In this document: positions 1 through 64,000 of the stretch, one piece after another
Numbering within the stretch: position 1 is the first letter of the stretch
Layout of the letters: each line of letters opens with the position of its first letter
DNA from: Pseudomonadota bacterium
GTDB lineage: Bacteria; Desulfobacterota; Desulfobulbia; Desulfobulbales; Desulfocapsaceae
DNA: 64,000 bases
Assembly (NCBI GenBank): GCA_018817385.1
Contig: JAHIUA010000098.1
Span: 62,001-126,000, forward strand
Direction of reading: 5' to 3'
Program-made: the position numbers and the translations under genes
Notes under the pieces: generated by a model
What the model saw: the letters and a program-made list of their open reading frames with translations, nothing else
The model's database searches: none
Told to the model about the DNA's origin: nothing

Positions 1-80
1 CTTTCCGTGGTTGCTGATCGGGGGGGATTTTTTGGAGTTGGGATTTTCCTCCTAGTTAGCGCTGCCCCTCTGGTTTTTGG

Positions 81-110
81 AGGAGTCAGCTTCAGCCGCG
101 AATGGAGGTG
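81..110 (+). repeat. REP-like palindrome fragment
   Basis: The bases carry AGCTTCAGCCGCGAATGGAG, nearly the same as the REP core repeated at 24.2-25.4 kb beside the REP-associated transposase. The flanking 120 bases are G-rich and hold a second small palindrome (GGCGGCTTGCCGC, about 151-163). It lies downstream of the RNase Z-like gene on the minus strand. No gene is seen in bases 1-182. Confidence 0.6.
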
Positions 111-182
111 GTTCAGGCAGGACTTCTGTTGCGGGGAGGTGGCTGTTGTGGGCGGCTTGCCGCTTTATTCTGCGTCTGAGCC

Positions 183-926
183 TTAGAGAATCAACTGCTC
201 TCCATCCGTAGCCAGATGAATTCCTTTGGTGTCACTGAGGATTTTTGTCAGGGCCTTTTCTGCTCTCCTGGTTTCCCGAGCCAGATGGACCAGGGCCATG
301 CTGCTGTAACCGCATTTTTGCTGAAGACGAAGGCAGCTGGCTACGGAACCGTGGTTTTCCATTCTCTCTTCCAGGGTAAAGGCCTCGTGGACTATCAGAT
401 CGCATCCCTTCATCAGTTCTTCCCCTTCTGCGGTGGCCCGGCCATCCCCACTGTAGTAAAATGAGCGATTGTCCTTCTCTATCTTGACGGCGAAGGAGGG
501 TTGGGAATGAATGGTGGCCGCGCTCCTATAGAGCAGATCCTGAGAGGAGAATTTTTCACCTGCTTTGAGCTGGGTGAAGTGGACGGGGAACTGGAGGCGT
601 GCCTTGAAATCCGGGTAGGCCAGCTCCAGGGCTGGCCAGATTTTTTCAGCAGCAGGGGTGCCGCTGATGATCTGCAGCGCTCCTTTTCGGCCCATCTCCC
701 AGAGACGGAGAAGAAGGAGGGGGACTCCAAAGAAGTGATCGCCATGGAAGTGAGAGATCCACAGGGTCTTCAGTTGCTCCGGGTCCTGGCAGTGGTGAAA
801 AAAGGCATGGGGAACCGTGAATCCGCAGTCGAATAGGTAGTAGCTCGAATCTGACTCGAGCAGGAGTGAGGTGTTGGCCCGATCGGGATCACAGGCCTCG
901 CCGGTGCCGAGGAAGGTGAGTATCAT
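183..926 (-). CDS. RNase Z-like metallo-beta-lactamase-fold hydrolase
   Basis: A 247-residue cytosolic MBL-fold hydrolase of the RNase Z / ElaC type. It starts MILTFLGTGEACDPD, as RNase Z proteins do, and carries the zinc-binding HFHGDH motif near residue 60, a YYSGDGR segment supplying the bridging Asp, and late His residues (ENHGS, ALVHLA). It is shorter than typical RNase Z (about 300 residues), with no clear tRNA-clamping exosite arm, so the substrate may be tRNA or a small ester. The open frame extends upstream, but the start at 926 is preferred because its ATG overlaps the TGA stop of the HD gene (ATGA). The two genes are therefore translationally coupled. Confidence 0.8.
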   Translation of the reverse strand: MILTFLGTGEACDPDRANTSLLLESDSSYYLFDCGFTVPHAFFHHCQDPEQLKTLWISHFHGDHFFGVPLLLLRLWEMGRKGALQIISGTPAAEKIWPALELAYPDFKARLQFPVHFTQLKAGEKFSSQDLLYRSAATIHSQPSFAVKIEKDNRSFYYSGDGRATAEGEELMKGCDLIVHEAFTLEERMENHGSVASCLRLQQKCGYSSMALVHLARETRRAEKALTKILSDTKGIHLATDGEQLIL

Positions 927-1519
927 GTTCTGAGCGCTGGGGGCTGATAATGGACCAAGACACTTTTCAGATCCTCTGGCTGTATGGTGAGAGAGGAAAA
1001 GAGAAAGCCTTCCAGCTGTTGACACTGGCTGAAATTTTTTCTGATCAGGCTGTGGCGTCCGGCGTCATTGTTGCCGTAGCGTTCCAGGATATAGTCCAGC
1101 CGCTCTTCCAGAGAGACGATTTCTTCATGGCGGACCCGTTTGTCGGCATAATAAACCAGTTCCTTGGCCAGGAACCGGCCACTCTCATACCGCCTGGGGC
1201 AGAAGTCGCTGAGAATGACATGTTCCAGGACTATCTCGGCCACTTCCGGGAAGCCCAGCTCCAGGCAGATATCTCTGCCCTGGAGGGCGTGGTTGCAGCG
1301 GTTGTCCAGACAGGGGGTCTTGGCGATATCATGGAGCAGGGCTCCGGCCAGGACCAGATCGGTGTCCGGCAGCAGGGGCTCCATTTGTTGTGAATGAGCC
1401 AGCTCCTGGAGGAGCAGATCTGCCACTCTGGTCACCATCAGGGAATGGGCCCGGATGTTGGCCAGCATTTCATACTCATCCATGAGAGAGTAGCACTGTT
1501 GGATGGTGGGAATAGTCAC
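923..1519 (-). CDS. HD-domain metal-dependent phosphohydrolase
   Basis: A 198-residue soluble protein of the HD superfamily. An N-terminal His (NIRAHSLMV), the LLHDIAKT HD doublet near residue 63 and a later His-rich segment (VLEHVILSD) form the expected metal site. Family members hydrolyse phosphomonoesters or nucleotides; the substrate cannot be read from sequence. It is the first gene of a two-gene minus-strand unit with the RNase Z-like hydrolase, overlapping it by four bases. Pairing with an RNA-processing type hydrolase suggests nucleotide or RNA metabolism, which is inference. A MITE-like element lies about 25 bases upstream of its start. Confidence 0.8.
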   Translation of the reverse strand: MTIPTIQQCYSLMDEYEMLANIRAHSLMVTRVADLLLQELAHSQQMEPLLPDTDLVLAGALLHDIAKTPCLDNRCNHALQGRDICLELGFPEVAEIVLEHVILSDFCPRRYESGRFLAKELVYYADKRVRHEEIVSLEERLDYILERYGNNDAGRHSLIRKNFSQCQQLEGFLFSSLTIQPEDLKSVLVHYQPPALRT

Positions 1520-1544
1520 GCGCTTACCCTTTTCGGTTAACCAT

Positions 1545-1689
1545 CCAGGAGTCTGTCTGAGAATGCCCTTCTGTCCATACTCTTCGTTATTTCAAAAAAA
1601 AAGCTGGCAAGAGTAACGCTACGGCTGCGCTTATTTTTCAGAACTACTTCGATGTTGGCTAACAGACCTCTTCTCGGACACGTTCCTGG
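1545..1689. repeat. MITE-like element, family B, copy 1
   Basis: About 145 bases bounded by inverted ends: CCAGGAGTCTGTCTGAGAA on the left, and a right end whose complement reads CCAGGAACGTGTCCGAGAA. The interior shares long stretches with the copy at 31.5 kb, including TTCAAAAAAA, TGGCAAGAGT and TTATTTTTCAGAACT. It is too short to encode a transposase. It fills the gap between the HD gene and hemE. Confidence 0.65.
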
Positions 1690-1712
1690 AGGGGTGAGTT
1701 TTTGCAAGGATA

Positions 1713-2732
1713 TCATCTTTGACTGAGTTCATGGACGAAATCCACTGCTGCCTTGGCCTGCTCCGGCGGGGTGAATTGGTGGATACCGTGACCCAGGTTG
1801 AAGATGTGACCGTGGGCGTCTTTGGCATCGTCAAGGATACGTCCTATGCGGACTTTGAGTTCATCTTTGGGCAGGAGGAGGGCAAAGGGGTCCAGGTTCC
1901 CCTGAACGGCCACTTTGCCTATGCGGCGGACTGCATCACCGATATTGATCCGCCAGTCCAGTCCCAGAACATCGGCTCCGGAACTTTCGGACATCTCCAG
2001 CAGGGTGGCCCCATTGTTGGCAAAGTAGATGATGGGAAGGCCTGTCTCCTGCAAGTCGCTGACGATCCGTTGCACATAAGGCAGGGCAAAGCTCTTAAAG
2101 TCATCAGGGGCCAGGATACCGGCCCAGGAGTCAAAGATCTGCAGGGCCTGGGCACCGGCCTTGGCCTGGGCCAGGAGGTAGAGGGTGGTCGTCTGGGTGA
2201 TCTTTTCCATCATGTTATGGAAGAGACCGGGATTGGTGTACATCATTTTCTTGGTTTCCCAGAAGACCTTGGAAGAACCACCTTCGATGAGGTAGGTGGC
2301 ACAGGTGAAAGGGGCGCCTGCAAAACCGATGAGCGGGACCTGCAGTTCTTTGCGCAGGAGACGGATGGTCTCCATGACAAAGCCGGTGTGCTCATTCGGG
2401 TCCGGGATGATCAGTCGGTCAAGGTCGGCCTGATTTTTTATCGGTTCGGGAAAGACCGGACCTCTGCCTTCGTGGAATTCCAGGGGGGTGCCCATGGCCT
2501 CCAGAGGAATGAGGATGTCAGAGAAGAGGATGGCCGCATCGACGCCCAGGATGTCGACGGGCTGGAGGGTGACTTCCACGCAGAGCTCAGGACTCTTGCA
2601 CAGTTCAAGGAAGGTCACATTCCCCCGGACTTTCTGGTATTCAGGAAGATAGCGTCCGGCCTGGCGCATGATCCAGATAGGAGTGTAATCAGTCTCTTCG
2701 CCTCGACAGGCTTTCAAAAATGTATCATTCAT
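1713..2732 (-). CDS. hemE: uroporphyrinogen III decarboxylase
   Basis: A 339-residue cytosolic enzyme that decarboxylates the four acetate side chains of uroporphyrinogen III to give coproporphyrinogen III. Family hallmarks are intact: PIWIMRQAGRYLPEY near residue 17, GFAGAPFTCATYLIEGG in the middle, and NLGHGIHQFTPPE near the C-terminus. The start at MNDTFLKACRG is the standard one for the family; the open frame runs 46 codons further upstream without homology. It lies 38 bases downstream of ahbD on the same strand, so the two are probably co-transcribed. That pairing is odd: AhbD belongs to the siroheme route, which bypasses HemE. Confidence 0.95.
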   Translation of the reverse strand: MNDTFLKACRGEETDYTPIWIMRQAGRYLPEYQKVRGNVTFLELCKSPELCVEVTLQPVDILGVDAAILFSDILIPLEAMGTPLEFHEGRGPVFPEPIKNQADLDRLIIPDPNEHTGFVMETIRLLRKELQVPLIGFAGAPFTCATYLIEGGSSKVFWETKKMMYTNPGLFHNMMEKITQTTTLYLLAQAKAGAQALQIFDSWAGILAPDDFKSFALPYVQRIVSDLQETGLPIIYFANNGATLLEMSESSGADVLGLDWRINIGDAVRRIGKVAVQGNLDPFALLLPKDELKVRIGRILDDAKDAHGHIFNLGHGIHQFTPPEQAKAAVDFVHELSQR

Positions 2733-2770
2733 AGGATATTTTGTGGGGTTGTGGTGGATGAGTGTAATTT

Positions 2771-3856
2771 TTATTTGTCTTTTTTGGCCTGTATGCTTCT
2801 CGGGACATAACTGCAGAAGGGTTCCTGGGCCAGGTAGTCGCCGGTCATGGCATAGGCCCGGGCCCGACAACCGCCGCAGACATTGACATATTCACAGGAG
2901 CCGCAGTTGTCCTTGTAGCCTTTAAAATCGCGCATCTCGTGAAAGAGGGAAGAATCTTCCCACACCTCTTTGAAGGACTGCTCCTTGAGGTTGCCGGCGG
3001 CTTTCGGAAAGTAGCTGCAGGGAAGGACGTTTTCATCCACGTCAATGAGGCAGATGAGCTGTCCTGCCAGGCAGCCCTTGGAGCCACCGGTGGAAAACTT
3101 GAGGTTGCGGCGCTTAAAGGTACTGTTTTCCTCTTTGGCCTTCTGGCGGACGATGCGGTAATAATGAGGGGCGCAGGTGGGGCGCATGAGGAGTTCATCC
3201 TCATTTTTCTCCATCTCGTAATGCCACTCCAGGATCTCGTCGTAGATCTTTTCTGGAATGAGCTCCTCCATGATGTCTTCACCCCGGCCTGTGGGCACGA
3301 TCATGAACATGTACCAGGCCGTGGCCCCAAGTTTTTTCACCAGGCGATAGATGTTCGGAATTTCTTCTCGGTTGCGGACGGTAAAAGAGGAGTTGATAAG
3401 AAAAGGGATACCATGCTCGTTGAAGAGCTTGATGGCATTCATGGTCCCGGCAAAGGCCCCTTCCTGATTGCGGAAGTTGTCGTGGGTCTCGGCCTTGGCC
3501 CCGTCGAGGCTGAGGGAGACCATCTTGATCCCGGCATCTTTTATATTCTCGCAGATGGCAGGGGTGACCAGGGTTCCGTTGGTGGCAAGGCACATCCGCA
3601 GTCCCTTTGAACCACCATATTTGGCAATATCAAAGACATCCTCGCGGAGCAGGGGTTCACCGCCGGAGAGCACCATAACCGGAGAGGCATATGAGGCAAT
3701 GTCGTCGATGATGCGTTTGGCCTCAGTGAAGGAAAAATCCGGATGGCCGGCAATGTCGAGCTCAGATGAGGAGCGACAGTGTACGCACTTGAGATTACAG
3801 CGCCGGGTGATTTCCCAGGCGATCCATTTTGGTTCGAATTCCATTTCTTTCTCCAT
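2771..3856 (-). CDS. ahbD: radical SAM/SPASM heme b synthase (AhbD-like)
   Basis: A 361-residue radical SAM protein. The N-terminal SAM/4Fe-4S motif CNLKCVHC lies near residue 20 after [18 protein letters not shown] follows. The C-terminal SPASM region has [17 protein letters not shown] and [19 protein letters not shown], enough cysteines for an auxiliary cluster. The [21 protein letters not shown] opening fits AhbD, which decarboxylates two propionates of Fe-coproporphyrin III to give heme b, better than AhbC, which has a longer N-terminal extension. Sulfate reducers use this route. It precedes hemE on the minus strand. The AhbC/AhbD distinction rests on remembered family features, not on an alignment. 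Confidence 0.8.
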
Positions 3857-3976
3857 AGGATTTAAAATAGGAAATGATAGTCGCCACTATATTGTCTTTT
3901 GCCGGAAGATGAAAGGCAAAAAGGGTGGCTTGGGGAATTGGTGAAGAATAAGCATAGGGTTTTATGAGTAAAAAAT

Positions 3977-5983
3977 TCAAACAGGAAGATGTTTCTTGTT
4001 CTGTTGCTTTTTGGGGGTGAACAGTTTGACCAGGATTCCCAGCTGTTTGACCTCCTCAGCACCTGCATGCCTGCCATAGCGGAGGGCAATATAACGATTT
4101 ATTATCTCAGCTGTCGCCAGCCCGAGATCGGGACGCTGTTCCAGAATAGAATGCAGATAGTCCCTTGGTCCTTGTCCTGGGTCCCTGGTCAGGCCGATGG
4201 CAGCAAGTTTAGCACAGAAATCCAGCCAGTAGACAGCGACCTTGTCTCCTCGTTCTTTTTTTCGGCGGCAGAGGAGAAAACCTGCGCCCAGGAGCAGGGG
4301 CAGTACGGCAGTCAGAAAGATGCCCAGGCGTTTGCTCAAGTCCTGGTGTCCGTTGAGGCGGATTCCCAGGCGAGAAAAGAGGTCAAGCTGCTGGGAGACA
4401 GAATAGCCCATGACCCAGCGATTCCAGCGACTGTTCACCAGATCCCAGGCGCTGGTTATCGGTTCCAGCCATTCTGCCACAGGGCCTGTATGGAAAAAAG
4501 ACCAGGTTCTGGCCAGTTCTCCGTCGGCCAGGACAGTGGCGGCGTTATTCTGTAAGCGTTCCGGAGCAACGACAGCTGTCGGGTCGATACGTACCCAGCC
4601 TTGGGCCGGGAGCCACACTTCGCACCAGGCATGGGCATCAGACTGGCGCACTATCAGGTATCCCCCGTAGCGATTCACACTCCCTCCCTGGTATCCTGTC
4701 ACTATGCGGGCAGGTACTCCGGCCGCACGCATCAGAAATGCGAATGAACAGGCATAGTGTTCGCAAAATCCCTTGCGACTGTCGAAGAGGAAATGATCCA
4801 GCAGATCTTTGGCCATCGATGTCTCTTCCTTGCTCTCCTGGGCATACGTCCCTGGGGTCAGGCTATAGACAAAGGGATGTTCCCGGAAATAGTCCAGGGC
4901 AAGCGCTACTATCTGTTCAGGGTCTCCGCTCTGTCTCGCCCAGGAGGCGGCGAGCTCGCGGCTTTGGGGATTTCCCTCTGGAGGGAGCTGGAGCCCTTTT
5001 TCCTCCAGTCGCTGTTGGCCGAATGTTTTGGCATCCGGATAGGATACTCCGACATAGGCGATGCGCTGAGAAATTGCTCTCCGACTGTAAACGGTGTGAT
5101 CATTCTGAAGCTGTGCCCGGCGGAAGGAAAGGTGCTGGGGCAGATCGAGGCTGATCAGCCAATGCTCATTGTGCGGCTCCAGTGTGAGGCTGTAGGTGAT
5201 CTGTTTTCCGCTTTTCTGTAAGGACGGTTGCGTTTGCAGTAGCCCTTGGCCACGGCGCCAGGTGGTGCCATCAAATTCCCAGAGAACGATCCCCCGCCAA
5301 TATAGCTTCTCTCTGGCCAGCGCTTCCTTGGCGAACTCTACTCGGAATGCCACCTCATGATTCTGGGCGAGGCGGGCGATTGCGCCAAAGCGTATAGTGT
5401 CGGAAAAGCCGGTGCGCCCAGAATTGACAGGGGTACGCCCCCACAGGCCTCCGTGGATGCGGGGAAAGAGCAAAAACATGATCAGCATCAGTGGGATGGC
5501 CTGGAGCATCAGGGTTGCAGAGAGTTTGAGAGGGGAAAGAAGACCTCTTTCCGGGCGATTGATATAAATCAGTGTGGTTGTGGTGCAGAGAACGGCAAAC
5601 ACCATATAGGCGGTGGCCATGATGGAATCATCGAAAAACAGTCCGCCCACAAGGAGAAAGTAGCAAAGGATGACAGTGAGCATCCGATCTCGAGTGGCCT
5701 GGTTTTCGAGAAGTTTCATGGAGATCATGAGGGCCAGGAGGGCTATGAATGCCTCAATGGTGAAGCCCTCGTGGGTGGTCATGGCGAGGCTGGAAAGTAT
5801 CCCTGCCAGGATTCCTTTGCCAAGCCTTCCCGGTACGCTCCAGTTTCTGTGGACGGCACAGGCGGTGTAGGTCCAGAGAAGGAGGCAGGCCCCAACCACC
5901 CATGGGGCGACATTGGCGAAATGAGGCAGGGTGCATATTGCCACCACGGCAAGTATGGGGAGGGTGTGGCGATCCGCAACCAT
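3977..5983 (-). CDS. membrane transglutaminase-like protein (TgpA type, DUF3488)
   Basis: A 668-residue inner-membrane protein. The first 190 residues hold several hydrophobic helices (DUF3488). A large periplasmic region then contains the transglutaminase core with catalytic triad Cys407 (KGFCEHYA), His451 (DAHAWCEVW) and Asp467 (WVRIDPT). A last transmembrane helix around residue 565 is followed by a cytosolic DUF4129-like tail. TgpA proteins are thought to act on periplasmic protein or envelope substrates. The ATG at 5983 shares one base with the TAA of the DUF58 gene (TAATG), so translation is coupled. It is the last gene of the moxR-DUF58-tgpA operon. Confidence 0.9.
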   Translation of the reverse strand: MVADRHTLPILAVVAICTLPHFANVAPWVVGACLLLWTYTACAVHRNWSVPGRLGKGILAGILSSLAMTTHEGFTIEAFIALLALMISMKLLENQATRDRMLTVILCYFLLVGGLFFDDSIMATAYMVFAVLCTTTTLIYINRPERGLLSPLKLSATLMLQAIPLMLIMFLLFPRIHGGLWGRTPVNSGRTGFSDTIRFGAIARLAQNHEVAFRVEFAKEALAREKLYWRGIVLWEFDGTTWRRGQGLLQTQPSLQKSGKQITYSLTLEPHNEHWLISLDLPQHLSFRRAQLQNDHTVYSRRAISQRIAYVGVSYPDAKTFGQQRLEEKGLQLPPEGNPQSRELAASWARQSGDPEQIVALALDYFREHPFVYSLTPGTYAQESKEETSMAKDLLDHFLFDSRKGFCEHYACSFAFLMRAAGVPARIVTGYQGGSVNRYGGYLIVRQSDAHAWCEVWLPAQGWVRIDPTAVVAPERLQNNAATVLADGELARTWSFFHTGPVAEWLEPITSAWDLVNSRWNRWVMGYSVSQQLDLFSRLGIRLNGHQDLSKRLGIFLTAVLPLLLGAGFLLCRRKKERGDKVAVYWLDFCAKLAAIGLTRDPGQGPRDYLHSILEQRPDLGLATAEIINRYIALRYGRHAGAEEVKQLGILVKLFTPKKQQNKKHLPV

Positions 5984-6948
5984 TAGCCTTCTCCCTGGCC
6001 GAGAAGGGCCAGTCTGCGCAGACAACTCCGTTTGTGCTCCCCCCCGTGGGCCGGTTTGATGAGACGGTTGCCCAGGCGCAGGCCGTAGGGGACACGCAGC
6101 GCATCAGCCTGGAGGATCATGTGGCAGATCCGGGAAAGTTTCCATTCCAGGTCCTTTCCGGGCAGGGTATCCGGGTCAAAATAGACACTCTTGCCTATTT
6201 GCCCTGTAAATACCTTGCGTTGCAGTCCCTGGCCGCGTGAAAAAGATTTCCACGAGAGGTGCTGGAACGGGTCTCCTGGCTGGTAACTCTTCAGGCCGGC
6301 AAAATCGTCCACCCCCGGACCGCTGCTCTTGCCCTCATTCTCGTCTTTCAGCAGACCCTGGGCCGTGACAGTCGGTCCTGAAAGAGGTCTTGGATAAACA
6401 AGGCACCGGCTGTCGAGAAAGAGATACGACCAGCAGCGAAAGAGACCCAGGGGATAGGTTGTGGAGACAGTGAGGATGTCCGGCCTGAGCAGGCCACGTT
6501 TGTCGGTGCTATGGGGGATGATGATGGTCTGCTTTTCCTCTGCACCCAGATCAATGCTGGCCTCCTCTCTGTTCTTGAAGTGAAAGGAGAGTGAGTAGCG
6601 TGGGGGGCCGGGGTTTTGTAAACAGATCTCAAAGGAGGCGGGCTGGCCGGCAAAAACAGGGAGGGCCCGTGCCGAGAGAAGTGAGAGTCCGGACAGGTTC
6701 CGGAAGGTATGGAAAATGGAGACAAAGACAATTCCACCCAGGAGAAAGGTGAGGATGAAGCCAAGGTTGTTGTTATGGTTGATTGAGCCGACAAGAATTG
6801 CCAGGAGGATGGCAAAAAAGACCATTCCATGGCGGGTGGGCAAGATGTAGAGATATCGGTGGCGGAGCCTGATCGGCAACGGTGTTCGGTCTTTTATTTT
6901 TAAGCGTTCCCGGATATAGGCGCTTATGAGAGTGACAGGATTTCTCAT
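5983..6948 (-). CDS. DUF58 (VWA-like) membrane-anchored protein
   Basis: A 321-residue protein with two closely spaced N-terminal transmembrane helices (GMVFFAILLAILVGSINHN and LGFILTFLLGGIVFVSIF), followed by a cytosolic part with the DUF58 signature GVDDFAGLKSYQPGDPFQHLSWKSFSR near residue 215. DUF58 proteins resemble von Willebrand A domains and accompany MoxR ATPases, probably as adaptor or substrate. The start overlaps the moxR stop as ATGA, and its own stop overlaps the transglutaminase start. Confidence 0.9.
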   Translation of the reverse strand: MRNPVTLISAYIRERLKIKDRTPLPIRLRHRYLYILPTRHGMVFFAILLAILVGSINHNNNLGFILTFLLGGIVFVSIFHTFRNLSGLSLLSARALPVFAGQPASFEICLQNPGPPRYSLSFHFKNREEASIDLGAEEKQTIIIPHSTDKRGLLRPDILTVSTTYPLGLFRCWSYLFLDSRCLVYPRPLSGPTVTAQGLLKDENEGKSSGPGVDDFAGLKSYQPGDPFQHLSWKSFSRGQGLQRKVFTGQIGKSVYFDPDTLPGKDLEWKLSRICHMILQADALRVPYGLRLGNRLIKPAHGGEHKRSCLRRLALLGQGEG

Positions 6949-7916
6949 GTCGGGACAGGGACGGTGAGCAGCAGGGCCATGAGTTCGTCGCTGTTCATTT
7001 CAGCCTGGCTGTCGACTCGATGGAGACGGTGGCTGGCGATAAAGGGGAGCAGTTTCTGTACGTCTTCGGGCAGACAGTAGTCTCTGCCTTTGATGAATGC
7101 CCAGGCCTGAGAGGCGCGGGCCAGGGAGAGACCGGCGCGGGGAGATAATCCTGTGTGAAAGTCAGGGGCTGTGCGGCTGTGATCAAGGATATTCTGGATA
7201 TATTCGATCAAGGGATCGGAAAGATGGACCTTGGCAACCAGTTGTTGGCATTGTATCACTTTCTCCGGAGAGAGGAGGGGGCGTATCGTCTCTCTCTTTT
7301 TTCGGGAACCGCCGGCGCGCAGCAGTCTCAGCTCTGATGCACGGTCCGGATAGCCCAGTCTGATGCGAAAAAGAAAGCGGTCCAGTTGTGACTCGGGCAG
7401 AGAAAAGGTGCCGACCTGCTCCAGAGGATTTAATGTGGCAATGACAAAAAAAGGCGCCGGCAGGGGGCGGGTCTTGCCTTCGATGGTCACTTGCCCTTCC
7501 TCCATGGCCTCGAGGAGGGCGCTCTGGGTTTTGGGTGTGGTGCGGTTAATCTCATCGGAGAGGAGTACCTGGGTAAAAATGGGTCCTGGATGAAAGATGA
7601 ACCTGCCTGTCTTTTGTTCGAAAACAGAAACGCCCAGGATATCACCGGGTAACATATCACTGGTACATTGGACCCTGCGAAAATCCAGGCCCAGAGTTTC
7701 GGCCAGAACCTTTGCCAGGGTCGTTTTGCCGATACCGGGAATATCCTCTATGAGGAGATGGCCTTGGGCAAACAGGCAACAGAGGGAAAGTTGTACCTGC
7801 TCCTCCTTGCCGAAAATGACCTGGCCGACCTGTTCTGTGATTTTTTCAAAGAGTCTGTGCAGATCGTTTCGGCCTTTTGGGGGTCGGGCTGGTGGATGTT
7901 CGTTGCTGACACTCAT
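6945..7916 (-). CDS. MoxR-family AAA+ ATPase
   Basis: A 323-residue soluble AAA+ ATPase. Walker A is GIGKTTLAK near residue 62; Walker B is LLSDEINRTTPKTQSALLEAMEE; sensor 1 is FVIATLNPLEQ; LSPRAGLSLARASQA near the C-terminus fits the sensor 2 region. MoxR ATPases act as chaperone-like remodellers for VWA/DUF58 partners, here encoded immediately downstream. It is the first gene of the operon. No convincing promoter was picked out in the upstream 300 bases. Confidence 0.95.
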   Translation of the reverse strand: MSVSNEHPPARPPKGRNDLHRLFEKITEQVGQVIFGKEEQVQLSLCCLFAQGHLLIEDIPGIGKTTLAKVLAETLGLDFRRVQCTSDMLPGDILGVSVFEQKTGRFIFHPGPIFTQVLLSDEINRTTPKTQSALLEAMEEGQVTIEGKTRPLPAPFFVIATLNPLEQVGTFSLPESQLDRFLFRIRLGYPDRASELRLLRAGGSRKKRETIRPLLSPEKVIQCQQLVAKVHLSDPLIEYIQNILDHSRTAPDFHTGLSPRAGLSLARASQAWAFIKGRDYCLPEDVQKLLPFIASHRLHRVDSQAEMNSDELMALLLTVPVPT

Positions 7917-8245
7917 TAATGGTCTCTCTCAGGCTGTGGGTGGCATGCTTAGGGCCAGTATCCATTTTTGCTGTTTGTCAGATTCGTCTGTGGGGTGTCC
8001 CACCCTCCATCGTTCACAAAAGCGGACTGCAGCAGGTCAGTTACGTTTTGCCAATGATAGTTTAAAAAATAAGAAGTTCTGGAGCCCTTGGCAAGGCAAA
8101 GGGGGGGGTGAGAGGAAAAAGGCGGTATGTGGTATGCGGTTTACGGTCTGCGGGGTGGGGGGAGAGGGAAGGAATGGCTGAATTCTTCGTGCCTGTAGCT
8201 TGACAAGGAAAATAGCGCTACTTATTGTTGCGCCAGGCATGTGAT
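7917..8245. other. intergenic region between divergent moxR and grpE
   Basis: About 330 bases with no supportable gene. It must hold promoters for both directions. Near grpE there is a TTGACA at 8200-8205 with a weak TATTGT 17 bases later. No CIRCE element (TTAGCACTC inverted repeat) and no clear sigma-32 promoter were found. A short G-rich near-repetitive stretch lies at about 8105-8160. Confidence 0.5.
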
Positions 8246-8926
8246 ATGCGAAAAAAGTCAGGAAAAGACTGCAAAGAGCAGGGCGCAGATATCTTGACTG
8301 ACAAAATATTTCCATTGGAACAGAGCAATAAGGGGGAAGGGGTGAGCGAAGAAAGGAAACAGGAAGAGATTCTGGAAGAAGAGGCTTTACTGCAGGAAGA
8401 AGGACTTTCTGGAGCAGAAGAGTCTGTGCCAGAGCGGGATCTTGAAAAAGAACTGGCCAATGCCAAGGCAGAGATAGGGGAAAAGAAAGACCAGATGTTA
8501 CGCCTTGCCGCTGAATTTGAAAACTATAAGAAGCGAATGATCAGAGAGCGGGCAACTGCCATGAAGTACGCCGGAGAGTCGATTCTTCGGGAAATCCTGC
8601 CGGTGGTCGATAACCTCGAGCGTGCTGTCAGTGAGGGAGAAAAAGAAGGAGTCGATGCTGAAAAGGGGTTGGCAGCTCTACTCGAAGGTGTCCAGTTGAC
8701 CCTGAAGAGTCTTCTCACTACCCTGGAAAAGTTTGAAGTAAAACCTGTTGAGAGTGTTGGTAAGCCTTTTGATCCCAATATTCAGGAGGCATTGACAATG
8801 GAGGCCAGTGATACCCTCCCTGCCAACCATGTGCTGAACGAGTTTGAAAAGGGATACCAATATAAAGATCGTCTCTTGCGGGCAGCCAAGGTAATTGTTT
8901 CTGCCGGAGAGCAGACTGCTTCATGA
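8246..8926 (+). CDS. grpE: nucleotide exchange factor GrpE
   Basis: GrpE, the homodimeric factor that releases ADP from DnaK. An acidic coiled-coil N-terminus leads into LAAEFENYKKRMIRERA and the four-helix/beta-wing part (ILPVVDNLERAV, GKPFDPNIQEALTMEAS, VLNEFEKGYQYKDRLLRAAKVIVS). The start is uncertain. ATG 8246 is used, but GTG 8342 has a better ribosome site (AAGGGGGAAGG just upstream) and would give a 194-residue protein, the usual GrpE length. In-frame TTG codons also lie at 8225 and 8228. It sits 207 bases before dnaK in the same direction; hrcA and dnaJ are absent from the window. Confidence 0.95.
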   Translation: MRKKSGKDCKEQGADILTDKIFPLEQSNKGEGVSEERKQEEILEEEALLQEEGLSGAEESVPERDLEKELANAKAEIGEKKDQMLRLAAEFENYKKRMIRERATAMKYAGESILREILPVVDNLERAVSEGEKEGVDAEKGLAALLEGVQLTLKSLLTTLEKFEVKPVESVGKPFDPNIQEALTMEASDTLPANHVLNEFEKGYQYKDRLLRAAKVIVSAGEQTAS

Positions 8927-9133
8927 AAAATGTTACTCTGATGGATGCAACTGCTTGACAAATCAAAGATGATGAACACTGTAGCAAATGTTGTGATGAA
9001 CAATAAACCGGGCCTTAAAGGGAGAAAGCGCATTCTGTCCGTTACCCTGTCCGGTGATATGCAAAACTAAACCAGAACATAACGCTTTTCGTTAGCCGGA
9101 AGCGATTTTATACTTCGAGATAAGGAGATAGTC

Positions 9134-11047
9134 ATGGGAAAGATAATTGGAATTGATCTAGGAACAACCAACTCATGTGTGGCCGTCATGGAAGGTGGCG
9201 ATCCCACAGTTATTGCCAATGTAGAAGGCAATCGAACCACACCTTCTATTGTCGCATTTTCAGATAGTAATGAGCGAATGGTCGGTCAGGTTGCAAAACG
9301 ACAGGCCGTGACCAATCCGGAGCGGACCTTATATGCCGTCAAGCGCCTCATCGGTCGCAAATTCAGCGATGCCGAAGTGCAGAAATCAATCAAGATCAGC
9401 CCCTTCAAGATCAGCGAAGGAAAAGGTGGCAGTGCCGCCATCGAGGTGGAAGGGAAGTCTTACACTCCGGCAGAGATCTCCGCCATGATCCTTGGCAAGA
9501 TGAAGCAGACTGCGGAAGACTATCTGGGAGAAGAGGTGACCGATGCCGTGGTTACTGTTCCCGCCTATTTCAATGATGCCCAGCGTCAGGCCACCAAGGA
9601 TGCCGGAAAGATTGCCGGTCTCAATGTCCAGCGTATTATCAATGAGCCCACCGCTGCCTCTCTTGCCTACGGCCTTGATAAAAAAGGTGAAGAGAAGATT
9701 GCCGTTTTTGACCTTGGCGGGGGAACATTTGATGTTTCTATTCTCGAGATCGGTGACGGTGTCTTTGAAGTGAAGTCTACCAACGGTGACACCTTCCTCG
9801 GCGGTGAAGACTTTGATATGCGCATCGTGAACTGGTTGGCAGACGAGTTTAAGCGTAGCCAGGGAATTGACCTGCGCAGTGATAAAATGGCCTTGCAGCG
9901 TCTCAAAGAAGAAGGTGAAAAAGCCAAGATGGAGCTTTCCACCACCATGGAAACTGATATCAACCTTCCTTTTATCACTGCAGATGCTTCCGGTCCGAAA
10001 CATCTGAACATGAAACTGAGTCGGTCCAAATATGAGAGCCTGGTGGAAGATCTGGTGGAACGGACCGTGGCACCATGCAAGACCGCACTCAAAGATGCCG
10101 GGCTTTCCGCCTCTGACATCGACGAGGTGATTCTGGTGGGTGGCATGAGCCGGATGCCCAAGGTTCAGGAGATGGTCCAGAAGATCTTTGGCAAGGCCCC
10201 TCACAAGGGGGTGAACCCGGATGAGGTTGTAGCCATCGGTGCTGCTATTCAGGGTGGCGTTCTCCAGGGTGATGTGAAAGATGTTCTCCTCCTCGATGTT
10301 ACTCCTCTTTCTCTGGGGATCGAGACTCTGGGCGGTGTGACCACCAAGCTGATCGAGAAAAACACCACGGTTCCCACCAAAAAGAGCCAGGTCTTTTCCA
10401 CTGCAGCAGACAATCAGCCAGCGGTTTCTATCCATGTCCTCCAGGGTGAACGGGAAATGGCTCAGGACAACAAGACCATTGGTCGTTTCGAGCTCTCCGA
10501 TATTCCGCCCTCACCACGAGGCGTGCCTCAGATCGAGGTCTCGTTTGACCTGGATGCTAATGGTATCCTCCATGTCTCAGCTAAGGATCTGGGTACCAAC
10601 AAGGAACAGTCCATTCGTATCACTGCTTCCTCCGGACTCACTGAAGCTGAGATTGAGAAGATGAAGCGGGATGCAGAACTGCATGCCGATGAAGACAAAA
10701 AACGTAAGGCACTTGTCGATGCCCGTAACAATGCCGATGGCTTGATGCATGCCTCCGGGAAGTCACTGAAAGATCTTGGTGATAAGGTGGATGCGGAGAC
10801 AAAGGGGAATGTCGAGCGTGAGATCGAAAAAGTGAAAAAGGCCGTTGAGGGTGATGATACTGAGGCAATCAATGCTGCTGTGGAGGAGTTGACCAAGGCT
10901 TCCCATAAACTGGCTGAACTCATGTATGCCCAGGCATCTAAGGAAACTCCAGATGGTGATAGCTCTGCCGGCGGCGGCAGCAAGGCGAAACAGGATGATG
11001 ATGTGGTTGATGCTGACTTTGAAGAGGTCAAAGACGACAAGAAGTAA
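9134..11047 (+). CDS. dnaK: molecular chaperone DnaK (Hsp70)
   Basis: Complete 637-residue Hsp70. The nucleotide-binding domain begins [22 protein letters not shown] and contains [17 protein letters not shown] and [15 protein letters not shown]. The substrate-binding domain follows the linker [19 protein letters not shown], and the lid ends in an acidic, glycine-containing tail. Ribosome site AAGGAG lies six bases before the ATG. It works with GrpE upstream; DnaJ is not in this window. A strong terminator follows 48 bases after the stop. Confidence 0.99.
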
Positions 11048-11094
11048 TATCCTGGGCAGAGTGAGATAAGTGTAGGGCCAGGATAGGCAAAGAG

Positions 11095-11137
11095 AAAGGG
11101 GAAATTCGGAATAATTCGAATTTCCCCTTTTTTGTTT
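11095..11137 (+). terminator. Rho-independent terminator of dnaK
   Basis: A perfect stem, AAAGGGGAAATTCG pairing with CGAATTTCCCCTTT around an eight-base loop, followed by a run of T. The A-rich left flank makes it potentially bidirectional. Confidence 0.9.
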
Positions 11138-11430
11138 TGACCAGTCCTGCAAGTGGAGTAGTATGGGCGACTGTTGTCGCAGTGGTTGAGCTCGATAGGC
11201 CTTTTCTCCGGGAGGAGCCAGAGAGCCGATGGCCATCGCTTGCAGGGGATTTCTGGTAGCGATTGTTGCTCAGTTCAATGCCTCTTGCCGATTGTGATCG
11301 GGTTCAGGGTACGCCTCTGTATATGGGGGCGCCTCTTGTTGTCCACTGCCATCGAAAACGTATTTGTACCCTGGGGAGAGGTATGTCCTCGGGGGAACAT
11401 TCTAACTTTAAAACCTTACGCCTTGTCATT

Positions 11431-12396
11431 ATGAAAATTCTCTCAGGTATTCAGCCCTCAGGTCAGCTTCACATCGGTAACTATTTCGGAATGATGAAGA
11501 CGATGATTTCCAATATGGAAAATTCAGAACTCTATGTCTTTATCGTTAATCTTCATGCCCTTACTTCGGTCCATGATCAACGGAGACTGGCCACAGGTAC
11601 CCTGGAGGCAGCGGCCGACTTCCTGGCGCTGGGATTGGACCCGGATAAATGCATTTTCTGGGTGCAGTCCGATGTCCCTGAGGTCTGTGAACTGACCTGG
11701 ATCCTTTCCACCGTGACGCCTATGGGACTCATGGAACGGTGTCATTCCTATAAGGACAAGGTCGCCAAGGGAATTGATGCCAGCCACGGCCTCTTTTCCT
11801 ATCCTGTGCTCATGGCTGCCGATATTCTTCTCTATCAGGCCGACCAGGTACCGGTGGGTAAGGATCAGAAACAACATCTGGAGGTGGCAAGAGATATTGC
11901 CCAGAAATTCAATAGCACCTATGGTGAAACCTTTGTCATTCCCGAGCCTGGCATCAGTGAGACCACGGCAACAGTCCCCGGTCTTGACGGACAGAAGATG
12001 TCCAAGTCTTACGACAACACCATTCCCATTTTTCTCGAAGGTAAGGCCTTGAAGAAAAGGGTTATGGCCATTGAAACCGATGCCACTGCCGTGGAAGCCC
12101 CCAAGGACCCGGATAGCTGTAATCTCTTTTCCATGTTCAAGCTCTTCGCCAGCCCTGAGCGGCTGGAGGAGGTGCGTGGCCTCTATGTGAATGGCGGCGC
12201 AGCCTATGGCTATATTAAGTTGGAACTGTTGGATCTGATCAGTGACTGTTTTGCCGAGGCCCGCCTGAAAAAAGCTGAGTATCTGGCTGACCCGGCGATG
12301 CTTCGTGCTCTCTTGCTGAGAGGGGCAGACAAGGCCCGGAAAAAGGCTGTGGTGACCCTGGATCTGGTTCGTGAGCGAGTGGGCTTGAACTACTGA
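11431..12396 (+). CDS. trpS: tryptophan--tRNA ligase
   Basis: A 321-residue class I aminoacyl-tRNA synthetase charging tRNA-Trp. The HIGH-like motif is in SGIQPSGQLHIGNYFG at the N-terminus, and the KMSKS motif appears exactly in GLDGQKMSKSYDNTI near residue 192. The start at MKILSGIQPSG is the canonical TrpRS start, although no strong ribosome site precedes it; the open frame continues 56 codons upstream without family similarity. The 290 bases between the dnaK terminator and this gene hold no recognisable gene. Confidence 0.97.
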   Translation: MKILSGIQPSGQLHIGNYFGMMKTMISNMENSELYVFIVNLHALTSVHDQRRLATGTLEAAADFLALGLDPDKCIFWVQSDVPEVCELTWILSTVTPMGLMERCHSYKDKVAKGIDASHGLFSYPVLMAADILLYQADQVPVGKDQKQHLEVARDIAQKFNSTYGETFVIPEPGISETTATVPGLDGQKMSKSYDNTIPIFLEGKALKKRVMAIETDATAVEAPKDPDSCNLFSMFKLFASPERLEEVRGLYVNGGAAYGYIKLELLDLISDCFAEARLKKAEYLADPAMLRALLLRGADKARKKAVVTLDLVRERVGLNY

Positions 12397-12453
12397 AAAG
12401 CCGGTTCTCTTTGGGAGACGGGTCTCTTGCCTGGCTTCCCGAGGGAGTGTCAT

Positions 12454-12487
12454 CAGGCCACTGTTGTAAAAATGGCCTGGGGTGTTT
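12454..12487 (+). terminator. probable trpS terminator
   Basis: Seven-base stem CAGGCCA/TGGCCTG around a 12-base loop, followed by GGGGTGTTTT. The T run is short, so this is a moderate call. Confidence 0.45.
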
Positions 12488-12846
12488 TGCTGCCGCCACG
12501 GCGATTCTCTTTTTTGTAAAGCATGTTGCCCCTCTTGGCCAAGTGGGGAGGGGGGACACCCTTCTCATCTGTTGATAAAGACTCATGTGTTTCTCTTCTC
12601 TCCATTCTCCTTTCTCGTCCTTTCCCGGCCTCTCTTCTTCCTGGCCGTATAAACGGTCATCACCTGCAAGCTGTTGAACTCCGCCCCATTGTCAGGGCGA
12701 CGGTGAAGATGTTTCCTTTGACCCTGGCGCGTCTGGTCAGCATAGAAAAAGAGCAGGATAGAGAGGTCTGGAAAAGATGGCCACGAAAATTGGGTCAGGA
12801 TGGGTCGCTATGGGGGGAGATGCTGTCGCAGAGGAAGAGAGGCACA

Positions 12847-12882
12847 AGGCCTGGCCGGAATCTGCTCCGACCAGGCCTTTAC
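12847..12882. terminator. hairpin downstream of the PPIase gene
   Basis: AGGCCTGG-c-CGGA pairs with TCCG-a-CCAGGCCT, giving a stem of about 12 pairs. It lies 35 bases beyond the PPIase stop on the minus strand. The plus side is followed by TTTACTT; the minus side has little T. Confidence 0.45.
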
Positions 12883-12912
12883 TTGATGATTTTCAGCCCG
12901 TAAGGCTTTGCT

Positions 12913-13944
12913 TTAGAAATCGATCAATTCAACATCAAAGACCATGGTGGCATTGGGAGGGATGGGACCCCGTCCTGAGGGGCCATAGCCGAGGTCTGCC
13001 GGGATGATGAGAACCCGTTTTTCTCCCTTCTTCATGGTGAGCAGGGCCTCGTCCCAACCCTTGATAACCCGTCCCTGGCCCACAGGAAAATCAATGGGAG
13101 TGCCGCGGTCTATGGACGAATCAAATTTGCTGCCGTTCAGGAGTTTACCGGTGTAATGGACCTTGACCATGGTGCCGGGAGCGGGCATCTCTCCTGTTCC
13201 TTCAGCCACCACCACATACTTGAGTCCGGAAGGGGTGGTGACGGCATCGGGCCACTGTTTCTTGATCTTGTCAAGTGTCTCTTCCATGGCCGCCAGTTCT
13301 TTTTCCCGGGCGCGCTGTTCCATGGTGGCCAGCAGAGAGTCAAAGGCCTCCTGGTCGCTCTTAAAGGCTTCTGCCTTAGCCCCAACCCGAATGATTTCCA
13401 GGGTTTTGATGGTGTCGCCCTTCTGGATCTTATTTACCACGTCCATACCGGAGACCACATGGCCAAAGACCGTGTGTTTGCCATCAAGATGAGGGGTGGC
13501 TACGTGGGTGATGAAGAACTGACTGCCGTTGGTGCCGGGTCCGGCGTTGGCCATGGAGAGGATACCGGGGCCTTTGTGGCGGAGGCTGGGGTCAATCTCA
13601 TCGGGGAAGGTATACCCAGGACCGCCGGTGCCGGTGCCCAGAGGACAACCGCCTTGAATCATAAAATCAGCAATGACCCGGTGAAAGGCGAGCCCGTCGT
13701 AAAAACGAACACCGTCTTTGCCAGCGCCCCCACCGAGGTGTTTAGTACCTTCAGCAAGTCCCACCAGATTGGCCACGGTAAGTGGGGTTTTCTCATATTC
13801 AAGGGTGCAGAGAATATCGCCCTTGCTGGTGATGAATTTGGCGTAGAGTCCATCTGCTAATTTGCTTTCTGCCATTACGGTATCTCCAAAAAAATTAAAT
13901 AAAAGAAAAAATGTTGTGATGAATAAGAGTGTTATTGTATGCAT
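12913..13944 (-). CDS. cyclophilin-FKBP fusion peptidyl-prolyl isomerase
   Basis: A 343-residue protein with two different prolyl isomerase domains. Residues about 30-195 are cyclophilin ([36 protein letters not shown]). After a helical linker (about 200-235), residues about 240-343 are FKBP ([47 protein letters not shown]). The start at 13944 has a good ribosome site (AAGGAG, five bases away) and yields a signal peptide ending TVMA-ES, implying periplasmic folding work. A second ATG at residue 24 also has a GGAG eight bases upstream and would give a cytosolic form. Such dual immunophilins are known but uncommon in bacteria. Confidence 0.92.
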
Positions 13945-14117
13945 GAAAACTCCTTCTGAAAAGGGGGGGGGATGAGAAAAGTCTGCAGCCCTGTGATGCA
14001 GGGTCTATCAATACCAAATTGGAAGGAAAATCCAAGAAGAAAAATCAGGGGTGGGGGAAGATTAGTGCCCTACGGCGATTATTTAACCCGGTTTTGCGGG
14101 CTCTGACCCGATTCCTG

Positions 14118-14146
14118 TTGACTCATTTCTTTTTTCTTAGTTTAAT
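14118..14146 (+). promoter_or_regulatory. sigma-70 promoter for waaA
   Basis: TTGACT, a 17-base spacer and TTTAAT, in an AT-rich stretch 77 bases before the waaA start. The spacing and hexamers are close to consensus. Confidence 0.65.
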
Positions 14147-14222
14147 ATTCTGATTTTGTCTGCGCTGTTTGCTTTGTGGGGGAAACATCCCCGAGAGGTT
14201 CTGTCTGGAGGAGAGGCTGAGA

Positions 14223-15503
14223 TTGTACATTTTTTATCAGGTGATTTCCTGTACGCTTTTCCTCCTCGTTTTTCCCTTTTTTTTGCTGTTTGCGCTGCTG
14301 AGTGGTCGCCATCGGGACAGGCTCGGACAGCGGTTGGGTACCTATCCGGAGCTGGCTCAAAAAACAAAGGGGGATATCAGAATATGGCTACATGCCTCTT
14401 CTGTGGGCGAGGTCCAGGCCGCCCGAGCCCTTATTCCCGAGATTCGGCGCCTGCTTCCTGGGGCTGGTTTTGTCTTGTCCACCATGACAGTCCATGGGCG
14501 ACGGGTAGCGGAAAAATTTCTGGGGGAAGACGTCAGCTGCGTCCTGGCCCCGCTGGATGTCCCTTTCATTGTTGAGAGAGGCGTTGCCGCTATTGATCCG
14601 GACCTGTATGTCTGTATCGAAACCGAAATCTGGCCCCTCATCTTGAAAAAGATCAGGCAAAGAGGACGGCCGCTGGTACTGGTCAATGGACGGATGTCCG
14701 AGCGTTCCTATGGGGGGTACCGCAGGATTCGCTGCTTCATGGCAGTTATCTTGGCCCAGTTTGCGCAACTGGCGGTGATCAGCTCTGCCGATAGTGAGCG
14801 TTATGTCGCCCTGGGTGTGGACAGGAAAAAGATTCAGGTCCTGGGTAATGTAAAATATGATTTGGCCCTGCCCCCTGATCAGGATGCAATACAGGCTCGC
14901 TATCGATCACTGCTCGCTATCGCATCCGGGTGTGAGGTTCTGATAGCCGGTTCCACCCATGGCAAGGAAGAAGAAGAGCTGCTGGCGTATCTCGAAGCCG
15001 GCCGAGACGGAGGAAGGCAACTCCTGATCCTTGCCCCTCGTCACCTGGAGCGTCTCCCACAGCTCCGGCAGATGCTTGAGCAAGAGGGACATCCCTTTGA
15101 CCTGTTCAGCGATCTGGAAAAGGGGCAGGCGAGGCAGGCGGATCTGGTCCTCGTGGATTGCATGGGCGAATTGGCCATGCTCTATTCCGTTGCTGACTAT
15201 GTCTTCTGCGGCGGCAGTTTCGTTCCCCGGGGTGGTCATAATGTGATGGAGATCGCCCTCTGGAACAGGGTCGTTTTTTATGGTCCCCATATGAGCGATT
15301 ACAGGGATGCGACCAGGATGCTGGAAGAGGCGGGCAGCGGCTTTATGGTCCGCGATGGACTTGCTTTGCAAGCAAAAATAGAGTTTTTTAGAGAGCATGA
15401 GCAGGAGTACCATCTGGCCTGCATACGGGCCGGAGAGATTGCCCGGGCCCAGCAGGGTGCCGCCAGGAAGCAGGCGGTGGTGGTGGCTTCTCTCTTACAA
15501 TAA
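14223..15503 (+). CDS. waaA: 3-deoxy-D-manno-octulosonic acid (Kdo) transferase
   Basis: Transfers Kdo from CMP-Kdo to lipid A precursor at the inner membrane, the first step of LPS core assembly. An N-terminal transmembrane anchor ([19 protein letters not shown]) is followed by the GT-B Kdo transferase domain: [14 protein letters not shown] near residue 50 and a C-terminal [19 protein letters not shown]. The TTG at 14223 was chosen because GGAGGAG lies nine bases upstream and gives 426 residues, the usual WaaA length; the frame stays open to 14169. The carAB genes follow closely in the same direction. Presence of waaA marks an LPS-bearing outer membrane. Confidence 0.95.
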
Positions 15504-15550
15504 AGGCCTGCCAGGGCCGTTTACCCAGAAGTGAAGTACAGGGGAATTAT

Positions 15551-16666
15551 ATGAAAGCAGTTATTGTCTTGGAAGATGGAACCTTTTTTGAGGGTCGATC
15601 TTTTACCGGATCCGGTGAGGCGGTTGGTGAAATCGTCTTCAATACCTCCATGAGCGGGTATCAGGAAATCCTTACCGATCCCTCCTATACGGGCCAGATC
15701 GTCACCATGACCTATCCCTTGATTGGTAATTACGGCGTCAATAAGGCGGATATGGAGTCTGCATCTGTTCACCCCATGGCCTTTCTGGTCAAAGAATACA
15801 ACGACTATCCTTCCAACTATCGTTCCGAGGGGACCCTCGCCGATTTTCTGCGCCAGTACGGGGTGCTGGGAGTGGAAGGGTTTGATACCCGGGCCCTGGT
15901 CCGTCACATCCGAACCAAGGGGGCCATGAAGGGTATCGTCTCCACTGAAGATCTGGATCGTGATTCCCTGGTGGCCCGAGCTCGTCAGTGGTCCGGACTG
16001 GTCGGCCAGGACATGGTGAGCCGGGTGACCTGCCGGGAACCATACGGCTGGGCCGATAACCGTCCGGTTCCTGGAACCAATTTTGCCACGGCTCAATCCG
16101 GGCTCAACAATCCTCACAAGATTGTCGCCTTTGATTTTGGTCTCAAGTATAACCAGGCCCGAATCTTGACGGACAAGGGCTGTCAGGTCCAGGTGGTGCC
16201 GGCATCAACCGATGCCGAGACGGTCCTGGCCATGAATCCAGACGGGATCTTTCTCTCCAATGGTCCAGGTGACCCAGAGGGGGTACCCGGGGTCGTTGCG
16301 ACCATTCGCAGCCTCCTGGGGAAAAAGCCTATTTTTGGTATCTGTCTGGGACATCAGCTACTTGGCCTTGCCTATGGCGGCTCTACCTACAAGCTGAAAT
16401 TTGGTCACCGGGGCGGCAATCAGCCGGTCAAGGATCTGACCACCGGCCGAGTGGAGATCACCTCCCAGAACCACGGGTTTTGTGTGGACATGGACAGTAT
16501 CAATCCGGAGGAGGTGGAACTTACCCATATCAACCTCAATGATGGCTCTGTTGAGGGAATGCGCCATAAAAAATATCAGGCCTTCTCTGTTCAGTATCAT
16601 CCGGAACATGCACCGGGCCCTCATGATGCCATGTATCTCTTTGATCGCTTCTTAAAGATGCTCTGA
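15551..16666 (+). CDS. carA: carbamoyl-phosphate synthase small subunit
   Basis: A 371-residue glutaminase subunit that feeds ammonia to CarB for arginine and pyrimidine synthesis. The N-terminal domain starts [18 protein letters not shown]. The class I amidotransferase domain has the Cys nucleophile in [16 protein letters not shown] and the His-Glu pair in [12 protein letters not shown]. Ribosome site AGGGGA lies five bases before the ATG. It lies 47 bases after waaA and 94 before carB, so the three are probably co-transcribed. Confidence 0.98.
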
Positions 16667-16760
16667 GATTCTCTGTCTCCTGTTGAGTGAAACCCATTTG
16701 CAGAAAATTTGATTGATAAGCCCCTTGAGGGTGAAACTGAAAAAAACAAAAAACGCTCCC

Positions 16761-19700
16761 ATGCCAAAACGAACAGACATCAAAAAAATCCTCATCATTG
16801 GTTCCGGTCCGATCATTATCAGCCAGGCCTGCGAATTTGACTACTCCGGAGCCCAGGCTGTCAAAGCCTTGAAGGAAGAGGGCTACGAGGTTGTGCTCAT
16901 CAACTCGAACCCGGCCACCATCATGACCGATCCCGAGCTTGCCGACTCCACCTATATCGAACCCATCACCCCGGAGATGGTTATCAAGGTCATTGAGAAG
17001 GAACGCCCCGATGCCCTGCTCCCCACCCTGGGTGGCCAGACTGCCCTGAACACCGCCATCAAAGTGGCTGAGATGGGGGCCCTGGAGAAGTACAATGTCG
17101 AGATGCTGGCCGCCAATATCGATGTTATCAGAAAGGCCGAGGGCAGAGAAGAGTTCAAGGCCGCCATGGAGTCCATCGGCCTCAATGTGCCCATGTCTGT
17201 TATTGTCCATACCCTGGCTGATGCCATGGCTGCAGCAGAAGAAATAGGCTTTCCCGTTATTGTCCGCCCCAGTTTTACCCTGGGCGGGACCGGCGGCGGC
17301 GTGGCCTATAATCGTCATGAACTGGAAGAACTCTCCTCCTCGGGACTGGACCTCTCCATGACCACCGAGATCATGCTCGAGCGCTCCCTGCTGGGCTGGA
17401 AGGAGTATGAGCTGGAGGTGATGCGCGACTCCAAGGACAACGTGGTCATCATCTGTTCCATTGAAAATGTGGATGCCATGGGTGTCCATACCGGTGACTC
17501 CATCACCGTGGCGCCTGCCCAGACCCTCAGTGATCGCGAGTACCAGAATATGCGGGACGCGGCCATTGCCATCATCCGTGAAATCGGCGTGGAGACCGGT
17601 GGCTCAAATGTCCAGTTCGCCGTCAATCCCGTAGACGGAGAACTGATGGTCATCGAGATGAACCCCCGGGTTTCGCGGAGTTCGGCCCTGGCCTCGAAGG
17701 CCACCGGATTCCCCATTGCCAAGATTGCCGCCAAGCTCGCCGTCGGCTACACCCTGGACGAGATCAAAAACGATATCACCAGGGAGACATATGCCTCCTT
17801 TGAGCCTACTATTGATTACTGCGTGGTCAAGATTCCACGCTGGACCTTTGAAAAATTCCCCGAGGCCGAGGATCTGCTGAGCACGGCCATGAAATCAGTG
17901 GGTGAGACCATGGCCATTGGCCGCACCTTTAAAGAGGCCTTTCAGAAGGGGATGCGCTCCCTGGAGACCGGCCGCTTCGGATTTGGTGCTGACGGTAAAA
18001 ATGATCTGGGTCACCTGGAACTCGAAGACCTGGAAAGTGGACTGCGACGGCCCAATTCAAAACGCGTCTCTTACATCCACGAGGGCCTGAAACGCGGCTT
18101 TTCCATTGAAAAAATCTTCGCCCTGACCCAGATCGATCCCTGGTTCCTGCGGAATTTTCAACAGATTGTGGAGATGGAAGGAGTCATCCGCGAACGTGGC
18201 TTTCAGGGCCTGGATGCTGCTTTTCTCCGGCGGACCAAGGAGTATGGCTTTTCTGATTATCAGCTTGCCTTTCTCACCGGCACCTCAAACAAGGATGTCC
18301 GTGGCCTGCGGGCCAAGCTTGGGGTGACTCCGGTCTATAAACTGGTGGACACCTGTGCGGCTGAGTTCGAGTCCTATACCCCCTATTATTACTCCACTTA
18401 TGAGCAGGAGAATGAGGCGGTTGCTTCGGATAAGAAGAAGGTTATTATACTCGGTGGAGGCCCAAACCGTATCGGTCAGGGCATCGAGTTTGACTACTGC
18501 TGCGTCCATGCCGCCTTTGCTTTGAAAGAGATAGGGGTGGAATCCATCATGGTCAACTCCAATCCCGAGACCGTATCCACCGACTACGACACCTCGGATA
18601 AACTCTATTTCGAGCCCCTGACCCTGGAAGATGTCCTCAATATCATCGAGCAGGAAAAACCAAGTGGGGTGATCGTCCAGTTTGGCGGTCAGACTCCGCT
18701 TAACCTGGCCGTGGCTCTGGAAGAGGCCGGTGTACCCATTATCGGTACTCCGCCCGACTCCATTGACCGGGCAGAGGACAGGAAGCGTTTTCAGCAGTTC
18801 CTCCAGAAGCTGGGGCTGCGTCAGCCGGATAACGATACGGTGTATACCTTGGAGGAGGCCTTGGTTGCCTCCGAGAAGATTGGTTATCCGGTGGTGGTTC
18901 GCCCCTCCTATGTCCTGGGCGGTCGCGATATGCGTATTGCCTACAATGACAAGGAGATCCGCAACTTCATGGCCATTCCTGGTATCGCCGGGGGGGAGCA
19001 TCCTGTCTTGGTCGATAAGTTTCTTAAAGACGCCATTGAAGTGGATGTGGATGCCATCTGTGACGGAACCCATACGGTTATTGGCGGCATCCTCGAACAT
19101 ATCGAGGAAGCGGGGATCCATTCCGGTGACTCTTCCTGTGTCCTGCCGCCCCACACCCTCTCGCCGGAACTGGTGGAAGAGATCAAACGGGCCAGCCGGG
19201 CCATGGCGGAAGAGCTTGGTGTCATTGGCCTCATGAATGTTCAGTTTGCGGTGAAAGACCAGAACCTCTATATCCTTGAGGTCAACCCCAGGGCCTCCCG
19301 TACTGTTCCCTTTGTCTCCAAGGCGACCGGAGTACCGCTTGCCAAGCTGGCCACCAAGGTCATGATGGGCATGAGTCTGGAAGAACTTGGTTTCACCCGT
19401 GAGGTGGAGATCAGTCACTGGGCGGTGAAAGAGGCTGTCTTTCCCTTTGACCGGTTTGACAATGTGGATACCCTGCTTGGACCGGAGATGAAGTCCACCG
19501 GTGAGGTCATGGGGATCGATGACGACCTTGGCCTGGCCATTGCTAAGGGACAGCTGGCCACAGGCTCAACTCTGCCAGCTTCCGGCTCGGTTTTTATCAG
19601 TGTCCGCGACAGCGATAAGCAGTCCATATTGGCTCCTGCCCGCACCCTGGTGGAGATGGATTTTAAGATCATTGCCACCCGCGGCACGGCAAAATTTCTT

Positions 19701-19991
19701 GAGTCTCATAATGTGCCCTGTGAGCGGGTGAATAAGATATCCCAAGGACGGCCCCACATTCTCGACAAGCTTCAGGATAACCAGGTGGCCTGGGTGGTGA
19801 ATACCTCTTTGGGACGGCGTACCACCGAAGATTCCTATTCCATTCGTCGGGCAGCCTTGGAACTCCATGTCCCCTATACCACCACAGCTACTGGTGCCGT
19901 GGCCGTGGTCATGGCCATGAAGGCCATGCGCGAAAAAGAGATCGGGGTCCATCCGGTTCAGTATTTTACCAGAGAGGGAACAAAGCGATGA
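16761..19991 (+). CDS. carB: carbamoyl-phosphate synthase large subunit
   Basis: A 1076-residue synthetase made of two ATP-grasp halves that phosphorylate bicarbonate and then carbamate. Each half begins with a [20 protein letters not shown] type segment (start [18 protein letters not shown]; second near residue 560), each with an ATP-grasp core ([26 protein letters not shown]). The C-terminal MGS-like domain ([12 protein letters not shown], then [13 protein letters not shown]) is the allosteric region for UMP/ornithine. ATG 16761 is the family start; an in-frame GTG at 16731 would add ten residues. Confidence 0.98.
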
Positions 19992-20371
19992 CTTCCAGGC
20001 GAAAAGGGAAGGCTTCAAAATTCTTTATCTGCTGTATTGTTGGAGCGTTCCAAGGGGGAGCGTTTCTTTAAAAGCCGTCTTCCTATACGTTTGTCTGCTC
20101 TTCGGGAAGCTTTTTCGAAGGTTTGTACTTATAATATATTAAGCATCACCGATTTTGAGTTGGTATAAGTCCAGCAAAAACTGATAAATGATACTCTGTT
20201 TGCAGAAAAAAGCTTTTCTGCCCTCGACATCGGTCTCTTATACCCTTAGTATAGACAACTGTTGCTCCGTGAACAAGTACAGCGGGGCAATGATTTTTCA
20301 TTGAAAATGCATCTAGTAGACACCGTATAGCGGCGTCGAGTACGCTCACTTCAGGAGTTGCGGAGGACTCT
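19992..20371. other. carB-ftsH intergenic region
   Basis: About 380 bases without a gene. It holds a perfect TATAAT at 20130-20135 with a weak -35, a direct repeat GGAGCGTT at about 20041 and 20056, and a short imperfect palindrome TCTTATAC/GTATAGA at about 20234-20252. A long leader before ftsH is possible. No terminator for carB is evident. Confidence 0.4.
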
Positions 20372-22432
20372 TTGAATACTTTCTATAAAAATCTTTCTAT
20401 GTGGTTGGTGATTGGTCTCACCATGATCCTGCTCTTTAATCTTTTTAATAAGCCTCAGGGGCAGATGACCTCGATGACCTACAGTGAGTTCATGTCTGCT
20501 GTGGAGAGTCAGGCGATTCCCAGGGTGCAGATCAGTGGCGACACCCTTTCCGGCACCCTTCAGGACGGCAAACCTTTTCGTACGGTCTATCCGGTCAATG
20601 ATGACGAACTGATTTCCATCCTGCGCAGTAATGGGGTGGATATCTCGGTCAAAGAGGTACAGAAGGACTCCTGGCTGATGACCATTTTCGTCTCCTGGTT
20701 CCCCATGCTCCTCCTCATTGGCGTATGGATTTTCTTTATGCGCCAGATGCAGATGGGTGGAGGCAAGGGGGGAGCCCTCTCTTTTGGCAAGACCCGGGCC
20801 AAGCTCATGGAAAAGGATACCAATAAGGTCACCTTTGAAGACGTGGCCGGTATCGATGAGGCCAAAGAGGAGCTGGAGGAGATTGTCGATTTTCTCAAAG
20901 ATCCACAGAAATTCACCAAGCTCGGTGGTCGTATACCCAAGGGGGTTCTCCTGGCAGGAGCTCCGGGTACAGGAAAGACCCTCCTCGCCAAGGCCATTGC
21001 CGGTGAGGCGGATGTCCCCTTTTATACCATCTCCGGTTCCGATTTTGTCGAGATGTTCGTCGGTGTCGGTGCCTCCCGGGTACGTGATCTTTTTACCCAG
21101 GGCAAGAAAAATGCCCCCTGTATTATCTTTATTGATGAGATTGATGCTGTGGGCAGACATCGTGGGGCAGGCTTAGGCGGTGGTCATGATGAACGCGAAC
21201 AGACCTTAAATCAGCTTCTGGTGGAGATGGACGGTTTTGAGGCCAATGAAGGCGTGATCATCGTTGCCGCCACCAATCGCCCCGATGTCCTGGATCCGGC
21301 CCTCCTTCGTCCCGGTCGTTTTGATCGACAGGTGATCGTACCCGTACCCGATGTTAAAGGCCGTCAGAAGATTCTGGAGATCTATGCCAAGAAGACCAAG
21401 ATGGAAGAGGATGTTGACATGGAGATCGTGGCTCGTGGTACCCCTGGTTTTACCGGGGCAGACCTGGAAAATCTGGTGAACGAGGCTGCTCTGATGGCCG
21501 CCCGCACCGGGGCCAAGAAGATCGACACCAGCATGATTGACAAGGCCAAAGACAAGATCATGATGGGTGCTGAGCGTCGTTCCATGATCATCACCGATGC
21601 CGAAAAAGAGGTCACCGCCTACCATGAGGCTGGACACGCCTTGGTGGCACGCCTCTTATCTGATACCGATCCCATCCACAAGGTTACTATTATTCCCCGT
21701 GGGCGGGCTTTGGGTGTCACCATGCAGCTGCCCAAGGATGAGCGCTATACCCATTCCAAGAAGTTTCTCGAGAATACCCTCTGTATCCTTTTTGGGGGCC
21801 GGGTTGCGGAAAAACTGATCTTCAATGAAATCACCACCGGTGCCGGCAACGATATTGAGCGGGCTTCGGATCTGGCCCGTAAGATGGTCTGTGCCTGGGG
21901 CATGAGCGAGGAACTCGGACCCCTTACCTTTGGCAAAAAGGAAGAACAGATCTTTCTGGGCCGGGAGATATCCCAGCACCGCGATTTCAGTGAGGATACG
22001 GCGCGTAAGATTGATGGCGAGGTACAGAAAATCATCCTCACCGCTAATGCGACTGTGACCAGACTGCTCACCGACAATATGGATGTACTCAAGCGAATGG
22101 CTGAAGAGCTGTTGGAAAACGAAACCATCGTCCTTGACGATATTGAGCGCATTCTTGCAGAACTTCGCCCCGGACAGTACGAGCCCATAGCCCCCAAACC
22201 TGTGGCAAAGCCTGTCAGGAAACCTGCCCCACAAGCCGCAGCGGCGGAAGCGGCAGAAGCGGCAGCACCTGCGGCTGAATCTGCTGAAGCTGGCTCAGTT
22301 GCAGAACCGGAAGCAGAAGCTGGAGACGCAGTTGAGGCGGCCGGAGAGGAAACGGTTCCGGTAGAAAAGGGAGAAACCTCACAACCTGAGGCAGAAGCAG
22401 CTGTGGCGGCCGGAGAGCAGAACAAGGAGTAA
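20372..22432 (+). CDS. ftsH: ATP-dependent zinc metalloprotease FtsH
   Basis: A 686-residue inner-membrane AAA+ protease that degrades membrane and regulatory proteins. Two N-terminal transmembrane helices flank a small periplasmic domain (about residues 10-25 and 107-124). The AAA module has Walker A GAPGTGKT with Lys202, Walker [13 protein letters not shown] and the [21 protein letters not shown]. The zinc site is H418EAGH422. TTG 20372 is the start: GGAGGA lies seven bases upstream and it yields the usual [16 protein letters not shown] beginning. The last 75 residues are an unusual low-complexity Ala/Glu/Pro tail. folP follows within five bases. Confidence 0.98.
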
Positions 22433-22436
22433 TGGT

Positions 22437-23237
22437 GTGACTGCAATCAGGATCATGGGCATCCTCAATGTGACGCCCGACTCCTTCTCCGATGGTGGTC
22501 AGTTTGTTGAAGAGGCCTCTGCCTGTACTCAGGCAGAGGCCCTTATTGCATCTGGTGCCGATATAATCGATATCGGCGGTGAATCCACCCGCCCCTTTGC
22601 CGAACCCGTTTCCGAAGACGAGGAGCTGCGGCGGGTCCTGCCTGCCATTCGTTCCATCCGTCGTATTCATTCCATCCCAATCTCCATTGACACCACCAAG
22701 GCCGCGGTGGCCCGCCAGGCCCTTCAGGCCGGTGCCGATATGATTAACGACATCTCGGCCCTGCGTCAGGATCCGGATATGCTGACCCTGGTCCAGAAGA
22801 CCTCGGTGCCGGTGATCCTTATGCATATGCAGGGAACGCCCGGTGAGATGCAGGTCAATCCGCATTACCGGGACGTGGTGGCTGAGATCATCGACTTTTT
22901 TCGTGAGCGCCTGGCCTGGCTGGAGGCTAAGGGAGTGGCGCGTCAGCGCCTTATCCTCGATCCCGGTATCGGTTTTGGCAAGACCCGGGCCCACAATCTC
23001 TCCATCCTCAAGCACCTGGCCGAATTCAAAAATCTTGGCTGCCCCCTCCTCCTTGGCCATTCCCGTAAACGCTTTATCGGCGATATCACCGGCCTTGAGG
23101 TAGCTGATCGGGATCTGGCTACTGCCGTGGTCTCGGCCCTGGCTGCCGATTCCGGGGTCGATATTATCCGGGTCCACAATGTGGCTGCCAGCCGCCAGGC
23201 CCTGCAGATGGCAGCCGCCATTCGCCAGGCAGACTGA
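22437..23237 (+). CDS. folP: dihydropteroate synthase
   Basis: A 266-residue TIM-barrel enzyme that joins p-aminobenzoate to the pterin pyrophosphate in folate synthesis. Motifs include MGILNVTPDSFSDGG at the N-terminus, DIIDIGGESTRPFAEPV near residue 43, DPGIGFGKTRAHN near residue 178 and LLGHSRKRFIGD. The GTG start at 22437 uses AAGGAG inside the end of ftsH, so translation is probably coupled to ftsH. This ftsH-folP order is common in bacteria. Confidence 0.97.
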   Translation: MTAIRIMGILNVTPDSFSDGGQFVEEASACTQAEALIASGADIIDIGGESTRPFAEPVSEDEELRRVLPAIRSIRRIHSIPISIDTTKAAVARQALQAGADMINDISALRQDPDMLTLVQKTSVPVILMHMQGTPGEMQVNPHYRDVVAEIIDFFRERLAWLEAKGVARQRLILDPGIGFGKTRAHNLSILKHLAEFKNLGCPLLLGHSRKRFIGDITGLEVADRDLATAVVSALAADSGVDIIRVHNVAASRQALQMAAAIRQAD

Positions 23238-23288
23238 AAACCCAGAGTTCCCCGCCAGGCTCTTTTGGCTGACGGATAGACGGTTTGA

Positions 23289-23327
23289 CTGGGAGAAGGC
23301 CTGCTCCGTAAACAGATACTCTCCCAG
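23289..23327 (+). promoter_or_regulatory. inverted repeat in yaaA leader
   Basis: CTGGGAGA and TCTCCCAG, eight perfect pairs around a 23-base loop, end 30 bases before the yaaA ATG. It could be an RNA hairpin in the leader. No T run follows, so it is not a plain terminator. Confidence 0.3.
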
Positions 23328-23356
23328 CCGTTCCCCTCACACAGGAGCCTTCCGCC

Positions 23357-24124
23357 ATGCTGATGATCCTTTCCCCCTCCAAGACCCAGGACTTTTCCCT
23401 CCCCCCTCTGACAACCCCTGTCAGCCAGCCCTCACTGCTTGCTGAGACTGCGTTCCTGATCCGGCAGCTGCGTCATTTGACGGTGCCGGAACTGGCATCC
23501 TTGATGAAGATGAGTGGGCGCCTGGCAGAGCTGACCCACCAGCGCATCAGAGATTTTCGACTCCCCTTTACCGCAGACAATGCCCGTCCTGCCCTCCTGG
23601 CCTTTCAGGGCGATGTGTATAGCGCTATCCATACGCAAGACTATAGCCAGCAGGAGCTGGCCTATGGCCAGGCGCACCTGCGTATCCTCTCCGGTCTCTA
23701 TGGCCTCCTGAGGCCCTTGGATCTGATCCAAGCCTATCGCCTGGAGATGGGCTGCAGGCTGGCTACCAGCCGGGGCCAGAACCTATATGCTTTCTGGACA
23801 GAACAGGTGACAAAGGCGCTCAATAAGGGCCTGGTCGGCCAGCAAGAGGCCATAGTCGTCAACCTGGCCTCCATGGAATACAGCAAGGTGATCAGCAAAA
23901 AAAACCTCCAGGGAAGCATCCTCCATATAGACTTCAAGGAGCGCCAGGGCGAGGGCTACCGCACCGTGGCCATTCACGCCAAACGGGCCCGCGGCAGGAT
24001 GGTGGATTTTGCCATCAGAAAGAAGGTGGAGACAGTAGCGGAATTGAAGGGCTTTGCCGAGGACGGCTATCGCTTCCGCCAGGACCTCTCCCGTGCGGAT
24101 CACTACCTCTTTACCCGGGACTAG
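23357..24124 (+). CDS. yaaA: YaaA family (DUF328/UPF0246) peroxide-stress protein
   Basis: A 255-residue soluble protein matching YaaA along its length: MLMILSPSKTQDF at the start, PALLAFQGDVYSAI near residue 80, LRILSGLYGLLRPLDLIQAYRLEMG near residue 115, and LHIDFKE plus HAKRARGRMVDFAI towards the end. In E. coli YaaA lowers free iron and limits oxidative DNA damage under peroxide stress. Ribosome site AGGAG lies eight bases before the ATG. The REP/transposase island begins immediately downstream. Confidence 0.93.
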   Translation: MLMILSPSKTQDFSLPPLTTPVSQPSLLAETAFLIRQLRHLTVPELASLMKMSGRLAELTHQRIRDFRLPFTADNARPALLAFQGDVYSAIHTQDYSQQELAYGQAHLRILSGLYGLLRPLDLIQAYRLEMGCRLATSRGQNLYAFWTEQVTKALNKGLVGQQEAIVVNLASMEYSKVISKKNLQGSILHIDFKERQGEGYRTVAIHAKRARGRMVDFAIRKKVETVAELKGFAEDGYRFRQDLSRADHYLFTRD

Positions 24125-24182
24125 AGTCTCGCCGCTACTGGGGGACAGCGAAGGGAACAGCGGTCCACCCTGGTTATTGTTG

Positions 24183-24615
24183 CAGAGGGGGAGTTTTGCC
24201 GGTGTTCCCCCGCTGTGTGTTGGAGCGGCTTCAGCCGCGAATGGGGGTGGCTGGGAGTTGGAGTTTCTGTTTCGGGTACCTGGGGAGTGCAGTTCGCGGC
24301 TGAAGCCGGCTCCCACTTGTTCCTTCCTCGGCTGCTGGTCTGGGGTTTTTCGTTGCGGGGTGGGGAAAGAGGGTTGTTTTGTCGGTGTTTTCCTGCTGTG
24401 TGTTGGAGCGGCTTCAGCCGCGAATGGTGGTGGCTGGGAGTTGGCGTTTCATTTTCGGGTACCTGGGGAGTGCAGTTCGCGGCTGAAGCCGGCTCCCACT
24501 TGTTCCTTCCTCGGTTGCTGGTCTGGGGTTTTTCAGTGCGGGGGAGGGAAAGAGGGTTGTCTTGCTTGTGTTCCCCTGCTGTGTGTTGGAGCGGCTTCAG
24601 CCGCGAATGGGGGTG
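24183..24615. repeat. 183-bp tandem REP/BIME units (about 2.3 copies)
   Basis: Three successive TTGGAGCGGCTTCAGCCGCG palindromes are spaced exactly 183 bases apart (TGGAGCGG at 24221, 24404, 24587). Each of the first two units also carries the inverted partner, TTCGCGGCTGAAGCCGGC, about 70 bases further on. Read on the minus strand these partners start GTGGGAGCC, fitting the GTRG head of REPs mobilised by RAYT transposases. The units are about 90 percent identical by eye. They sit directly upstream of the RAYT gene. Confidence 0.85.
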
Positions 24616-24708
24616 GGGGCTATGAGTTTCTTGTTCATGTACATGGAGAGTGTCGTTGGTGCCAGAATACTCTCCTGCAACCGTTTACAATTCATATTAA
24701 CTCATCTC

Positions 24709-25176
24709 ATGCCTGCTTTTCATAGTCGAGATCTGCGTAATGGACGCTATTCCCAGGAGGGGCACTACTATCTGTTAACGGCGGTCACCTTGCAGCGGCG
24801 ACCTGTTTTTAGCGATTTTACCGCCGCCAGGATCTGTATTAACTCCTTCCGTCTCCAGGATGAGGAGGGGGCTGTCCGCTCCTTGGCTTTTGTGGTGATG
24901 CCCGATCATTTTCATTGGTTGGTTGAGTTGCTGGAAAGCGATCTGGCCGCAGTAATGCGAGCTGTCAAGGGGCAGTCAGCGCGGCTGATCAACGCGTCTG
25001 TCGGCACATCAGGAACCCTCTGGCAGAGGGGCTATCATGACCGCGGCCTGCGCCAGGATCAGGATCTGGTGGCAGCGGCGCGATACCTGGTTGCCAATCC
25101 ACTCCGGGCGGCATTGGTAGAGAATCTCTGGTTGTATCCGCACTGGGATGCAGTGTGGGTGGAGGGTAAAGAGTAG
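24709..25176 (+). CDS. REP-associated tyrosine transposase (RAYT, Y1_Tnp)
   Basis: A 155-residue single-strand DNA transposase of the IS200/IS605-related RAYT group. The HUH motif is His67-Phe-His69 in VVMPDHFHWLVEL; a candidate catalytic Tyr is Tyr109 in RGYHDRGLRQDQDL; VANPLRAALVENLWLYPHWDAVW is the typical RAYT C-terminus. The ATG at 24709 gives the usual short N-terminus (MPAFHSRDLRNGRYSQEGHYYLLTAVTLQRRP in two pieces around GRY); the frame stays open upstream into the repeat. It is flanked on both sides by REP palindromes, its expected substrate. All motif residues look intact, so the enzyme may be active. Confidence 0.92.
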   Translation: MPAFHSRDLRNGRYSQEGHYYLLTAVTLQRRPVFSDFTAARICINSFRLQDEEGAVRSLAFVVMPDHFHWLVELLESDLAAVMRAVKGQSARLINASVGTSGTLWQRGYHDRGLRQDQDLVAAARYLVANPLRAALVENLWLYPHWDAVWVEGKE

Positions 25177-25197
25177 AGGGAGGAGGTTCCCACAGAT

Positions 25198-25415
25198 GTC
25201 TGTGTGAGTCGGCTTCAGCCGCGAAAGGAGGTGGCTGGGAGTTGGAGTTTTTGTTTCGGGTATCTGGGTATGCAGTTCGCGGCTGAAGCCGGCTCCTACT
25301 TTTTCATTCCTAGCTTGTAGATCTGGGGGGCTTTTCGGTGAGGGGTGGGAGCGGAGGGTTGTCTTACCGGTTCCCCGATGCCTGTTGGAGCGGCTTCAGC
25401 CGCGAATGGTGGTGG
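25198..25415. repeat. diverged REP/BIME unit downstream of the transposase
   Basis: CGGCTTCAGCCGCGAA recurs at about 25210 and 25392, again 182-183 bases apart, with the inverted partner TTCGCGGCTGAAGCCGGCTC at about 25275. This is a more diverged copy of the 183-bp unit found before the transposase gene. The distal end runs into the broken radical SAM gene. Confidence 0.75.
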
Positions 25416-25447
25416 CGTGGGGGGGCGAAGCTTCACTTTCAGTTTCC

Positions 25448-25768
25448 GTACTCTCCTTTTCGTGCCCCTCAACTTCCCCCTCTCTTCTCCGCCTGCTGCA
25501 TCCTGGCACACAAAAGAGCAAATAGTGTTGTCGAGGAATTCTTTTTTGCAGTCGATGTCCATGCTCAGGTTTTTGCGGTATTTCATGAAGCGGCAGCCGC
25601 CGAAGCAGAGGAGGAGGTAGAGGCAGGTGCGGCATTTTTCGTGGCTCTGCTCAGCGACTGGCAACCGCCATGGAAGCATAAAAGGGGAGGAGTTTCTCCA
25701 CCAGCTTCGGAGGGAGGCAGGATCTTATCGGGGTGGCTAAAGGTCTTGTGATAGGGAGAGAGGAACAT
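25448..25768 (-). pseudogene. remnant of a radical SAM/SPASM peptide maturase
   Basis: Two pieces of one gene survive on the minus strand. The 5' piece starts at ATG 25768, with AAGG five bases upstream, and reads MFLSPYHKTFSHPDK, like the N-terminus of peptide-modifying radical SAM enzymes. It then becomes unrecognisable. The 3' piece, in another frame from about 25660, has CRTCLYLLLCFGGCRFMKYR and then MDIDCKKEFLDNT, the C-terminal SPASM cysteine pattern. The roughly 300-residue SAM core is missing, and the 3' end runs into REP sequence. The enzyme cannot be functional. It lies just downstream of the 32-residue Cys-Cys peptide gene, its likely former substrate. End points are approximate. 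Confidence 0.7.
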
Positions 25769-25802
25769 GTCTACCTTGGCAGAGGGGGGCGCGAGGCCTG
25801 CT

Positions 25803-25822
25803 CCCCCCTCCGCAAGTGGGGG
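25803..25822 (-). terminator. hairpin between the peptide gene and the maturase remnant
   Basis: CCCCC-ACTT-GCG-GA-GGGGGG on the minus strand folds into a GC-rich hairpin directly after the TAA of the peptide gene. There is no U run, so it is more like an attenuating or RNA-stabilising stem, as often found between a precursor peptide gene and its maturation enzymes. Confidence 0.5.
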
Positions 25823-25921
25823 TTAACGGATTTTTGCTGGAGCGCCATCAGCGCAGCAGGTTGTGACTTTGGCCACCTCTTTGGCGGTGACCCCTTTGTT
25901 GACGATGACAATCTTCTTCAT
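25823..25921 (-). CDS. 32-residue Cys-Cys peptide, candidate RiPP precursor
   Basis: A small gene with a good ribosome site (AAAGGAG, seven bases before ATG). The peptide begins MKKIVIVNKG and ends TTCCADGAPAKIR, with a lysine/valine-rich leader-like first two thirds and adjacent cysteines at positions 22-23. It ends at TAA, followed at once by a GC hairpin and then by the remnant of a radical SAM/SPASM maturase on the same strand. The TonB-dependent receptor gene ends 99 bases upstream, with no obvious promoter between, so the three may have formed one transcript. Precursor function is inference from size, composition and neighbours. No named family is claimed. Confidence 0.6.
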   Translation of the reverse strand: MKKIVIVNKGVTAKEVAKVTTCCADGAPAKIR

Positions 25922-26020
25922 AACGCTCTCCTTTACTGAGGGTGGATGGATATCCTGGTCCTCTCCTTTGCAGGCAGGGTCAGGGGGAATCTGTTTCGCT
26001 GCTGGAGGCTTGCTGCATCC

Positions 26021-27922
26021 TTAAAAGAAGCACTTCAGGCCGGCCTCAAGCCAGCGGCCGTTGTTGGGTAACAGTTCATCCTGGTACTGGCTCTCGTTGC
26101 TGAGGTTGTGGCCGACCAGGAAGAGCTCGCTGCTCAGTTTTTCATTGGCCCAGATCTTCCTGCTGATGCTGAGGTCCCAGAGGAGGGTGCCGTCCACCGG
26201 ATTATAGGCGGGCGGGGCCTCCAGATCGCCGTAGCGGACATAGTGGCCGGACAGCTCGACGGTGAGGAGCTGCGGGTTATCGTAGAGGGCAATAAGGTTG
26301 GCAAAGCGTTTGTGACCATTTTCCCCCTCCTCATCTTCGGTGTGGATGTAGGTGAAGTTGAGCTCCAGGGAGAGATGATTCCAGGGCAGGGTGGAGATCT
26401 CCACCTCTATGCCCTTGCGGGACTCGTCACCGTTGTTGTCATAGGTGGCGAGGGCGGAGTTCCAGGAGAAGGCCTCGCTGACGTCGTTGTAGAAGAGGGT
26501 GGTCTTGAGGCGGCAAAAGCGGGTCACCCCGGTCTCCACCCCGGCCTGGTAGGAGATGACCTCTTCCGGTTGCAGCTCATCGTTGGCCCACCAGGCGCCG
26601 TTTTCCGTGTCCGTATAATAAACCGGGGGCTTGCGAAAGCCGCTGGCGATGGAGGCCCGGAAGAGGGTGTGTGGGGTGGCCAGCCAGGTGGTGCCGAGGC
26701 TGGGGCTGGTCATGGCGGAGGTGTCCGACATCTCGTCGTAGCGGAGTCCGGGGACCAGAGTGAGGTTGCCGAATTTGATGGTGTCGTTGGCATAGAGGCC
26801 GAGAAGCTCTTCATTGAGTTCAGCGGCCGGGGCCGGGGAGAGCTCATCGCTGCGCCTGATCTCGTTGCGCAGGTAGTCAAAGCCGGCCACCAGCTGGTGT
26901 CTGTCCAGGCGGTAGGCGAGGCGGCCGTTGACTCCGGTGGTCTCCTGCTCGTCCCGGTTCTGCCACCAGGGGAGGTCGCTGTCGAAATCGGTGTCGGTGA
27001 GGACGAAGCTGTTGTCGAGGAAATAGGTGTTGAGGTGGAGGTTGAGGCCGCTTGCGACCAGGGCGTCAAAGGAGGCGGAACCAAAGCTGCTGCGGTCATC
27101 GATAGACTCGTCAAAGTCAAAGCCGGGCAGGGTATAGTGGCCTGTCTGGTAGTCGGGGGCGGTGTAGCCGCCGCTCAGGGTGAGGGCCATGTTGGCCGGG
27201 AGGGCGATATCGAACTTCCCGTAGAGGCTGCTGCTGGCAAACTCCTTGGCGTCTTTGATCCCGTCCGACTCCTGCCTGGCGGCGGAGAGGTAGTAGCCCA
27301 GCGGGCCCACGGCCCCGGCCAGCTCGGCCGAGTAGTCCTGGCTGGCAAATTCCCCGTAGGAGCCGCGCAGGGAACCACTGGGTCGGCTGCTCTCGCCCGT
27401 GTCCTTGGTGATGATGTTGATCACCCCGCCCAGGGCCGAGCCCCAGGTAGAACTGGCCGCCCCCTTGATCACCTCGATGCGTTTGATGATGCGGATGGGC
27501 ACCATATTGGTCCAGGCCACGTCGTCGGTGGCCTTGGAGATGCGGATGCCGTCCAGGTAGACGACCACCTGCTGGATGGAGGAGTCGTGGATACCCAGAT
27601 AGGCGACGTTGTTGAAGTCTTTACTGGCGTAGTTGACAGAGACCCCGGCCACCCGGTTGAGGAGATCATCGAGCCCATGGGCGTTCATCCGTTCGATCTG
27701 GGCGGCGCTGATGATGGTCACGTTTTCGGGGACCTGTGAGAGGGGTTTGGGGGCCCGGCTGGCCGTCTCCACCTCCTGGCCGTCGGGGTAGTAGAGGGCC
27801 AGGAATTCGTCGCCGTCGTTTAACTCCGCCTTAGTTTCTTCCTCGGCCCAGGCAGAGGGCGACATGGTGAGGAGGAGGGCCAGGGAGAGGGTCATGGGTT
27901 TCATAGAGTGGGCGTTCTTCAA
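26021..27922 (-). CDS. TonB-dependent outer-membrane receptor
   Basis: A 633-residue receptor. The signal peptide ends SPSAWA near residue 26. The plug domain (about 60-175) has VPENVTIISAAQIERMNAHGLDDLLNRV and IEVIKGAASSTWGSALGGVINIITK; the rest is a 22-strand type beta-barrel ending in the outer-membrane signature EAGLKCFF with a terminal Phe. It resembles the BtuB/CirA group of siderophore or cobalamin receptors; the ligand is not determinable. TTG 27922 has GGAG nine bases upstream; ATG 27904 is the alternative. No exbBD, tonB or ABC importer genes are nearby. The Cys-Cys peptide gene follows on the same strand. Confidence 0.93.
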   Translation of the reverse strand: MKNAHSMKPMTLSLALLLTMSPSAWAEEETKAELNDGDEFLALYYPDGQEVETASRAPKPLSQVPENVTIISAAQIERMNAHGLDDLLNRVAGVSVNYASKDFNNVAYLGIHDSSIQQVVVYLDGIRISKATDDVAWTNMVPIRIIKRIEVIKGAASSTWGSALGGVINIITKDTGESSRPSGSLRGSYGEFASQDYSAELAGAVGPLGYYLSAARQESDGIKDAKEFASSSLYGKFDIALPANMALTLSGGYTAPDYQTGHYTLPGFDFDESIDDRSSFGSASFDALVASGLNLHLNTYFLDNSFVLTDTDFDSDLPWWQNRDEQETTGVNGRLAYRLDRHQLVAGFDYLRNEIRRSDELSPAPAAELNEELLGLYANDTIKFGNLTLVPGLRYDEMSDTSAMTSPSLGTTWLATPHTLFRASIASGFRKPPVYYTDTENGAWWANDELQPEEVISYQAGVETGVTRFCRLKTTLFYNDVSEAFSWNSALATYDNNGDESRKGIEVEISTLPWNHLSLELNFTYIHTEDEEGENGHKRFANLIALYDNPQLLTVELSGHYVRYGDLEAPPAYNPVDGTLLWDLSISRKIWANEKLSSELFLVGHNLSNESQYQDELLPNNGRWLEAGLKCFF

Positions 27923-28270
27923 TTTGATTGTCTCCAGAAAGTTATGGTTTTGGTGTGGACTACCAGGAAAATACCAGGTTTATGCTAAACAAATCTTGCT
28001 AATTCATATAGATAACAAAGATACTCCATTGCAAGAAAGGCTACCAGAAAAACCAGTCTATGGGAGCAAAAAAAATCTGGCAGCTTTCTTGTGATTTAGG
28101 GGCTTCTGATGGATTGTGTGCACTTGCTCAGCCAAAAGGGGGAGTCTTTTCTTGCCTTTCTAGGAGAAAACGCTATTCTCAAAGGAGATCCTTCTCTTCG
28201 AGAATAGGTTGATTTTTCAGTAGCTGGGCCCTGGTTTCTTCCCGCCCTCTCCTCTCCGTAACATTTTTCC
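27923..28270. other. divergent promoter region
   Basis: About 348 bases between the receptor (minus) and the substrate-binding protein (plus). It contains several CTGGTA or CCAG motifs within 27960-28060 (TACCAGGAAAATACCAGG, CTACCAGAAAAACCAG), which could be operator half-sites. A 35-base structure CTATTCTC...GAGAATAG lies at 28173-28207 with a nested AAGGA-GA-TCCTT. No cobalamin riboswitch (no B12-box) and no clear Fur box were seen. Confidence 0.4.
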
Positions 28271-29176
28271 ATGAGACAACGGCTCTTCCTCATCTTGCTT
28301 TTCTCTTTTCTCCTGCCGGGACAGGCCTGGTCCTTTGAGGTCCTGGTGCTCCAGTCTGGAGAGGCCCCTCCCTACGCACGAGCGGCCCAGGCATTCAGTG
28401 ACCTGCTCCTGCCGGCCCTGCCCAATCAAGGGGTCAAATCCATTGCCAATAATTCTCTCTGCACCTATACCATCGCCAAAGGCGAGAAACGCGCTGCTGT
28501 GGCCCGGCTTATTGATGAACAGTTGCCGGATCTGGTGGTGGCCATCGGTAAAAAGGCCCTCCAGGCCGCAGTCAGCAGCAAGAGACCTGTGGTCTACCTC
28601 CTCGTTCCCCAAGCCCAGGCCCTCCTCCCTGCCGGTCACCAGGCCACCGGGGTGCTCCTGGAAAACAGCCTCGGTCGCGAATTTGCCGAGATCCGCCGTC
28701 TCCTCCCCCACCTAAAGAGGGTGGGAGTGGTCTATGATCCTGAGCGATGTGAATCCCTGGTCTCTCAGGCAGTGGCGGCCCAGTCGGAACTGACCTTTAT
28801 CCGCAGGCCGATCACGAGTGGCAAGGAAGTGGTCGGGCAACTGGAGGGGCTCAAAGGTGAGATTGATCTCCTGTGGATGGTGCCGGACCTCACTGCTGTC
28901 TCGCCCCAGACGGAGCAGAGTTATTACCGTTTTTCTCTCCAGGAGCAGATCCCGCTCTTTAGTTTTTCTGAAATCCATCTGGCTCACGGAGCCACCCTGG
29001 CTACCACCTTTGACTGGCAAGAGATGGGAAAACAGGCTGCGATTCTGGCCCTGGATGTGCTCTCCGGAACCGCCCCCCAAGATATTCCTCCTCTCCAGCC
29101 GGAAAAGGTGCGCATCAGAGTCAATGTCAAGATCGCCGAGAAAATTAATCTTCAATTTGCCGTGCCTGTCAAATGA
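28271..29176 (+). CDS. periplasmic ABC-type substrate-binding protein (COG2984-like)
   Basis: A 301-residue exported protein. The signal peptide (MRQRLFLILLFSFLLPGQAWS) is followed by two Rossmann-like lobes typical of the uncharacterised ABC_sub_bind family (DLVVAIGKKALQAA, RVGVVYDPERCESLV, IDLLWMVPDLTAVSPQT). No permease or ATPase gene accompanies it. Its TGA overlaps the ATG of a membrane histidine kinase, so it probably serves as that kinase's periplasmic ligand sensor. The ligand is unknown. Confidence 0.85.
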   Translation: MRQRLFLILLFSFLLPGQAWSFEVLVLQSGEAPPYARAAQAFSDLLLPALPNQGVKSIANNSLCTYTIAKGEKRAAVARLIDEQLPDLVVAIGKKALQAAVSSKRPVVYLLVPQAQALLPAGHQATGVLLENSLGREFAEIRRLLPHLKRVGVVYDPERCESLVSQAVAAQSELTFIRRPITSGKEVVGQLEGLKGEIDLLWMVPDLTAVSPQTEQSYYRFSLQEQIPLFSFSEIHLAHGATLATTFDWQEMGKQAAILALDVLSGTAPQDIPPLQPEKVRIRVNVKIAEKINLQFAVPVK

Positions 29177-30954
29177 ATATACGTGCATTATTCAAAAGAA
29201 TTAAGGGAAGCTATAATACCAGGATACTGATAGTCTTTATCGGGGCCATGGTTGTTCTGGCCATTGGTCTCGACCTTCTCTTTATCAATATTCAACGCAA
29301 GACCTATACCGAGCAGACTCGCCGGAGTGGTCTGGCCATGGCAAGATTGCTGGCCCAGGCTATTCAGGTGGGCGTCTTTGCCGAAATGGCAAGTGTGATG
29401 AGTCCGGTGGTGGATTCACTCCTCCTCCAGGAGGATATCTTTCGGGTCCTGGTACTCAATGATAAGGATGAAGTTATCCTTGACAGGTGGAGCGATAAGA
29501 AGAGAGTGGCAGAAGAGGATGACTTCATCCTGCAGTTGGAGACTGTGCGCCGGGAAGGGAATAATTTTCTTGCCAGGGCCGATAGCTTTGTCTTTTGGTG
29601 GCCGGTGTTGAGCACTGTTTCCTACAGTGATGAGGAAGAAATGTATTTCTGGGATAAGGAGCCGCAGACAGAGGAGAAGAAACTTATCGGCTGGGTGGCT
29701 ATCTCGAGTTCCAAGGAACCGTTTGAGCGTGAGGTGCAGCAGCTCATCCTGCGCACAGGACTCCTGGTAACTGCTGTCCTTTCTCTTGCCATTTTATGTA
29801 CAGTGATTCTCCTCAACAAGATGATGCATCCCCTCAGGAATCTGGTCGCCAAGGTCGCCAGGAGTGGAGAGGGGAGTGAAGAGGCCTTTAGTGAAATCGG
29901 TCTCCTTGACACCACCTATTCCAATTTGTTGGAAAGTCTGGAACAATCTTTTGCCACCATCGAGGAACTGCGTCAGAATCTTGAAGAGAAGGTGGAGGTG
30001 CGGACCAGTGAACTCGCTTGCGCCAATGAGGACCTGGAAAAGAAAAAAGAAACGCTGAAGAAGAGTAATGTCAAACTGGAGAAGGCCCTGAAGAAGGTTC
30101 AGGAGACCCAGGCTCAGCTCATTCACTCCGAGAAGATGGCCGCTCTCGGCCAGCTGGTCGCTGGTGTGGCTCATGAGGTGAATAATAATATTAATTTTAT
30201 TGTCACTGCAGCTCCGGCCCTGGAGAATATTCTTAAGGGAATTCGTCGGATTACCGATGCCTATCATGAGGCGGGACTGCAGGAGACGGAGCAGGAGATG
30301 CTTGCCGCTCTGCAGCGGGCAGAGGCCCTGGGCGAGGAGTTGGGGATTGCTACCCTCTACAGCAATATCGATCTTGTTCTCGGCTCAATCCGTGAGGGCT
30401 GCCTGCGCAGTGTCAAAATAGTGCAGGAGCTTACCCTCTTTTCCCGTCAGGACGGCGACTGTCTGAATGCCTATGATATCAATGCCTCCCTCCTCTCTAC
30501 CTGGAAGTTTGTGGATACCAGATACAAGGGCAAAGTGGAGCTGGTGACAGAACTGGGTGCAATCCCTCAGGTCCTGTGTGCGGGAGGGAGGATGAGTCAG
30601 GTGTTTCTGAATGTGATGAATAACGGTGTCCAGGCAATTGGCGATGCAGGCGGCACATTGACCCTGACGACCTTTAGCGATAGAGAGATGATTCATATCC
30701 GTTTTGTTGATACCGGCCAGGGAATAGCCAGGGAAGACATGCCAAGGATCTTCGATCCTTTTTTCAGCACCAAAGAGGTGGGGCAGGGCACGGGCCTGGG
30801 ACTGGGCATATGTTATAAGATTATTGCCCAGCACCAAGGCAAGATCCGGGTGGAAAGTGCAGTGGGCAAAGGAACGGCCATCACCATCAGTATTCCCCTC
30901 TACCTGGACGACAAGGCCCGGCCCGAGTGCGAGTTGATCCTGGTTGCTCTCTAA
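29173..30954 (+). CDS. membrane sensor histidine kinase
   Basis: A 593-residue kinase. Transmembrane helices near residues 17-37 and 195-215 bracket a periplasmic sensor domain. A coiled coil (about 255-315, EELRQNLEEKVEVRTSELACANEDLE and on) leads to the H-box MAALGQLVAGVAHEVNN with phosphoacceptor His334. The ATPase domain has the N-box QVFLNVMNNGVQAIG, G1 FVDTGQGI and G2 GQGTGLGLGICYKI. No receiver or DNA-binding domain is fused and no response regulator follows. Translation is coupled (ATGA) to the upstream substrate-binding protein, which probably feeds it the signal. Confidence 0.93.
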   Translation: MNIRALFKRIKGSYNTRILIVFIGAMVVLAIGLDLLFINIQRKTYTEQTRRSGLAMARLLAQAIQVGVFAEMASVMSPVVDSLLLQEDIFRVLVLNDKDEVILDRWSDKKRVAEEDDFILQLETVRREGNNFLARADSFVFWWPVLSTVSYSDEEEMYFWDKEPQTEEKKLIGWVAISSSKEPFEREVQQLILRTGLLVTAVLSLAILCTVILLNKMMHPLRNLVAKVARSGEGSEEAFSEIGLLDTTYSNLLESLEQSFATIEELRQNLEEKVEVRTSELACANEDLEKKKETLKKSNVKLEKALKKVQETQAQLIHSEKMAALGQLVAGVAHEVNNNINFIVTAAPALENILKGIRRITDAYHEAGLQETEQEMLAALQRAEALGEELGIATLYSNIDLVLGSIREGCLRSVKIVQELTLFSRQDGDCLNAYDINASLLSTWKFVDTRYKGKVELVTELGAIPQVLCAGGRMSQVFLNVMNNGVQAIGDAGGTLTLTTFSDREMIHIRFVDTGQGIAREDMPRIFDPFFSTKEVGQGTGLGLGICYKIIAQHQGKIRVESAVGKGTAITISIPLYLDDKARPECELILVAL

Positions 30955-31132
30955 GGAGATCGGCTAATTCGTGTCTTTATCAGGTGCCGGTTGTTGCCTT
31001 CACCATAATGAGGAGATGGAGGCGTGGCCCTATCCGCTCGCTGGTGCCCCGGACAGGTGTCCTTTCCGGTGTGCCTCATTCTTGCGGGCCAGGCGAGGCA
31101 TGCAGCCACTTTCTTGCTCTTTCTGTTGGCGG

Positions 31133-31162
31133 TTGACTTGTTTCTTTCTTGTTTGCTATACT
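31133..31162 (+). promoter_or_regulatory. sigma-70 promoter for the small coiled-coil gene
   Basis: TTGACT, an 18-base spacer and TATACT, 45 bases before the ATG at 31207. Both hexamers match consensus at five of six positions. Confidence 0.65.
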
Positions 31163-31206
31163 TAGAGCAGAAGTAAAACCAAAAATATGCCAATAAGGAG
31201 TGACTG

Positions 31207-31470
31207 ATGAGTGAGAGCAAAAGTGGTTTGGAAAATATGAAGACAAGCATAGAACAGCTGCGCGATGAGATCAAACTCAAGGCCCATCTGGGACAGGCGG
31301 AGGCTAAAGAGGAACTGGAAGAGCTGGAAAAAAAATGGAACACCTTTCTTGCTCAGTATAAACCATTCACGGCAGAGGCGGGGAAGACCGCTGAAAATGC
31401 CGGAGCAGCCCTGGCCCTGGCCGCAGAAGAAATCAGGGCTGGATACAAGCGCCTTCGTAAGCTCTTCTAG
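31207..31470 (+). CDS. small coiled-coil hypothetical protein
   Basis: An 87-residue, charged, all-helical protein ([38 protein letters not shown], given in text as overlapping heptads, then an Ala-rich helix). AAGGAG lies six bases before the ATG and a strong sigma-70 promoter precedes it, so expression is likely. No function is recognised; the profile resembles small stress or periplasm-free coiled-coil proteins. The last codon and TAG stop coincide with the left end of a MITE-like element, which may have trimmed the original C-terminus. Confidence 0.75.
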   Translation: MSESKSGLENMKTSIEQLRDEIKLKAHLGQAEAKEELEELEKKWNTFLAQYKPFTAEAGKTAENAGAALALAAEEIRAGYKRLRKLF

Positions 31471-31612
31471 AAGCCTGTCCGAAAAGGCCTCTTTTCCCAG
31501 ATTTCAGGTTGTTTCAAAAAAATATCCTGGCAAGAGTCGCTAACTGTCTGTGTTTATTTTTCAGAACTGTCTCGATTTTGGCCAAAATGGCCCTTCCCGG
31601 ACAAGTTCCTAA
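31469..31612. repeat. MITE-like element, family B, copy 2
   Basis: About 144 bases with inverted ends: TAGAAGCCTGTCCGAAAAGG on the left, and a right end whose complement reads TTAGGAACTTGTCCGGGAAGG. The interior matches the copy at 1.6 kb (TTTCAAAAAAA, TGGCAAGAGT, TTATTTTTCAGAACT). Its first bases supply the TAG stop of the preceding gene. Confidence 0.65.
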
Positions 31613-31989
31613 CCCCTCTTACTCAGCAAAATCTCCCGGGAGGCCGGGAGATTCTCCATCTCTACGCTTCAGGCAAAAAAAATTGCCAGTGGGACAAGTC
31701 TGTCTGCGCCTTGTTTTTGTTTGGAACTCTCTGTTTCGCATCGCCAGTGTTTTCCGGTTTCTCAGAAGACCCTTGCTGAGAGAGGGGGATCAGTTCTCTC
31801 TTTTTTGTTTTTGAGAAAATGTCTCTTTTATGGTTGGATGCTTTTAGCGGGGAGGGTTTGTTATGTTTTTGCCCGGACAAGAGGGGGATGAGGCAGAGAA
31901 CGGGCCAGGCTGTTCAGCTCAGAGGCTGAAGGAAAAGAGAAGAAGATGGAGATGAAATACATGTTGCATATGACTGGGAGGTCTCAAAC
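31613..31989. other. intergenic region with hairpins
   Basis: No gene is supported. A perfect ten-pair hairpin, AATCTCCCGG-GAGG-CCGGGAGATT, lies at 31630-31653 without a T run. A weaker GAGAGA/TCTCTC stem followed by T lies at about 31779-31807 and could terminate upstream transcripts. The last 100 bases are purine-rich. Confidence 0.45.
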
Positions 31990-33282
31990 TTGATTCCGAT
32001 TATGCTTTCCGCAAGAAAATGCTTTTTCAGGACCTGTCCGCCGGCCCTCTTTTGTCTCCTGTTGTTTGCTGCCTGCAGTGAGATGGAAGCTCCGTTTGAA
32101 TGCACTGATCTCCTGGGCTGTGTCACTGTAGGTCCTGGGGAGGCGGTGAAGATCGGAGTCCTGCAGGCCTTGAGTGGTGAAATAGCGCCTCTTGGGCAGG
32201 CACAGATCAGAGGGCTTGAGTTGGCCCTGGCGGCAAGAGAGGAGAAAATTTCAGGGCACCCTGTTGCCCTCCATATTGAGGATACCGGCTGTACGGCAGA
32301 AGGCGGTGCCAATGCCGCCTTGGAAATAATCGCTGACCCGCAGACCTTGGCCATATTCGGCACCACCTGTTCCGGTGCGGCGGCCACAGCGGCAAAAGCC
32401 ATGTCAGATGCGGGCTTGACCATGATTTCCGGCAATAATTCGGCACCCTTTCTTACCTCTATCGGCGGCTATGCTGCTCCCGACTGGCAGCCTGGCTATT
32501 TCCGTACTGCCGGCAATGAGGAAAATGCCGGTAAGGTCGCAGCAGGCTATGTCTATGAGCAGCTTGGCCTGAACCGCGCAGCCACCATTAACGATAATGA
32601 TATTTATAGCAAGGGCTTGACTGAGAGTTTTAAAAATGCCTTTACAGAACTGGGCGGCACCATTGTCCTTGATACAGCAATTAACAAGGGCGATAGTGAA
32701 ATGGCCCCTGTGTTGACCGCTGTTGTCAACTCCCAGGCGGAATTGCTCTTTTTTCCCCTTTTTCAACCTGAAGGCAATCAAATCCTCCTCCAGGCCCGTC
32801 AGAATTCCGCCCTTGATGAGGTACTCCTGATCAGTGACGGGGCCCTGATTGAAGAGAGCTTTCTTGAGGCAGTGGCAGAGGTGGGCAAAGGGATGTGTTT
32901 TGTCGGACCGGCGCAGGCCGGAGGTCCAGCCGCGCAAGAACTGACCCGGGCCTATATTGCCAGGTATGAAGAAGAACCGACGGTCCGGTACTTCCTCAGT
33001 GGCTATGATGCGGCAGATCTTCTCCTTCATAGCATAGAGGCGGCTGCAGTTCGGGAGGCGGACGGAACCCTGCATATCGGCCGCAAAAAACTACGGGATA
33101 TCCTCTATGCCACCAGGGCATTCAAAGGGGTCACTGGTGTTTTAAACTGTGATCAGTTTGGTGATTGTGCCAAGTCTTCTTTTCATGTCTTGCGTCTGGA
33201 TGATCCGTCCCTGGGGCTCAGGGGACTGGAGGCAAACGTCGTCTTTCCGATACCTTTGCAGACCGGCAGCCTGAATCAATGA
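31990..33282 (+). CDS. lipoprotein substrate-binding protein of the branched-chain amino acid type
   Basis: A 430-residue type I periplasmic binding protein (Peripla_BP_6/LivJ fold). The lipobox LFAAC places the lipidated Cys near residue 29. The fold begins VKIGVLQALSGEIAPLGQAQ; ALEIIADPQTLAIFGTTCSGAAAT and SGYDAADLLLHSIEAA are typical. TTG 31990 is used because GGGAGG lies eight bases upstream; ATG 32002 is an alternative. No permease genes are nearby. It lies 13 bases before a large hybrid histidine kinase, suggesting it acts as ligand sensor for that kinase, mirroring the pair at 28.3-31.0 kb. Confidence 0.88.
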   Translation: MIPIMLSARKCFFRTCPPALFCLLLFAACSEMEAPFECTDLLGCVTVGPGEAVKIGVLQALSGEIAPLGQAQIRGLELALAAREEKISGHPVALHIEDTGCTAEGGANAALEIIADPQTLAIFGTTCSGAAATAAKAMSDAGLTMISGNNSAPFLTSIGGYAAPDWQPGYFRTAGNEENAGKVAAGYVYEQLGLNRAATINDNDIYSKGLTESFKNAFTELGGTIVLDTAINKGDSEMAPVLTAVVNSQAELLFFPLFQPEGNQILLQARQNSALDEVLLISDGALIEESFLEAVAEVGKGMCFVGPAQAGGPAAQELTRAYIARYEEEPTVRYFLSGYDAADLLLHSIEAAAVREADGTLHIGRKKLRDILYATRAFKGVTGVLNCDQFGDCAKSSFHVLRLDDPSLGLRGLEANVVFPIPLQTGSLNQ

Positions 33283-33295
33283 CAGGGCGGGACTC

Positions 33296-36200
33296 ATGAA
33301 TAGGCTCAAACAGCGGTGGAGCAGACTGAAAATCAGCAGGAAATTCAGAACTGCCTTTACCCTCTTGCTCTTTCTCATGCTCCTGATTGCGGCGACCGCC
33401 TACCTCTCCTATTTATCCATTCGCAGTGCCGAAGAGGATATCCGGAGAAGCAGCAAGATTGGTCAGGAAGTCCTGGAAATGGACCGGGGGATGGAGAGGG
33501 CACGCCGTCTGTTAGGTGACTTTTTTATGCACCATCAGACCATTGGTCTGCAAAAGGCCCACGAACAGTATGCCCAGCCATGCGTGCGCCAGATTGCCCA
33601 AGTCATATCGATCAGCTCTGAACTCAAAGAAAACCTCTTCGCCTCACCGTTCAGCAATGATTCAAGGATACAACAGATTGATGTCAATCTCTATCTGGCA
33701 TCTGCCAAACGTTTTGCCGACACCTCCATTGAGGCAGTGGAATTGATCTCAAAACGGGCAGCTCCGGAGAGAGGACTGGAAGGGCAAATGCAAGTCCTTG
33801 CCCGGCAAGTGGAGGAGGCGCTACAGGGAGTCCATGCCTTGCAGGATGCTTATCTCAAGGCCAATTCTTTTTGTCGGCAGTATCTCCTCAGCCGCCAGCG
33901 TTTTCATATGCAATCCGCTTTTAACAGTCTGGTCAGTCTGCGCTATGCCCTGGCCGACGAAGAAAGTCTCTCACCGCCAGAAAAAGAGAGGATCTTGACC
34001 CTCTTTGATTCCTGGTCTGGCCTGGCAGAAGAGCTCCTGGCAGTGGATCTGGAGCTTGCCGGCAAGAGACGGGATTTTTCTATCCAGGAGCAGATAGTGA
34101 CGCCAGTTTCCACCGCCCTGATTGAGGCCTCAAGGCTGGAAGAGATCCAGGCCAAACAGCATATTGATCGGGTTTATAGTCTGGCCAGTGTTATCATCCT
34201 CAGCATAGCCCTGCTTGCTGTCCTGACCATGCTCACAATTGCCAGGCTCCTGGACAATACGATCACCCGCAATCTCCTCAGCCTCACTGAATCGGCCCGT
34301 GAACTTGGCAAGGGGAATATGGATGTCAGGGCCAGGGAAGAGAGTGAGGACGAACTGGGCCAGCTGGCTCGTATTTTCAACAGCATGGCGGCTCATCTTA
34401 AAGACCTGGTGGAAAATCTGGAACGGAATGTGGCCCAGCGAACTGCGGAACTTTCTGAAAGCGAGGCCCGTTTCCGCCACATCGTCAGTGACCTGCCCAA
34501 GATTGCCGTCCAGGGCTATGATAGCCAGCGCAGGGTCATCTACTGGAATCGGGCCAGTGAGACCACGTACGGTTACTCTGCGGCCGAGGCAGGAGGAAAA
34601 AAACTGGAGGAGCTGATCATCCCGGAGTCCATGCAAGAGGAGGTCGTTTCGGCGATCCGCAACTGGTATGAAAATAATATCTCCATGTTGGCCTCAGAGC
34701 TCACCCTGCGCCATAAAGACGGCAGTGCTGTGACGGTCTATTCCAGCCATGTCATGCTGGTCAACAGTCAGGGTGAAAAAACAATGTACTGTGTTGATCT
34801 GGACCTGGCTGATCTGAAACGGGCCCAGGCAAAGGAACAGAAAAGTGAATCTTTTTACCGCCAACTCTTTGATCACTCCAGTAGTGGGGTTGCCGTCTTT
34901 GAAGCTGTTGCTGAGGGCCAGGATTTTATCTTTAAGGATTTAAACCATGCCGGTGAAGAGATAGAGGGGGTCAGCTGTGAGGAGGTCCTTGGACGCAGGC
35001 TGTCAGAGGTCTTACCCGATGTCGAAGCGTTTGGCCTACTGGATGTCTTCCGTCGAGTCTGGCAGACAGGGGAACCGAGTCATCACCCTGTCTCCTACTA
35101 TAAGGATGGCAAGATTGAGGGCTGGCGGGAAAATAAGGTCTACAAGCTGCCTTCAGGCGAGGTGGTCACCGTCTATGACGACATTACCAGCCAAAAACAG
35201 GTGGAAGAAGAAAAACTGGCCGTGGAAAAAAGCCTGCAATGGGCCAAGAAGATGGAGGCCATCGGTCTCATGGCCGGGGGCGTGGCCCATGATCTCAATA
35301 ATATTCTCTCCGGTATCATCGGCTATCCTGAACTGCTCCTGCTCCAACTGCCCGAGGAGAGTGAACTGCGGCCACCTATTAAGGCCATTCAGGAATCAGG
35401 GGAACGGGCGGCAATGGTGGTTGCCGATCTCCTCACCGTGGCCCGGGGTGTGGTCAGTACCAGGATAGCTGCCAGTCTCAACACCCTGGTTCGGGAATAT
35501 TTTGATTCTCCGGAGTGTCGGCAGCTCTACGCGCTCTACCCCCAGATTACCTGGCACCAGATTCTGGCTGATGAGCTGGCGGATATTTCCTGTTCACCGG
35601 TTCATATCAAAAAATGCATCATGAACCTGGTGACCAATGCTGCTGAAGCAATAGAGGGGGCGGGCAGTGTCACTCTGACGACCTCAAGTCGGGTCCCGGA
35701 CCTGCAGTGGGCGCGGGAAAATGGACTGGAGGAGGGGCACTATGTGGTCCTCTCCGTAACCGATACCGGCTCAGGCATTCCCCAAAAGAATATCGAGCAT
35801 ATTTTTGAACCTTTTTTCACCAAAAAGGTGATGGGCAGGAGTGGAACTGGCCTGGGCTTGGCAGTTGTCTGGAATACCGTACAGGAACATGTGGGGACTA
35901 TCATGGTCACCAGTAGTGACCAGGGGACCACCTTTGAACTGTTTTTTCCGGCCGTTGCTGGGGGGGTGGCCACTGAGGCGAAAGTGCCTGGGCAGAAGAG
36001 GCAGACAGGCTCTGGGGAAACAATTCTGGTGGTCGATGACGAGCCCCAGTTGCTTGATATCGCTGCCAGCATGCTAACGGTTCTCGGCTATGTTGTTGTC
36101 TGTGTCAGTTCGGGGGAAGAGGCAGTTGCCTATATGGAGGACCATGACGCAGATCTGCTCTTGCTTGATATGCTCATGGAGCCGGGTATCAACGGCCGTC

Positions 36201-36388
36201 AGACCTATGAGCAGATTCTCCAGTTGCATCCCGGCCAGAAAGCCATCGTCGTCAGTGGCTTTGCCGAAAATGAAGAGATCAAGGCAACCCTGCAACTCGG
36301 GGCCGCTGTCTTTGTCAAAAAACCCTATTCTATGGAAGAACTAGGCCAGGCCGTGCAAAAAGGCTTGAACAGCGAATTCCTTTCCTGA
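33296..36388 (+). CDS. hybrid sensor histidine kinase (HAMP-PAS-PAS-HK-REC)
   Basis: A 1030-residue membrane kinase. TM1 near residues 20-40 and TM2 near 298-320 bracket a long helical periplasmic domain. HAMP follows (about 322-380), then two PAS domains (about 395-505 and 520-635). The kinase core has His665 in GLMAGGVAHDLNNILSGI, an N-box IMNLVTNAAEAIEG and GRSGTGLGLAVVW. A C-terminal receiver (about 900-1025) has the acidic pair VVDDEP and phosphoacceptor Asp958 in LLLLDMLMEPG. The HDLNNILSGI H-box with a trailing REC suggests intramolecular phosphotransfer. The downstream target is unknown; the substrate-binding lipoprotein immediately upstream is its likely partner. Confidence 0.94.
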   Translation: MNRLKQRWSRLKISRKFRTAFTLLLFLMLLIAATAYLSYLSIRSAEEDIRRSSKIGQEVLEMDRGMERARRLLGDFFMHHQTIGLQKAHEQYAQPCVRQIAQVISISSELKENLFASPFSNDSRIQQIDVNLYLASAKRFADTSIEAVELISKRAAPERGLEGQMQVLARQVEEALQGVHALQDAYLKANSFCRQYLLSRQRFHMQSAFNSLVSLRYALADEESLSPPEKERILTLFDSWSGLAEELLAVDLELAGKRRDFSIQEQIVTPVSTALIEASRLEEIQAKQHIDRVYSLASVIILSIALLAVLTMLTIARLLDNTITRNLLSLTESARELGKGNMDVRAREESEDELGQLARIFNSMAAHLKDLVENLERNVAQRTAELSESEARFRHIVSDLPKIAVQGYDSQRRVIYWNRASETTYGYSAAEAGGKKLEELIIPESMQEEVVSAIRNWYENNISMLASELTLRHKDGSAVTVYSSHVMLVNSQGEKTMYCVDLDLADLKRAQAKEQKSESFYRQLFDHSSSGVAVFEAVAEGQDFIFKDLNHAGEEIEGVSCEEVLGRRLSEVLPDVEAFGLLDVFRRVWQTGEPSHHPVSYYKDGKIEGWRENKVYKLPSGEVVTVYDDITSQKQVEEEKLAVEKSLQWAKKMEAIGLMAGGVAHDLNNILSGIIGYPELLLLQLPEESELRPPIKAIQESGERAAMVVADLLTVARGVVSTRIAASLNTLVREYFDSPECRQLYALYPQITWHQILADELADISCSPVHIKKCIMNLVTNAAEAIEGAGSVTLTTSSRVPDLQWARENGLEEGHYVVLSVTDTGSGIPQKNIEHIFEPFFTKKVMGRSGTGLGLAVVWNTVQEHVGTIMVTSSDQGTTFELFFPAVAGGVATEAKVPGQKRQTGSGETILVVDDEPQLLDIAASMLTVLGYVVVCVSSGEEAVAYMEDHDADLLLLDMLMEPGINGRQTYEQILQLHPGQKAIVVSGFAENEEIKATLQLGAAVFVKKPYSMEELGQAVQKGLNSEFLS

Positions 36389-36618
36389 GAATGACTGAGG
36401 ACTGGTGTCCGCCTCAATAAAGAGTGCCTGCTCTCCTCTCTGCCCAGCCACTGCTGTTGCTGTCGGCAACGGCCGAATCTTCCAAAACACTTGAAAAAAA
36501 AGATCTTTCTCTTTAAGCTGGGACTGGAATAGAAATGTCTCCATCCGCTCTCTTTGCAGCCGACTCACCGACTCATGTGGAAAGTGACTGGAAATCCTGA
36601 GCTCCTTCAGCAATACCT

Positions 36619-38397
36619 ATGTCTATGAATGATTCTTTAGATCTCTGGAAACTCCTGGCCGGCCTCGCTATCTTTCTCTATGGCATGTTTCAACTCGAGG
36701 ACTCCATCAAGGCCATGTCAGGGAGGGCCTTCCGTAAGATGATCAGGTATTATACCGATGGTCGCCTGCGCTCCATCGGCAGCGGCACCCTGATTACCAC
36801 CATTCTCCAGTCCAGCTCGGCAGTATCCCTTATGGTCCTGGCCTTTGTCGGGGCCGGAGTGATGACCATGGAAAACGGCATCGGAGTGATGATGGGTGCC
36901 AACATCGGTACAACCTGCACCTCCTGGATAGTGGCCGTATTCGGTTTTAAGCTGAAGATCGAGAGCTTTGCGCTGCCCCTGATCGCCGCTGGCGGTCTTG
37001 TCTTCATCGTCTTTGGTCCAACCTCAAGGCTCTTTCAGGGGAGCAGGTTGCTGATCGGTTTCGGCTTTCTCTTCCTCGGTCTCGATTTTATGAAGACCAG
37101 CGTGGAAAATTATGCCCAGTATATCGATCTCAGTTCCCTTGCTGATTATGGCCTCTGGCTCTATCTCCTCTTCGGTATTCTGATCACTGCCCTTATGCAG
37201 TCCAGTTCGGCCTCCATTGCCATTGTCCTTACCGGGCTCAGCACCGGTCTCATCAATTTCGAGACCTCGGTGGCCATGGTGATCGGTGCCAACGTTGGCA
37301 CCACGGTTACTGTCCTTCTCGGTTCCATTGGCGGCATTCAATCTAAAAAGCGGGTCAGTATCAGTCACCTCATCTTTAATGTGGTGACCGGTATTATTGC
37401 CTTTGCTGCCATTCACCCCCTGTCCCAGCTGGTGGCCTATTTTTTTGATACCAGCACCAATGCGGTGATGGCCCTGGCCTTCTTTCATACCCTGTTCAAC
37501 TGCATAGGTGTGATTGTCTTCTTCCCCTTTGTCGGACTCCTGGCCCGTTTTTTGCTGCGAACCTTTCCCGATCGCAGGGAGGTCCTTACCGTCTATCTCA
37601 ACAATACGCCCACAGAAGTCACGGACGCGGCCACCGCCTCCCTGCGCAAGGAAATCCTCCATCTCTTTGAGGAGTGTCAACTCTATGCTCTCAGGACCTT
37701 CGGCATTGATGACAAGCTGGTCTTTGATCACAGTTTACCCTTTGAAAAAAACATGGCCAAGCCCAGAGATCTCCCAGGTTTTTATGAGAACGTGAAGCTG
37801 CTCCATGGGGAGATTATCGAGTTTTACGCAAAGCTCCTCAACGCCAAGCTGAGGGAGGGCGAGGCGAGAGAGCTGGAACGGATGATCTATGCCTCACGCA
37901 ATATCATGAACTCCATCAAAAACATCAAGGGGCTCAAACATGACCTGGACGAGTTCGATGCCTCCGACAATGACCACATGAATCGTCAGTATAAGTTGTT
38001 TCGCCGGCGTTTGATGGAACTGTACCACGACATCAATCGCTTTCTCGAACTGGGAGACCTCAAAGAACAGTATCGCAGTCTGCTGCGGACTGTGGTCCAT
38101 ATTGAACAGATGGATAAACGGCTCCTCCACACCGTGATGAAGACTGCTGCCGGCGGAGATATTAATGAATTGGAGATCGCCTCTCTGCTTATGGCCAACC
38201 GTCTCTTCAGTCAGTCCTGCCGTCTCCAGGTCTTTGCCTTGAAAGATCTGCTCCTCAGCGAGGAGCAGATTCGTGAGTTTGATCATGCCATGGACATGAA
38301 GGAACTCCTGGACGAGGAGCAGGGAGAGGTGCCTGGGGCGCCAGGACCTGTTCAGGGACAGGGAGAGGTCTTCGTGCAGGAACCTGTGTCGAGTTAG
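36619..38397 (+). CDS. Na+/phosphate cotransporter with PhoU-like domain
   Basis: A 592-residue inner-membrane protein of the NptA/YjbB type. The two QSSSA signature repeats begin at Gln64 and Gln194, each followed by GANIGTT or GANVGTT, marking the inverted pair of Na/Pi cotransporter repeats. About nine transmembrane segments occupy residues 8-320. The C-terminal 250 residues are helical and PhoU-like, probably a cytosolic regulatory domain. The TAG stop is formed by the first bases of a MITE-like element, so the Pro/Gly-rich tail may not be original. Confidence 0.92.
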   Translation: MSMNDSLDLWKLLAGLAIFLYGMFQLEDSIKAMSGRAFRKMIRYYTDGRLRSIGSGTLITTILQSSSAVSLMVLAFVGAGVMTMENGIGVMMGANIGTTCTSWIVAVFGFKLKIESFALPLIAAGGLVFIVFGPTSRLFQGSRLLIGFGFLFLGLDFMKTSVENYAQYIDLSSLADYGLWLYLLFGILITALMQSSSASIAIVLTGLSTGLINFETSVAMVIGANVGTTVTVLLGSIGGIQSKKRVSISHLIFNVVTGIIAFAAIHPLSQLVAYFFDTSTNAVMALAFFHTLFNCIGVIVFFPFVGLLARFLLRTFPDRREVLTVYLNNTPTEVTDAATASLRKEILHLFEECQLYALRTFGIDDKLVFDHSLPFEKNMAKPRDLPGFYENVKLLHGEIIEFYAKLLNAKLREGEARELERMIYASRNIMNSIKNIKGLKHDLDEFDASDNDHMNRQYKLFRRRLMELYHDINRFLELGDLKEQYRSLLRTVVHIEQMDKRLLHTVMKTAAGGDINELEIASLLMANRLFSQSCRLQVFALKDLLLSEEQIREFDHAMDMKELLDEEQGEVPGAPGPVQGQGEVFVQEPVSS

Positions 38398-38557
38398 AGC
38401 CTGTCGGACTGAGATATAAGTCGGCTGTACATCAGAGAAGTCGGCCCCTGTTTCCATGACTTTTCCTTAAAGAGCCCTTCGTTCACTGCAAATCCAGGGA
38501 AATCTGCTCTCAGTTTCTCTGTTTTTCGCTACGATTCTCTCAATCCGACAGACCCCT
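38395..38557. repeat. MITE-like element, family A, diverged copy
   Basis: About 163 bases starting TAGAGCCTGTCGGACTGAGA and ending TCCGACAGACCCC, with an interior resembling the two better-preserved copies at 54.0 and 56.7 kb (TTTCCATGACTTTTC, AAATCCAGGGAAATCTG, TTTTCGCTACGATTCTCT). It fills the space between the Na/Pi transporter and the convergent peptidase/ChaN gene. Confidence 0.65.
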
Positions 38558-38569
38558 GGGCCGCATTTC

Positions 38570-41500
38570 TCAGGGATGGACCATCATTTTGTTCGGGTCG
38601 GAGAGTTTGACGCTGAGCTCTTTTTCCTCTGCAGCTGAGCCCTCCTTCTCCCGGAGAATGGTGACCCGGAGTTGGTCGCCCGGTCTGGAATCCATCATCA
38701 GAATGCCAAGATCTTCCATGGTTTTTACTGGCTGACCTTCCACAGAGACGATGATGTCATTTTTTTTCATCCCGGCTTCTCCGGCTTGGCCGGTGGGGCT
38801 GATTTCTATAACCCGCAGGCGGGGGGCGCCATTGTTGTCTTCAGGATCAATTCCGATGCCTATTTTTCCCTTGGCCTTGAGGAAGCGAGGCTCGGCCAGG
38901 AAAAAGAAATCTGCCAGACGTTCGGGATGGGTAGCGGGATTGTCGCCATAGATATTCAATACTGAGGCCTGTTGCAGGGGCAGACGGCGAAGGACCCGGG
39001 GGGGGATGCCTGAATCCTTGCGGGTATGCTGGCCACCGGCGATAACCACCAGCGTCTTGCTGGGATTGTCCTTGAGGATACGAACAATATTTTCGGCCAT
39101 GGTCTCATCCCAGATGGCCTGGGACTGAACAAATCCGGCCAGCCCCTTGCCTTGGGCAACGTCACCGTGGTAGCCGTGGACCAGGCTGAGGCGTTCGACG
39201 TAGCCATCCAGGGAAAGATCCCTGTCGGCGGCAATTGTTTCACTCTGCTTGTCACTGAGACCATCGGTGTTCCCTTCGGCAAAGACGTTTTTGACGATTT
39301 CCCGGTCCACATTGATCCCATATACCGGGATCTTGTAGCGGCGGCAGAAATTGAAGATGGGTCTGAAGAGTCGCCAGTCGTGGCGCCAGACCTCGAACCA
39401 GCGAGAGGCGCGGAGAAATGCTGTTTCCTCCATCTTGTCTTTTCCTGAAATATAGGTGTCCAGGGCCTGCTGACTCGATTCCGGAAACATCTCCATGGCA
39501 ATGGCCAGATCCAGTCCTTTCTTCTCCAGTCCCTGCAGGATGCGCAACTGGAGGAGATGGTCAGCCAGGGAGTCATGGGTTTCACCCAGGTAGATAACCC
39601 GATTCTTGGCCAGTTGGCTCACTATCTCTTCAAAGTTTTCGATGCTCTTGGCTGGGCTGCCATCCGGCAGGCTTTCCAGGAGCTCAGTCAGGCCCTTGTC
39701 ACTGGTCGTGATCTTTTTGTTCTGAACTCTTCCCTGGACAAAGGAGAGGGCAGAGTATTTTCCGTAGTGGCTCAGTTTGGCCAACACGGCCTTGCTCTCT
39801 TCTTCACTGCTGCTGCTGACGAGGACGACCACCTCTTTTTCGTTCAGAGGATTGTTTTGTACCAGGAGGTCGAAACCCTCGCCTGGCGGCGGTGAATCAG
39901 CAAAGAGGGAGCGCCAGGCTGGACCGCCTGGGCCGAGAAAGAGGACGGAGTTTTCAGAAAGTTGCTGGTTGGTAACGGACTTGCTGTCGGCGATGGGCCA
40001 TCCCTGATCTTCTGCCCAGTGAATAAAGGGGGTGAGAGCTGCTGCCGTCTTCTCCCTTTCCAGGAGAAGGATCTTGTTTTTTGCCCCGACAAAGCGGGAC
40101 CATACCGGAGGAAGCTCGGCCGGGGTCAGGGTTCTGAAGAGATCATAGTCGGGATCAAGGACAAAGGAGAGAGGAGGATCAGGCAGGGCGAGGCTGATTT
40201 TTGTCTCCTTTTCCGTGATCTTATGGATAAATGTTTTTTCTCCGGCTGCGGTCTCGACCCGGATCGGGAGCTCTAGAGCATAGGGCTGGGCGCTGGTCTG
40301 TTTGACGGTGAAGTGGAGGAGGGAATTGTCCTGTCTGTCCTCAGTCCCGACGTCCTCGACAACCAGCCCGGGTATGTCGTTGCGGCTCAGTTGCTGTAAG
40401 AAAAAGGTCTCCAGGTCGTAGCCGGAGGTGGCTTCAAAGGTCTTCTGGATATCTTTCCAGGAGGCGGAGCGTCCCTTAAAGGTGGCGGCGAAGAGGCGGA
40501 GTCCCTGGCTAAAGTGTTCAGGCCCCAGGAGTCGTTGCAGCTGGTGAAAGAACATGGCGCCACGATTATAGCCCACACCTCGTATGGCCTTGGCCATGAC
40601 CTGCTGGTGGCTGGCGGAATTGAAGTCCTGGAGGGCGATGGCAGACTCCGGCTGGACATAACTCTGGTAGTTAATGAGGCTGGCCTTGCGCTGGTCAGCT
40701 CCCTCGCCGCGCATCTCAGCGTAACTGAAATCGGCAAGATAGTTGGTCAGTCCCTCGCACCAGTTTCCAGAGTGGTCTCCTACCTGGATACTGTTGCCGA
40801 ACCAGGAATGGACGATTTCATGGCCCAGGGAGGTCTCCTTGATAAAGGGGAGGCGGAGGACCATCTGTCCGAGCAGGGTGAAGGTAGGCATGCCAAAACC
40901 GCTGGCCAAGCGGTTGCTGACGATGGCATAGTGGCCATAGGGAAAGGGGCCTATCTCTTGCTCATAGCGGAGGAGATAGGCCTTGGCGGCGTCCAGGTAG
41001 TCGCGGCTCAAGGGCTGATCTTCCGGAAAAAACCAGGTGGAGAGGATGAGTCCCGGCCGCAGTTCTTCCTCTTCCACCTCATAGGGACCGGCTGCCAGGT
41101 GAATGGAACGGACAGCCTGGGAAAAGGAGGTGGTTAACCTGTGGTCTTCTTCTTGGCGCAGCAGGCTGTCTGATTCTGAGATCCCGCGAAAGCCGGAGGG
41201 GAGATCGGCAGAGAGGGAGAAAATCATGTCTCGATCCGGGAGGGGATGCCAGCCCGAAGTGAGGGCTATACCAGCGGGGCTGATCAGATTGTCACCGGAG
41301 TCCGGCGCAATACGCAGGGAGTAGGAGATAGTGATCTGCTGGCTGGTTCGGGCGGCATACATATGAAGGTTGTCCCCCTCAGGGAGGGGCAGGGAAAAGG
41401 GGGACTTCCCCTCCTCGGCAATGAGCACCTCGTGGATGTCGAGGCCCCCTGTGTAGAGCCGCCATTCTTCCCCGGGAGGAAGGGTGATGGTGGCCTTTGC

Positions 41501-41656
41501 CTGCAGCTGATGCTCTTCCGTCTGAAAGCTGATATCCAGGTGATAGCGTGGGGCAGCGGCCAGGCTCAGACTGCTGCTGCAGAGGGTGGCAATGAATAGA
41601 ATTCCCCAGAAGACAGGGGAGAGAACGGATTGGTGAATGGTGAAAGCAATGTTCAC
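38570..41656 (-). CDS. peptidase M1-like / ChaN / PDZ fusion protein
   Basis: A 1028-residue exported protein. The signal peptide ends near SLSLAAA. Residues about 35-520 are a gluzincin aminopeptidase of the M1/M61 type with zinc ligands His279-Glu-x-x-His283 (HEIVHSWFGN) and Glu301 (NWCEGLTNYLAD). Residues about 680-925 are a ChaN (DUF399) iron-regulated, heme-binding-type domain (VIYLGETHD, with His694; AIAMEMFP; VVIAGGQHTR). A PDZ domain (about 940-1020, GQAGEAGMKKNDIIVSVEGQPV) closes it. The GTG start has AAGGAGG five bases upstream. It probably works in the periplasm. The three-part combination is unusual. Confidence 0.88.
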   Translation of the reverse strand: MNIAFTIHQSVLSPVFWGILFIATLCSSSLSLAAAPRYHLDISFQTEEHQLQAKATITLPPGEEWRLYTGGLDIHEVLIAEEGKSPFSLPLPEGDNLHMYAARTSQQITISYSLRIAPDSGDNLISPAGIALTSGWHPLPDRDMIFSLSADLPSGFRGISESDSLLRQEEDHRLTTSFSQAVRSIHLAAGPYEVEEEELRPGLILSTWFFPEDQPLSRDYLDAAKAYLLRYEQEIGPFPYGHYAIVSNRLASGFGMPTFTLLGQMVLRLPFIKETSLGHEIVHSWFGNSIQVGDHSGNWCEGLTNYLADFSYAEMRGEGADQRKASLINYQSYVQPESAIALQDFNSASHQQVMAKAIRGVGYNRGAMFFHQLQRLLGPEHFSQGLRLFAATFKGRSASWKDIQKTFEATSGYDLETFFLQQLSRNDIPGLVVEDVGTEDRQDNSLLHFTVKQTSAQPYALELPIRVETAAGEKTFIHKITEKETKISLALPDPPLSFVLDPDYDLFRTLTPAELPPVWSRFVGAKNKILLLEREKTAAALTPFIHWAEDQGWPIADSKSVTNQQLSENSVLFLGPGGPAWRSLFADSPPPGEGFDLLVQNNPLNEKEVVVLVSSSSEEESKAVLAKLSHYGKYSALSFVQGRVQNKKITTSDKGLTELLESLPDGSPAKSIENFEEIVSQLAKNRVIYLGETHDSLADHLLQLRILQGLEKKGLDLAIAMEMFPESSQQALDTYISGKDKMEETAFLRASRWFEVWRHDWRLFRPIFNFCRRYKIPVYGINVDREIVKNVFAEGNTDGLSDKQSETIAADRDLSLDGYVERLSLVHGYHGDVAQGKGLAGFVQSQAIWDETMAENIVRILKDNPSKTLVVIAGGQHTRKDSGIPPRVLRRLPLQQASVLNIYGDNPATHPERLADFFFLAEPRFLKAKGKIGIGIDPEDNNGAPRLRVIEISPTGQAGEAGMKKNDIIVSVEGQPVKTMEDLGILMMDSRPGDQLRVTILREKEGSAAEEKELSVKLSDPNKMMVHP

Positions 41657-41801
41657 ATCTTCCTCCTTGGCCAGGAATATGGTAGAGTCCGGTATGGTCT
41701 GGGAGCCTGTAGCTAGAGAGGATCCCTGTGGGCCGCATCAGTGCCTGTTAGTATATCATATCATTTTCTTCTTCCCCATATAAAGATCGGTTTTCATTCC
41801 C

Positions 41802-43511
41802 ATGGATATCAAACTAGTTGCCATCAATGGTCGTTTTAGCCATTCATCCCTTGCCCTTTTCCATGTCCGCAACGAATTGGAAGAGCAGTGTCCGGGCGTC
41901 TGCACCGAAATCCTGCAGCTCACTCTCCGCGATCCCTATTATGAGGTCCTCCTCCAGCTGAGTCGGAACCGGCCGGGGGCCATCTTTTTTTCAGCCGCGG
42001 TGTGGAACTCTGACCGGGTGGAGGAACTGATCACTGATCTCCATGTCCTCCTCCCCTCCTGTCTCCTGGTAGTGGGGGGGCCCCAAGCCGAGCTGGTGGC
42101 GGCAGGTGTTGGCGAGGATTTATGTACCGTGGTCTGGGGGGCCATAGAGGCGGTGGAAAAGAAATTTTATGAGGACCTCCTCCAGGGCACCCTGAAACCC
42201 CGTTATGGACGTTCGTTTTTTCAGCTGGCTGAAAAACGCTTTTCCTCTCCTTACCGTGAAGAGGACTTCGGCAGCCACCTGCAGAACCGCAATATCTATT
42301 ATGAAAGCTCCAGAGGCTGCCCCTTCTCATGCACCTATTGCCTCTCATCGGCAGAACATGGAATTGTCCATAAGCCCCTGTCTCAGGTGCGTCAGGAGCT
42401 TGATCAGATTATGGCCCATGGACCGAAGGTGCTCCGTTTTGTGGACCGTACCTTCAATGATCGTCCTGAACGGGCCCTGGCTTTGTGGCAGCTGGTTCTC
42501 GCCTATGAATCTGATACCCTCTTTCATTTCGAGGTTGCCCCGGACCGTTTCAGTGAGGAGATGTTTCGTCTTCTGGCCACCATTGCCCCCGGACGCTTTC
42601 AATTTGAGATAGGTATTCAGTCCACCCACGAACCGACACTTGCGGCCATAGAGCGCCGCATCGATCCCCGGCTGGCCGCCGAGACCGTGTCCCGGCTGGT
42701 TGCCCTGGATACCATTCATCTCCATGTTGATCTGATTCTCGGTCTCCCCTATGAGAGTGAAGAGACATATCTGCAATCCTTTGCCGATGTCTTTGCCATG
42801 GGCCCCCATTATATTCAGATGGGGCTGTTGAAGCTCCTGCCTGATACGGCCATCAGCCGCGATGCGGAACTCTTCGGATATCGGGCCTGTCGTCGGCCAC
42901 CTTATGCAGTGCTGGCTAACCAGTGGCTTGATGCGGAAGGTCTGCAAGGCCTGTACTGGTTTTCCGAGGGCGTAGAAAAGTTTTATAACAACAGGTATTT
43001 CCCCTCGCTATGGAACTACCTGCGCAGAAGGGGCGAGGATGGCAGATCTTTTTTTCGCCGGCTAGTGGAGCTCTCCCATGAGTATCGGCTCTTTCATCTC
43101 GCCGTTACCCAGGAACTGCTGTGTACCATTATCACTGCCTCTCTAGACGGACGGGTGGACAGACCCCTTATCTTCGAGTTGCTGGCCTATGATTGGCTGC
43201 GGTGCGGCTACCGGACTCTGCCCCCATGTCTTGGCTCTAGAGAGGCCGGAGAAAAAAAGCGGACATTGAAGGACAGCCTGTATCAACAACTCCCGGCAGA
43301 TCTACCCGGTTTCTACGGCCCTAAAGAGCGAAGTCGTTTCTTCAGGCAGTCTGTTTTTCAGCTGTTTTCACCAGGTGCTCTCGATGAATTGGGGTTTGCA
43401 GCGCAGGGGGCAGGCTGTATGGCCTTTGTCCAGGAAAGAGAGGCCAGTTTGTTGCGCCTGAATCGGGCTCTCTTGCTTCCTGTCTCCAGCCTGGACGAGC
43501 AAAGGAGTTGA
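41802..43511 (+). CDS. B12-binding radical SAM protein with DUF4080
   Basis: A 569-residue cytosolic protein. Residues 1-140 form a cobalamin-binding-like Rossmann domain (MDIKLVAINGRFSHSSLAL, CLLVVGGPQAELVA) without a DxHxxG motif. The radical SAM cluster motif CPFSCTYC lies near residue 171 in YYESSRGCPFSC, followed by a TIM-barrel core (QFEIGIQSTHEPTL, LHVDLILGLPYESEE). The C-terminal DUF4080 region is of unknown role. Such proteins are frequent in anaerobes, often as methyltransferase-like enzymes, but the substrate is unknown. A strong bidirectional terminator follows. Confidence 0.9.
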   Translation: MDIKLVAINGRFSHSSLALFHVRNELEEQCPGVCTEILQLTLRDPYYEVLLQLSRNRPGAIFFSAAVWNSDRVEELITDLHVLLPSCLLVVGGPQAELVAAGVGEDLCTVVWGAIEAVEKKFYEDLLQGTLKPRYGRSFFQLAEKRFSSPYREEDFGSHLQNRNIYYESSRGCPFSCTYCLSSAEHGIVHKPLSQVRQELDQIMAHGPKVLRFVDRTFNDRPERALALWQLVLAYESDTLFHFEVAPDRFSEEMFRLLATIAPGRFQFEIGIQSTHEPTLAAIERRIDPRLAAETVSRLVALDTIHLHVDLILGLPYESEETYLQSFADVFAMGPHYIQMGLLKLLPDTAISRDAELFGYRACRRPPYAVLANQWLDAEGLQGLYWFSEGVEKFYNNRYFPSLWNYLRRRGEDGRSFFRRLVELSHEYRLFHLAVTQELLCTIITASLDGRVDRPLIFELLAYDWLRCGYRTLPPCLGSREAGEKKRTLKDSLYQQLPADLPGFYGPKERSRFFRQSVFQLFSPGALDELGFAAQGAGCMAFVQEREASLLRLNRALLLPVSSLDEQRS

Positions 43512-43555
43512 CTGGCAAGCCGCTCTTTCGTCAGAGTTGAGGATGGGACGATGTC

Positions 43556-43614
43556 CAGCAGACAAAAAAAGGCCCTGATCAATGAAAATGATCAGGGCCT
43601 TTTTTTGTCTGCTG
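43556..43614. terminator. bidirectional terminator between convergent genes
   Basis: GCAGACAAAAAAA flanks the GC-rich core GGCCCTGATCA with a seven-base loop and the exact complement, ending TTTTTTTGTCTGC. The symmetrical A and T runs suit both the radical SAM gene (plus) and the cytochrome gene (minus). Confidence 0.95.
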
Positions 43615-43656
43615 CAGGAATGCATAAAAAAAGAAGACGGTGTCTTTCGTGTCCTG

Positions 43657-44796
43657 TCAGTCCTTGGTGGTGTGACAGACGAAACAGCCTGTGCCTGCAC
43701 CGCCACCGGCTATCATGGCTGAGTAATCCCAGCGCAGCATGGAAGGGTAGTCGCTGGCATGGGTCACATGGCAGGAGAGGCACATAACCGCATCAGTACC
43801 CGGATTGACGGTCGCACTGGCAGCATCCGGGACAGTCGTTCTGGCCACCGGACTGCCGACATTATAGGTGACATAGGAAGCATATTCACCAGACGATGGC
43901 AGGGAGAGATCGGTTGGGTGCCGGATAAAGGGTGAGGTGGCATCAGCCCCTATTCCATCGGAAGCCGCATTGGCAATGGTATGGAAGTTTCCGTGACAGG
44001 TGGCACAGTACTGGCTCATGGTCCCATTCGGTGGCTGGACGCCGCCCGTGGCACCATGGCAACTGAGGGTGGTACATCCTAATGCAACGGGGGCTGCCAG
44101 GGCGAAATATTCATTGTGAGCGGTGGAACTGGCATTGTCTTCCCAATCCACATCTTCGAGGCCTTTGACCCCCATGAGGAATCGATAGCTGTTGCCTGGG
44201 CTAGTGGCAATATCCATCTTGCCGCTGACATTCTTGTGATGGGAACCAGTAATTCCTCTTGGGAGCGCAGCCCCTGCCAATCGATAGCCATGGCAGCCGT
44301 TGGTGCCGGCGCAGGTGAGATTATCGGTGTTGACAATACCACCGTCATTATGGAATGCGAGAACAATACCGCCGGGAGGGCCATACAAAACGGCATCGGT
44401 ACCGGTGAGAGCTGCGATGTTGTGACCTTTGCGGTCGGAGCTGCCACTTCCTTTCAGTCCTGTGATGTAACCAAAGTTGCCGCCGGCAAGGTCGTTGGTG
44501 TCGGTGTGGTAGACCTGGGGAATCCTGCCGGTTCCCGAGATCTCTATTGCGCTACTGCCTCCCTGGGCATGACAGCCAAGGCAGGTCCCTCGGGTCAGAT
44601 TTTCATTGGGGATGGCACTGCTATCAAAGTTCATGGGGAGACCGTCCTGACTGTTATGCATGGTGTGACAGTCAGCACAGTTACCAGTCATTGCTGCCTG
44701 GGCAGCAGGACTGAGGCTTAGGCCAACAAAAGTGGCAACTATTCCAAATTTAATATAAATATTATTGCGTTTCCTGTTACTGTCCTGCGTTTGCAT
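43657..44796 (-). CDS. exported multiheme c-type cytochrome (up to 7 hemes)
   Basis: A 379-residue protein with a signal peptide ending SPAAQA near residue 35. Five canonical heme sites are visible (CADCH, CLGCH, CATCH, CLSCH, CFVCH). Two more have expanded spacing: CTTLSCH (four residues between Cys) and CAGTNGCH (five). Many additional His residues could serve as distal ligands. It is probably a periplasmic or surface electron carrier in anaerobic respiration. The start MQTQDSN at 44796 was chosen for the ribosome site AAGGGGTGGGG and the signal peptide; the open frame extends 47 codons upstream. It stands alone, with its own long AT-rich upstream region. Confidence 0.9.
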   Translation of the reverse strand: MQTQDSNRKRNNIYIKFGIVATFVGLSLSPAAQAAMTGNCADCHTMHNSQDGLPMNFDSSAIPNENLTRGTCLGCHAQGGSSAIEISGTGRIPQVYHTDTNDLAGGNFGYITGLKGSGSSDRKGHNIAALTGTDAVLYGPPGGIVLAFHNDGGIVNTDNLTCAGTNGCHGYRLAGAALPRGITGSHHKNVSGKMDIATSPGNSYRFLMGVKGLEDVDWEDNASSTAHNEYFALAAPVALGCTTLSCHGATGGVQPPNGTMSQYCATCHGNFHTIANAASDGIGADATSPFIRHPTDLSLPSSGEYASYVTYNVGSPVARTTVPDAASATVNPGTDAVMCLSCHVTHASDYPSMLRWDYSAMIAGGGAGTGCFVCHTTKD

Positions 44797-45430
44797 AACC
44801 CCACCCCTTCCCCTTATTGTTCTGTTGATCGTCAAAAAAATAGTCAAATATTTGTATGATAAGCTGAATGCAAGCATAATCGTTTTTTTTACATGATCTA
44901 TAGAAAAGACTATATCTTTTTTTATCTTTTTTTCCAACAGTTATTGAAACTTAAATATCGTTTTTGTAGTTATCTTTATTTCAATCCCGGGAATCCCTTG
45001 ATACGATTCACTCTTTTGTCCTTGTGATCACGTATTTTTTCTCATTCTCTAAAAAAAATCTCTGCACAGGTGCGAAAATGATCCGCATAGGTGTGGTCTG
45101 GAGAGATGGCAAAGGAGAAATATGAGGATCAGCCAGAGGGGACTTTTAAATCGACATGGGACAGCACCCTTCTCCCGCATGGGGGAAGTGATGAGGGGCT
45201 TTTGTTTTGCTGTTTCTATGCCGGAGGGTTTTAAGATGGTCGCGTCACGATACGGTCAGGTACTGTTTTTTGGGTCGTCTTTTTTTCTTTCCCTGACTTG
45301 CAGTTGGGGCGGAGTTGGGAGAAAGGTGATTTTTTTTGGTCGTTGAATGGATTCCTCAACTTTTTGTCAGAGGAATAGGGGGCATGGAAGAGTCAGATCG
45401 TCACCAAGGTCTCTTGCCTCACCATCTCGG

Positions 45431-45462
45431 ACACTTCTAGGCGACAACACTTCTAGGCGACA
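45431..45462. repeat. perfect 16-base tandem repeat
   Basis: ACACTTCTAGGCGACA occurs twice in tandem without mismatch. The first unit is preceded by CTCGG, so CTCGGACACTTCTAGG matches the right end of the family B MITE-like elements; this may be a solitary element end. Confidence 0.7.
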
Positions 45463-45490
45463 GGTGGGGGGCAATGAGTCTTATGGGGTG

Positions 45491-45527
45491 GAAAAAATCC
45501 GGTGCCCCTGCTCGGCGCCGGGGCACC
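45491..45527 (-). terminator. terminator of the 84-residue hypothetical gene
   Basis: GGTGCCCC pairs with GGGGCACC around an 11-base loop; on the minus strand it is followed by GGATTTTTT. A second stem, GGCGTTGG/CCAACGCC, lies just upstream at 45544-45567. Confidence 0.65.
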
Positions 45528-45629
45528 GGTGTCTGAGCAGGAGGGCGTTGGACTTCCAACCAACGCCTTCCTCATCTGCCCCTCGCCCCTCTGCTTCAGG
45601 TTGTTTTCTGCTTCCGTGTGAAAGGAAGA

Positions 45630-45884
45630 TCAATACTGTTCACCTTTAATATTCTTTATGAGTTGGGCTATCTCCAAGCCCAGGGAAACGCATTGTTTGC
45701 CAAGCATGCACTTCTCTGCATCCGCCTCTTCCAGGTAATGCTGGAGCTCGTGCTTATCTTTTATCAAGTCCACAACCCATACATTTCTGTTGTCATCCCA
45801 ATTGACGGTGATATCAATATCGCACTGGCCTATTTCAGGGTACATTGCTGTGATTTTGTTACACAGTTCTTGTTTGTCATGCAT
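45630..45884 (-). CDS. 84-residue hypothetical protein
   Basis: A small soluble acidic protein beginning MHDKQELCNKITAMYPEIG and containing VNWDDNRNVWVVDLIKD, HYLEEADAEKCMLGKQC and a final helix. Three cysteines (one near the N-terminus, two spaced C-x5-C) could bind metal. GAGGAG lies seven bases before the ATG, and a terminator follows the gene, so it is a genuine isolated gene. No function is recognised. It reminds me of small conserved proteins of sulfate reducers, but I cannot name a family. Confidence 0.75.
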   Translation of the reverse strand: MHDKQELCNKITAMYPEIGQCDIDITVNWDDNRNVWVVDLIKDKHELQHYLEEADAEKCMLGKQCVSLGLEIAQLIKNIKGEQY

Positions 45885-46490
45885 GGTGGTTCTCCTCGTG
45901 TCGGATTTTTTTTGTGGTTGTCTCTCAGAATAGGGTTAAGGGGCGTTGAGTTGATAGGAATATTTCTTCTCCTCTGTGGTTGGATCTGTTTTTTTCCTGT
46001 CAGGCCCTGATCATTTTTCACCCTGTCTGTCTCGGCCGATCAGAAAAGATGGTCACCGGGGAGTATCTTGAAGGGCTCTGTGCCAGAGGAGGAGAAAACA
46101 ACCACTCCATATTTTTATTATAGTGGCACTGTGTGGTATGGTCAAGACGATGTTTTCTGTTCTGCCTGTCAGTCGACCCAGTTGCCGAGACTGCAGGTCA
46201 GGAAATGTTGGTGTCGGCGGCGGTAAGAGGAACCATTTTTTTGTTGGACCCGGAGGCGCAGCCTTGTATGGGTAAGGGGAGGCATTTACCCATACAAGGC
46301 TGCGCCTCCGGGGATCTGCTTTGGAGAAGGGTCGTTTTGTTATGTCCTGGCAAAATGGCCTGTCAGGGCAGCTGGCAACTTGTTTTTGCCCAAGTTGTCG
46401 GCTGCAATGAGAGAAGGGTTGCTTGCTGCCAGGAATCTGTTATGTTTTGCCTGAGCGATTTTTCCCCTGATGTGCATAAGGAGCAGCAAT
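45885..46490. other. intergenic region with a long palindrome
   Basis: About 600 bases with no supported gene. A 122-codon plus-strand frame (46133-46501) runs straight through the perfect palindrome at 46250-46311 and has no recognisable features, so it was rejected. Confidence 0.5.
46250..46311. repeat. perfect 26-bp inverted repeat
   Basis: Each arm is 26 bases and they match without error around a ten-base loop (46276-46285). The left arm starts CCGGAGGCGCAGCC and ends TTGTATGGGTAA. No T run follows on either strand, so it is not a standard terminator. Confidence 0.9.
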
Positions 46491-46733
46491 ATGTTTTTTA
46501 GAGTCATCGCCTTTATTATCGGACTCATTGCCTTGGTTGCAGGACTGAGAAATTATGACAGTGCATTGACCACTGCACCTGTCCCTGTGCTTACCGGGGC
46601 TCTGGTTATGCTGATTGCGGTCTTTAATCTTTTGCCCCAGATTAAACAGTGCTCTTCCTGCAAGCGCAAGATACCAAAGAAGCGTGCTGTCTGCCCCTTT
46701 TGCGGCAGCAAACAGCCTCCTCTGGATTCGTAA
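46491..46733 (+). CDS. small membrane protein with zinc ribbon
   Basis: An 80-residue protein. Two transmembrane helices (VIAFIIGLIALVAGL and VLTGALVMLIAVFNLLP) are followed by a C-terminal zinc ribbon with CSSCKR and CPFCGSK. AAGGAG lies seven bases before the ATG at 46491; the frame stays open upstream. The role is unknown; such proteins are often small membrane-bound adaptors. Confidence 0.8.
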   Translation: MFFRVIAFIIGLIALVAGLRNYDSALTTAPVPVLTGALVMLIAVFNLLPQIKQCSSCKRKIPKKRAVCPFCGSKQPPLDS

Positions 46734-47152
46734 AAAAACTGGCTGGAACCTTTCAATCCTCACCTGGAAGACGATTGAGCAACGGTGGTTACCGGTAAGA
46801 GCCAGTGGGGAGTGTGGAGTATTGCTCACCGGCTGCTGAGGCTGGAATTTCTGTTTTGTGGGCAGAGACCTGGAGAGCGATAAAAGAGTTTTATAAAAGA
46901 GACGGGATGGATTGAGGAAAATGGCTCAGAAGCGTGCGCTCGTGTTGGCAGTGATTTTCTTTGCAAGTGGAACCTCTCTTCCTTGAGGGATTCCTGAAAA
47001 AGAGTGCTTGGTTTGAATCGTCAATATCTGGAACACTCTTGAACAACCATTTTTCTCAGTTTGTTGGAATAGGACTATGCTGTTAAAGGCAGGGCATGCG
47101 GCGGGGAATGAATCATTCCTGGCGCTGACGTTGTTTTGCCAGGGAGAAAAGA
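46734..47152. other. intergenic region before serA
   Basis: About 418 bases without a supportable gene. The composition is mixed, and no clear promoter or terminator stands out. The final bases GGGAGAAAAGA are the serA ribosome site. Confidence 0.4.
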
Positions 47153-48334
47153 ATGACCTCGTTTCGTATCAAAACGATTAATGCTATTGCTGAAGAAGGA
47201 TTGGAACTCCTGGGTGAAGAGTTTGTGGTGGACCCCGGAGAGGAGAATCCCCATGGTATCGTTGTGCGCAGTTCAGCGGTGGATGTGGGGGCGTATCCGG
47301 ATCTGCTGGCTGTAGCCCGTGCAGGCGCAGGGGTGAACAATATAAGTGTGGATAAGGCCACGGAAAAAGGGGTTTGTGTGTTTAATACTCCGGGTGCCAA
47401 TGCCAATGCGGTGGTTGATCTGGTCTTTCCCATGATTGGGATTTGGCTCCGTAACATTTACCAGGGGATCTCTTTCTGTCGCTCCCTTGCCGATATAGCA
47501 CCGGAACAGGTGAGTGCAGAGGTGGAGAGACGCAAGGCGGCCTTCCGTGGTGTTGAGATTGCCGGAAAAACCTTGGGGGTTATCGGTCTCGGACAGATCG
47601 GAGTGCGATTGGCCAATGGTGGTATCCAGCGCTATATGCAGGTTTATGGATTTGATCCCTTTCCCAGTCTCGATAATATTCACAATCTCCTGCCGGAGGT
47701 GACTGTCACCCGAACCATGCGCGATACCCTGGCTCGGGCTGATATTGTCAGTCTCCATTTACCCTTGAATGAAAAGACCACCGGCATGGTGAACACGGAA
47801 TTTATTGCCAAGATGAAAGTGGGGGCCATCTTGGTGAACTACGCCCGAGGGCCTGTCGTCGATGAGGGTGCTGTCCTTGCCGCCTTGGATTCCGGACATC
47901 TTGAGGCCTTTATTTCAGATTTTCCCACTCCTGGCACGGTGAGTCATCCCAAAATCCTGGTCACTCCTCATCTTGGTGCCTCTACCCAGGAATCTGAAGG
48001 GAACTGTTCCTGTATGGCGGTCCGCGAACTGTCGGCCTATCTGCGCTACGGCAATATCACCCACAGTGTCAATTTTCCCAATATCGAATCTATTCCGGCA
48101 GCCAGTGTCCATACCCGCCTGATTATTATTAATAAAGATGTGCCGGGAATGATCGGTTTTGTCACCAATGTCCTGGGGAATCAAGGTATAAATATTGTCA
48201 GCTTTAAAAATGAATCCAATGGCAAGGTAGGCTACAATATTATTGATGTGGAATCTGCTCTTGAGGAGAAGATTATAGTTGAGATTGAAGCCAATGAAAA
48301 TGTTACCAGAACACGGCAGATACAATTTGCTTAA
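47153..48334 (+). CDS. serA: D-3-phosphoglycerate dehydrogenase
   Basis: A 393-residue NAD-dependent dehydrogenase, first step of serine synthesis. The substrate domain begins MTSFRIKTINAIAEEGLELL; GKTLGVIGLGQIGVRLAN near residue 142 is the NAD-binding motif; NYARGPVVDEGAV and TPHLGASTQESEGN carry the catalytic region and His. A C-terminal ACT domain (about 320-393, KDVPGMIGFVTNVLGNQGINI) could bind serine. It belongs to the short class without the extra ASB domain. GGAG lies six bases before the ATG. Confidence 0.95.
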   Translation: MTSFRIKTINAIAEEGLELLGEEFVVDPGEENPHGIVVRSSAVDVGAYPDLLAVARAGAGVNNISVDKATEKGVCVFNTPGANANAVVDLVFPMIGIWLRNIYQGISFCRSLADIAPEQVSAEVERRKAAFRGVEIAGKTLGVIGLGQIGVRLANGGIQRYMQVYGFDPFPSLDNIHNLLPEVTVTRTMRDTLARADIVSLHLPLNEKTTGMVNTEFIAKMKVGAILVNYARGPVVDEGAVLAALDSGHLEAFISDFPTPGTVSHPKILVTPHLGASTQESEGNCSCMAVRELSAYLRYGNITHSVNFPNIESIPAASVHTRLIIINKDVPGMIGFVTNVLGNQGINIVSFKNESNGKVGYNIIDVESALEEKIIVEIEANENVTRTRQIQFA

Positions 48335-48643
48335 CGGATTTGTTGAAGGTACTATGTGGAAGAAGGATCTTTGTGCCAGGCTTGAGGATGAAGATCCTGA
48401 GCCGATTTCAGTGGATGGAAGAAAATAGAGGCAGGGATTCTTCCCTGCTGCCAGTCCTTGGCGGGCTGGTTTTCCCTAACCCTTTTTTGTCCACACTTAA
48501 CATCTTGGCAAGAGTAAATAGAGCTTGTCTGAGGGGAGGGAGGCCCGTTGTCCGGGTGATTCCTGCTGGCCCCCTTGAGGACCAATTTTGTGGTCGCCTC
48601 GACTGCGAGCAATATATTAGACACTAACAAACGAGGAGAAAAT
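48335..48643. other. intergenic region between serA and the heme sensor
   Basis: About 309 bases without a gene. A GCAGGGATTCTTCCCTGC palindrome lies at about 48432, and CCAGTCC/GGGCTGG followed by TTTT at about 48450-48478 could terminate serA. The phrase TGGCAAGAGT at about 48508 also occurs inside the family B elements. Confidence 0.4.
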
Positions 48644-49522
48644 ATGAGTATCAGAGTACGTTTTATTGTCATCATAGGTGTTCTCAGCCTGTTGGCCAGT
48701 GTAGCTCTTGCCTATGCCAGTTATCAGTTCAGTGTCAAAAATGCCATGGCCGATGCCAAGACCCAAGGGGCCATTGTTTTTAGTATGATCGATTCTTCCA
48801 GGATGTATTTTAAGAAATCCCAGCGCCCTCTGGTAGCGGAGTTGGTGGAGGATGATCGTTTTTATCCGGAAATAATGTCCGGATTTGTCATGACCCGTGG
48901 GGTGTGGGAAATATTTGAGAAGCGTTTTCCCGGGTACGTATTCAAACAGGCTACCATTGATCCTCTCTATCCTCCTAATAAGGCTGATGCTGATGAGAAA
49001 AATCTCATCGAGTTTTTTGGCAAAAATATGGAACTGAAGGATACGGAGGGGATCCTGGCCAAGAACGGCAAAAAATACTATTATTTTGCCAGGCCAGTGG
49101 TGGTGGAAGGTCCCTGTCTCCGTTGTCATGGGACACCCGATGATGCCCCCAAGGATCAGGTGGAGATTTATGGCACGGAGCACGGGTATGATTGGAGCGC
49201 AGGGCAAGTGGTTTCCACCTCCATTGTCTATGTACCCCTGGAAAAAGCCATGGCCGCCGCCCAAAAATCGGCCACTGCCCTCTTTGCCATGGGTGCAGCC
49301 GGAATCGTTCTCCTCATGGGGGTGATCTGGTTCTTTCTCAGTAGTGGTGTGGTTGCCCCCTTAGCCAGGCTCCAGGAAAAGACCACCCAGATCAGCATTG
49401 GTAAAGAACTCGATGAGGAGATCGGTATTTACAGTAAAGATGAAATAGGTGATCTGGCCAAGGCCATTGATCGATTGCGTATCAGTACTGCGAAGCTCCT
49501 GAAGCGCTGTGCCGGGAAATAG
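48644..49522 (+). CDS. membrane heme-c sensor (DUF3365/Tll0287-like) with HAMP, no output
   Basis: A 292-residue protein. TM1 lies near residues 7-27, followed by a periplasmic domain (about 28-200) containing a c-type heme site Cys158-LR-Cys161-His162 (EGPCLRCHGTPDDAP) as in Tll0287-like DUF3365 sensors. TM2 is near 213-235, then a HAMP domain (about 236-290). The protein ends right after HAMP: there is no kinase, chemotaxis or cyclase domain. GAGGAG lies five bases before the ATG. It presumably reports redox state or a small ligand to an unlinked partner. Confidence 0.88.
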   Translation: MSIRVRFIVIIGVLSLLASVALAYASYQFSVKNAMADAKTQGAIVFSMIDSSRMYFKKSQRPLVAELVEDDRFYPEIMSGFVMTRGVWEIFEKRFPGYVFKQATIDPLYPPNKADADEKNLIEFFGKNMELKDTEGILAKNGKKYYYFARPVVVEGPCLRCHGTPDDAPKDQVEIYGTEHGYDWSAGQVVSTSIVYVPLEKAMAAAQKSATALFAMGAAGIVLLMGVIWFFLSSGVVAPLARLQEKTTQISIGKELDEEIGIYSKDEIGDLAKAIDRLRISTAKLLKRCAGK

Positions 49523-49569
49523 GTGACGGTTGCAGGTGAAGGCTGAAGGATAACAGGCCGGAGAAAAGG

Positions 49570-49610
49570 AAAGGGGTGTTGACGTAGTTACTGGTCAACA
49601 CCCCTTTTTT
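49570..49610 (+). terminator. Rho-independent terminator after the heme sensor
   Basis: AAAGGGGTGTTGAC pairs with GTCAACACCCCTTT around a ten-base loop, followed by T. It also faces the convergent Roadblock gene. Confidence 0.92.
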
Positions 49611-49637
49611 GGTTACAGAGACATCTACCGGGAAGGC

Positions 49638-50315
49638 TCAGCTGACGATTTTTGTAAAATCCGCCATGAATTCCTTTTCCAGTTCCTGGTCATTGATTTC
49701 TTTGCACAGCAACACCGCGAGGGTGGGAAGATTTTTGGGAGAAGTCGTTCCCTGTTGAGCCCACAGTTCTATGCTCTCCTTCATGACCGGTCCGGCAATG
49801 GGGCCGATGGCCATGGCGAGGGCCTCTTTTATCTGTTCCAGGATGGAGGCCAGATGAGCATCGATGTCTGCCTCTCTTGCTGGTGCCTGGGCGGGAGCGG
49901 GTGGGGACTGGTGGGTTGAAGGTGCAGGATGAGTGGTCGTTACTGCCTGCTGAGGAACCGGGGCCACGAGGTTCTTGGCCATAGCTGTTTCTATATCAGC
50001 AGTTAACATTCCCATGGTCATGGCAATCAGGGATTTGTTCACGCGGGGTTCACAAATAATAACAAGCAGTGCCCCCTTGGCCATGGGATTGACAATGAGT
50101 AGTGATTCGTTGAATTTAAACTCGATAGCGCTGAAGTTCAGTTGAGCAATGTTGCCCATTTGAATAGTGCGGGCAAGGAGACTGCCGATGGTCTTGATGC
50201 TGTTTTCTTTGAAAATAGGGGGCATTTTGCTGCCGGCGATTTGTTGCTCACCACTATAGACAAAACATCCGAGAACGCCGGGGAGCATGGTTATTTCTTG
50301 AAGCAATGAATCCAT
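49638..50315 (-). CDS. Roadblock/LC7-domain protein
   Basis: A 225-residue soluble protein. Residues 1-110 form a Roadblock/LC7 fold (MDSLLQEITMLPGVLGCFVYSGE, LLIVNPMAKGALLVIICEP), a Pro/Ala-rich linker covers about 118-150, and a helical C-terminal domain (ILEQIKEALAMAIGPIAGPVM) follows. TAAGGA lies eight bases before the ATG. It follows the REC-DUF4388-Roadblock gene after 59 bases on the same strand; the two Roadblock domains may heterodimerise. No MglA-type GTPase gene is present nearby, although Roadblock proteins often regulate such GTPases. Confidence 0.82.
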   Translation of the reverse strand: MDSLLQEITMLPGVLGCFVYSGEQQIAGSKMPPIFKENSIKTIGSLLARTIQMGNIAQLNFSAIEFKFNESLLIVNPMAKGALLVIICEPRVNKSLIAMTMGMLTADIETAMAKNLVAPVPQQAVTTTHPAPSTHQSPPAPAQAPAREADIDAHLASILEQIKEALAMAIGPIAGPVMKESIELWAQQGTTSPKNLPTLAVLLCKEINDQELEKEFMADFTKIVS

Positions 50316-50374
50316 GGTAATTGTCCTTAGAATTTGACTTGTTACGATTCCATCCTATGGGGATAATGCTTGCA

Positions 50375-51535
50375 TTAAGATGAGAGCCGGATTCTGCTGA
50401 GTACGGGACGCAATCCATCGGCAATGGGTTCAGGGAAAACAGCGGCATCGACCTGTATCCCTACGATGACATCCTGACCGCAGAGGATGAGAAGTTTGGA
50501 ACCATTGGTCAGGGTGAAAAGCGTATACTGTCTGCCGGCAGCACCAATGGCCATTCTGATTTGATCGGCAGCAATTGCAACATAGGTGATGAAGTTGGCA
50601 AGGTGGCCATTGGGTTCTCCAAGCTGGTGCAGGATATTGCCGTCTATGGTACTGATCGTTGCACTTTCTATTTCCGGAAAAGAGCTGAGCATGGCAATGA
50701 ACTGGGCCAGGACGGGATTGGTGGCCATGGCCTCAGATTGGATGAAGGAGGGAGGTGTCTTGCTTGGTTGCATTGCTGGTTGTGAGTCGTCTTCAGCGGA
50801 GAAAGCCATATCCAGGTCTTCCATATTCAGGGAGTCCAGAGAGCCGCTGGTTTCAGCCTCAGTTGCATCATTTTCGTCTTTTAGACGACTTCCCTCAAGA
50901 AGAATAAAACCGAGAGATTCTTTGATATTGCTTTCTTTTACCGAGCATGCATTTTCTATTTCTATTTCGACATTTTTCCAGCCGACGATTGCAAAAGCCG
51001 CATCTTTTGCCCGTAGTTTGTCATAGGCGGCATCAACGAGGTTGCCGCTCTGAAAGTATATGGTGCCGCTTTTACTCCCGGCCTGGATGTTCAGGGTGCA
51101 GGTCTTTTTGTCGAGTTCCAGGAGTTGGAGAAAGGAGGAGAGGGAGACTCCGGTGATAAAACCTTTGGAGGGGCCTTTCAGTCCTTTTACTATCTTTTCG
51201 ACCAGGACATCAAAATCAATGGGTTTTTCGATGTATTGAAAGGTTCCCATGTCTCGGAGATTGTCTTCCATCTCCGGGGTGCCGAATGCGGTCATGACGA
51301 TGACCGGAATCTCAGGATAGGTGCTGCTCAGATGGGCGACGAGTTCAAAACCGTCCATTCTCGGCATCTTGAGGTCGGTGAGGACAAGGCTGATTTTCTC
51401 TTTTTTGAGGGTTGCCACCGCTTCCAGGCCATCGTTTGCCGTGCTGATAGTGAAGTTATCTTCGTAAGCCTTGAAGCCGTCGATCAGGCTGAGGAGAAAA
51501 CTTTCGTCATCATCAACGATTAAAACTTTTTTCAT
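50375..51535 (-). CDS. response regulator with DUF4388 and Roadblock domains
   Basis: A 386-residue protein. The receiver domain (1-120) has VLIVDDDES, phosphoacceptor Asp in LVLTDLKMPRMDG and Lys in YIEKPID. DUF4388 follows (about 128-225, LSSFLQLLELDKKTCTLNI, GTIYFQSGNLVDAAYD). After a low-complexity acidic linker, a C-terminal Roadblock-like domain (about 280-385) ends the protein. There is no DNA-binding domain, so output is probably protein-protein. ATG 51535 was chosen (GGAG seven bases upstream). It lies between the downstream Roadblock gene and the upstream histidine kinase. Confidence 0.9.
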   Translation of the reverse strand: MKKVLIVDDDESFLLSLIDGFKAYEDNFTISTANDGLEAVATLKKEKISLVLTDLKMPRMDGFELVAHLSSTYPEIPVIVMTAFGTPEMEDNLRDMGTFQYIEKPIDFDVLVEKIVKGLKGPSKGFITGVSLSSFLQLLELDKKTCTLNIQAGSKSGTIYFQSGNLVDAAYDKLRAKDAAFAIVGWKNVEIEIENACSVKESNIKESLGFILLEGSRLKDENDATEAETSGSLDSLNMEDLDMAFSAEDDSQPAMQPSKTPPSFIQSEAMATNPVLAQFIAMLSSFPEIESATISTIDGNILHQLGEPNGHLANFITYVAIAADQIRMAIGAAGRQYTLFTLTNGSKLLILCGQDVIVGIQVDAAVFPEPIADGLRPVLSRIRLSS

Positions 51536-51681
51536 AGAAAAACTCCGCATTCGACCTTAGCTGGGTTGAAATATTTGACAGGAGAACAGAGGCTCCATTG
51601 ACTGTTGACTGGATGTGTTGAGAAAAGATATCTCAAAAAAATACCATGGACGCATCGCCAATGTCCAGTAAAAGCTGGCAG

Positions 51682-53802
51682 TCATGCCCCCGGGATAATG
51701 ATTTGTATCTGGGTTCCCATGTCTTTCCAGGAACGGGCTTCGATGGAGCAGTTCATTTTTGCCAGCATCTTTTTGACAATAACCAGCCCCAGTCCGGTCC
51801 CTTCCGCTTTGGTGGTGAAGAAAGGACGAAAGAGATTCCTGATAGTCTCTTCTTCCATGCCGCAGCCATTGTCTGCAAGGCTAAAGGTGATCTGACCGTT
51901 CTGCTCTCCCGTCATGGTGATGGTGATTTCTTTGTCTTGGCAGCCTTCCAGGGCTGCAACGGCATTGGTGATCAGGTTGAGCAGGACTTGGAGAAATGCC
52001 CGTGGGTCGACCAGTCCGCTAAGAGGTTGCGAAGGGTGGTGGATCTTCAGGGTGACATTTTGTTTGGCAAGATCTTTTTCAGTGAGTTGAAAAAGTTTGT
52101 CGAGCAGGGCCCGCATATCCGTTGCTTCAATGTGTGGTCGTTCAAAGACACTGAAATTCTTGAGTGTCTTGAGCAGGTACTCGACCCGCCCTATATCAGA
52201 GAGACTGCGGCTGACAAAACGTTTGATGTTGGCGGTGTCGTAAGTCTCTAGATTGGCTTCAAGGATTGACAGAGAAACCTTGATAGAGTTGATGGGATTG
52301 CCCAGTTCATGACGAATGGAGGAGAACACAAAGCCGATATTATCCATGAGGTTGGCTGCTTCAGCAATGGACTCCAGGCGTTTTTCCTCGGTTATGTTTC
52401 TTTTGACGATGACTCGATTGGCTACCGGGCTTTCGTGATCATGGACAGGAGAAATGTGCATCTCTTCTTCGTAGAGGGTGTTGTCTTTTTTGTAATTCGT
52501 AAATTGACCATTCCAGCCTTCACCTGTGATAAGGGCCTTTTGTATCGGCAGCCACAGGTTGTGGCGCACAGAAGGGGGATAGAGGAGTTTGATGGAGTTG
52601 CCGAGGATTTCCTGGGGCAGGTAGCCGGTGACTGTTTCACAGGCTGGGTTGGCATAGAGGACAGCGCCGTCGGTGTCGGTGATGATAATACAGTCCGATG
52701 ATTGTTCGACAACGGTGACCAGGCGGTCCCGTTCTGAGCGATCACGCTGGTTACTGATGGACATGGCCAGAATATTGGCAATAAAGCGAAGGCTGTTTAT
52801 CTGCTGCTGGCTGAAGAGGGTCGCACTGTGCCGCCGCTCAAGTCCGATAAGGCCCCAGAGTTCTTTTTTGACCCTGAGTGGGACCAGGAGGAGTGTCTTG
52901 ACTCCATCTTCTTTCAAGGTCTGGCCTTCTTTTTCTGAAAAGTTTTCCCGGAGATTGTGAATGATTGTTCCCTTGCTGAGGAGGGTGATCCAAGTCGGAA
53001 CAGAAAGGATCCAGCTCTGTGGGGAAAGATTTGTCTGTTCTTCCTCCTCAGTGACTGTCAAGGAAGCCGGCGTATCCGTTTCCTTTCTAAGGAGGAAAAA
53101 AGTATCTGCCTGCAGGGCCTTGCAGATACCGGAATGGATTTCCGCGAAACAGTTCTGCCAGTCGGTGTGAAGGGATTCTGGGTTGGTGATCTTGAGGATG
53201 CTTTCCCATATGACGTCATCAGGGGAGAGGCAGTGGTTTGCTGAGGAGGAGAGCCCCCTGCTGCTGGCAGCGGGGAGGGCGTACTCTTGAGGAGTTGCCT
53301 GCGAGACAGAAAAACTGGGGGCAAAGAGGGGCTTGCGGAAGATAAAAGTTGGGAGAAAGAGAGCAAGGAGGCTGATGACCAGGGCCGGTTGGAGGAGGCT
53401 CCCACCCTCTCTGAAGAAGAGATAGAGGGTGGGAGAGAGAAGAAGGAAAAGGACCAGAAGGATTGGAAAAAGCTGGGGGGAGAGCTCGAGGGTGAAGAGA
53501 ACGCCAAGGAGGATCAGCGCCGGACTGTGAAAAAGAAGGACGTCAGGGGCTGTCAGGGGCATGAAGAAGGCCTGACTGGCCCATATGGCGGCGAGAAAAA
53601 AGATCAGGACCTTGGCGACACGGGGATTGCGGCTTGCCGGCTCAGTTTTTTTCCAGATTACGGGAGAGTGGCTCAAGGTAAGGGCGAGACAGGTGACGAT
53701 GAGGAGAGTCAGCCAGGCAAGGAGGATCGAATGGTTCATGTGTGTCCAGGAAAAAACGGTCTCAAGCAGCGCCAGAGCGAGATTGGCAATAACGAACAGC
53801 AT
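51682..53802 (-). CDS. membrane histidine kinase (GAF-PAS)
   Basis: About 706 residues from ATG 53802. The N-terminus has about six transmembrane helices, then a GAF domain (about 195-365, GVKTLLLVPLRVKKELWGLIGLERR), a PAS domain (about 370-480, SSDCIIITDTDGAVLYANPACETVTGY) and the kinase core with His498 in SSIRHELGNPINSIKVS, N-box VLLNLITNAVAALEG and GLVIVKKMLAKMN. The start is unsettled: no ATG, GTG or TTG lies between 53802 and the ATG at 54048 inside a MITE-like element. A strong GAGGAGGGGG sits five bases before an ATT at 53856. It probably phosphorylates the REC protein encoded downstream. Confidence 0.88.
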   Translation of the reverse strand: MLFVIANLALALLETVFSWTHMNHSILLAWLTLLIVTCLALTLSHSPVIWKKTEPASRNPRVAKVLIFFLAAIWASQAFFMPLTAPDVLLFHSPALILLGVLFTLELSPQLFPILLVLFLLLSPTLYLFFREGGSLLQPALVISLLALFLPTFIFRKPLFAPSFSVSQATPQEYALPAASSRGLSSSANHCLSPDDVIWESILKITNPESLHTDWQNCFAEIHSGICKALQADTFFLLRKETDTPASLTVTEEEEQTNLSPQSWILSVPTWITLLSKGTIIHNLRENFSEKEGQTLKEDGVKTLLLVPLRVKKELWGLIGLERRHSATLFSQQQINSLRFIANILAMSISNQRDRSERDRLVTVVEQSSDCIIITDTDGAVLYANPACETVTGYLPQEILGNSIKLLYPPSVRHNLWLPIQKALITGEGWNGQFTNYKKDNTLYEEEMHISPVHDHESPVANRVIVKRNITEEKRLESIAEAANLMDNIGFVFSSIRHELGNPINSIKVSLSILEANLETYDTANIKRFVSRSLSDIGRVEYLLKTLKNFSVFERPHIEATDMRALLDKLFQLTEKDLAKQNVTLKIHHPSQPLSGLVDPRAFLQVLLNLITNAVAALEGCQDKEITITMTGEQNGQITFSLADNGCGMEEETIRNLFRPFFTTKAEGTGLGLVIVKKMLAKMNCSIEARSWKDMGTQIQIIIPGA

Positions 53803-53993
53803 CTGTACTCTCGTAGAGTGATAAGGGGGCAGCGTCTTGTCAGGCCGGAAATTAATACTTTCCCCCTCCTCGTAACGGCCTTGGTTGGAAATGGGGACTC
53901 GTGGTTGGGGAGGCAGCTGACAAACTGAAAGAAAACGAATGATTGAATTGTAACAAACTCCGCCAGGAATAGCAAAAAGAACAGGGGCTAGGC

Positions 53994-54158
53994 TAGGAGC
54001 CTGTCGGACAAGACATAAATCTGCTGCAAATTTGACAAATCGGCCCATATTTCCATGGCTTTTCGTTAAATAGACCTGCTATTCGCCTCAAATCCATGAA
54101 AATCTGGTCTCGATTTCTCTAATTTTCGCTACGATTCTCTAAATCCGATAGACTCCTA
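53994..54158. repeat. MITE-like element, family A, forward copy
   Basis: 165 bases, starting TAGGAGCCTGTCGGACAAGA and ending TCCGATAGACTCCTA, so its ends form an imperfect terminal inverted repeat. It matches the copy at 56648-56812, in opposite orientation, at over 90 percent by eye (for example AAATCGGCCCATATTTCCAT, TTTTCGCTACGATTCTCTAA). It lies just upstream of the GAF-PAS kinase. Confidence 0.8.
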
Positions 54159-54442
54159 AAGGAGGGGGATTCAATTATTTTGACAGCAATGGAAGCGATC
54201 AGGGCAAAGAATAAAGGAGAGAGGGGGCTTTTTCGCCGGTTATCGGCTAATGAGTCGTCAGAGAAAAGGACCCAGTAAAAAAAACTATTCCTCTATTGTA
54301 TTGAAAAATGGGCTATAAAGAGAGGTCGGTGATTTGTGGTATAAAAAATTGATCATTTTTGCTCTTTGTTTGCGGAAAGGGGAGGATGCTCTTTTTCTGT
54401 AACGTACTGATTATATAGTTCATTGTATGTTTTGTTTTGTTT

Positions 54443-54458
54443 TGGCATGATATGTGCA
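54443..54458 (+). promoter_or_regulatory. sigma-54 type promoter
   Basis: TGGCATGATATGTGCA fits the -24/-12 consensus (TGGCACG-N4-TTGC) with two mismatches and the exact ten-base spacing between GG and GC. A transcript would start near 54469. Confidence 0.6.
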
Positions 54459-54468
54459 ATGATGATTG

Positions 54469-54536
54469 TGCTTTATCTCTTCTCTCCTTTCTCCTGAAAA
54501 AAGCCGGTTTCGTTTCGACGAATCCGGCTTTTTTAT
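54469..54536 (+). ncRNA. candidate small RNA, about 67 nt
   Basis: Between the sigma-54-like promoter and a perfect terminator lies a short pyrimidine-rich stretch (CTCTTCTCTCCTTTCTCCTG), complementary to Shine-Dalgarno sequences, followed by the terminator hairpin. The size and layout fit a trans-acting small RNA that blocks ribosome sites. No start codon with a ribosome site is present. This is inferred from layout alone. Confidence 0.45.
54497..54536. terminator. Rho-independent terminator with TTCG loop
   Basis: AAAAAAGCCGG-T-TTCGT, loop TTCG, ACGAA-T-CCGGCTTTTTT: eleven positions with one T-T mismatch. A runs before and T runs after make it usable on both strands. Confidence 0.9.
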
Positions 54537-54799
54537 TGTTTGACCTCCCTGGCGCTCTGTTTTTCTTGAATGCTTATTCTTTTTACAGTAATTGAATCTT
54601 GGGTGGTACCTTGTTAAGATCTTGAGAAAAAAGGCTGCAGGGAAAGAGAACAATTGCCAGGGAGCTCTGTTGCCGCTTATTACCTGGTAAAGCTCATGGT
54701 GATACCAATGCTCTCTTTTTCCTTTAGCCTTTCCTCTCTTCTCTCCCAGATTGCAGAAATGGATTTGGCTTCTGGCACCAGGGTGCGAAGAGCGAAGAA

Positions 54800-55744
54800 A
54801 TGACTCCTCAACTGAATATTCCTGTCTGTCTTGCTCGCTGTGATTCCTATGATCCCCAGGTCCTGGTTTCCCTGTTACAGGAGCAGCTCGACCTGCTTGC
54901 TGTCCCTGCCGATCTCTCTGCCAGAAAAATTCTCCTGAAGCCTAATCTGATCAGCGCCAAAGCTCCGGCCCTTGCCTGCAGCAACCCGTTTTTTGTTGCC
55001 GCCGCGGCATCCTGTTTCCTCTCCCGTGGTGCCAGGGTTCTGCTTGGCGATTCGCCAGCCTTTGGCCCGGCGGCTCAGGTCCTTGAGCGGCACGGTTTTA
55101 GAACTGCTCTGTGCGGGCTCCAGGTGGAGGAAGTCCCTTTTGTGACCATGAGCAAAAAAAAACTTGCCTGTGGTCTTACGCTTGGGGTGGCTGCTGAAGC
55201 ACTGGACTGTGATTATTTTGTCAACCTTCCTCGCATTAAGGCCCATGATCAGATGGGGGTTACCATGGCGGTGAAGAATGTCTTTGGCATAGTCCTGGGG
55301 GCTCGCAAGGCATGGCTGCACATGCGTCATGGTCGCAGTCATCAGGATTTTGCAGAAATGATCCTGGACCTGCTGCAGCTCTTGCCTCCCACTCTCGCCC
55401 TGGCAGACGGTATTGAGGTGATGAACGAACGGGGACCAATGTTCGGTGTTCCTGCGGCCCTGGGCTGCGTTGCAGCATCCAAAAATTGTGTTGCTCTGGA
55501 TCGAGCCCTGCTTGCTGTACTGGAGGTTGGAAAGGAGCGCAGTCCGCTGGCAGTTGCAGCGCAGAAGTCTGCGCTGCCGGGGGCATGTCTCCACGATCTT
55601 GAATTTCCGCAGCTGTACCCAAGGGACTTTGGTGGCTCTGGATTCCGGGTGCCAACTGTCCTCAACCCCATAAAATTCAGACCGTTTCGTTATCTGCGGA
55701 GCAGCTGCAGAAGGATTCTCCTTGAACTGCGAGGGAAAATATGA
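54800..55744 (+). CDS. DUF362 domain protein
   Basis: A 314-residue soluble protein. DUF362 features are visible: ARKILLKPNLISAKAP near residue 41, a GDSPAFGPAAQVLERHG segment near 95, FVNLPRIKAHDQMGVTMAVKNVFGIV near 141 and ADGIEVMNERGPMFG near 200. DUF362 proteins are common in anaerobes, often fused to ferredoxin domains; this one lacks a 4Fe-4S module and has only scattered cysteines. The function is unknown. fabL follows 140 bases later; the pair is enclosed by inverted family A elements. Confidence 0.85.
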   Translation: MTPQLNIPVCLARCDSYDPQVLVSLLQEQLDLLAVPADLSARKILLKPNLISAKAPALACSNPFFVAAAASCFLSRGARVLLGDSPAFGPAAQVLERHGFRTALCGLQVEEVPFVTMSKKKLACGLTLGVAAEALDCDYFVNLPRIKAHDQMGVTMAVKNVFGIVLGARKAWLHMRHGRSHQDFAEMILDLLQLLPPTLALADGIEVMNERGPMFGVPAALGCVAASKNCVALDRALLAVLEVGKERSPLAVAAQKSALPGACLHDLEFPQLYPRDFGGSGFRVPTVLNPIKFRPFRYLRSSCRRILLELRGKI

Positions 55745-55883
55745 TGGAATAGGAGGCTTGGACAGGCACCAGGAATTGCAGCGGTATCTTGCACTATTTC
55801 AGTAAGTTAATATTTGTTGTCGAGGCTTGAGGTCGGGACCGAGGGCTTGCTTGATTTAATCGGCACTGCTACAGGGATGAGTG

Positions 55884-56636
55884 ATGTTTAAATTACAGGG
55901 AAAAGTTGCATTGATAACCGGAGGATCCAGAGGGATCGGCCGAGCCATTGCCATACGTTTTGCCGAGAGCGGTATGGATCTTATCGTCAACTATGTTCGG
56001 CATAAAAAGGATGCGCAGGAAACGGCTGATGCCGCAGAAAAGTTAGGGGTGCGCTGTCTTCTCCTCAAGGCCAATGTGGCCAAGAGCGAGGATGTTGAGA
56101 AGATGTTTGAGGCCATAAACAAGGAGTTCGGGACCCTGGACGTGCTGGTCAGCAATGCCGCTTCAGGAGTACTGAAGCCAGCAATGGAACTGACCGAGCG
56201 CCATTGGAACTGGGCCATGGATATTAATGCCCGAGCCCTGCTTACCTTGGTGCAAAAGGGTCTCCCCTTGATGAGTCCTGGCAGCAGGGTCATGGCGGTA
56301 TCGAGTCTCGGTGCTACCCGGGCCATTGAAAATTACACCACCGTGGGTGCTTCTAAGGCTGCGCTAGAGTCCCTGGTCCGTCATCTGGCAGTGGAGCTTG
56401 GTCCCAAGGGCATCCATGTTAACACGATCAGTGCCGGAGCTGTGGACACAGATGCCTTGAAAAAATTTCCCAACCGGGAGGAAATTTTGACCACTGCTCT
56501 GGCCCGGACTCCTCTCGGACGCCTGACTACCCCTGAGGACGTCGCTGATCTGGCCCTCTTCCTCTGTTCTGATCTTGCCAGCATGATTCAGGGACAGGTG
56601 ATAACTGTCGATGGGGGCTATGCAATAAGGGGATAA
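55884..56636 (+). CDS. fabL: SDR reductase, FabL-type enoyl-ACP reductase
   Basis: A 250-residue short-chain dehydrogenase. The nucleotide motif is GGSRGIGRA; the catalytic Tyr-x6-Lys lies in ENYTTVGASKAALESLVRHLAVEL. The segments VSNAASGVLKPAMELTERHWNWAMDINARALL and AGAVDTDALKKFPNREEIL resemble B. subtilis FabL (enoyl-ACP reductase III) more than the ketoreductase FabG, which has NNAG at the first site. The enzyme would complete fatty acid elongation cycles using NADPH. ATG 55884 is used; a GTG directly before it is also possible. The FabL assignment is from memory of the family. Confidence 0.8.
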   Translation: MFKLQGKVALITGGSRGIGRAIAIRFAESGMDLIVNYVRHKKDAQETADAAEKLGVRCLLLKANVAKSEDVEKMFEAINKEFGTLDVLVSNAASGVLKPAMELTERHWNWAMDINARALLTLVQKGLPLMSPGSRVMAVSSLGATRAIENYTTVGASKAALESLVRHLAVELGPKGIHVNTISAGAVDTDALKKFPNREEILTTALARTPLGRLTTPEDVADLALFLCSDLASMIQGQVITVDGGYAIRG

Positions 56637-56647
56637 TTTCTGTTACC

Positions 56648-56812
56648 AGGAGCCTGTCGGATTTAGAGAATCGTAGCGAAAATTAGAGAGATCGGGACCA
56701 GGTTTTCATGGATTTGAGGCGAATAGCAGGCCTATTTAACGAAAAGCCATGGAAATATGGGCCGATTTGTCAAGTTTGCAGCAGAGTTATGTCTAAGTCC
56801 GACAAGCTCCTA
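56648..56812. repeat. MITE-like element, family A, inverted copy
   Basis: 165 bases, starting AGGAGCCTGTCGGATTTAGA and ending TCCGACAAGCTCCTA. It is the reverse complement of the 53994-54158 element with few differences, and lies 11 bases beyond the fabL stop. Confidence 0.8.
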
Positions 56813-57209
56813 GACCTGCAAATGAGGGAGAGAGGGGGAAGTCGGCCTGGCTGCTGACAGGACTGTTTGCGAAGAGGCTTTGTCAGGGAAATTTCTGGAA
56901 TCAGGATCTGATTGGTCTTGGTCCCCCTGGAGGCTGTCATCTTTCTTGCTCCCTTTGGGGGTGGCTGAGGACCACAGAAGATGCCGATGAAGGCCTCTGA
57001 GCTGTTTGAACGAGGCGCGTTTTCGGACTGCTGCCACCTTTCGAGGGGGGCAAGGACGGTGCATAAGGTTCAAGATTGCAACGTGTCGGCCTCTGAGGGG
57101 AGGATCTCAGTGCTGGAAAAGCCGGGTCGGGATTGGTGCCGTGCGTCGGGGGGGACGGTCTGAACAACCCTAGGCAATCGCTTGCCTTGCAGAGGAAATG
57201 GCAGGGCTC
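56813..57209. other. intergenic region after the MITE-like element
   Basis: About 400 bases without a supportable gene. Several short frames exist on both strands but lack ribosome sites and recognisable content. No tRNA or small-RNA signature was identified. Confidence 0.4.
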
Positions 57210-57659
57210 TTAATTTTCTGCCGGAAGCTCATAGTTGAGTAAGAGCTCTTTCAGTTCAGCAATTTCTTTCTCAAGTTTTTTTACCTTGTTGCGGTAATAA
57301 TTTGCCTGTTGGTCGGCTTCCTTGAAACGGAGTGTCAATTGGCTGGTAAGAGGTTTGAGGATCGGCAGGTCGTTGTTGAGCAGTGCCATGCGCAGGGTTC
57401 GGTCTTTGACCATGATAACCCTGGTTGGTTCTGTAGCTGTGGCACTAGCACAGCGTGGTTCGTCGGAGAGAAGAGCCATTTCTCCCAGAATATCGCCGCT
57501 GGACATCTTGGCGACGACATCTTTTTTTGTTTCTGTATTCTTGCTGATTTCTACGGAGCCACTGATGATGATATAGATAAAGTCTCCACTATCTCCCTGA
57601 AGAAAAATAGTTTCGTCCTTGGCGAAATCTTTTGTTGTGAATTTTGCATTTTCATTCAT
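57210..57659 (-). CDS. cyclic-nucleotide-binding domain protein without HTH
   Basis: A 149-residue soluble protein. Residues 10-115 form a cNMP-binding beta-roll (ETIFLQGDSGDFIYIIISGSVEIS, SGDILGEMALLSDEPRCASATA), with the GEMALL phosphate-binding cassette; Pro-Arg follow closely as in functional cAMP sites. The rest is a coiled coil (KEADQQANYYRNKVKKLEKEIAELKELL as heptads). It has no DNA-binding helix-turn-helix, so it probably acts by protein contact. The start has AGGA five to eight bases upstream. Confidence 0.85.
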   Translation of the reverse strand: MNENAKFTTKDFAKDETIFLQGDSGDFIYIIISGSVEISKNTETKKDVVAKMSSGDILGEMALLSDEPRCASATATEPTRVIMVKDRTLRMALLNNDLPILKPLTSQLTLRFKEADQQANYYRNKVKKLEKEIAELKELLLNYELPAEN

Positions 57660-57988
57660 GACAGATCCTGAAGAGTTGTAGGTACGGTTTTGACCTCAAT
57701 GCGACCAATGTTGCTGAGAAGCTTGGAGTGAGGAGACTTTCTCGGATAATCACTTGCCAGGGAAGGTATCCAGGGAGAATTTCACCCTATTTGAATATGT
57801 TATTATGAGTATACGAAGATAAAGAGATTTTTCCAGGTTTTTTTTCTTGTAATAGAGGCGTAGATATTCCTGACAATGGTATTGACTGTCTGTTTGCTCT
57901 CAGGGCAGTACCTGTCTGAGATGAATCTGCTCCAGCCATCTCCAGGATGTGATAAAACAATGGTATATTCCTTTCCCGCAGAGTCATT

Positions 57989-58585
57989 ATGATTCCTCTC
58001 TTTACCAGTTTGACTGAAATAATTCTGGCCTCAGGGTCACCCCGTCGGCGGGCCTATTTTGAGGATCTTGGGCTTTCCTTTCGTGTGTTGTCTGCCGATA
58101 TTGAAGAGAAGCTTCAGCCAGGCGAGTCCTCTCGGGTCTATGTTGAGCGCCTGGCAGAGGAAAAGGCCAGGGCCGTTGCAGCTGAAAACGAGAAAAGCTG
58201 GATTGTTGGAGCCGATACCGTGGTCTGTTTTGAAGAAATGGTCCTGGAGAAACCTGATGACGAACAGCGGGCCCTCGAGATGCTTATGCGTCTTTCCGGG
58301 AATGATCATGTGGTCCAGACTGCGGTCTGTTTATTCAATCAGAGTCTGTCTGTCTGTGAGGTCGTCACCGTGACGACCCGTGTCTTTTTCTGGGATTTTG
58401 GCGAGAAAGTCGCCTGGGCCTATGTGCAAAGCGGAGAACCCCTGGATAAGGCTGGAAGTTATGGCATTCAGGGAAAGGGCGCTTTTCTTGTTCGGGAGAT
58501 TCAGGGCTCCTATTCAAATGTCGTTGGCTTACCTCTCTGTGAGCTCCTGGAAATGCTTTACCGCTATAAATTGATTCGTTCCTGA
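57989..58585 (+). CDS. maf: Maf-family nucleoside triphosphate pyrophosphatase
   Basis: A 198-residue cytosolic house-cleaning enzyme hydrolysing non-canonical or modified nucleoside triphosphates. Motifs: IILASGSPRRRAYFEDLGL at the N-terminus, the WIVGADTVVCFEEMVLEKP segment near residue 70 and GSYGIQGKGAFLVREIQGSYSNVVGLPL near residue 155. It stands alone, with about 330 bases of unannotated DNA upstream in which I see no clear promoter. Confidence 0.95.
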   Translation: MIPLFTSLTEIILASGSPRRRAYFEDLGLSFRVLSADIEEKLQPGESSRVYVERLAEEKARAVAAENEKSWIVGADTVVCFEEMVLEKPDDEQRALEMLMRLSGNDHVVQTAVCLFNQSLSVCEVVTVTTRVFFWDFGEKVAWAYVQSGEPLDKAGSYGIQGKGAFLVREIQGSYSNVVGLPLCELLEMLYRYKLIRS

Positions 58586-58978
58586 ACAAGCCTCTTTGGC
58601 TGTTCGTCTCTGGGAGAAGTTGTGTACTTCGAATTTGAGTCCCTTTCTTGACTTTTGTGAAGATTGAGGGTTAGCTAAGTAAGATAGGGGAACATCTCAT
58701 GTTTTTGTTGTTTGGTTTCGCTTGAAAGATGGAAGGGGAAGAGGTGTTTCTGGCCAGAGTCCTCTTTAGGTCAATGAGTCACTGATACCTGTCCATAACT
58801 GCCTGTTTTTTTGCGATTCTTGCTGGTTGCGTGTGCCTCGTTGTCCTCAAAACTTAATCCTTGGGATATCAAATGGATACCTGCGATTCAATTCATCGAG
58901 CGCCTCGCATGAGAAAAAATCATCTCATTTCTGGACAGAACCTAATTACTATCACTATGTGACAATGCGGTGTGTTTT
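58586..58978. other. intergenic region before the repeat/PilZ gene
   Basis: About 393 bases without a gene. A TTGACT lies at about 58653 with no convincing -10 at the right distance. Nothing else stands out. Confidence 0.4.
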
Positions 58979-61900
58979 ATGACAAATGTCGACAGGCAAC
59001 AAGACGGTCTGGAAACTTTGAAGCTGATGAATGCAGCGACGACTGCGCTTCGACTTTATCCTGAGCAGTCTGTCAAGGTGACCAATGCCATTGAAAAGGC
59101 TTACCAAGGGGTAAAGGCCTTCTTGCGAAAACATGAACTGTTTCGTTTTTCCCTCCAGGATGGTGCTGCCTTGCTCCAGGGAGAGCCTGTCGACAAACGT
59201 ACACGGGAACATCTTAAGTTGTTGACTGTAACTGAACAGTTACGGAAGCTGGAACTCCATGAGCTGGTCCTGAAAAAAGGATTTGACCGCAAAATCTTTA
59301 AAAAGATGCTCTCCGTCTTTTCTGCGACGCCGGAACAGGTGCAGAAGGCTGGAGGGGGCAGAGGGTTTATTGAACAACTGGGTTTGACGGCAAATTTTCC
59401 AGAACAGTTTGTCCCTGGCAGAGAAGATGAAGAGGAGAAGAAAAAACGTAAGGAACGAGTAGAACGGGTCTTGGGTCGGTTGTCGCAGGGGGGGGTACGG
59501 CGGGAACATATCCTCTACCTGCTGGGCAGGAAAAAGGGAGAAAATGTCGGGGCAGAACTGCAGCAGATTTTTCAAATTCCTGAGCAAAGCATCCGTATTA
59601 TTGCTGCGGCCACCTATTCTCTCCTCCAGCGTCTGCAACAGGAGCATATCATTGTTGTTTCTCCTGTCTTCTCACAGATGCTGGAAAAGGTTGATTCCTT
59701 TCTGGAAGAGAAACAGTATGCCGAGATCGCCACCAAGGCTGCATCCCTGCTCGGCCCTTATCTCGATGAGGCATCTCTCCTTATGTTTGTCTGTCAGGAG
59801 TTTTCTCCTCCCTTTGGTGACTTTTTCTATAACGCCCAAGTCAATCTCATAGAGACCACTGCCCTGAAGAACCTGCTCAAGTGGATGCAGGAGCAGCAGG
59901 AAAGAGGTGGGGGGGGGAATAAGAAGCTGATCCCGCAGTTGAAGGTTTTGTATGGTTCCCATGCCCGTCTGATAGCAACTTCCCGTGTTAAACAGCTGCA
60001 GGCTCGCGTGGCAACCAAGGAGATCCTGGAACAAACCGAGCAGGGAAGGAAGGGGAAAAGGGTGCAGGCGGGCATCACGGCCCTTGCCAAAGGGGAAATG
60101 AGCAGTCTGAGTCATGAGGAAGTCCGGCTCAATCTTCCCGCCACCATTGAAAAACTCCTGAACAACGACAAAGAGCCACTGGCGGCAGCCATTATCCAGA
60201 ACCTGGTAACGAGTCTGAAGGAAAAGGAGAATATGCTTCGTCCTTTTCTTGCCCAGAGTATAGGCGGCGTAGCCGCAAGACTGGCTACTCTCGAGCGCTG
60301 GGATTGGTTGGAGAAGCTTACCCCTGTCTGCCTGGCATGGATATGTGAGGCAGAAATTGCTGATCGGAGCTATGAAAATCATGTTACTGCTCTCCAGGCC
60401 ATGATGAGTCATGCCTGGAAAAGTGATAATGATGAGTTGGCAGAGCGTATTTTAAATGTGTTTTACCATATTCGTATAGGTGGCCTGGAAAAACCGGAGG
60501 CCATACGAACCCTGGTTGGACGTATTCAGGACAAGGGTGTTGACCTGACGATTTTGCAATCCTATCTGGAGAGATGTTTCGTTAAACCGGTTGATGAGAT
60601 GATCTGCAGGAAAATTTCTATGCAGGGGCCTGTGGCGGCCAGGTTTATGCTGGATGCCTTGCTTGCTTCAGAGAATCGCTCCGATCGTATCAGATTGTTA
60701 AAGATCCTCAGCGGAGTGGAGAAACAACTGCCTCCTGTCCTTCTTGAGCGTCTCCCCAAACCCATGCCCTGGTTCGGGAAACGGAATCTTGTCAGGTTGC
60801 TGGCTGAAACGGGTTCTGAAAAGGATGCAGAGGCTGTTCTCGAATATATCACCCACGAAGACCTGCGAGTGGGGCAGGAGGCCCTGAACTGTATTGTCAA
60901 AATTGGGGGGATGTCCACCCAGAAATATCTCCTTCAAATTCTCCCTCTGGCCAGTATTCGCTTCAAAACGCAAGCGGTTAAGGCCTTGAAGGCATGGGCA
61001 GATAATGCCATTGTCGTCCCTCTGATTGAGCTTCTTGAGGAGTGTGAGCTGTATCGCGGTCTGGAAAAAACAATGCTGGTTATTGAAATCTGTAACACTC
61101 TTGGTGTCACTGGAGCTGCGAGTGCTCTTCCTGTACTCCAGAAAATTGTTGATCATCATGATAGGCGGCTGGGAAGGGAGGGAGTCAATGCTGCGACAGA
61201 GGCCATAGCTTTGATCCATGCAACCGCCAGGAAAAAGCATGGCCGTCGGGCTCACGAACAGGTACAGGAGCAGGAAAATCAGAGTGATGAACGGCAATTG
61301 CCCAAGACACAAGTCTCTGCCCCTCATGGTGGTGACGGGTATGAGTGTATGACATCCCATCCTGAGGAAAAAGAGGTGTATGTCGCCCTGGAGCAGGATA
61401 AAAAAGAGACTGCAAAACGTTTGCTTGTCGAGCTTATAGAAAAAACAGCTAAACTCAGGCAGTTTGACGATGCCGAGGCCCTGCGCCTGCGCCTCATTGA
61501 GATTGATTCCATGGCCTTGGCAGATATAATCAAGGCCGCAGAGTTTATAGAAGAGTCCAAGAGTAGTCTTATCGATCATGATCATATCATTATCTGGTCT
61601 GATCTCTATGATCTGCTCAGCACTGAGGAGTTCAATACCTTTTATCTTGAACTCCAGCATAAAAACTACTCATCTGAAACTGAGATTGTAAGACAGGGAG
61701 ATACCCAGTGGCGTCTTTTCTTTATCAATAAGGGAAGAGTGAAACTCTTTTATCGGGAAAAAGAGAACGAGACCCTGGTCAAGACATTGGGACCGGGGCA
61801 GGTCTTCGGGGGAAGTTCCTTCTTTGATAGCTCGGTCTGGACCTTGGGTGCCACAAGCATGGGAGCGGTTGAACTCTCTATCTTACCCATAGGGAGTATG

Positions 61901-62353
61901 GAAAAATGGGGGGAGGTGTATCCGGCCCTTGAACCCAAACTCCAGGAATTCTGTATGCGTTTTGATCAGGTGAGTGACTTTTTCGAAAAGTCCGGCTTTG
62001 ATCGTCGCCAGAATCTTCGCCTTGCACTCTCGTGCTCTGTTGCCACTGTCCTCCTGGACAGCAAAGGAGAGGTTACGGAAACCACATTTAAAGGCGAGGG
62101 GAGTGACATCTCTCTGGGAGGAGTATCCTTTTTCTCCAAAATTTCCCAGAGGAAACATGCACGTATGCTTCTTGGCCGGCATGTGAAAATTTCCTTTAGC
62201 CGAACAAAGCAAGATGTCCTGGAAACAAGGGCTTCAGGAATTGTAGTGGCCGTTCGTTCCCATCACTCCCCGGATCTCAGACGTTCTATTCATATCTGTT
62301 TTGATACCCCTCTGGGGGAAGAAGAACTGCAGGCCCTTATTGATGAAAACTGA
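58979..62353 (+). CDS. large helical-repeat protein with cNMP-binding and PilZ domains
   Basis: A 1124-residue soluble protein. Residues about 1-750 are helical and HEAT-like, with clear HEAT-type units at about 600-750 (KDAEAVLEYITHEDLRVGQEALNCIVKIGG). A charged linker with two helices covers about 760-890. A cNMP-binding domain occupies about 895-1000 (RQGDTQWRLFFINKGRVKLFY, LGPGQVFGGSSFF). A PilZ domain (about 1005-1120) has RRQNLR and DISLGGVSF, matching the c-di-GMP-binding motif pair. It could integrate a cyclic nucleotide and c-di-GMP. ATG 58979 is preferred to GTG 58970; neither has a strong ribosome site. A primase-helicase-like gene follows. Confidence 0.88.
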   Translation: MTNVDRQQDGLETLKLMNAATTALRLYPEQSVKVTNAIEKAYQGVKAFLRKHELFRFSLQDGAALLQGEPVDKRTREHLKLLTVTEQLRKLELHELVLKKGFDRKIFKKMLSVFSATPEQVQKAGGGRGFIEQLGLTANFPEQFVPGREDEEEKKKRKERVERVLGRLSQGGVRREHILYLLGRKKGENVGAELQQIFQIPEQSIRIIAAATYSLLQRLQQEHIIVVSPVFSQMLEKVDSFLEEKQYAEIATKAASLLGPYLDEASLLMFVCQEFSPPFGDFFYNAQVNLIETTALKNLLKWMQEQQERGGGGNKKLIPQLKVLYGSHARLIATSRVKQLQARVATKEILEQTEQGRKGKRVQAGITALAKGEMSSLSHEEVRLNLPATIEKLLNNDKEPLAAAIIQNLVTSLKEKENMLRPFLAQSIGGVAARLATLERWDWLEKLTPVCLAWICEAEIADRSYENHVTALQAMMSHAWKSDNDELAERILNVFYHIRIGGLEKPEAIRTLVGRIQDKGVDLTILQSYLERCFVKPVDEMICRKISMQGPVAARFMLDALLASENRSDRIRLLKILSGVEKQLPPVLLERLPKPMPWFGKRNLVRLLAETGSEKDAEAVLEYITHEDLRVGQEALNCIVKIGGMSTQKYLLQILPLASIRFKTQAVKALKAWADNAIVVPLIELLEECELYRGLEKTMLVIEICNTLGVTGAASALPVLQKIVDHHDRRLGREGVNAATEAIALIHATARKKHGRRAHEQVQEQENQSDERQLPKTQVSAPHGGDGYECMTSHPEEKEVYVALEQDKKETAKRLLVELIEKTAKLRQFDDAEALRLRLIEIDSMALADIIKAAEFIEESKSSLIDHDHIIIWSDLYDLLSTEEFNTFYLELQHKNYSSETEIVRQGDTQWRLFFINKGRVKLFYREKENETLVKTLGPGQVFGGSSFFDSSVWTLGATSMGAVELSILPIGSMEKWGEVYPALEPKLQEFCMRFDQVSDFFEKSGFDRRQNLRLALSCSVATVLLDSKGEVTETTFKGEGSDISLGGVSFFSKISQRKHARMLLGRHVKISFSRTKQDVLETRASGIVVAVRSHHSPDLRRSIHICFDTPLGEEELQALIDEN

Positions 62354-62549
62354 GTTCTTCTGCCACTCGGGACCTCTGTTAGTCAGGTAATGGCCGCTAA
62401 TTGGTAAACAACCGCTCTGTACCTGTGCAGCAGTGCTTGAGCTTCGTTCATTCAGGACTCCCAGGCATACCCGTGCTATTCGAGAAGACCTCAATGGACG
62501 AAGATGGATTGCCGCTGCCCAGAGACAATTTTTCAAGAGATTGACACGT

Positions 62550-64000
62550 ATGGATCAGCATGAAGCTATAGCAAGTCTCTATCGACGCAATCTTTCTAAT
62601 CCGCAGGTTGAAAAAAACTTTCTTACTGCCGATTGTCCTTTCTGCCGTGCAAAAGGATTTGATCCGCAGGGGCGCTTTGTCGTCTTCCTCAAGAGAGAAG
62701 GCTTTTTTCATGGCTATTTCCGCTGTCTCAATCGCTGCGTTCCCGGAGGATTTCCCCTCTGGTTCGCCAAACTGTCAGGGATTGATCCGGCCCAGGTGCC
62801 TGGTTTTGATCCAGATCGGGAGCCGTTACTCAAGAAAACCGATTATCCCGTTACAAATCTCAACCAGGAGATCAGGTCCTTTCAGGGCAGTATGACCAGC
62901 GCTCTGCTGGCTCACTTTCACGAGGCTGGAATAGAAGAAGAGCTTCTGGCTGAGCAAGCTGTCGGATTTAATGGCCGCTATCTGGTCTATCCGTATGTTC
63001 AGGAAGATGGGAATTGTTATGCGGCTCGCTGCGTCTTCCCGGGACGAAAGGCGGATTTCTTCTGGCATGGTGATGAGACGACCTTTGCCGGGAAGTCTCG
63101 GATTTTTAATGTCCAGGATATAGGCTATTGTGAAAATGGCAGCCTCTTCCTCTGTGAGGGAGAAGACAATCTTCTCGCCCTCAAGCAATTGGGCTATCCC
63201 GGCGTTGCCGTGCCAGATCATCAGAATCTGGAAAATATTGATCCGCAGCAGTTTGCCTTTATCAAGACCCTTTTCCTGGTCACCACCAACAGCGGCGAGT
63301 CTGATATCAGTATGCGCAAGGTCGCCTCTCGCATTGGCTATAAGGTCCGTCCTTTCAAGTGGCCTGTGGGGCTGGCGAAAGAGTATACACTCTGGCAGCT
63401 GGCAAAGGATAAGGGCAAAAATTTTCGCAGTGCCGTCTCCGCACTGATCAAGAGTTCCCGGGCCTTTTCTCCCTTTGCCACGCCTGCAAGAGAACATGAT
63501 CGTTTTTTTGAGCAGCTCTCCATGGAGGCAGGGACCTCTTATGCAGCCCTGAGGTCAGGATTTCCCCTCCTGGATCAGGCCCTGGACGGTATCCACGGAA
63601 TCAATATTATAGGTGGCGCTCCTAAATCTGGAAAGTCCATGTTTATGATTCAGATGGCAACAGAGATGGCCCTGCGCAAGATCCCGGTACTCTATTATGA
63701 TTTTGAAAATGGCAGGCAAAAGATCTATCAGCGAACTCTGAGCCGTCTCAGTAGATTGTCGACAGAGGCCATACGGCAACATGAATTCGGGGAGATGGAA
63801 GAGGAGCGTTATGAGCAGGCCTGTTCCCGTTTTAAAGAGATGCTTACCTTTTTTCGAGTGATCAATGACAGGCAGGTGACTCCTGAAATCATGCGTCGGC
63901 ACATTGATTTTATTCGTCATGAGACCAACTGTGAGTATACCGTTGTGGTCATAGACAGCCTCCATAAATTGCCTTTCAAAGATTTTTCCGAGCGCAGGAC
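62550..64000 (+). CDS. primase-helicase-like protein with degenerate TOPRIM (partial)
   Basis: An open frame of 483 codons running off the window end. A zinc-ribbon-like start has CPFC near residue 32 and CLNRC near residue 62. A TOPRIM-like region (about 195-290) keeps the Glu motif LFLCEGEDNLLAL but has LVTTNSGESD where the DxD acids are expected. A RecA/DnaB-type ATPase follows, with Walker A GGAPKSGKSMF near residue 355 and Walker B YTVVVIDSLHK near 465. The order matches T7 gp4 or Twinkle-like primase-helicases. ATG 62550 follows a weak AAGAGA; TTG 62541 and GTG 62433 are open alternatives. Confidence 0.75.
   Translation, partial: MDQHEAIASLYRRNLSNPQVEKNFLTADCPFCRAKGFDPQGRFVVFLKREGFFHGYFRCLNRCVPGGFPLWFAKLSGIDPAQVPGFDPDREPLLKKTDYPVTNLNQEIRSFQGSMTSALLAHFHEAGIEEELLAEQAVGFNGRYLVYPYVQEDGNCYAARCVFPGRKADFFWHGDETTFAGKSRIFNVQDIGYCENGSLFLCEGEDNLLALKQLGYPGVAVPDHQNLENIDPQQFAFIKTLFLVTTNSGESDISMRKVASRIGYKVRPFKWPVGLAKEYTLWQLAKDKGKNFRSAVSALIKSSRAFSPFATPAREHDRFFEQLSMEAGTSYAALRSGFPLLDQALDGIHGINIIGGAPKSGKSMFMIQMATEMALRKIPVLYYDFENGRQKIYQRTLSRLSRLSTEAIRQHEFGEMEEERYEQACSRFKEMLTFFRVINDRQVTPEIMRRHIDFIRHETNCEYTVVVIDSLHKLPFKDFSERR

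Follow-up and report, generated by a model that had tools for sequence, protein, structure and literature searches.

A probably decayed geopeptide cassette with a retained TonB-dependent receptor, periplasmic binding protein and sensor kinase

Methanobactin is a RiPP of Gram-negative bacteria whose TonB transporter is encoded alongside the genes for the precursor and for biosynthesis; a coupling of regulation to uptake has been proposed (PMC3621798). PQQ is a peptide-derived product that depends on the radical SAM/SPASM enzyme PqqE and is taken up in a TonB-dependent manner by PqqU, and many bacteria are importers of it but not producers (PMC12124388). Geopeptides are a named, functionally blank RiPP family, the maturase of which is listed by NCBIfam only as a hypothetical equivalog. 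Among open-licence papers, we found none on the family under geopeptide or TIGR04280 and nothing specific on PF04392 modules. In LuxPQ-type systems, the genes for a soluble periplasmic binding protein and a membrane kinase adjoin each other, and no transporter is present.

Here, we describe a locus that we read, at a probability of roughly 0.68, as a decayed geopeptide cassette, in intact relatives of which the modified peptide is secreted and re-imported, then captured by a periplasmic protein that reports to a kinase. Judged from its DNA, the window (the whole 64,000-nucleotide stretch analyzed) retains the receptor, the CC precursor, the hairpin and the solute-binding protein (SBP)/kinase pair intact, with the maturase destroyed and no substitute for it (Table 1).

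Table 1. Coordinates of cassette features in the window
Feature	Position	Strand	Basis
C-terminal SPASM remnant of maturase	25494..25649	(-)	TIGR04280, E 1.6e-11
Maturase middle scrap FHGGCQSLS	about 25649-25675	(-)	vs FHGGCQSVS of G018 maturase
Maturase middle scrap LVEKLLPF	about 25681-25706	(-)	vs LVQELLPF of G018 maturase
Maturase N-terminus remnant, MFLSPYHKTFSHPDKILP, about 18 residues	25715..25768	(-)	matches MLLSRYHRTFKHPDDPASL of G018 maturase
GC-rich hairpin in the precursor-maturase spacer	25775..25816	(-)	folding energy and z
Geopeptide-type precursor, 32 aa, CC at residues 22-23	25823..25921	(-)	ORF reading, precursor comparison
Intact TonB-dependent receptor, 633 aa (longest ORF)	26021..27922	(-)	Pfam Plug and barrel
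Periplasmic ABC_sub_bind-type solute-binding protein	28271..29176	(+)	PF04392, E 5.2e-22
Membrane sensor histidine kinase	29173..30954	(+)	HATPase_c, E 7e-23

The maturase is a member of the geopeptide radical SAM maturase family (NCBIfam TIGR04280). The intact ortholog in the same-genus genome G018 scores 454.7 bits against a cut-off of 400, so the window gene is taken to be a dead member of the family; a Desulfuromonadales maturase reaches 646 bits. The SPASM remnant, 81% identical to residues 375 to 426 of the G018 maturase, scores 43.9 bits, below the 400-bit cut-off.

The precursor reads MKKIVIVNKGVTAKEVAKVTTCCADGAPAKIR, with AAAGGAGAG 5' of its ATG, and is 74% identical to the precursors of G018 and G002, both of which lie beside a maturase. 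A first-pass annotation of this DNA had described a 32-codon peptide gene 99 bases past the receptor, and the gene starts exactly there; disruption of its frame in close relatives, which the same annotation had named as evidence against its reading, was looked for, and the frame is intact in the two closest. CC is invariant in 43/43 collected precursors; candidates in two of the locus searches were prefiltered for CC, and a search without this filter recovered identical peptides at identical positions. Gly10 is nearly invariant, the core shows no conservation outside CC, and no selection was applied for the upstream IVVLDxG motif. A CC precursor stands directly 5' of the maturase in the window (where the maturase runs from 25768 onward) and at 37 other loci; L083, with 824 bp of upstream DNA available, is the sole locus at which no precursor was found. 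The window precursor matches no NCBIfam or Pfam precursor model, including TIGR04229 (geopeptide; cut-off, 30 bits). That model is narrow (22 positions) and matches 7 of the 43 precursors at such loci at E ≤ 0.01, and it scores a Desulfuromonadales precursor beside the same cassette at 32.7 bits. The hairpin noted earlier after the peptide stop is real, as the spacer (25769 to 25822) folds at -29.8 kcal/mol (z, -2.6), and nearly all related loci have a counterpart (z < -2 in 27/32 other loci; mean z, -3.5), followed at many of them by a T-run. It is probably a partial terminator or attenuator.

Receptor and maturase occur together in 42 of the 146 genomes of the order, with the receptor or the maturase alone in 7 and 2, respectively, and neither in 95 (Fisher p 9e-27). 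For 42 of the 43 maturases that share a contig with a receptor, the receptor lies within 1.5 kb upstream on the same strand, mostly at a gap of 217 to 430 bp. The first-pass annotation had proposed that the peptide was the maturase substrate and looked to related genomes for intact loci with the same order and a conserved Cys-Cys, or else for the absence of homologous peptides beside radical SAM genes. Intact receptor-CC peptide-maturase loci are found repeatedly in the order and also among Nitrospirota and Desulfuromonadales relatives, and CC peptides adjoin SPASM maturases in dozens of related genomes, an adjacency that supports the proposed substrate. Chance adjacency of receptor and SPASM genes was rejected with a control set of 53 distant SPASM loci (42 with enough upstream DNA), 5 of which have a TonB receptor within 3 kb; all 5 represent the Omnitrophota/Auribacterota version of the same cassette. 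Those loci run receptor, SBP_bac_5 oligopeptide-binding protein, CC peptide, maturase, with an MsbA/type-I-like ABC exporter and a dCache kinase next in most. The SBP_bac_5 proteins are unrelated to the ABC_sub_bind protein, which we read as convergence, and resemble peptide and nickel binders.

The receptor, whose true start is probably an ATG near 27904, bears out the earlier description of a complete TonB receptor: it has Pfam Plug (E 7e-20) and beta-barrel (E 3.5e-32) domains and no internal stops, with a pairwise dN/dS of 0.08 to 0.33. It is 81 to 82% identical to the geopeptide-adjoining receptors of G018 and G002 and 71% identical to that of G008. Within the genus, it is present only in the four genomes with the cassette or its remains. 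Its closest solved structures are BtuB. Identity as the BtuB vitamin B12 receptor was rejected (TIGR01779, 153.6 bits versus a cut-off of 599.7; no cobalamin riboswitch nearby), as was identity as PqqU (NF041535, 41.2 bits versus 1200). BtuB-like riboswitch control was also discarded, since the window and five geopeptide loci gave no Rfam match except tRNA-Sec. A four-genome alignment of the receptor/SBP intergenic region contains conserved blocks and no clear operator.

The binding-protein gene diverges from the receptor gene, and the kinase gene overlaps it by 4 bases; its product gave an AlphaFold2 model with a mean pLDDT of 90. This pair (28271-30954) had been overlooked in the first-pass annotation, together with the geopeptide family name and the wider pattern, across lineages, of maturase loss beside surviving receiving genes. 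An ABC_sub_bind protein with its partner kinase was found at 31 geopeptide loci, without an ABC permease or ATPase. The linkage outlasts rearrangement, since the pair lies 3' of the maturase, in the same orientation, at the Nitrospirota loci L082, L087 and L089. Receptor-SBP-kinase paralogs without a peptide also occur (L187 in the window genome, L203, L195 and L206), and the module can therefore serve other ligands.

In an AlphaFold2 model of an intact relative, maturase residues 7 to 80 form a PqqD-like strand-strand-strand-helix-helix-helix arrangement (pLDDT about 90 or more), and from this structure intact maturases are predicted to carry an N-terminal RRE domain. In such relatives, the IVVLDxG N-terminal strand of the precursor would bind this domain, and the SPASM enzyme would modify the CC core, most likely through a Cys-based (thioether-type) bond; the tie to that chemistry is one of fold, with the thioether enzyme 5wgg/5why (SCIFF maturase) as the closest structural hit. 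The hairpin would reduce maturase expression relative to the precursor. The trimmed product would then exit the cell and be recaptured by the TonB receptor, and the periplasmic protein would bind it and report to the kinase, which would tune the locus. That the importer, binding protein and kinase travel with such factories in dozens of other bacteria, and are intact here, suggests release, re-uptake and sensing of the peptide, and the receptor would be the point at which the modified product is taken up. Against this reading, neither an exporter nor a leader peptidase is linked to the Desulfobacterota loci.

What the product does is a further question, and a metallophore is a credible answer that we hold at somewhat less than even odds: the CC product would bind extracellular metal, the receptor would import the complex, and the binding protein and kinase would sense the loaded product and regulate supply. 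The paired cysteines fit this, as do the mostly metal-complex cargo of TonB receptors, the nickel- and peptide-binder likeness of the Omnitrophota SBP_bac_5 proteins, and the precedent of methanobactin, whose TonB transporter is dedicated to this RiPP and whose regulation is coupled to uptake (PMC3621798). However, no core residue beyond CC is conserved, the neighbors of geopeptide loci include no recurrent metal transporter, metal regulator or riboswitch, and the cassette has no inner-membrane ABC importer. A cell-cell signal that enters the periplasm through the TonB receptor and is detected LuxPQ-like by the binding protein and kinase is a more tentative idea, and on balance an unlikely one. 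It draws on the orphan SBP beside a sensor kinase at 31 loci, on the AraC-type response regulator of Omnitrophota locus L100 and on the recurrent pattern in which the producing gene is lost and the receiving genes stay, and is weakened by the comparable modules that lack a peptide. Those same peptide-less modules suit a third reading, in which an unrelated nutrient is what the receptor, binding protein and kinase detect, and the modified peptide has an intracellular role in the same physiology, for example in redox or regulation; the fold relatives of the binding protein bind small molecules such as tryptophan, and Desulfobacterota loci have no linked exporter. We consider it improbable, given that the receptor is missing in the genus wherever the cassette is missing and that in Omnitrophota the SBP place is filled by an unrelated oligopeptide-binding protein, with an ABC exporter besides.

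Re-import and sensing of a modified peptide is the preferred reading, and the window itself has lost the producing enzyme. A dead maturase in two out-of-frame pieces had been reported; the fragments stand and the number does not, since only the N-terminal residues, two internal scraps and the SPASM piece are left, which requires at least three deletions. The radical SAM CxxxCxxC region is missing and the predicted RRE domain is lost. The stop is also gone, and the C-terminal frame continues into REP-like repeats adjoining an IS200-like transposase, as the earlier mention of REP sequence at the 3' end implied. The peptide had been called either an orphan or modified in trans, and the former is the better half: although its frame, ribosome site and CC are all intact, modification by another maturase of the same genome is very unlikely because that genome (100% completeness) holds no second TIGR04280 enzyme, the next radical SAM protein scoring at most 55 bits against the cut-off of 400. 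Just as improbable is an assembly artefact, with the living strain carrying a whole maturase that was misassembled at the REP-like repeats beside its 3' end, near which the G018 and G002 contigs stop, because at least three different internal deletions separate the remnants, the stop is missing, and G008, a 2-contig assembly, has a separate deletion of its own at the same locus.

The receiving half occurs without a maturase in the window, in G008, in G099 and in the first copy in G103. On this comparison, the maturase appears to have been lost independently in the window and in two or three further lineages, all of which retain the receiving half. With its producing half dead and its receiving half kept, the strain would at most respond to the product of others, or it is losing the cassette. 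Retention could be a lag in decay, as the receptor dN/dS is about 0.39 on the window branch versus 0.27 and 0.19 (arithmetic from pairwise values) and the window precursor displays relaxed change around the core. Repeated maturase loss with the receiver kept, if it holds, would be for RiPPs what cheating is for siderophores, or a form of eavesdropping, among sulfur-cycling and metal-cycling anaerobes. With a receptor of its own, a binding protein in the periplasm and a sensor kinase, all conserved, this orphan family becomes a testable circuit. Whether geopeptides are a widespread form of Gram-negative signalling, with a SPASM-modified CC peptide, TonB re-import, two unrelated SBP families and some lineages, this one included, as listeners, is a broader proposal that we regard as doubtful.

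Compared with the geopeptide family as named (TIGR04229/TIGR04280), the locus has the same short CC precursor directly 5' of the maturase, but its maturase is a remnant and its precursor escapes TIGR04229; the family names do not include the linked TonB receptor, hairpin or SBP/kinase pair. SCIFF (5wgg/5why) and PapB-type ranthipeptide maturases, the closest structural and sequence relatives among solved enzymes, share Cys-rich short precursors and an N-terminal RRE-like fold, whereas the G018 ortholog falls below their family cut-offs (SCIFF, 96.7/425; PapB, 122.4/340). The likeness to LuxPQ is one of working only, as the protein families differ and the geopeptide version is coupled to a TonB receptor and a RiPP. 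Methanobactin (MbnA, MbnB/C, MbnT) is similarly a RiPP with a dedicated TonB transporter but uses MbnB/MbnC and, in some cases, FecIR-type sigma signalling, where the present system has a SPASM enzyme, a histidine kinase and an ABC_sub_bind protein; no MbnB/MbnC-type family is among the 25 commonest families of 121 neighbor proteins. PQQ is likewise a peptide-derived SPASM product with TonB-dependent uptake, but it is a redox cofactor, and PqqU has no kinase/SBP pair. PqqU and the methanobactin transporters demonstrate TonB uptake of peptide-derived products and so make the proposed circuit plausible; coupling of a kinase to that uptake would be new.

The locus is a relic, a dead member of the geopeptide family, in which a short CC precursor peptide accompanies a radical SAM/SPASM maturase. 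Its interest rests in the conserved make-import-sense cassette of an uncharacterised RiPP family that it exposes. The first-pass annotation was right in its observation and largely right in its interpretation. The elements that it had described are present on the minus strand in the transcription order receptor, 99 bases, 32-codon gene, hairpin, and SPASM remnants; it did not include the ABC_sub_bind protein and histidine kinase beside the receptor.

Features of the window
Feature	Position	Strand	Remarks
TonB-dependent receptor, complete	26021-27922	minus	Plug and barrel domains both complete
32-codon precursor gene	25823-25921	minus	Good ribosome site; 99 bases past receptor
GC-rich hairpin	Between 32-codon gene and SPASM remnants	minus	
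ABC_sub_bind protein	28271-29176	plus	PF04392, E 5e-22; directly adjoins receptor
Histidine kinase	29173-30954	plus	After ABC_sub_bind gene
REP-like repeats, dense	24150-25450		On both sides of Y1 transposase gene
IS200-like Y1 transposase gene	24709-25176		PF01797
Second binding protein-kinase pair	31990-36385		Peripla_BP_6 and hybrid histidine kinase
Radical SAM/SPASM enzyme, intact	2777-3886	minus	Unrelated to geopeptide maturase

The C-terminal maturase remnant matches NCBIfam TIGR04280, "geopeptide radical SAM maturase" (E 1.6e-11). Relative to the intact maturase gene of G018, a genome of the same genus (83 to 85% nucleotide identity; 454.7 bits against TIGR04280, cut-off 400), the window retains about 18 N-terminal codons, two middle scraps, and residues 375 to 426 (81% identical). 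The gene is thus broken as annotated, into more remnants than the two pieces reported, and was lost through several deletions. The maturase is dead, as had been proposed, because its radical SAM cluster site is gone. A second geopeptide maturase, which could have modified the peptide in trans, was not found in this genome (5.38 Mb, 100% complete). The SPASM enzyme at the left of the window is too distant from geopeptide maturases to stand in for the dead one. The remnant's reading frame continues into REP-like repeats (GGAGCGGCTTCAGCCGCGAA...), consistent with the REP sequence noted earlier at the maturase 3′ end; together with the transposase, the repeats form a RAYT-type arrangement. Family membership tests rejected a methanobactin, PqqU, or BtuB system.

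Maturases above the TIGR04280 cut-off were found in 14 of 56 relatives. Just upstream of many of them, an independent peptide search recovered homologous peptides, as the first-pass annotation had anticipated. A scan of named genomes (Desulfobulbaceae, Desulfurivibrionaceae, Desulfobacteraceae, Desulfuromonadales, and Nitrospirota records) added 27 loci of the geopeptide clade. The expected order, with its Cys-Cys core, was borne out: the precursor lies between receptor and maturase at 38 of the 39 loci that are intact or nearly so. It remains close to the receptor where an extra gene, identified by reading its sequence, is inserted (an MFS-like transporter in locus L072, a PIN-like pair in L058, and a methyltransferase-like gene in L098). 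One Gly is nearly invariant among 43 precursors and both cysteines are invariant, the latter partly by circularity, as candidates were chosen by CC; the separate peptide search had no CC filter. One Desulfuromonadales precursor scores 32.7 bits against the geopeptide model TIGR04229 (cut-off 30), 7 of the 43 match at E ≤ 0.01, and the window precursor does not match. No paper naming geopeptides was found among the open-licence papers searched; the five-gene circuit may be described outside that scope.

Among 146 genomes of the order, 42 contain both a geopeptide-type receptor and a maturase, 7 the receptor only, 2 the maturase only, and 95 neither (Fisher p 9e-27, which overstates independence, as genomes within one order are kin). 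The fixed geometry is unaffected by kinship: where maturase and receptor share a contig and strand (43 maturases), the receptor is placed upstream, in most cases across a gap of 217 to 430 bp, and in 42 of the 43 it is within 1.5 kb. Genus-wide, the receptor occurs only in the four genomes having the cassette or its remains. Desulfuromonadales loci have a divergent rather than same-strand receptor. Nearly every locus has a hairpin separating precursor from maturase (z < -2 in 27 of 32 loci; mean z, -3.5), and at many loci a T-run follows it; the hairpin likely causes partial termination, yielding more precursor than enzyme. Tandem copies of the receptor or entire cassette occur in L210, L211, and genomes G059, G076, G084, and G103, and a tRNA-Sec gene flanks locus L079 (14396-14489, minus strand).

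ABC_sub_bind (28/121) and HATPase_c (23/121) exceed every other family among neighbour proteins of geopeptide loci. Local profile searches placed the pair at 31 loci and found neither protein at L068. Most loci without it end at a contig edge, and the L058 pair sits elsewhere on its contig. Three Nitrospirota loci (L082, L087, and L089) carry the pair on the maturase's own strand, downstream of it. The ABC_sub_bind protein is predicted to fold as a type I binding protein (nearest, 3lkv, 3lft [tryptophan], and 6hnj). No ABC permease or ATPase recurs among the neighbours, which suggests that the binding protein is part of a sensor. The window's genome contains a paralogous TonB receptor, ABC_sub_bind, and hybrid kinase operon (contig C27, L187, 6347-12220) that lacks both CC peptide and maturase. 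Together with similar peptide-less paralogs (L195, L203, and L206), it indicates that the module is able to serve other ligands. In the window, a second pair follows consecutively, shortly past the geopeptide-linked one.

A distant version, which surfaced only as SPASM controls, combines a TonB receptor, SBP_bac_5 oligopeptide-binding protein (nearest, AppA), CC peptide, and SPASM maturase in four Omnitrophota loci and one Auribacterota locus (L100, L102, L103, L107, and L108). An MsbA/type-I-like ABC exporter is encoded downstream in L100, L103, and L108. A dCache sensor kinase is found there in L100, L103, and L107, and L100 also has an AraC-type response regulator. Two of these maturases, at 253 and 290 bits, fall short of the TIGR04280 cut-off, and two precursors tested (e.g., MEIIKLGTEDVLEMAVLSCCWPPGTRSNTSPEPE) matched no NCBIfam model. 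The binding-protein position is thus filled by an unrelated, peptide-type protein accompanied by an exporter, and no other evidence speaks as strongly for the peptide product itself being the cassette's ligand.

Maturase loss recurs. In G008, the precursor's first codons are fused to maturase residue ~298, and the receptor, binding protein, and kinase are retained. G099, from another family, retains these with precursor and hairpin; its maturase is absent at the locus and in a search of the genome (92% complete). In the G103 tandem locus, the first copy has only a maturase fragment and the neighbouring copy is intact. Slow decay of the cassette could account for the kept receiving genes. The receptor frames are uninterrupted and evolve under purifying selection (pairwise dN/dS, 0.08 to 0.33), with constraint slightly weaker in the window than in the relatives G018 and G002. 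The window precursor is altered around its core, with 12 nonsynonymous differences to each relative; given both observations, it has likely drifted following maturase loss. Loss of the maker with retention of the receiver also fits eavesdropping or cheating on a diffusible product.

An intact maturase is predicted (pLDDT 89) to have an N-terminal strand-strand-strand-helix-helix-helix domain typical of RRE leader-binding domains. The predicted structure is closest to 5why/5wgg, an enzyme that forms thioether bonds, which makes Cys-based thioether chemistry our leading guess for the modification. Two known systems offer works-like precedents for the cassette. The RiPP methanobactin has a TonB transporter dedicated to it, and its regulation is proposed to be coupled to uptake (PMC3621798); PQQ is a SPASM-derived product that many non-producers import via PqqU (PMC12124388).
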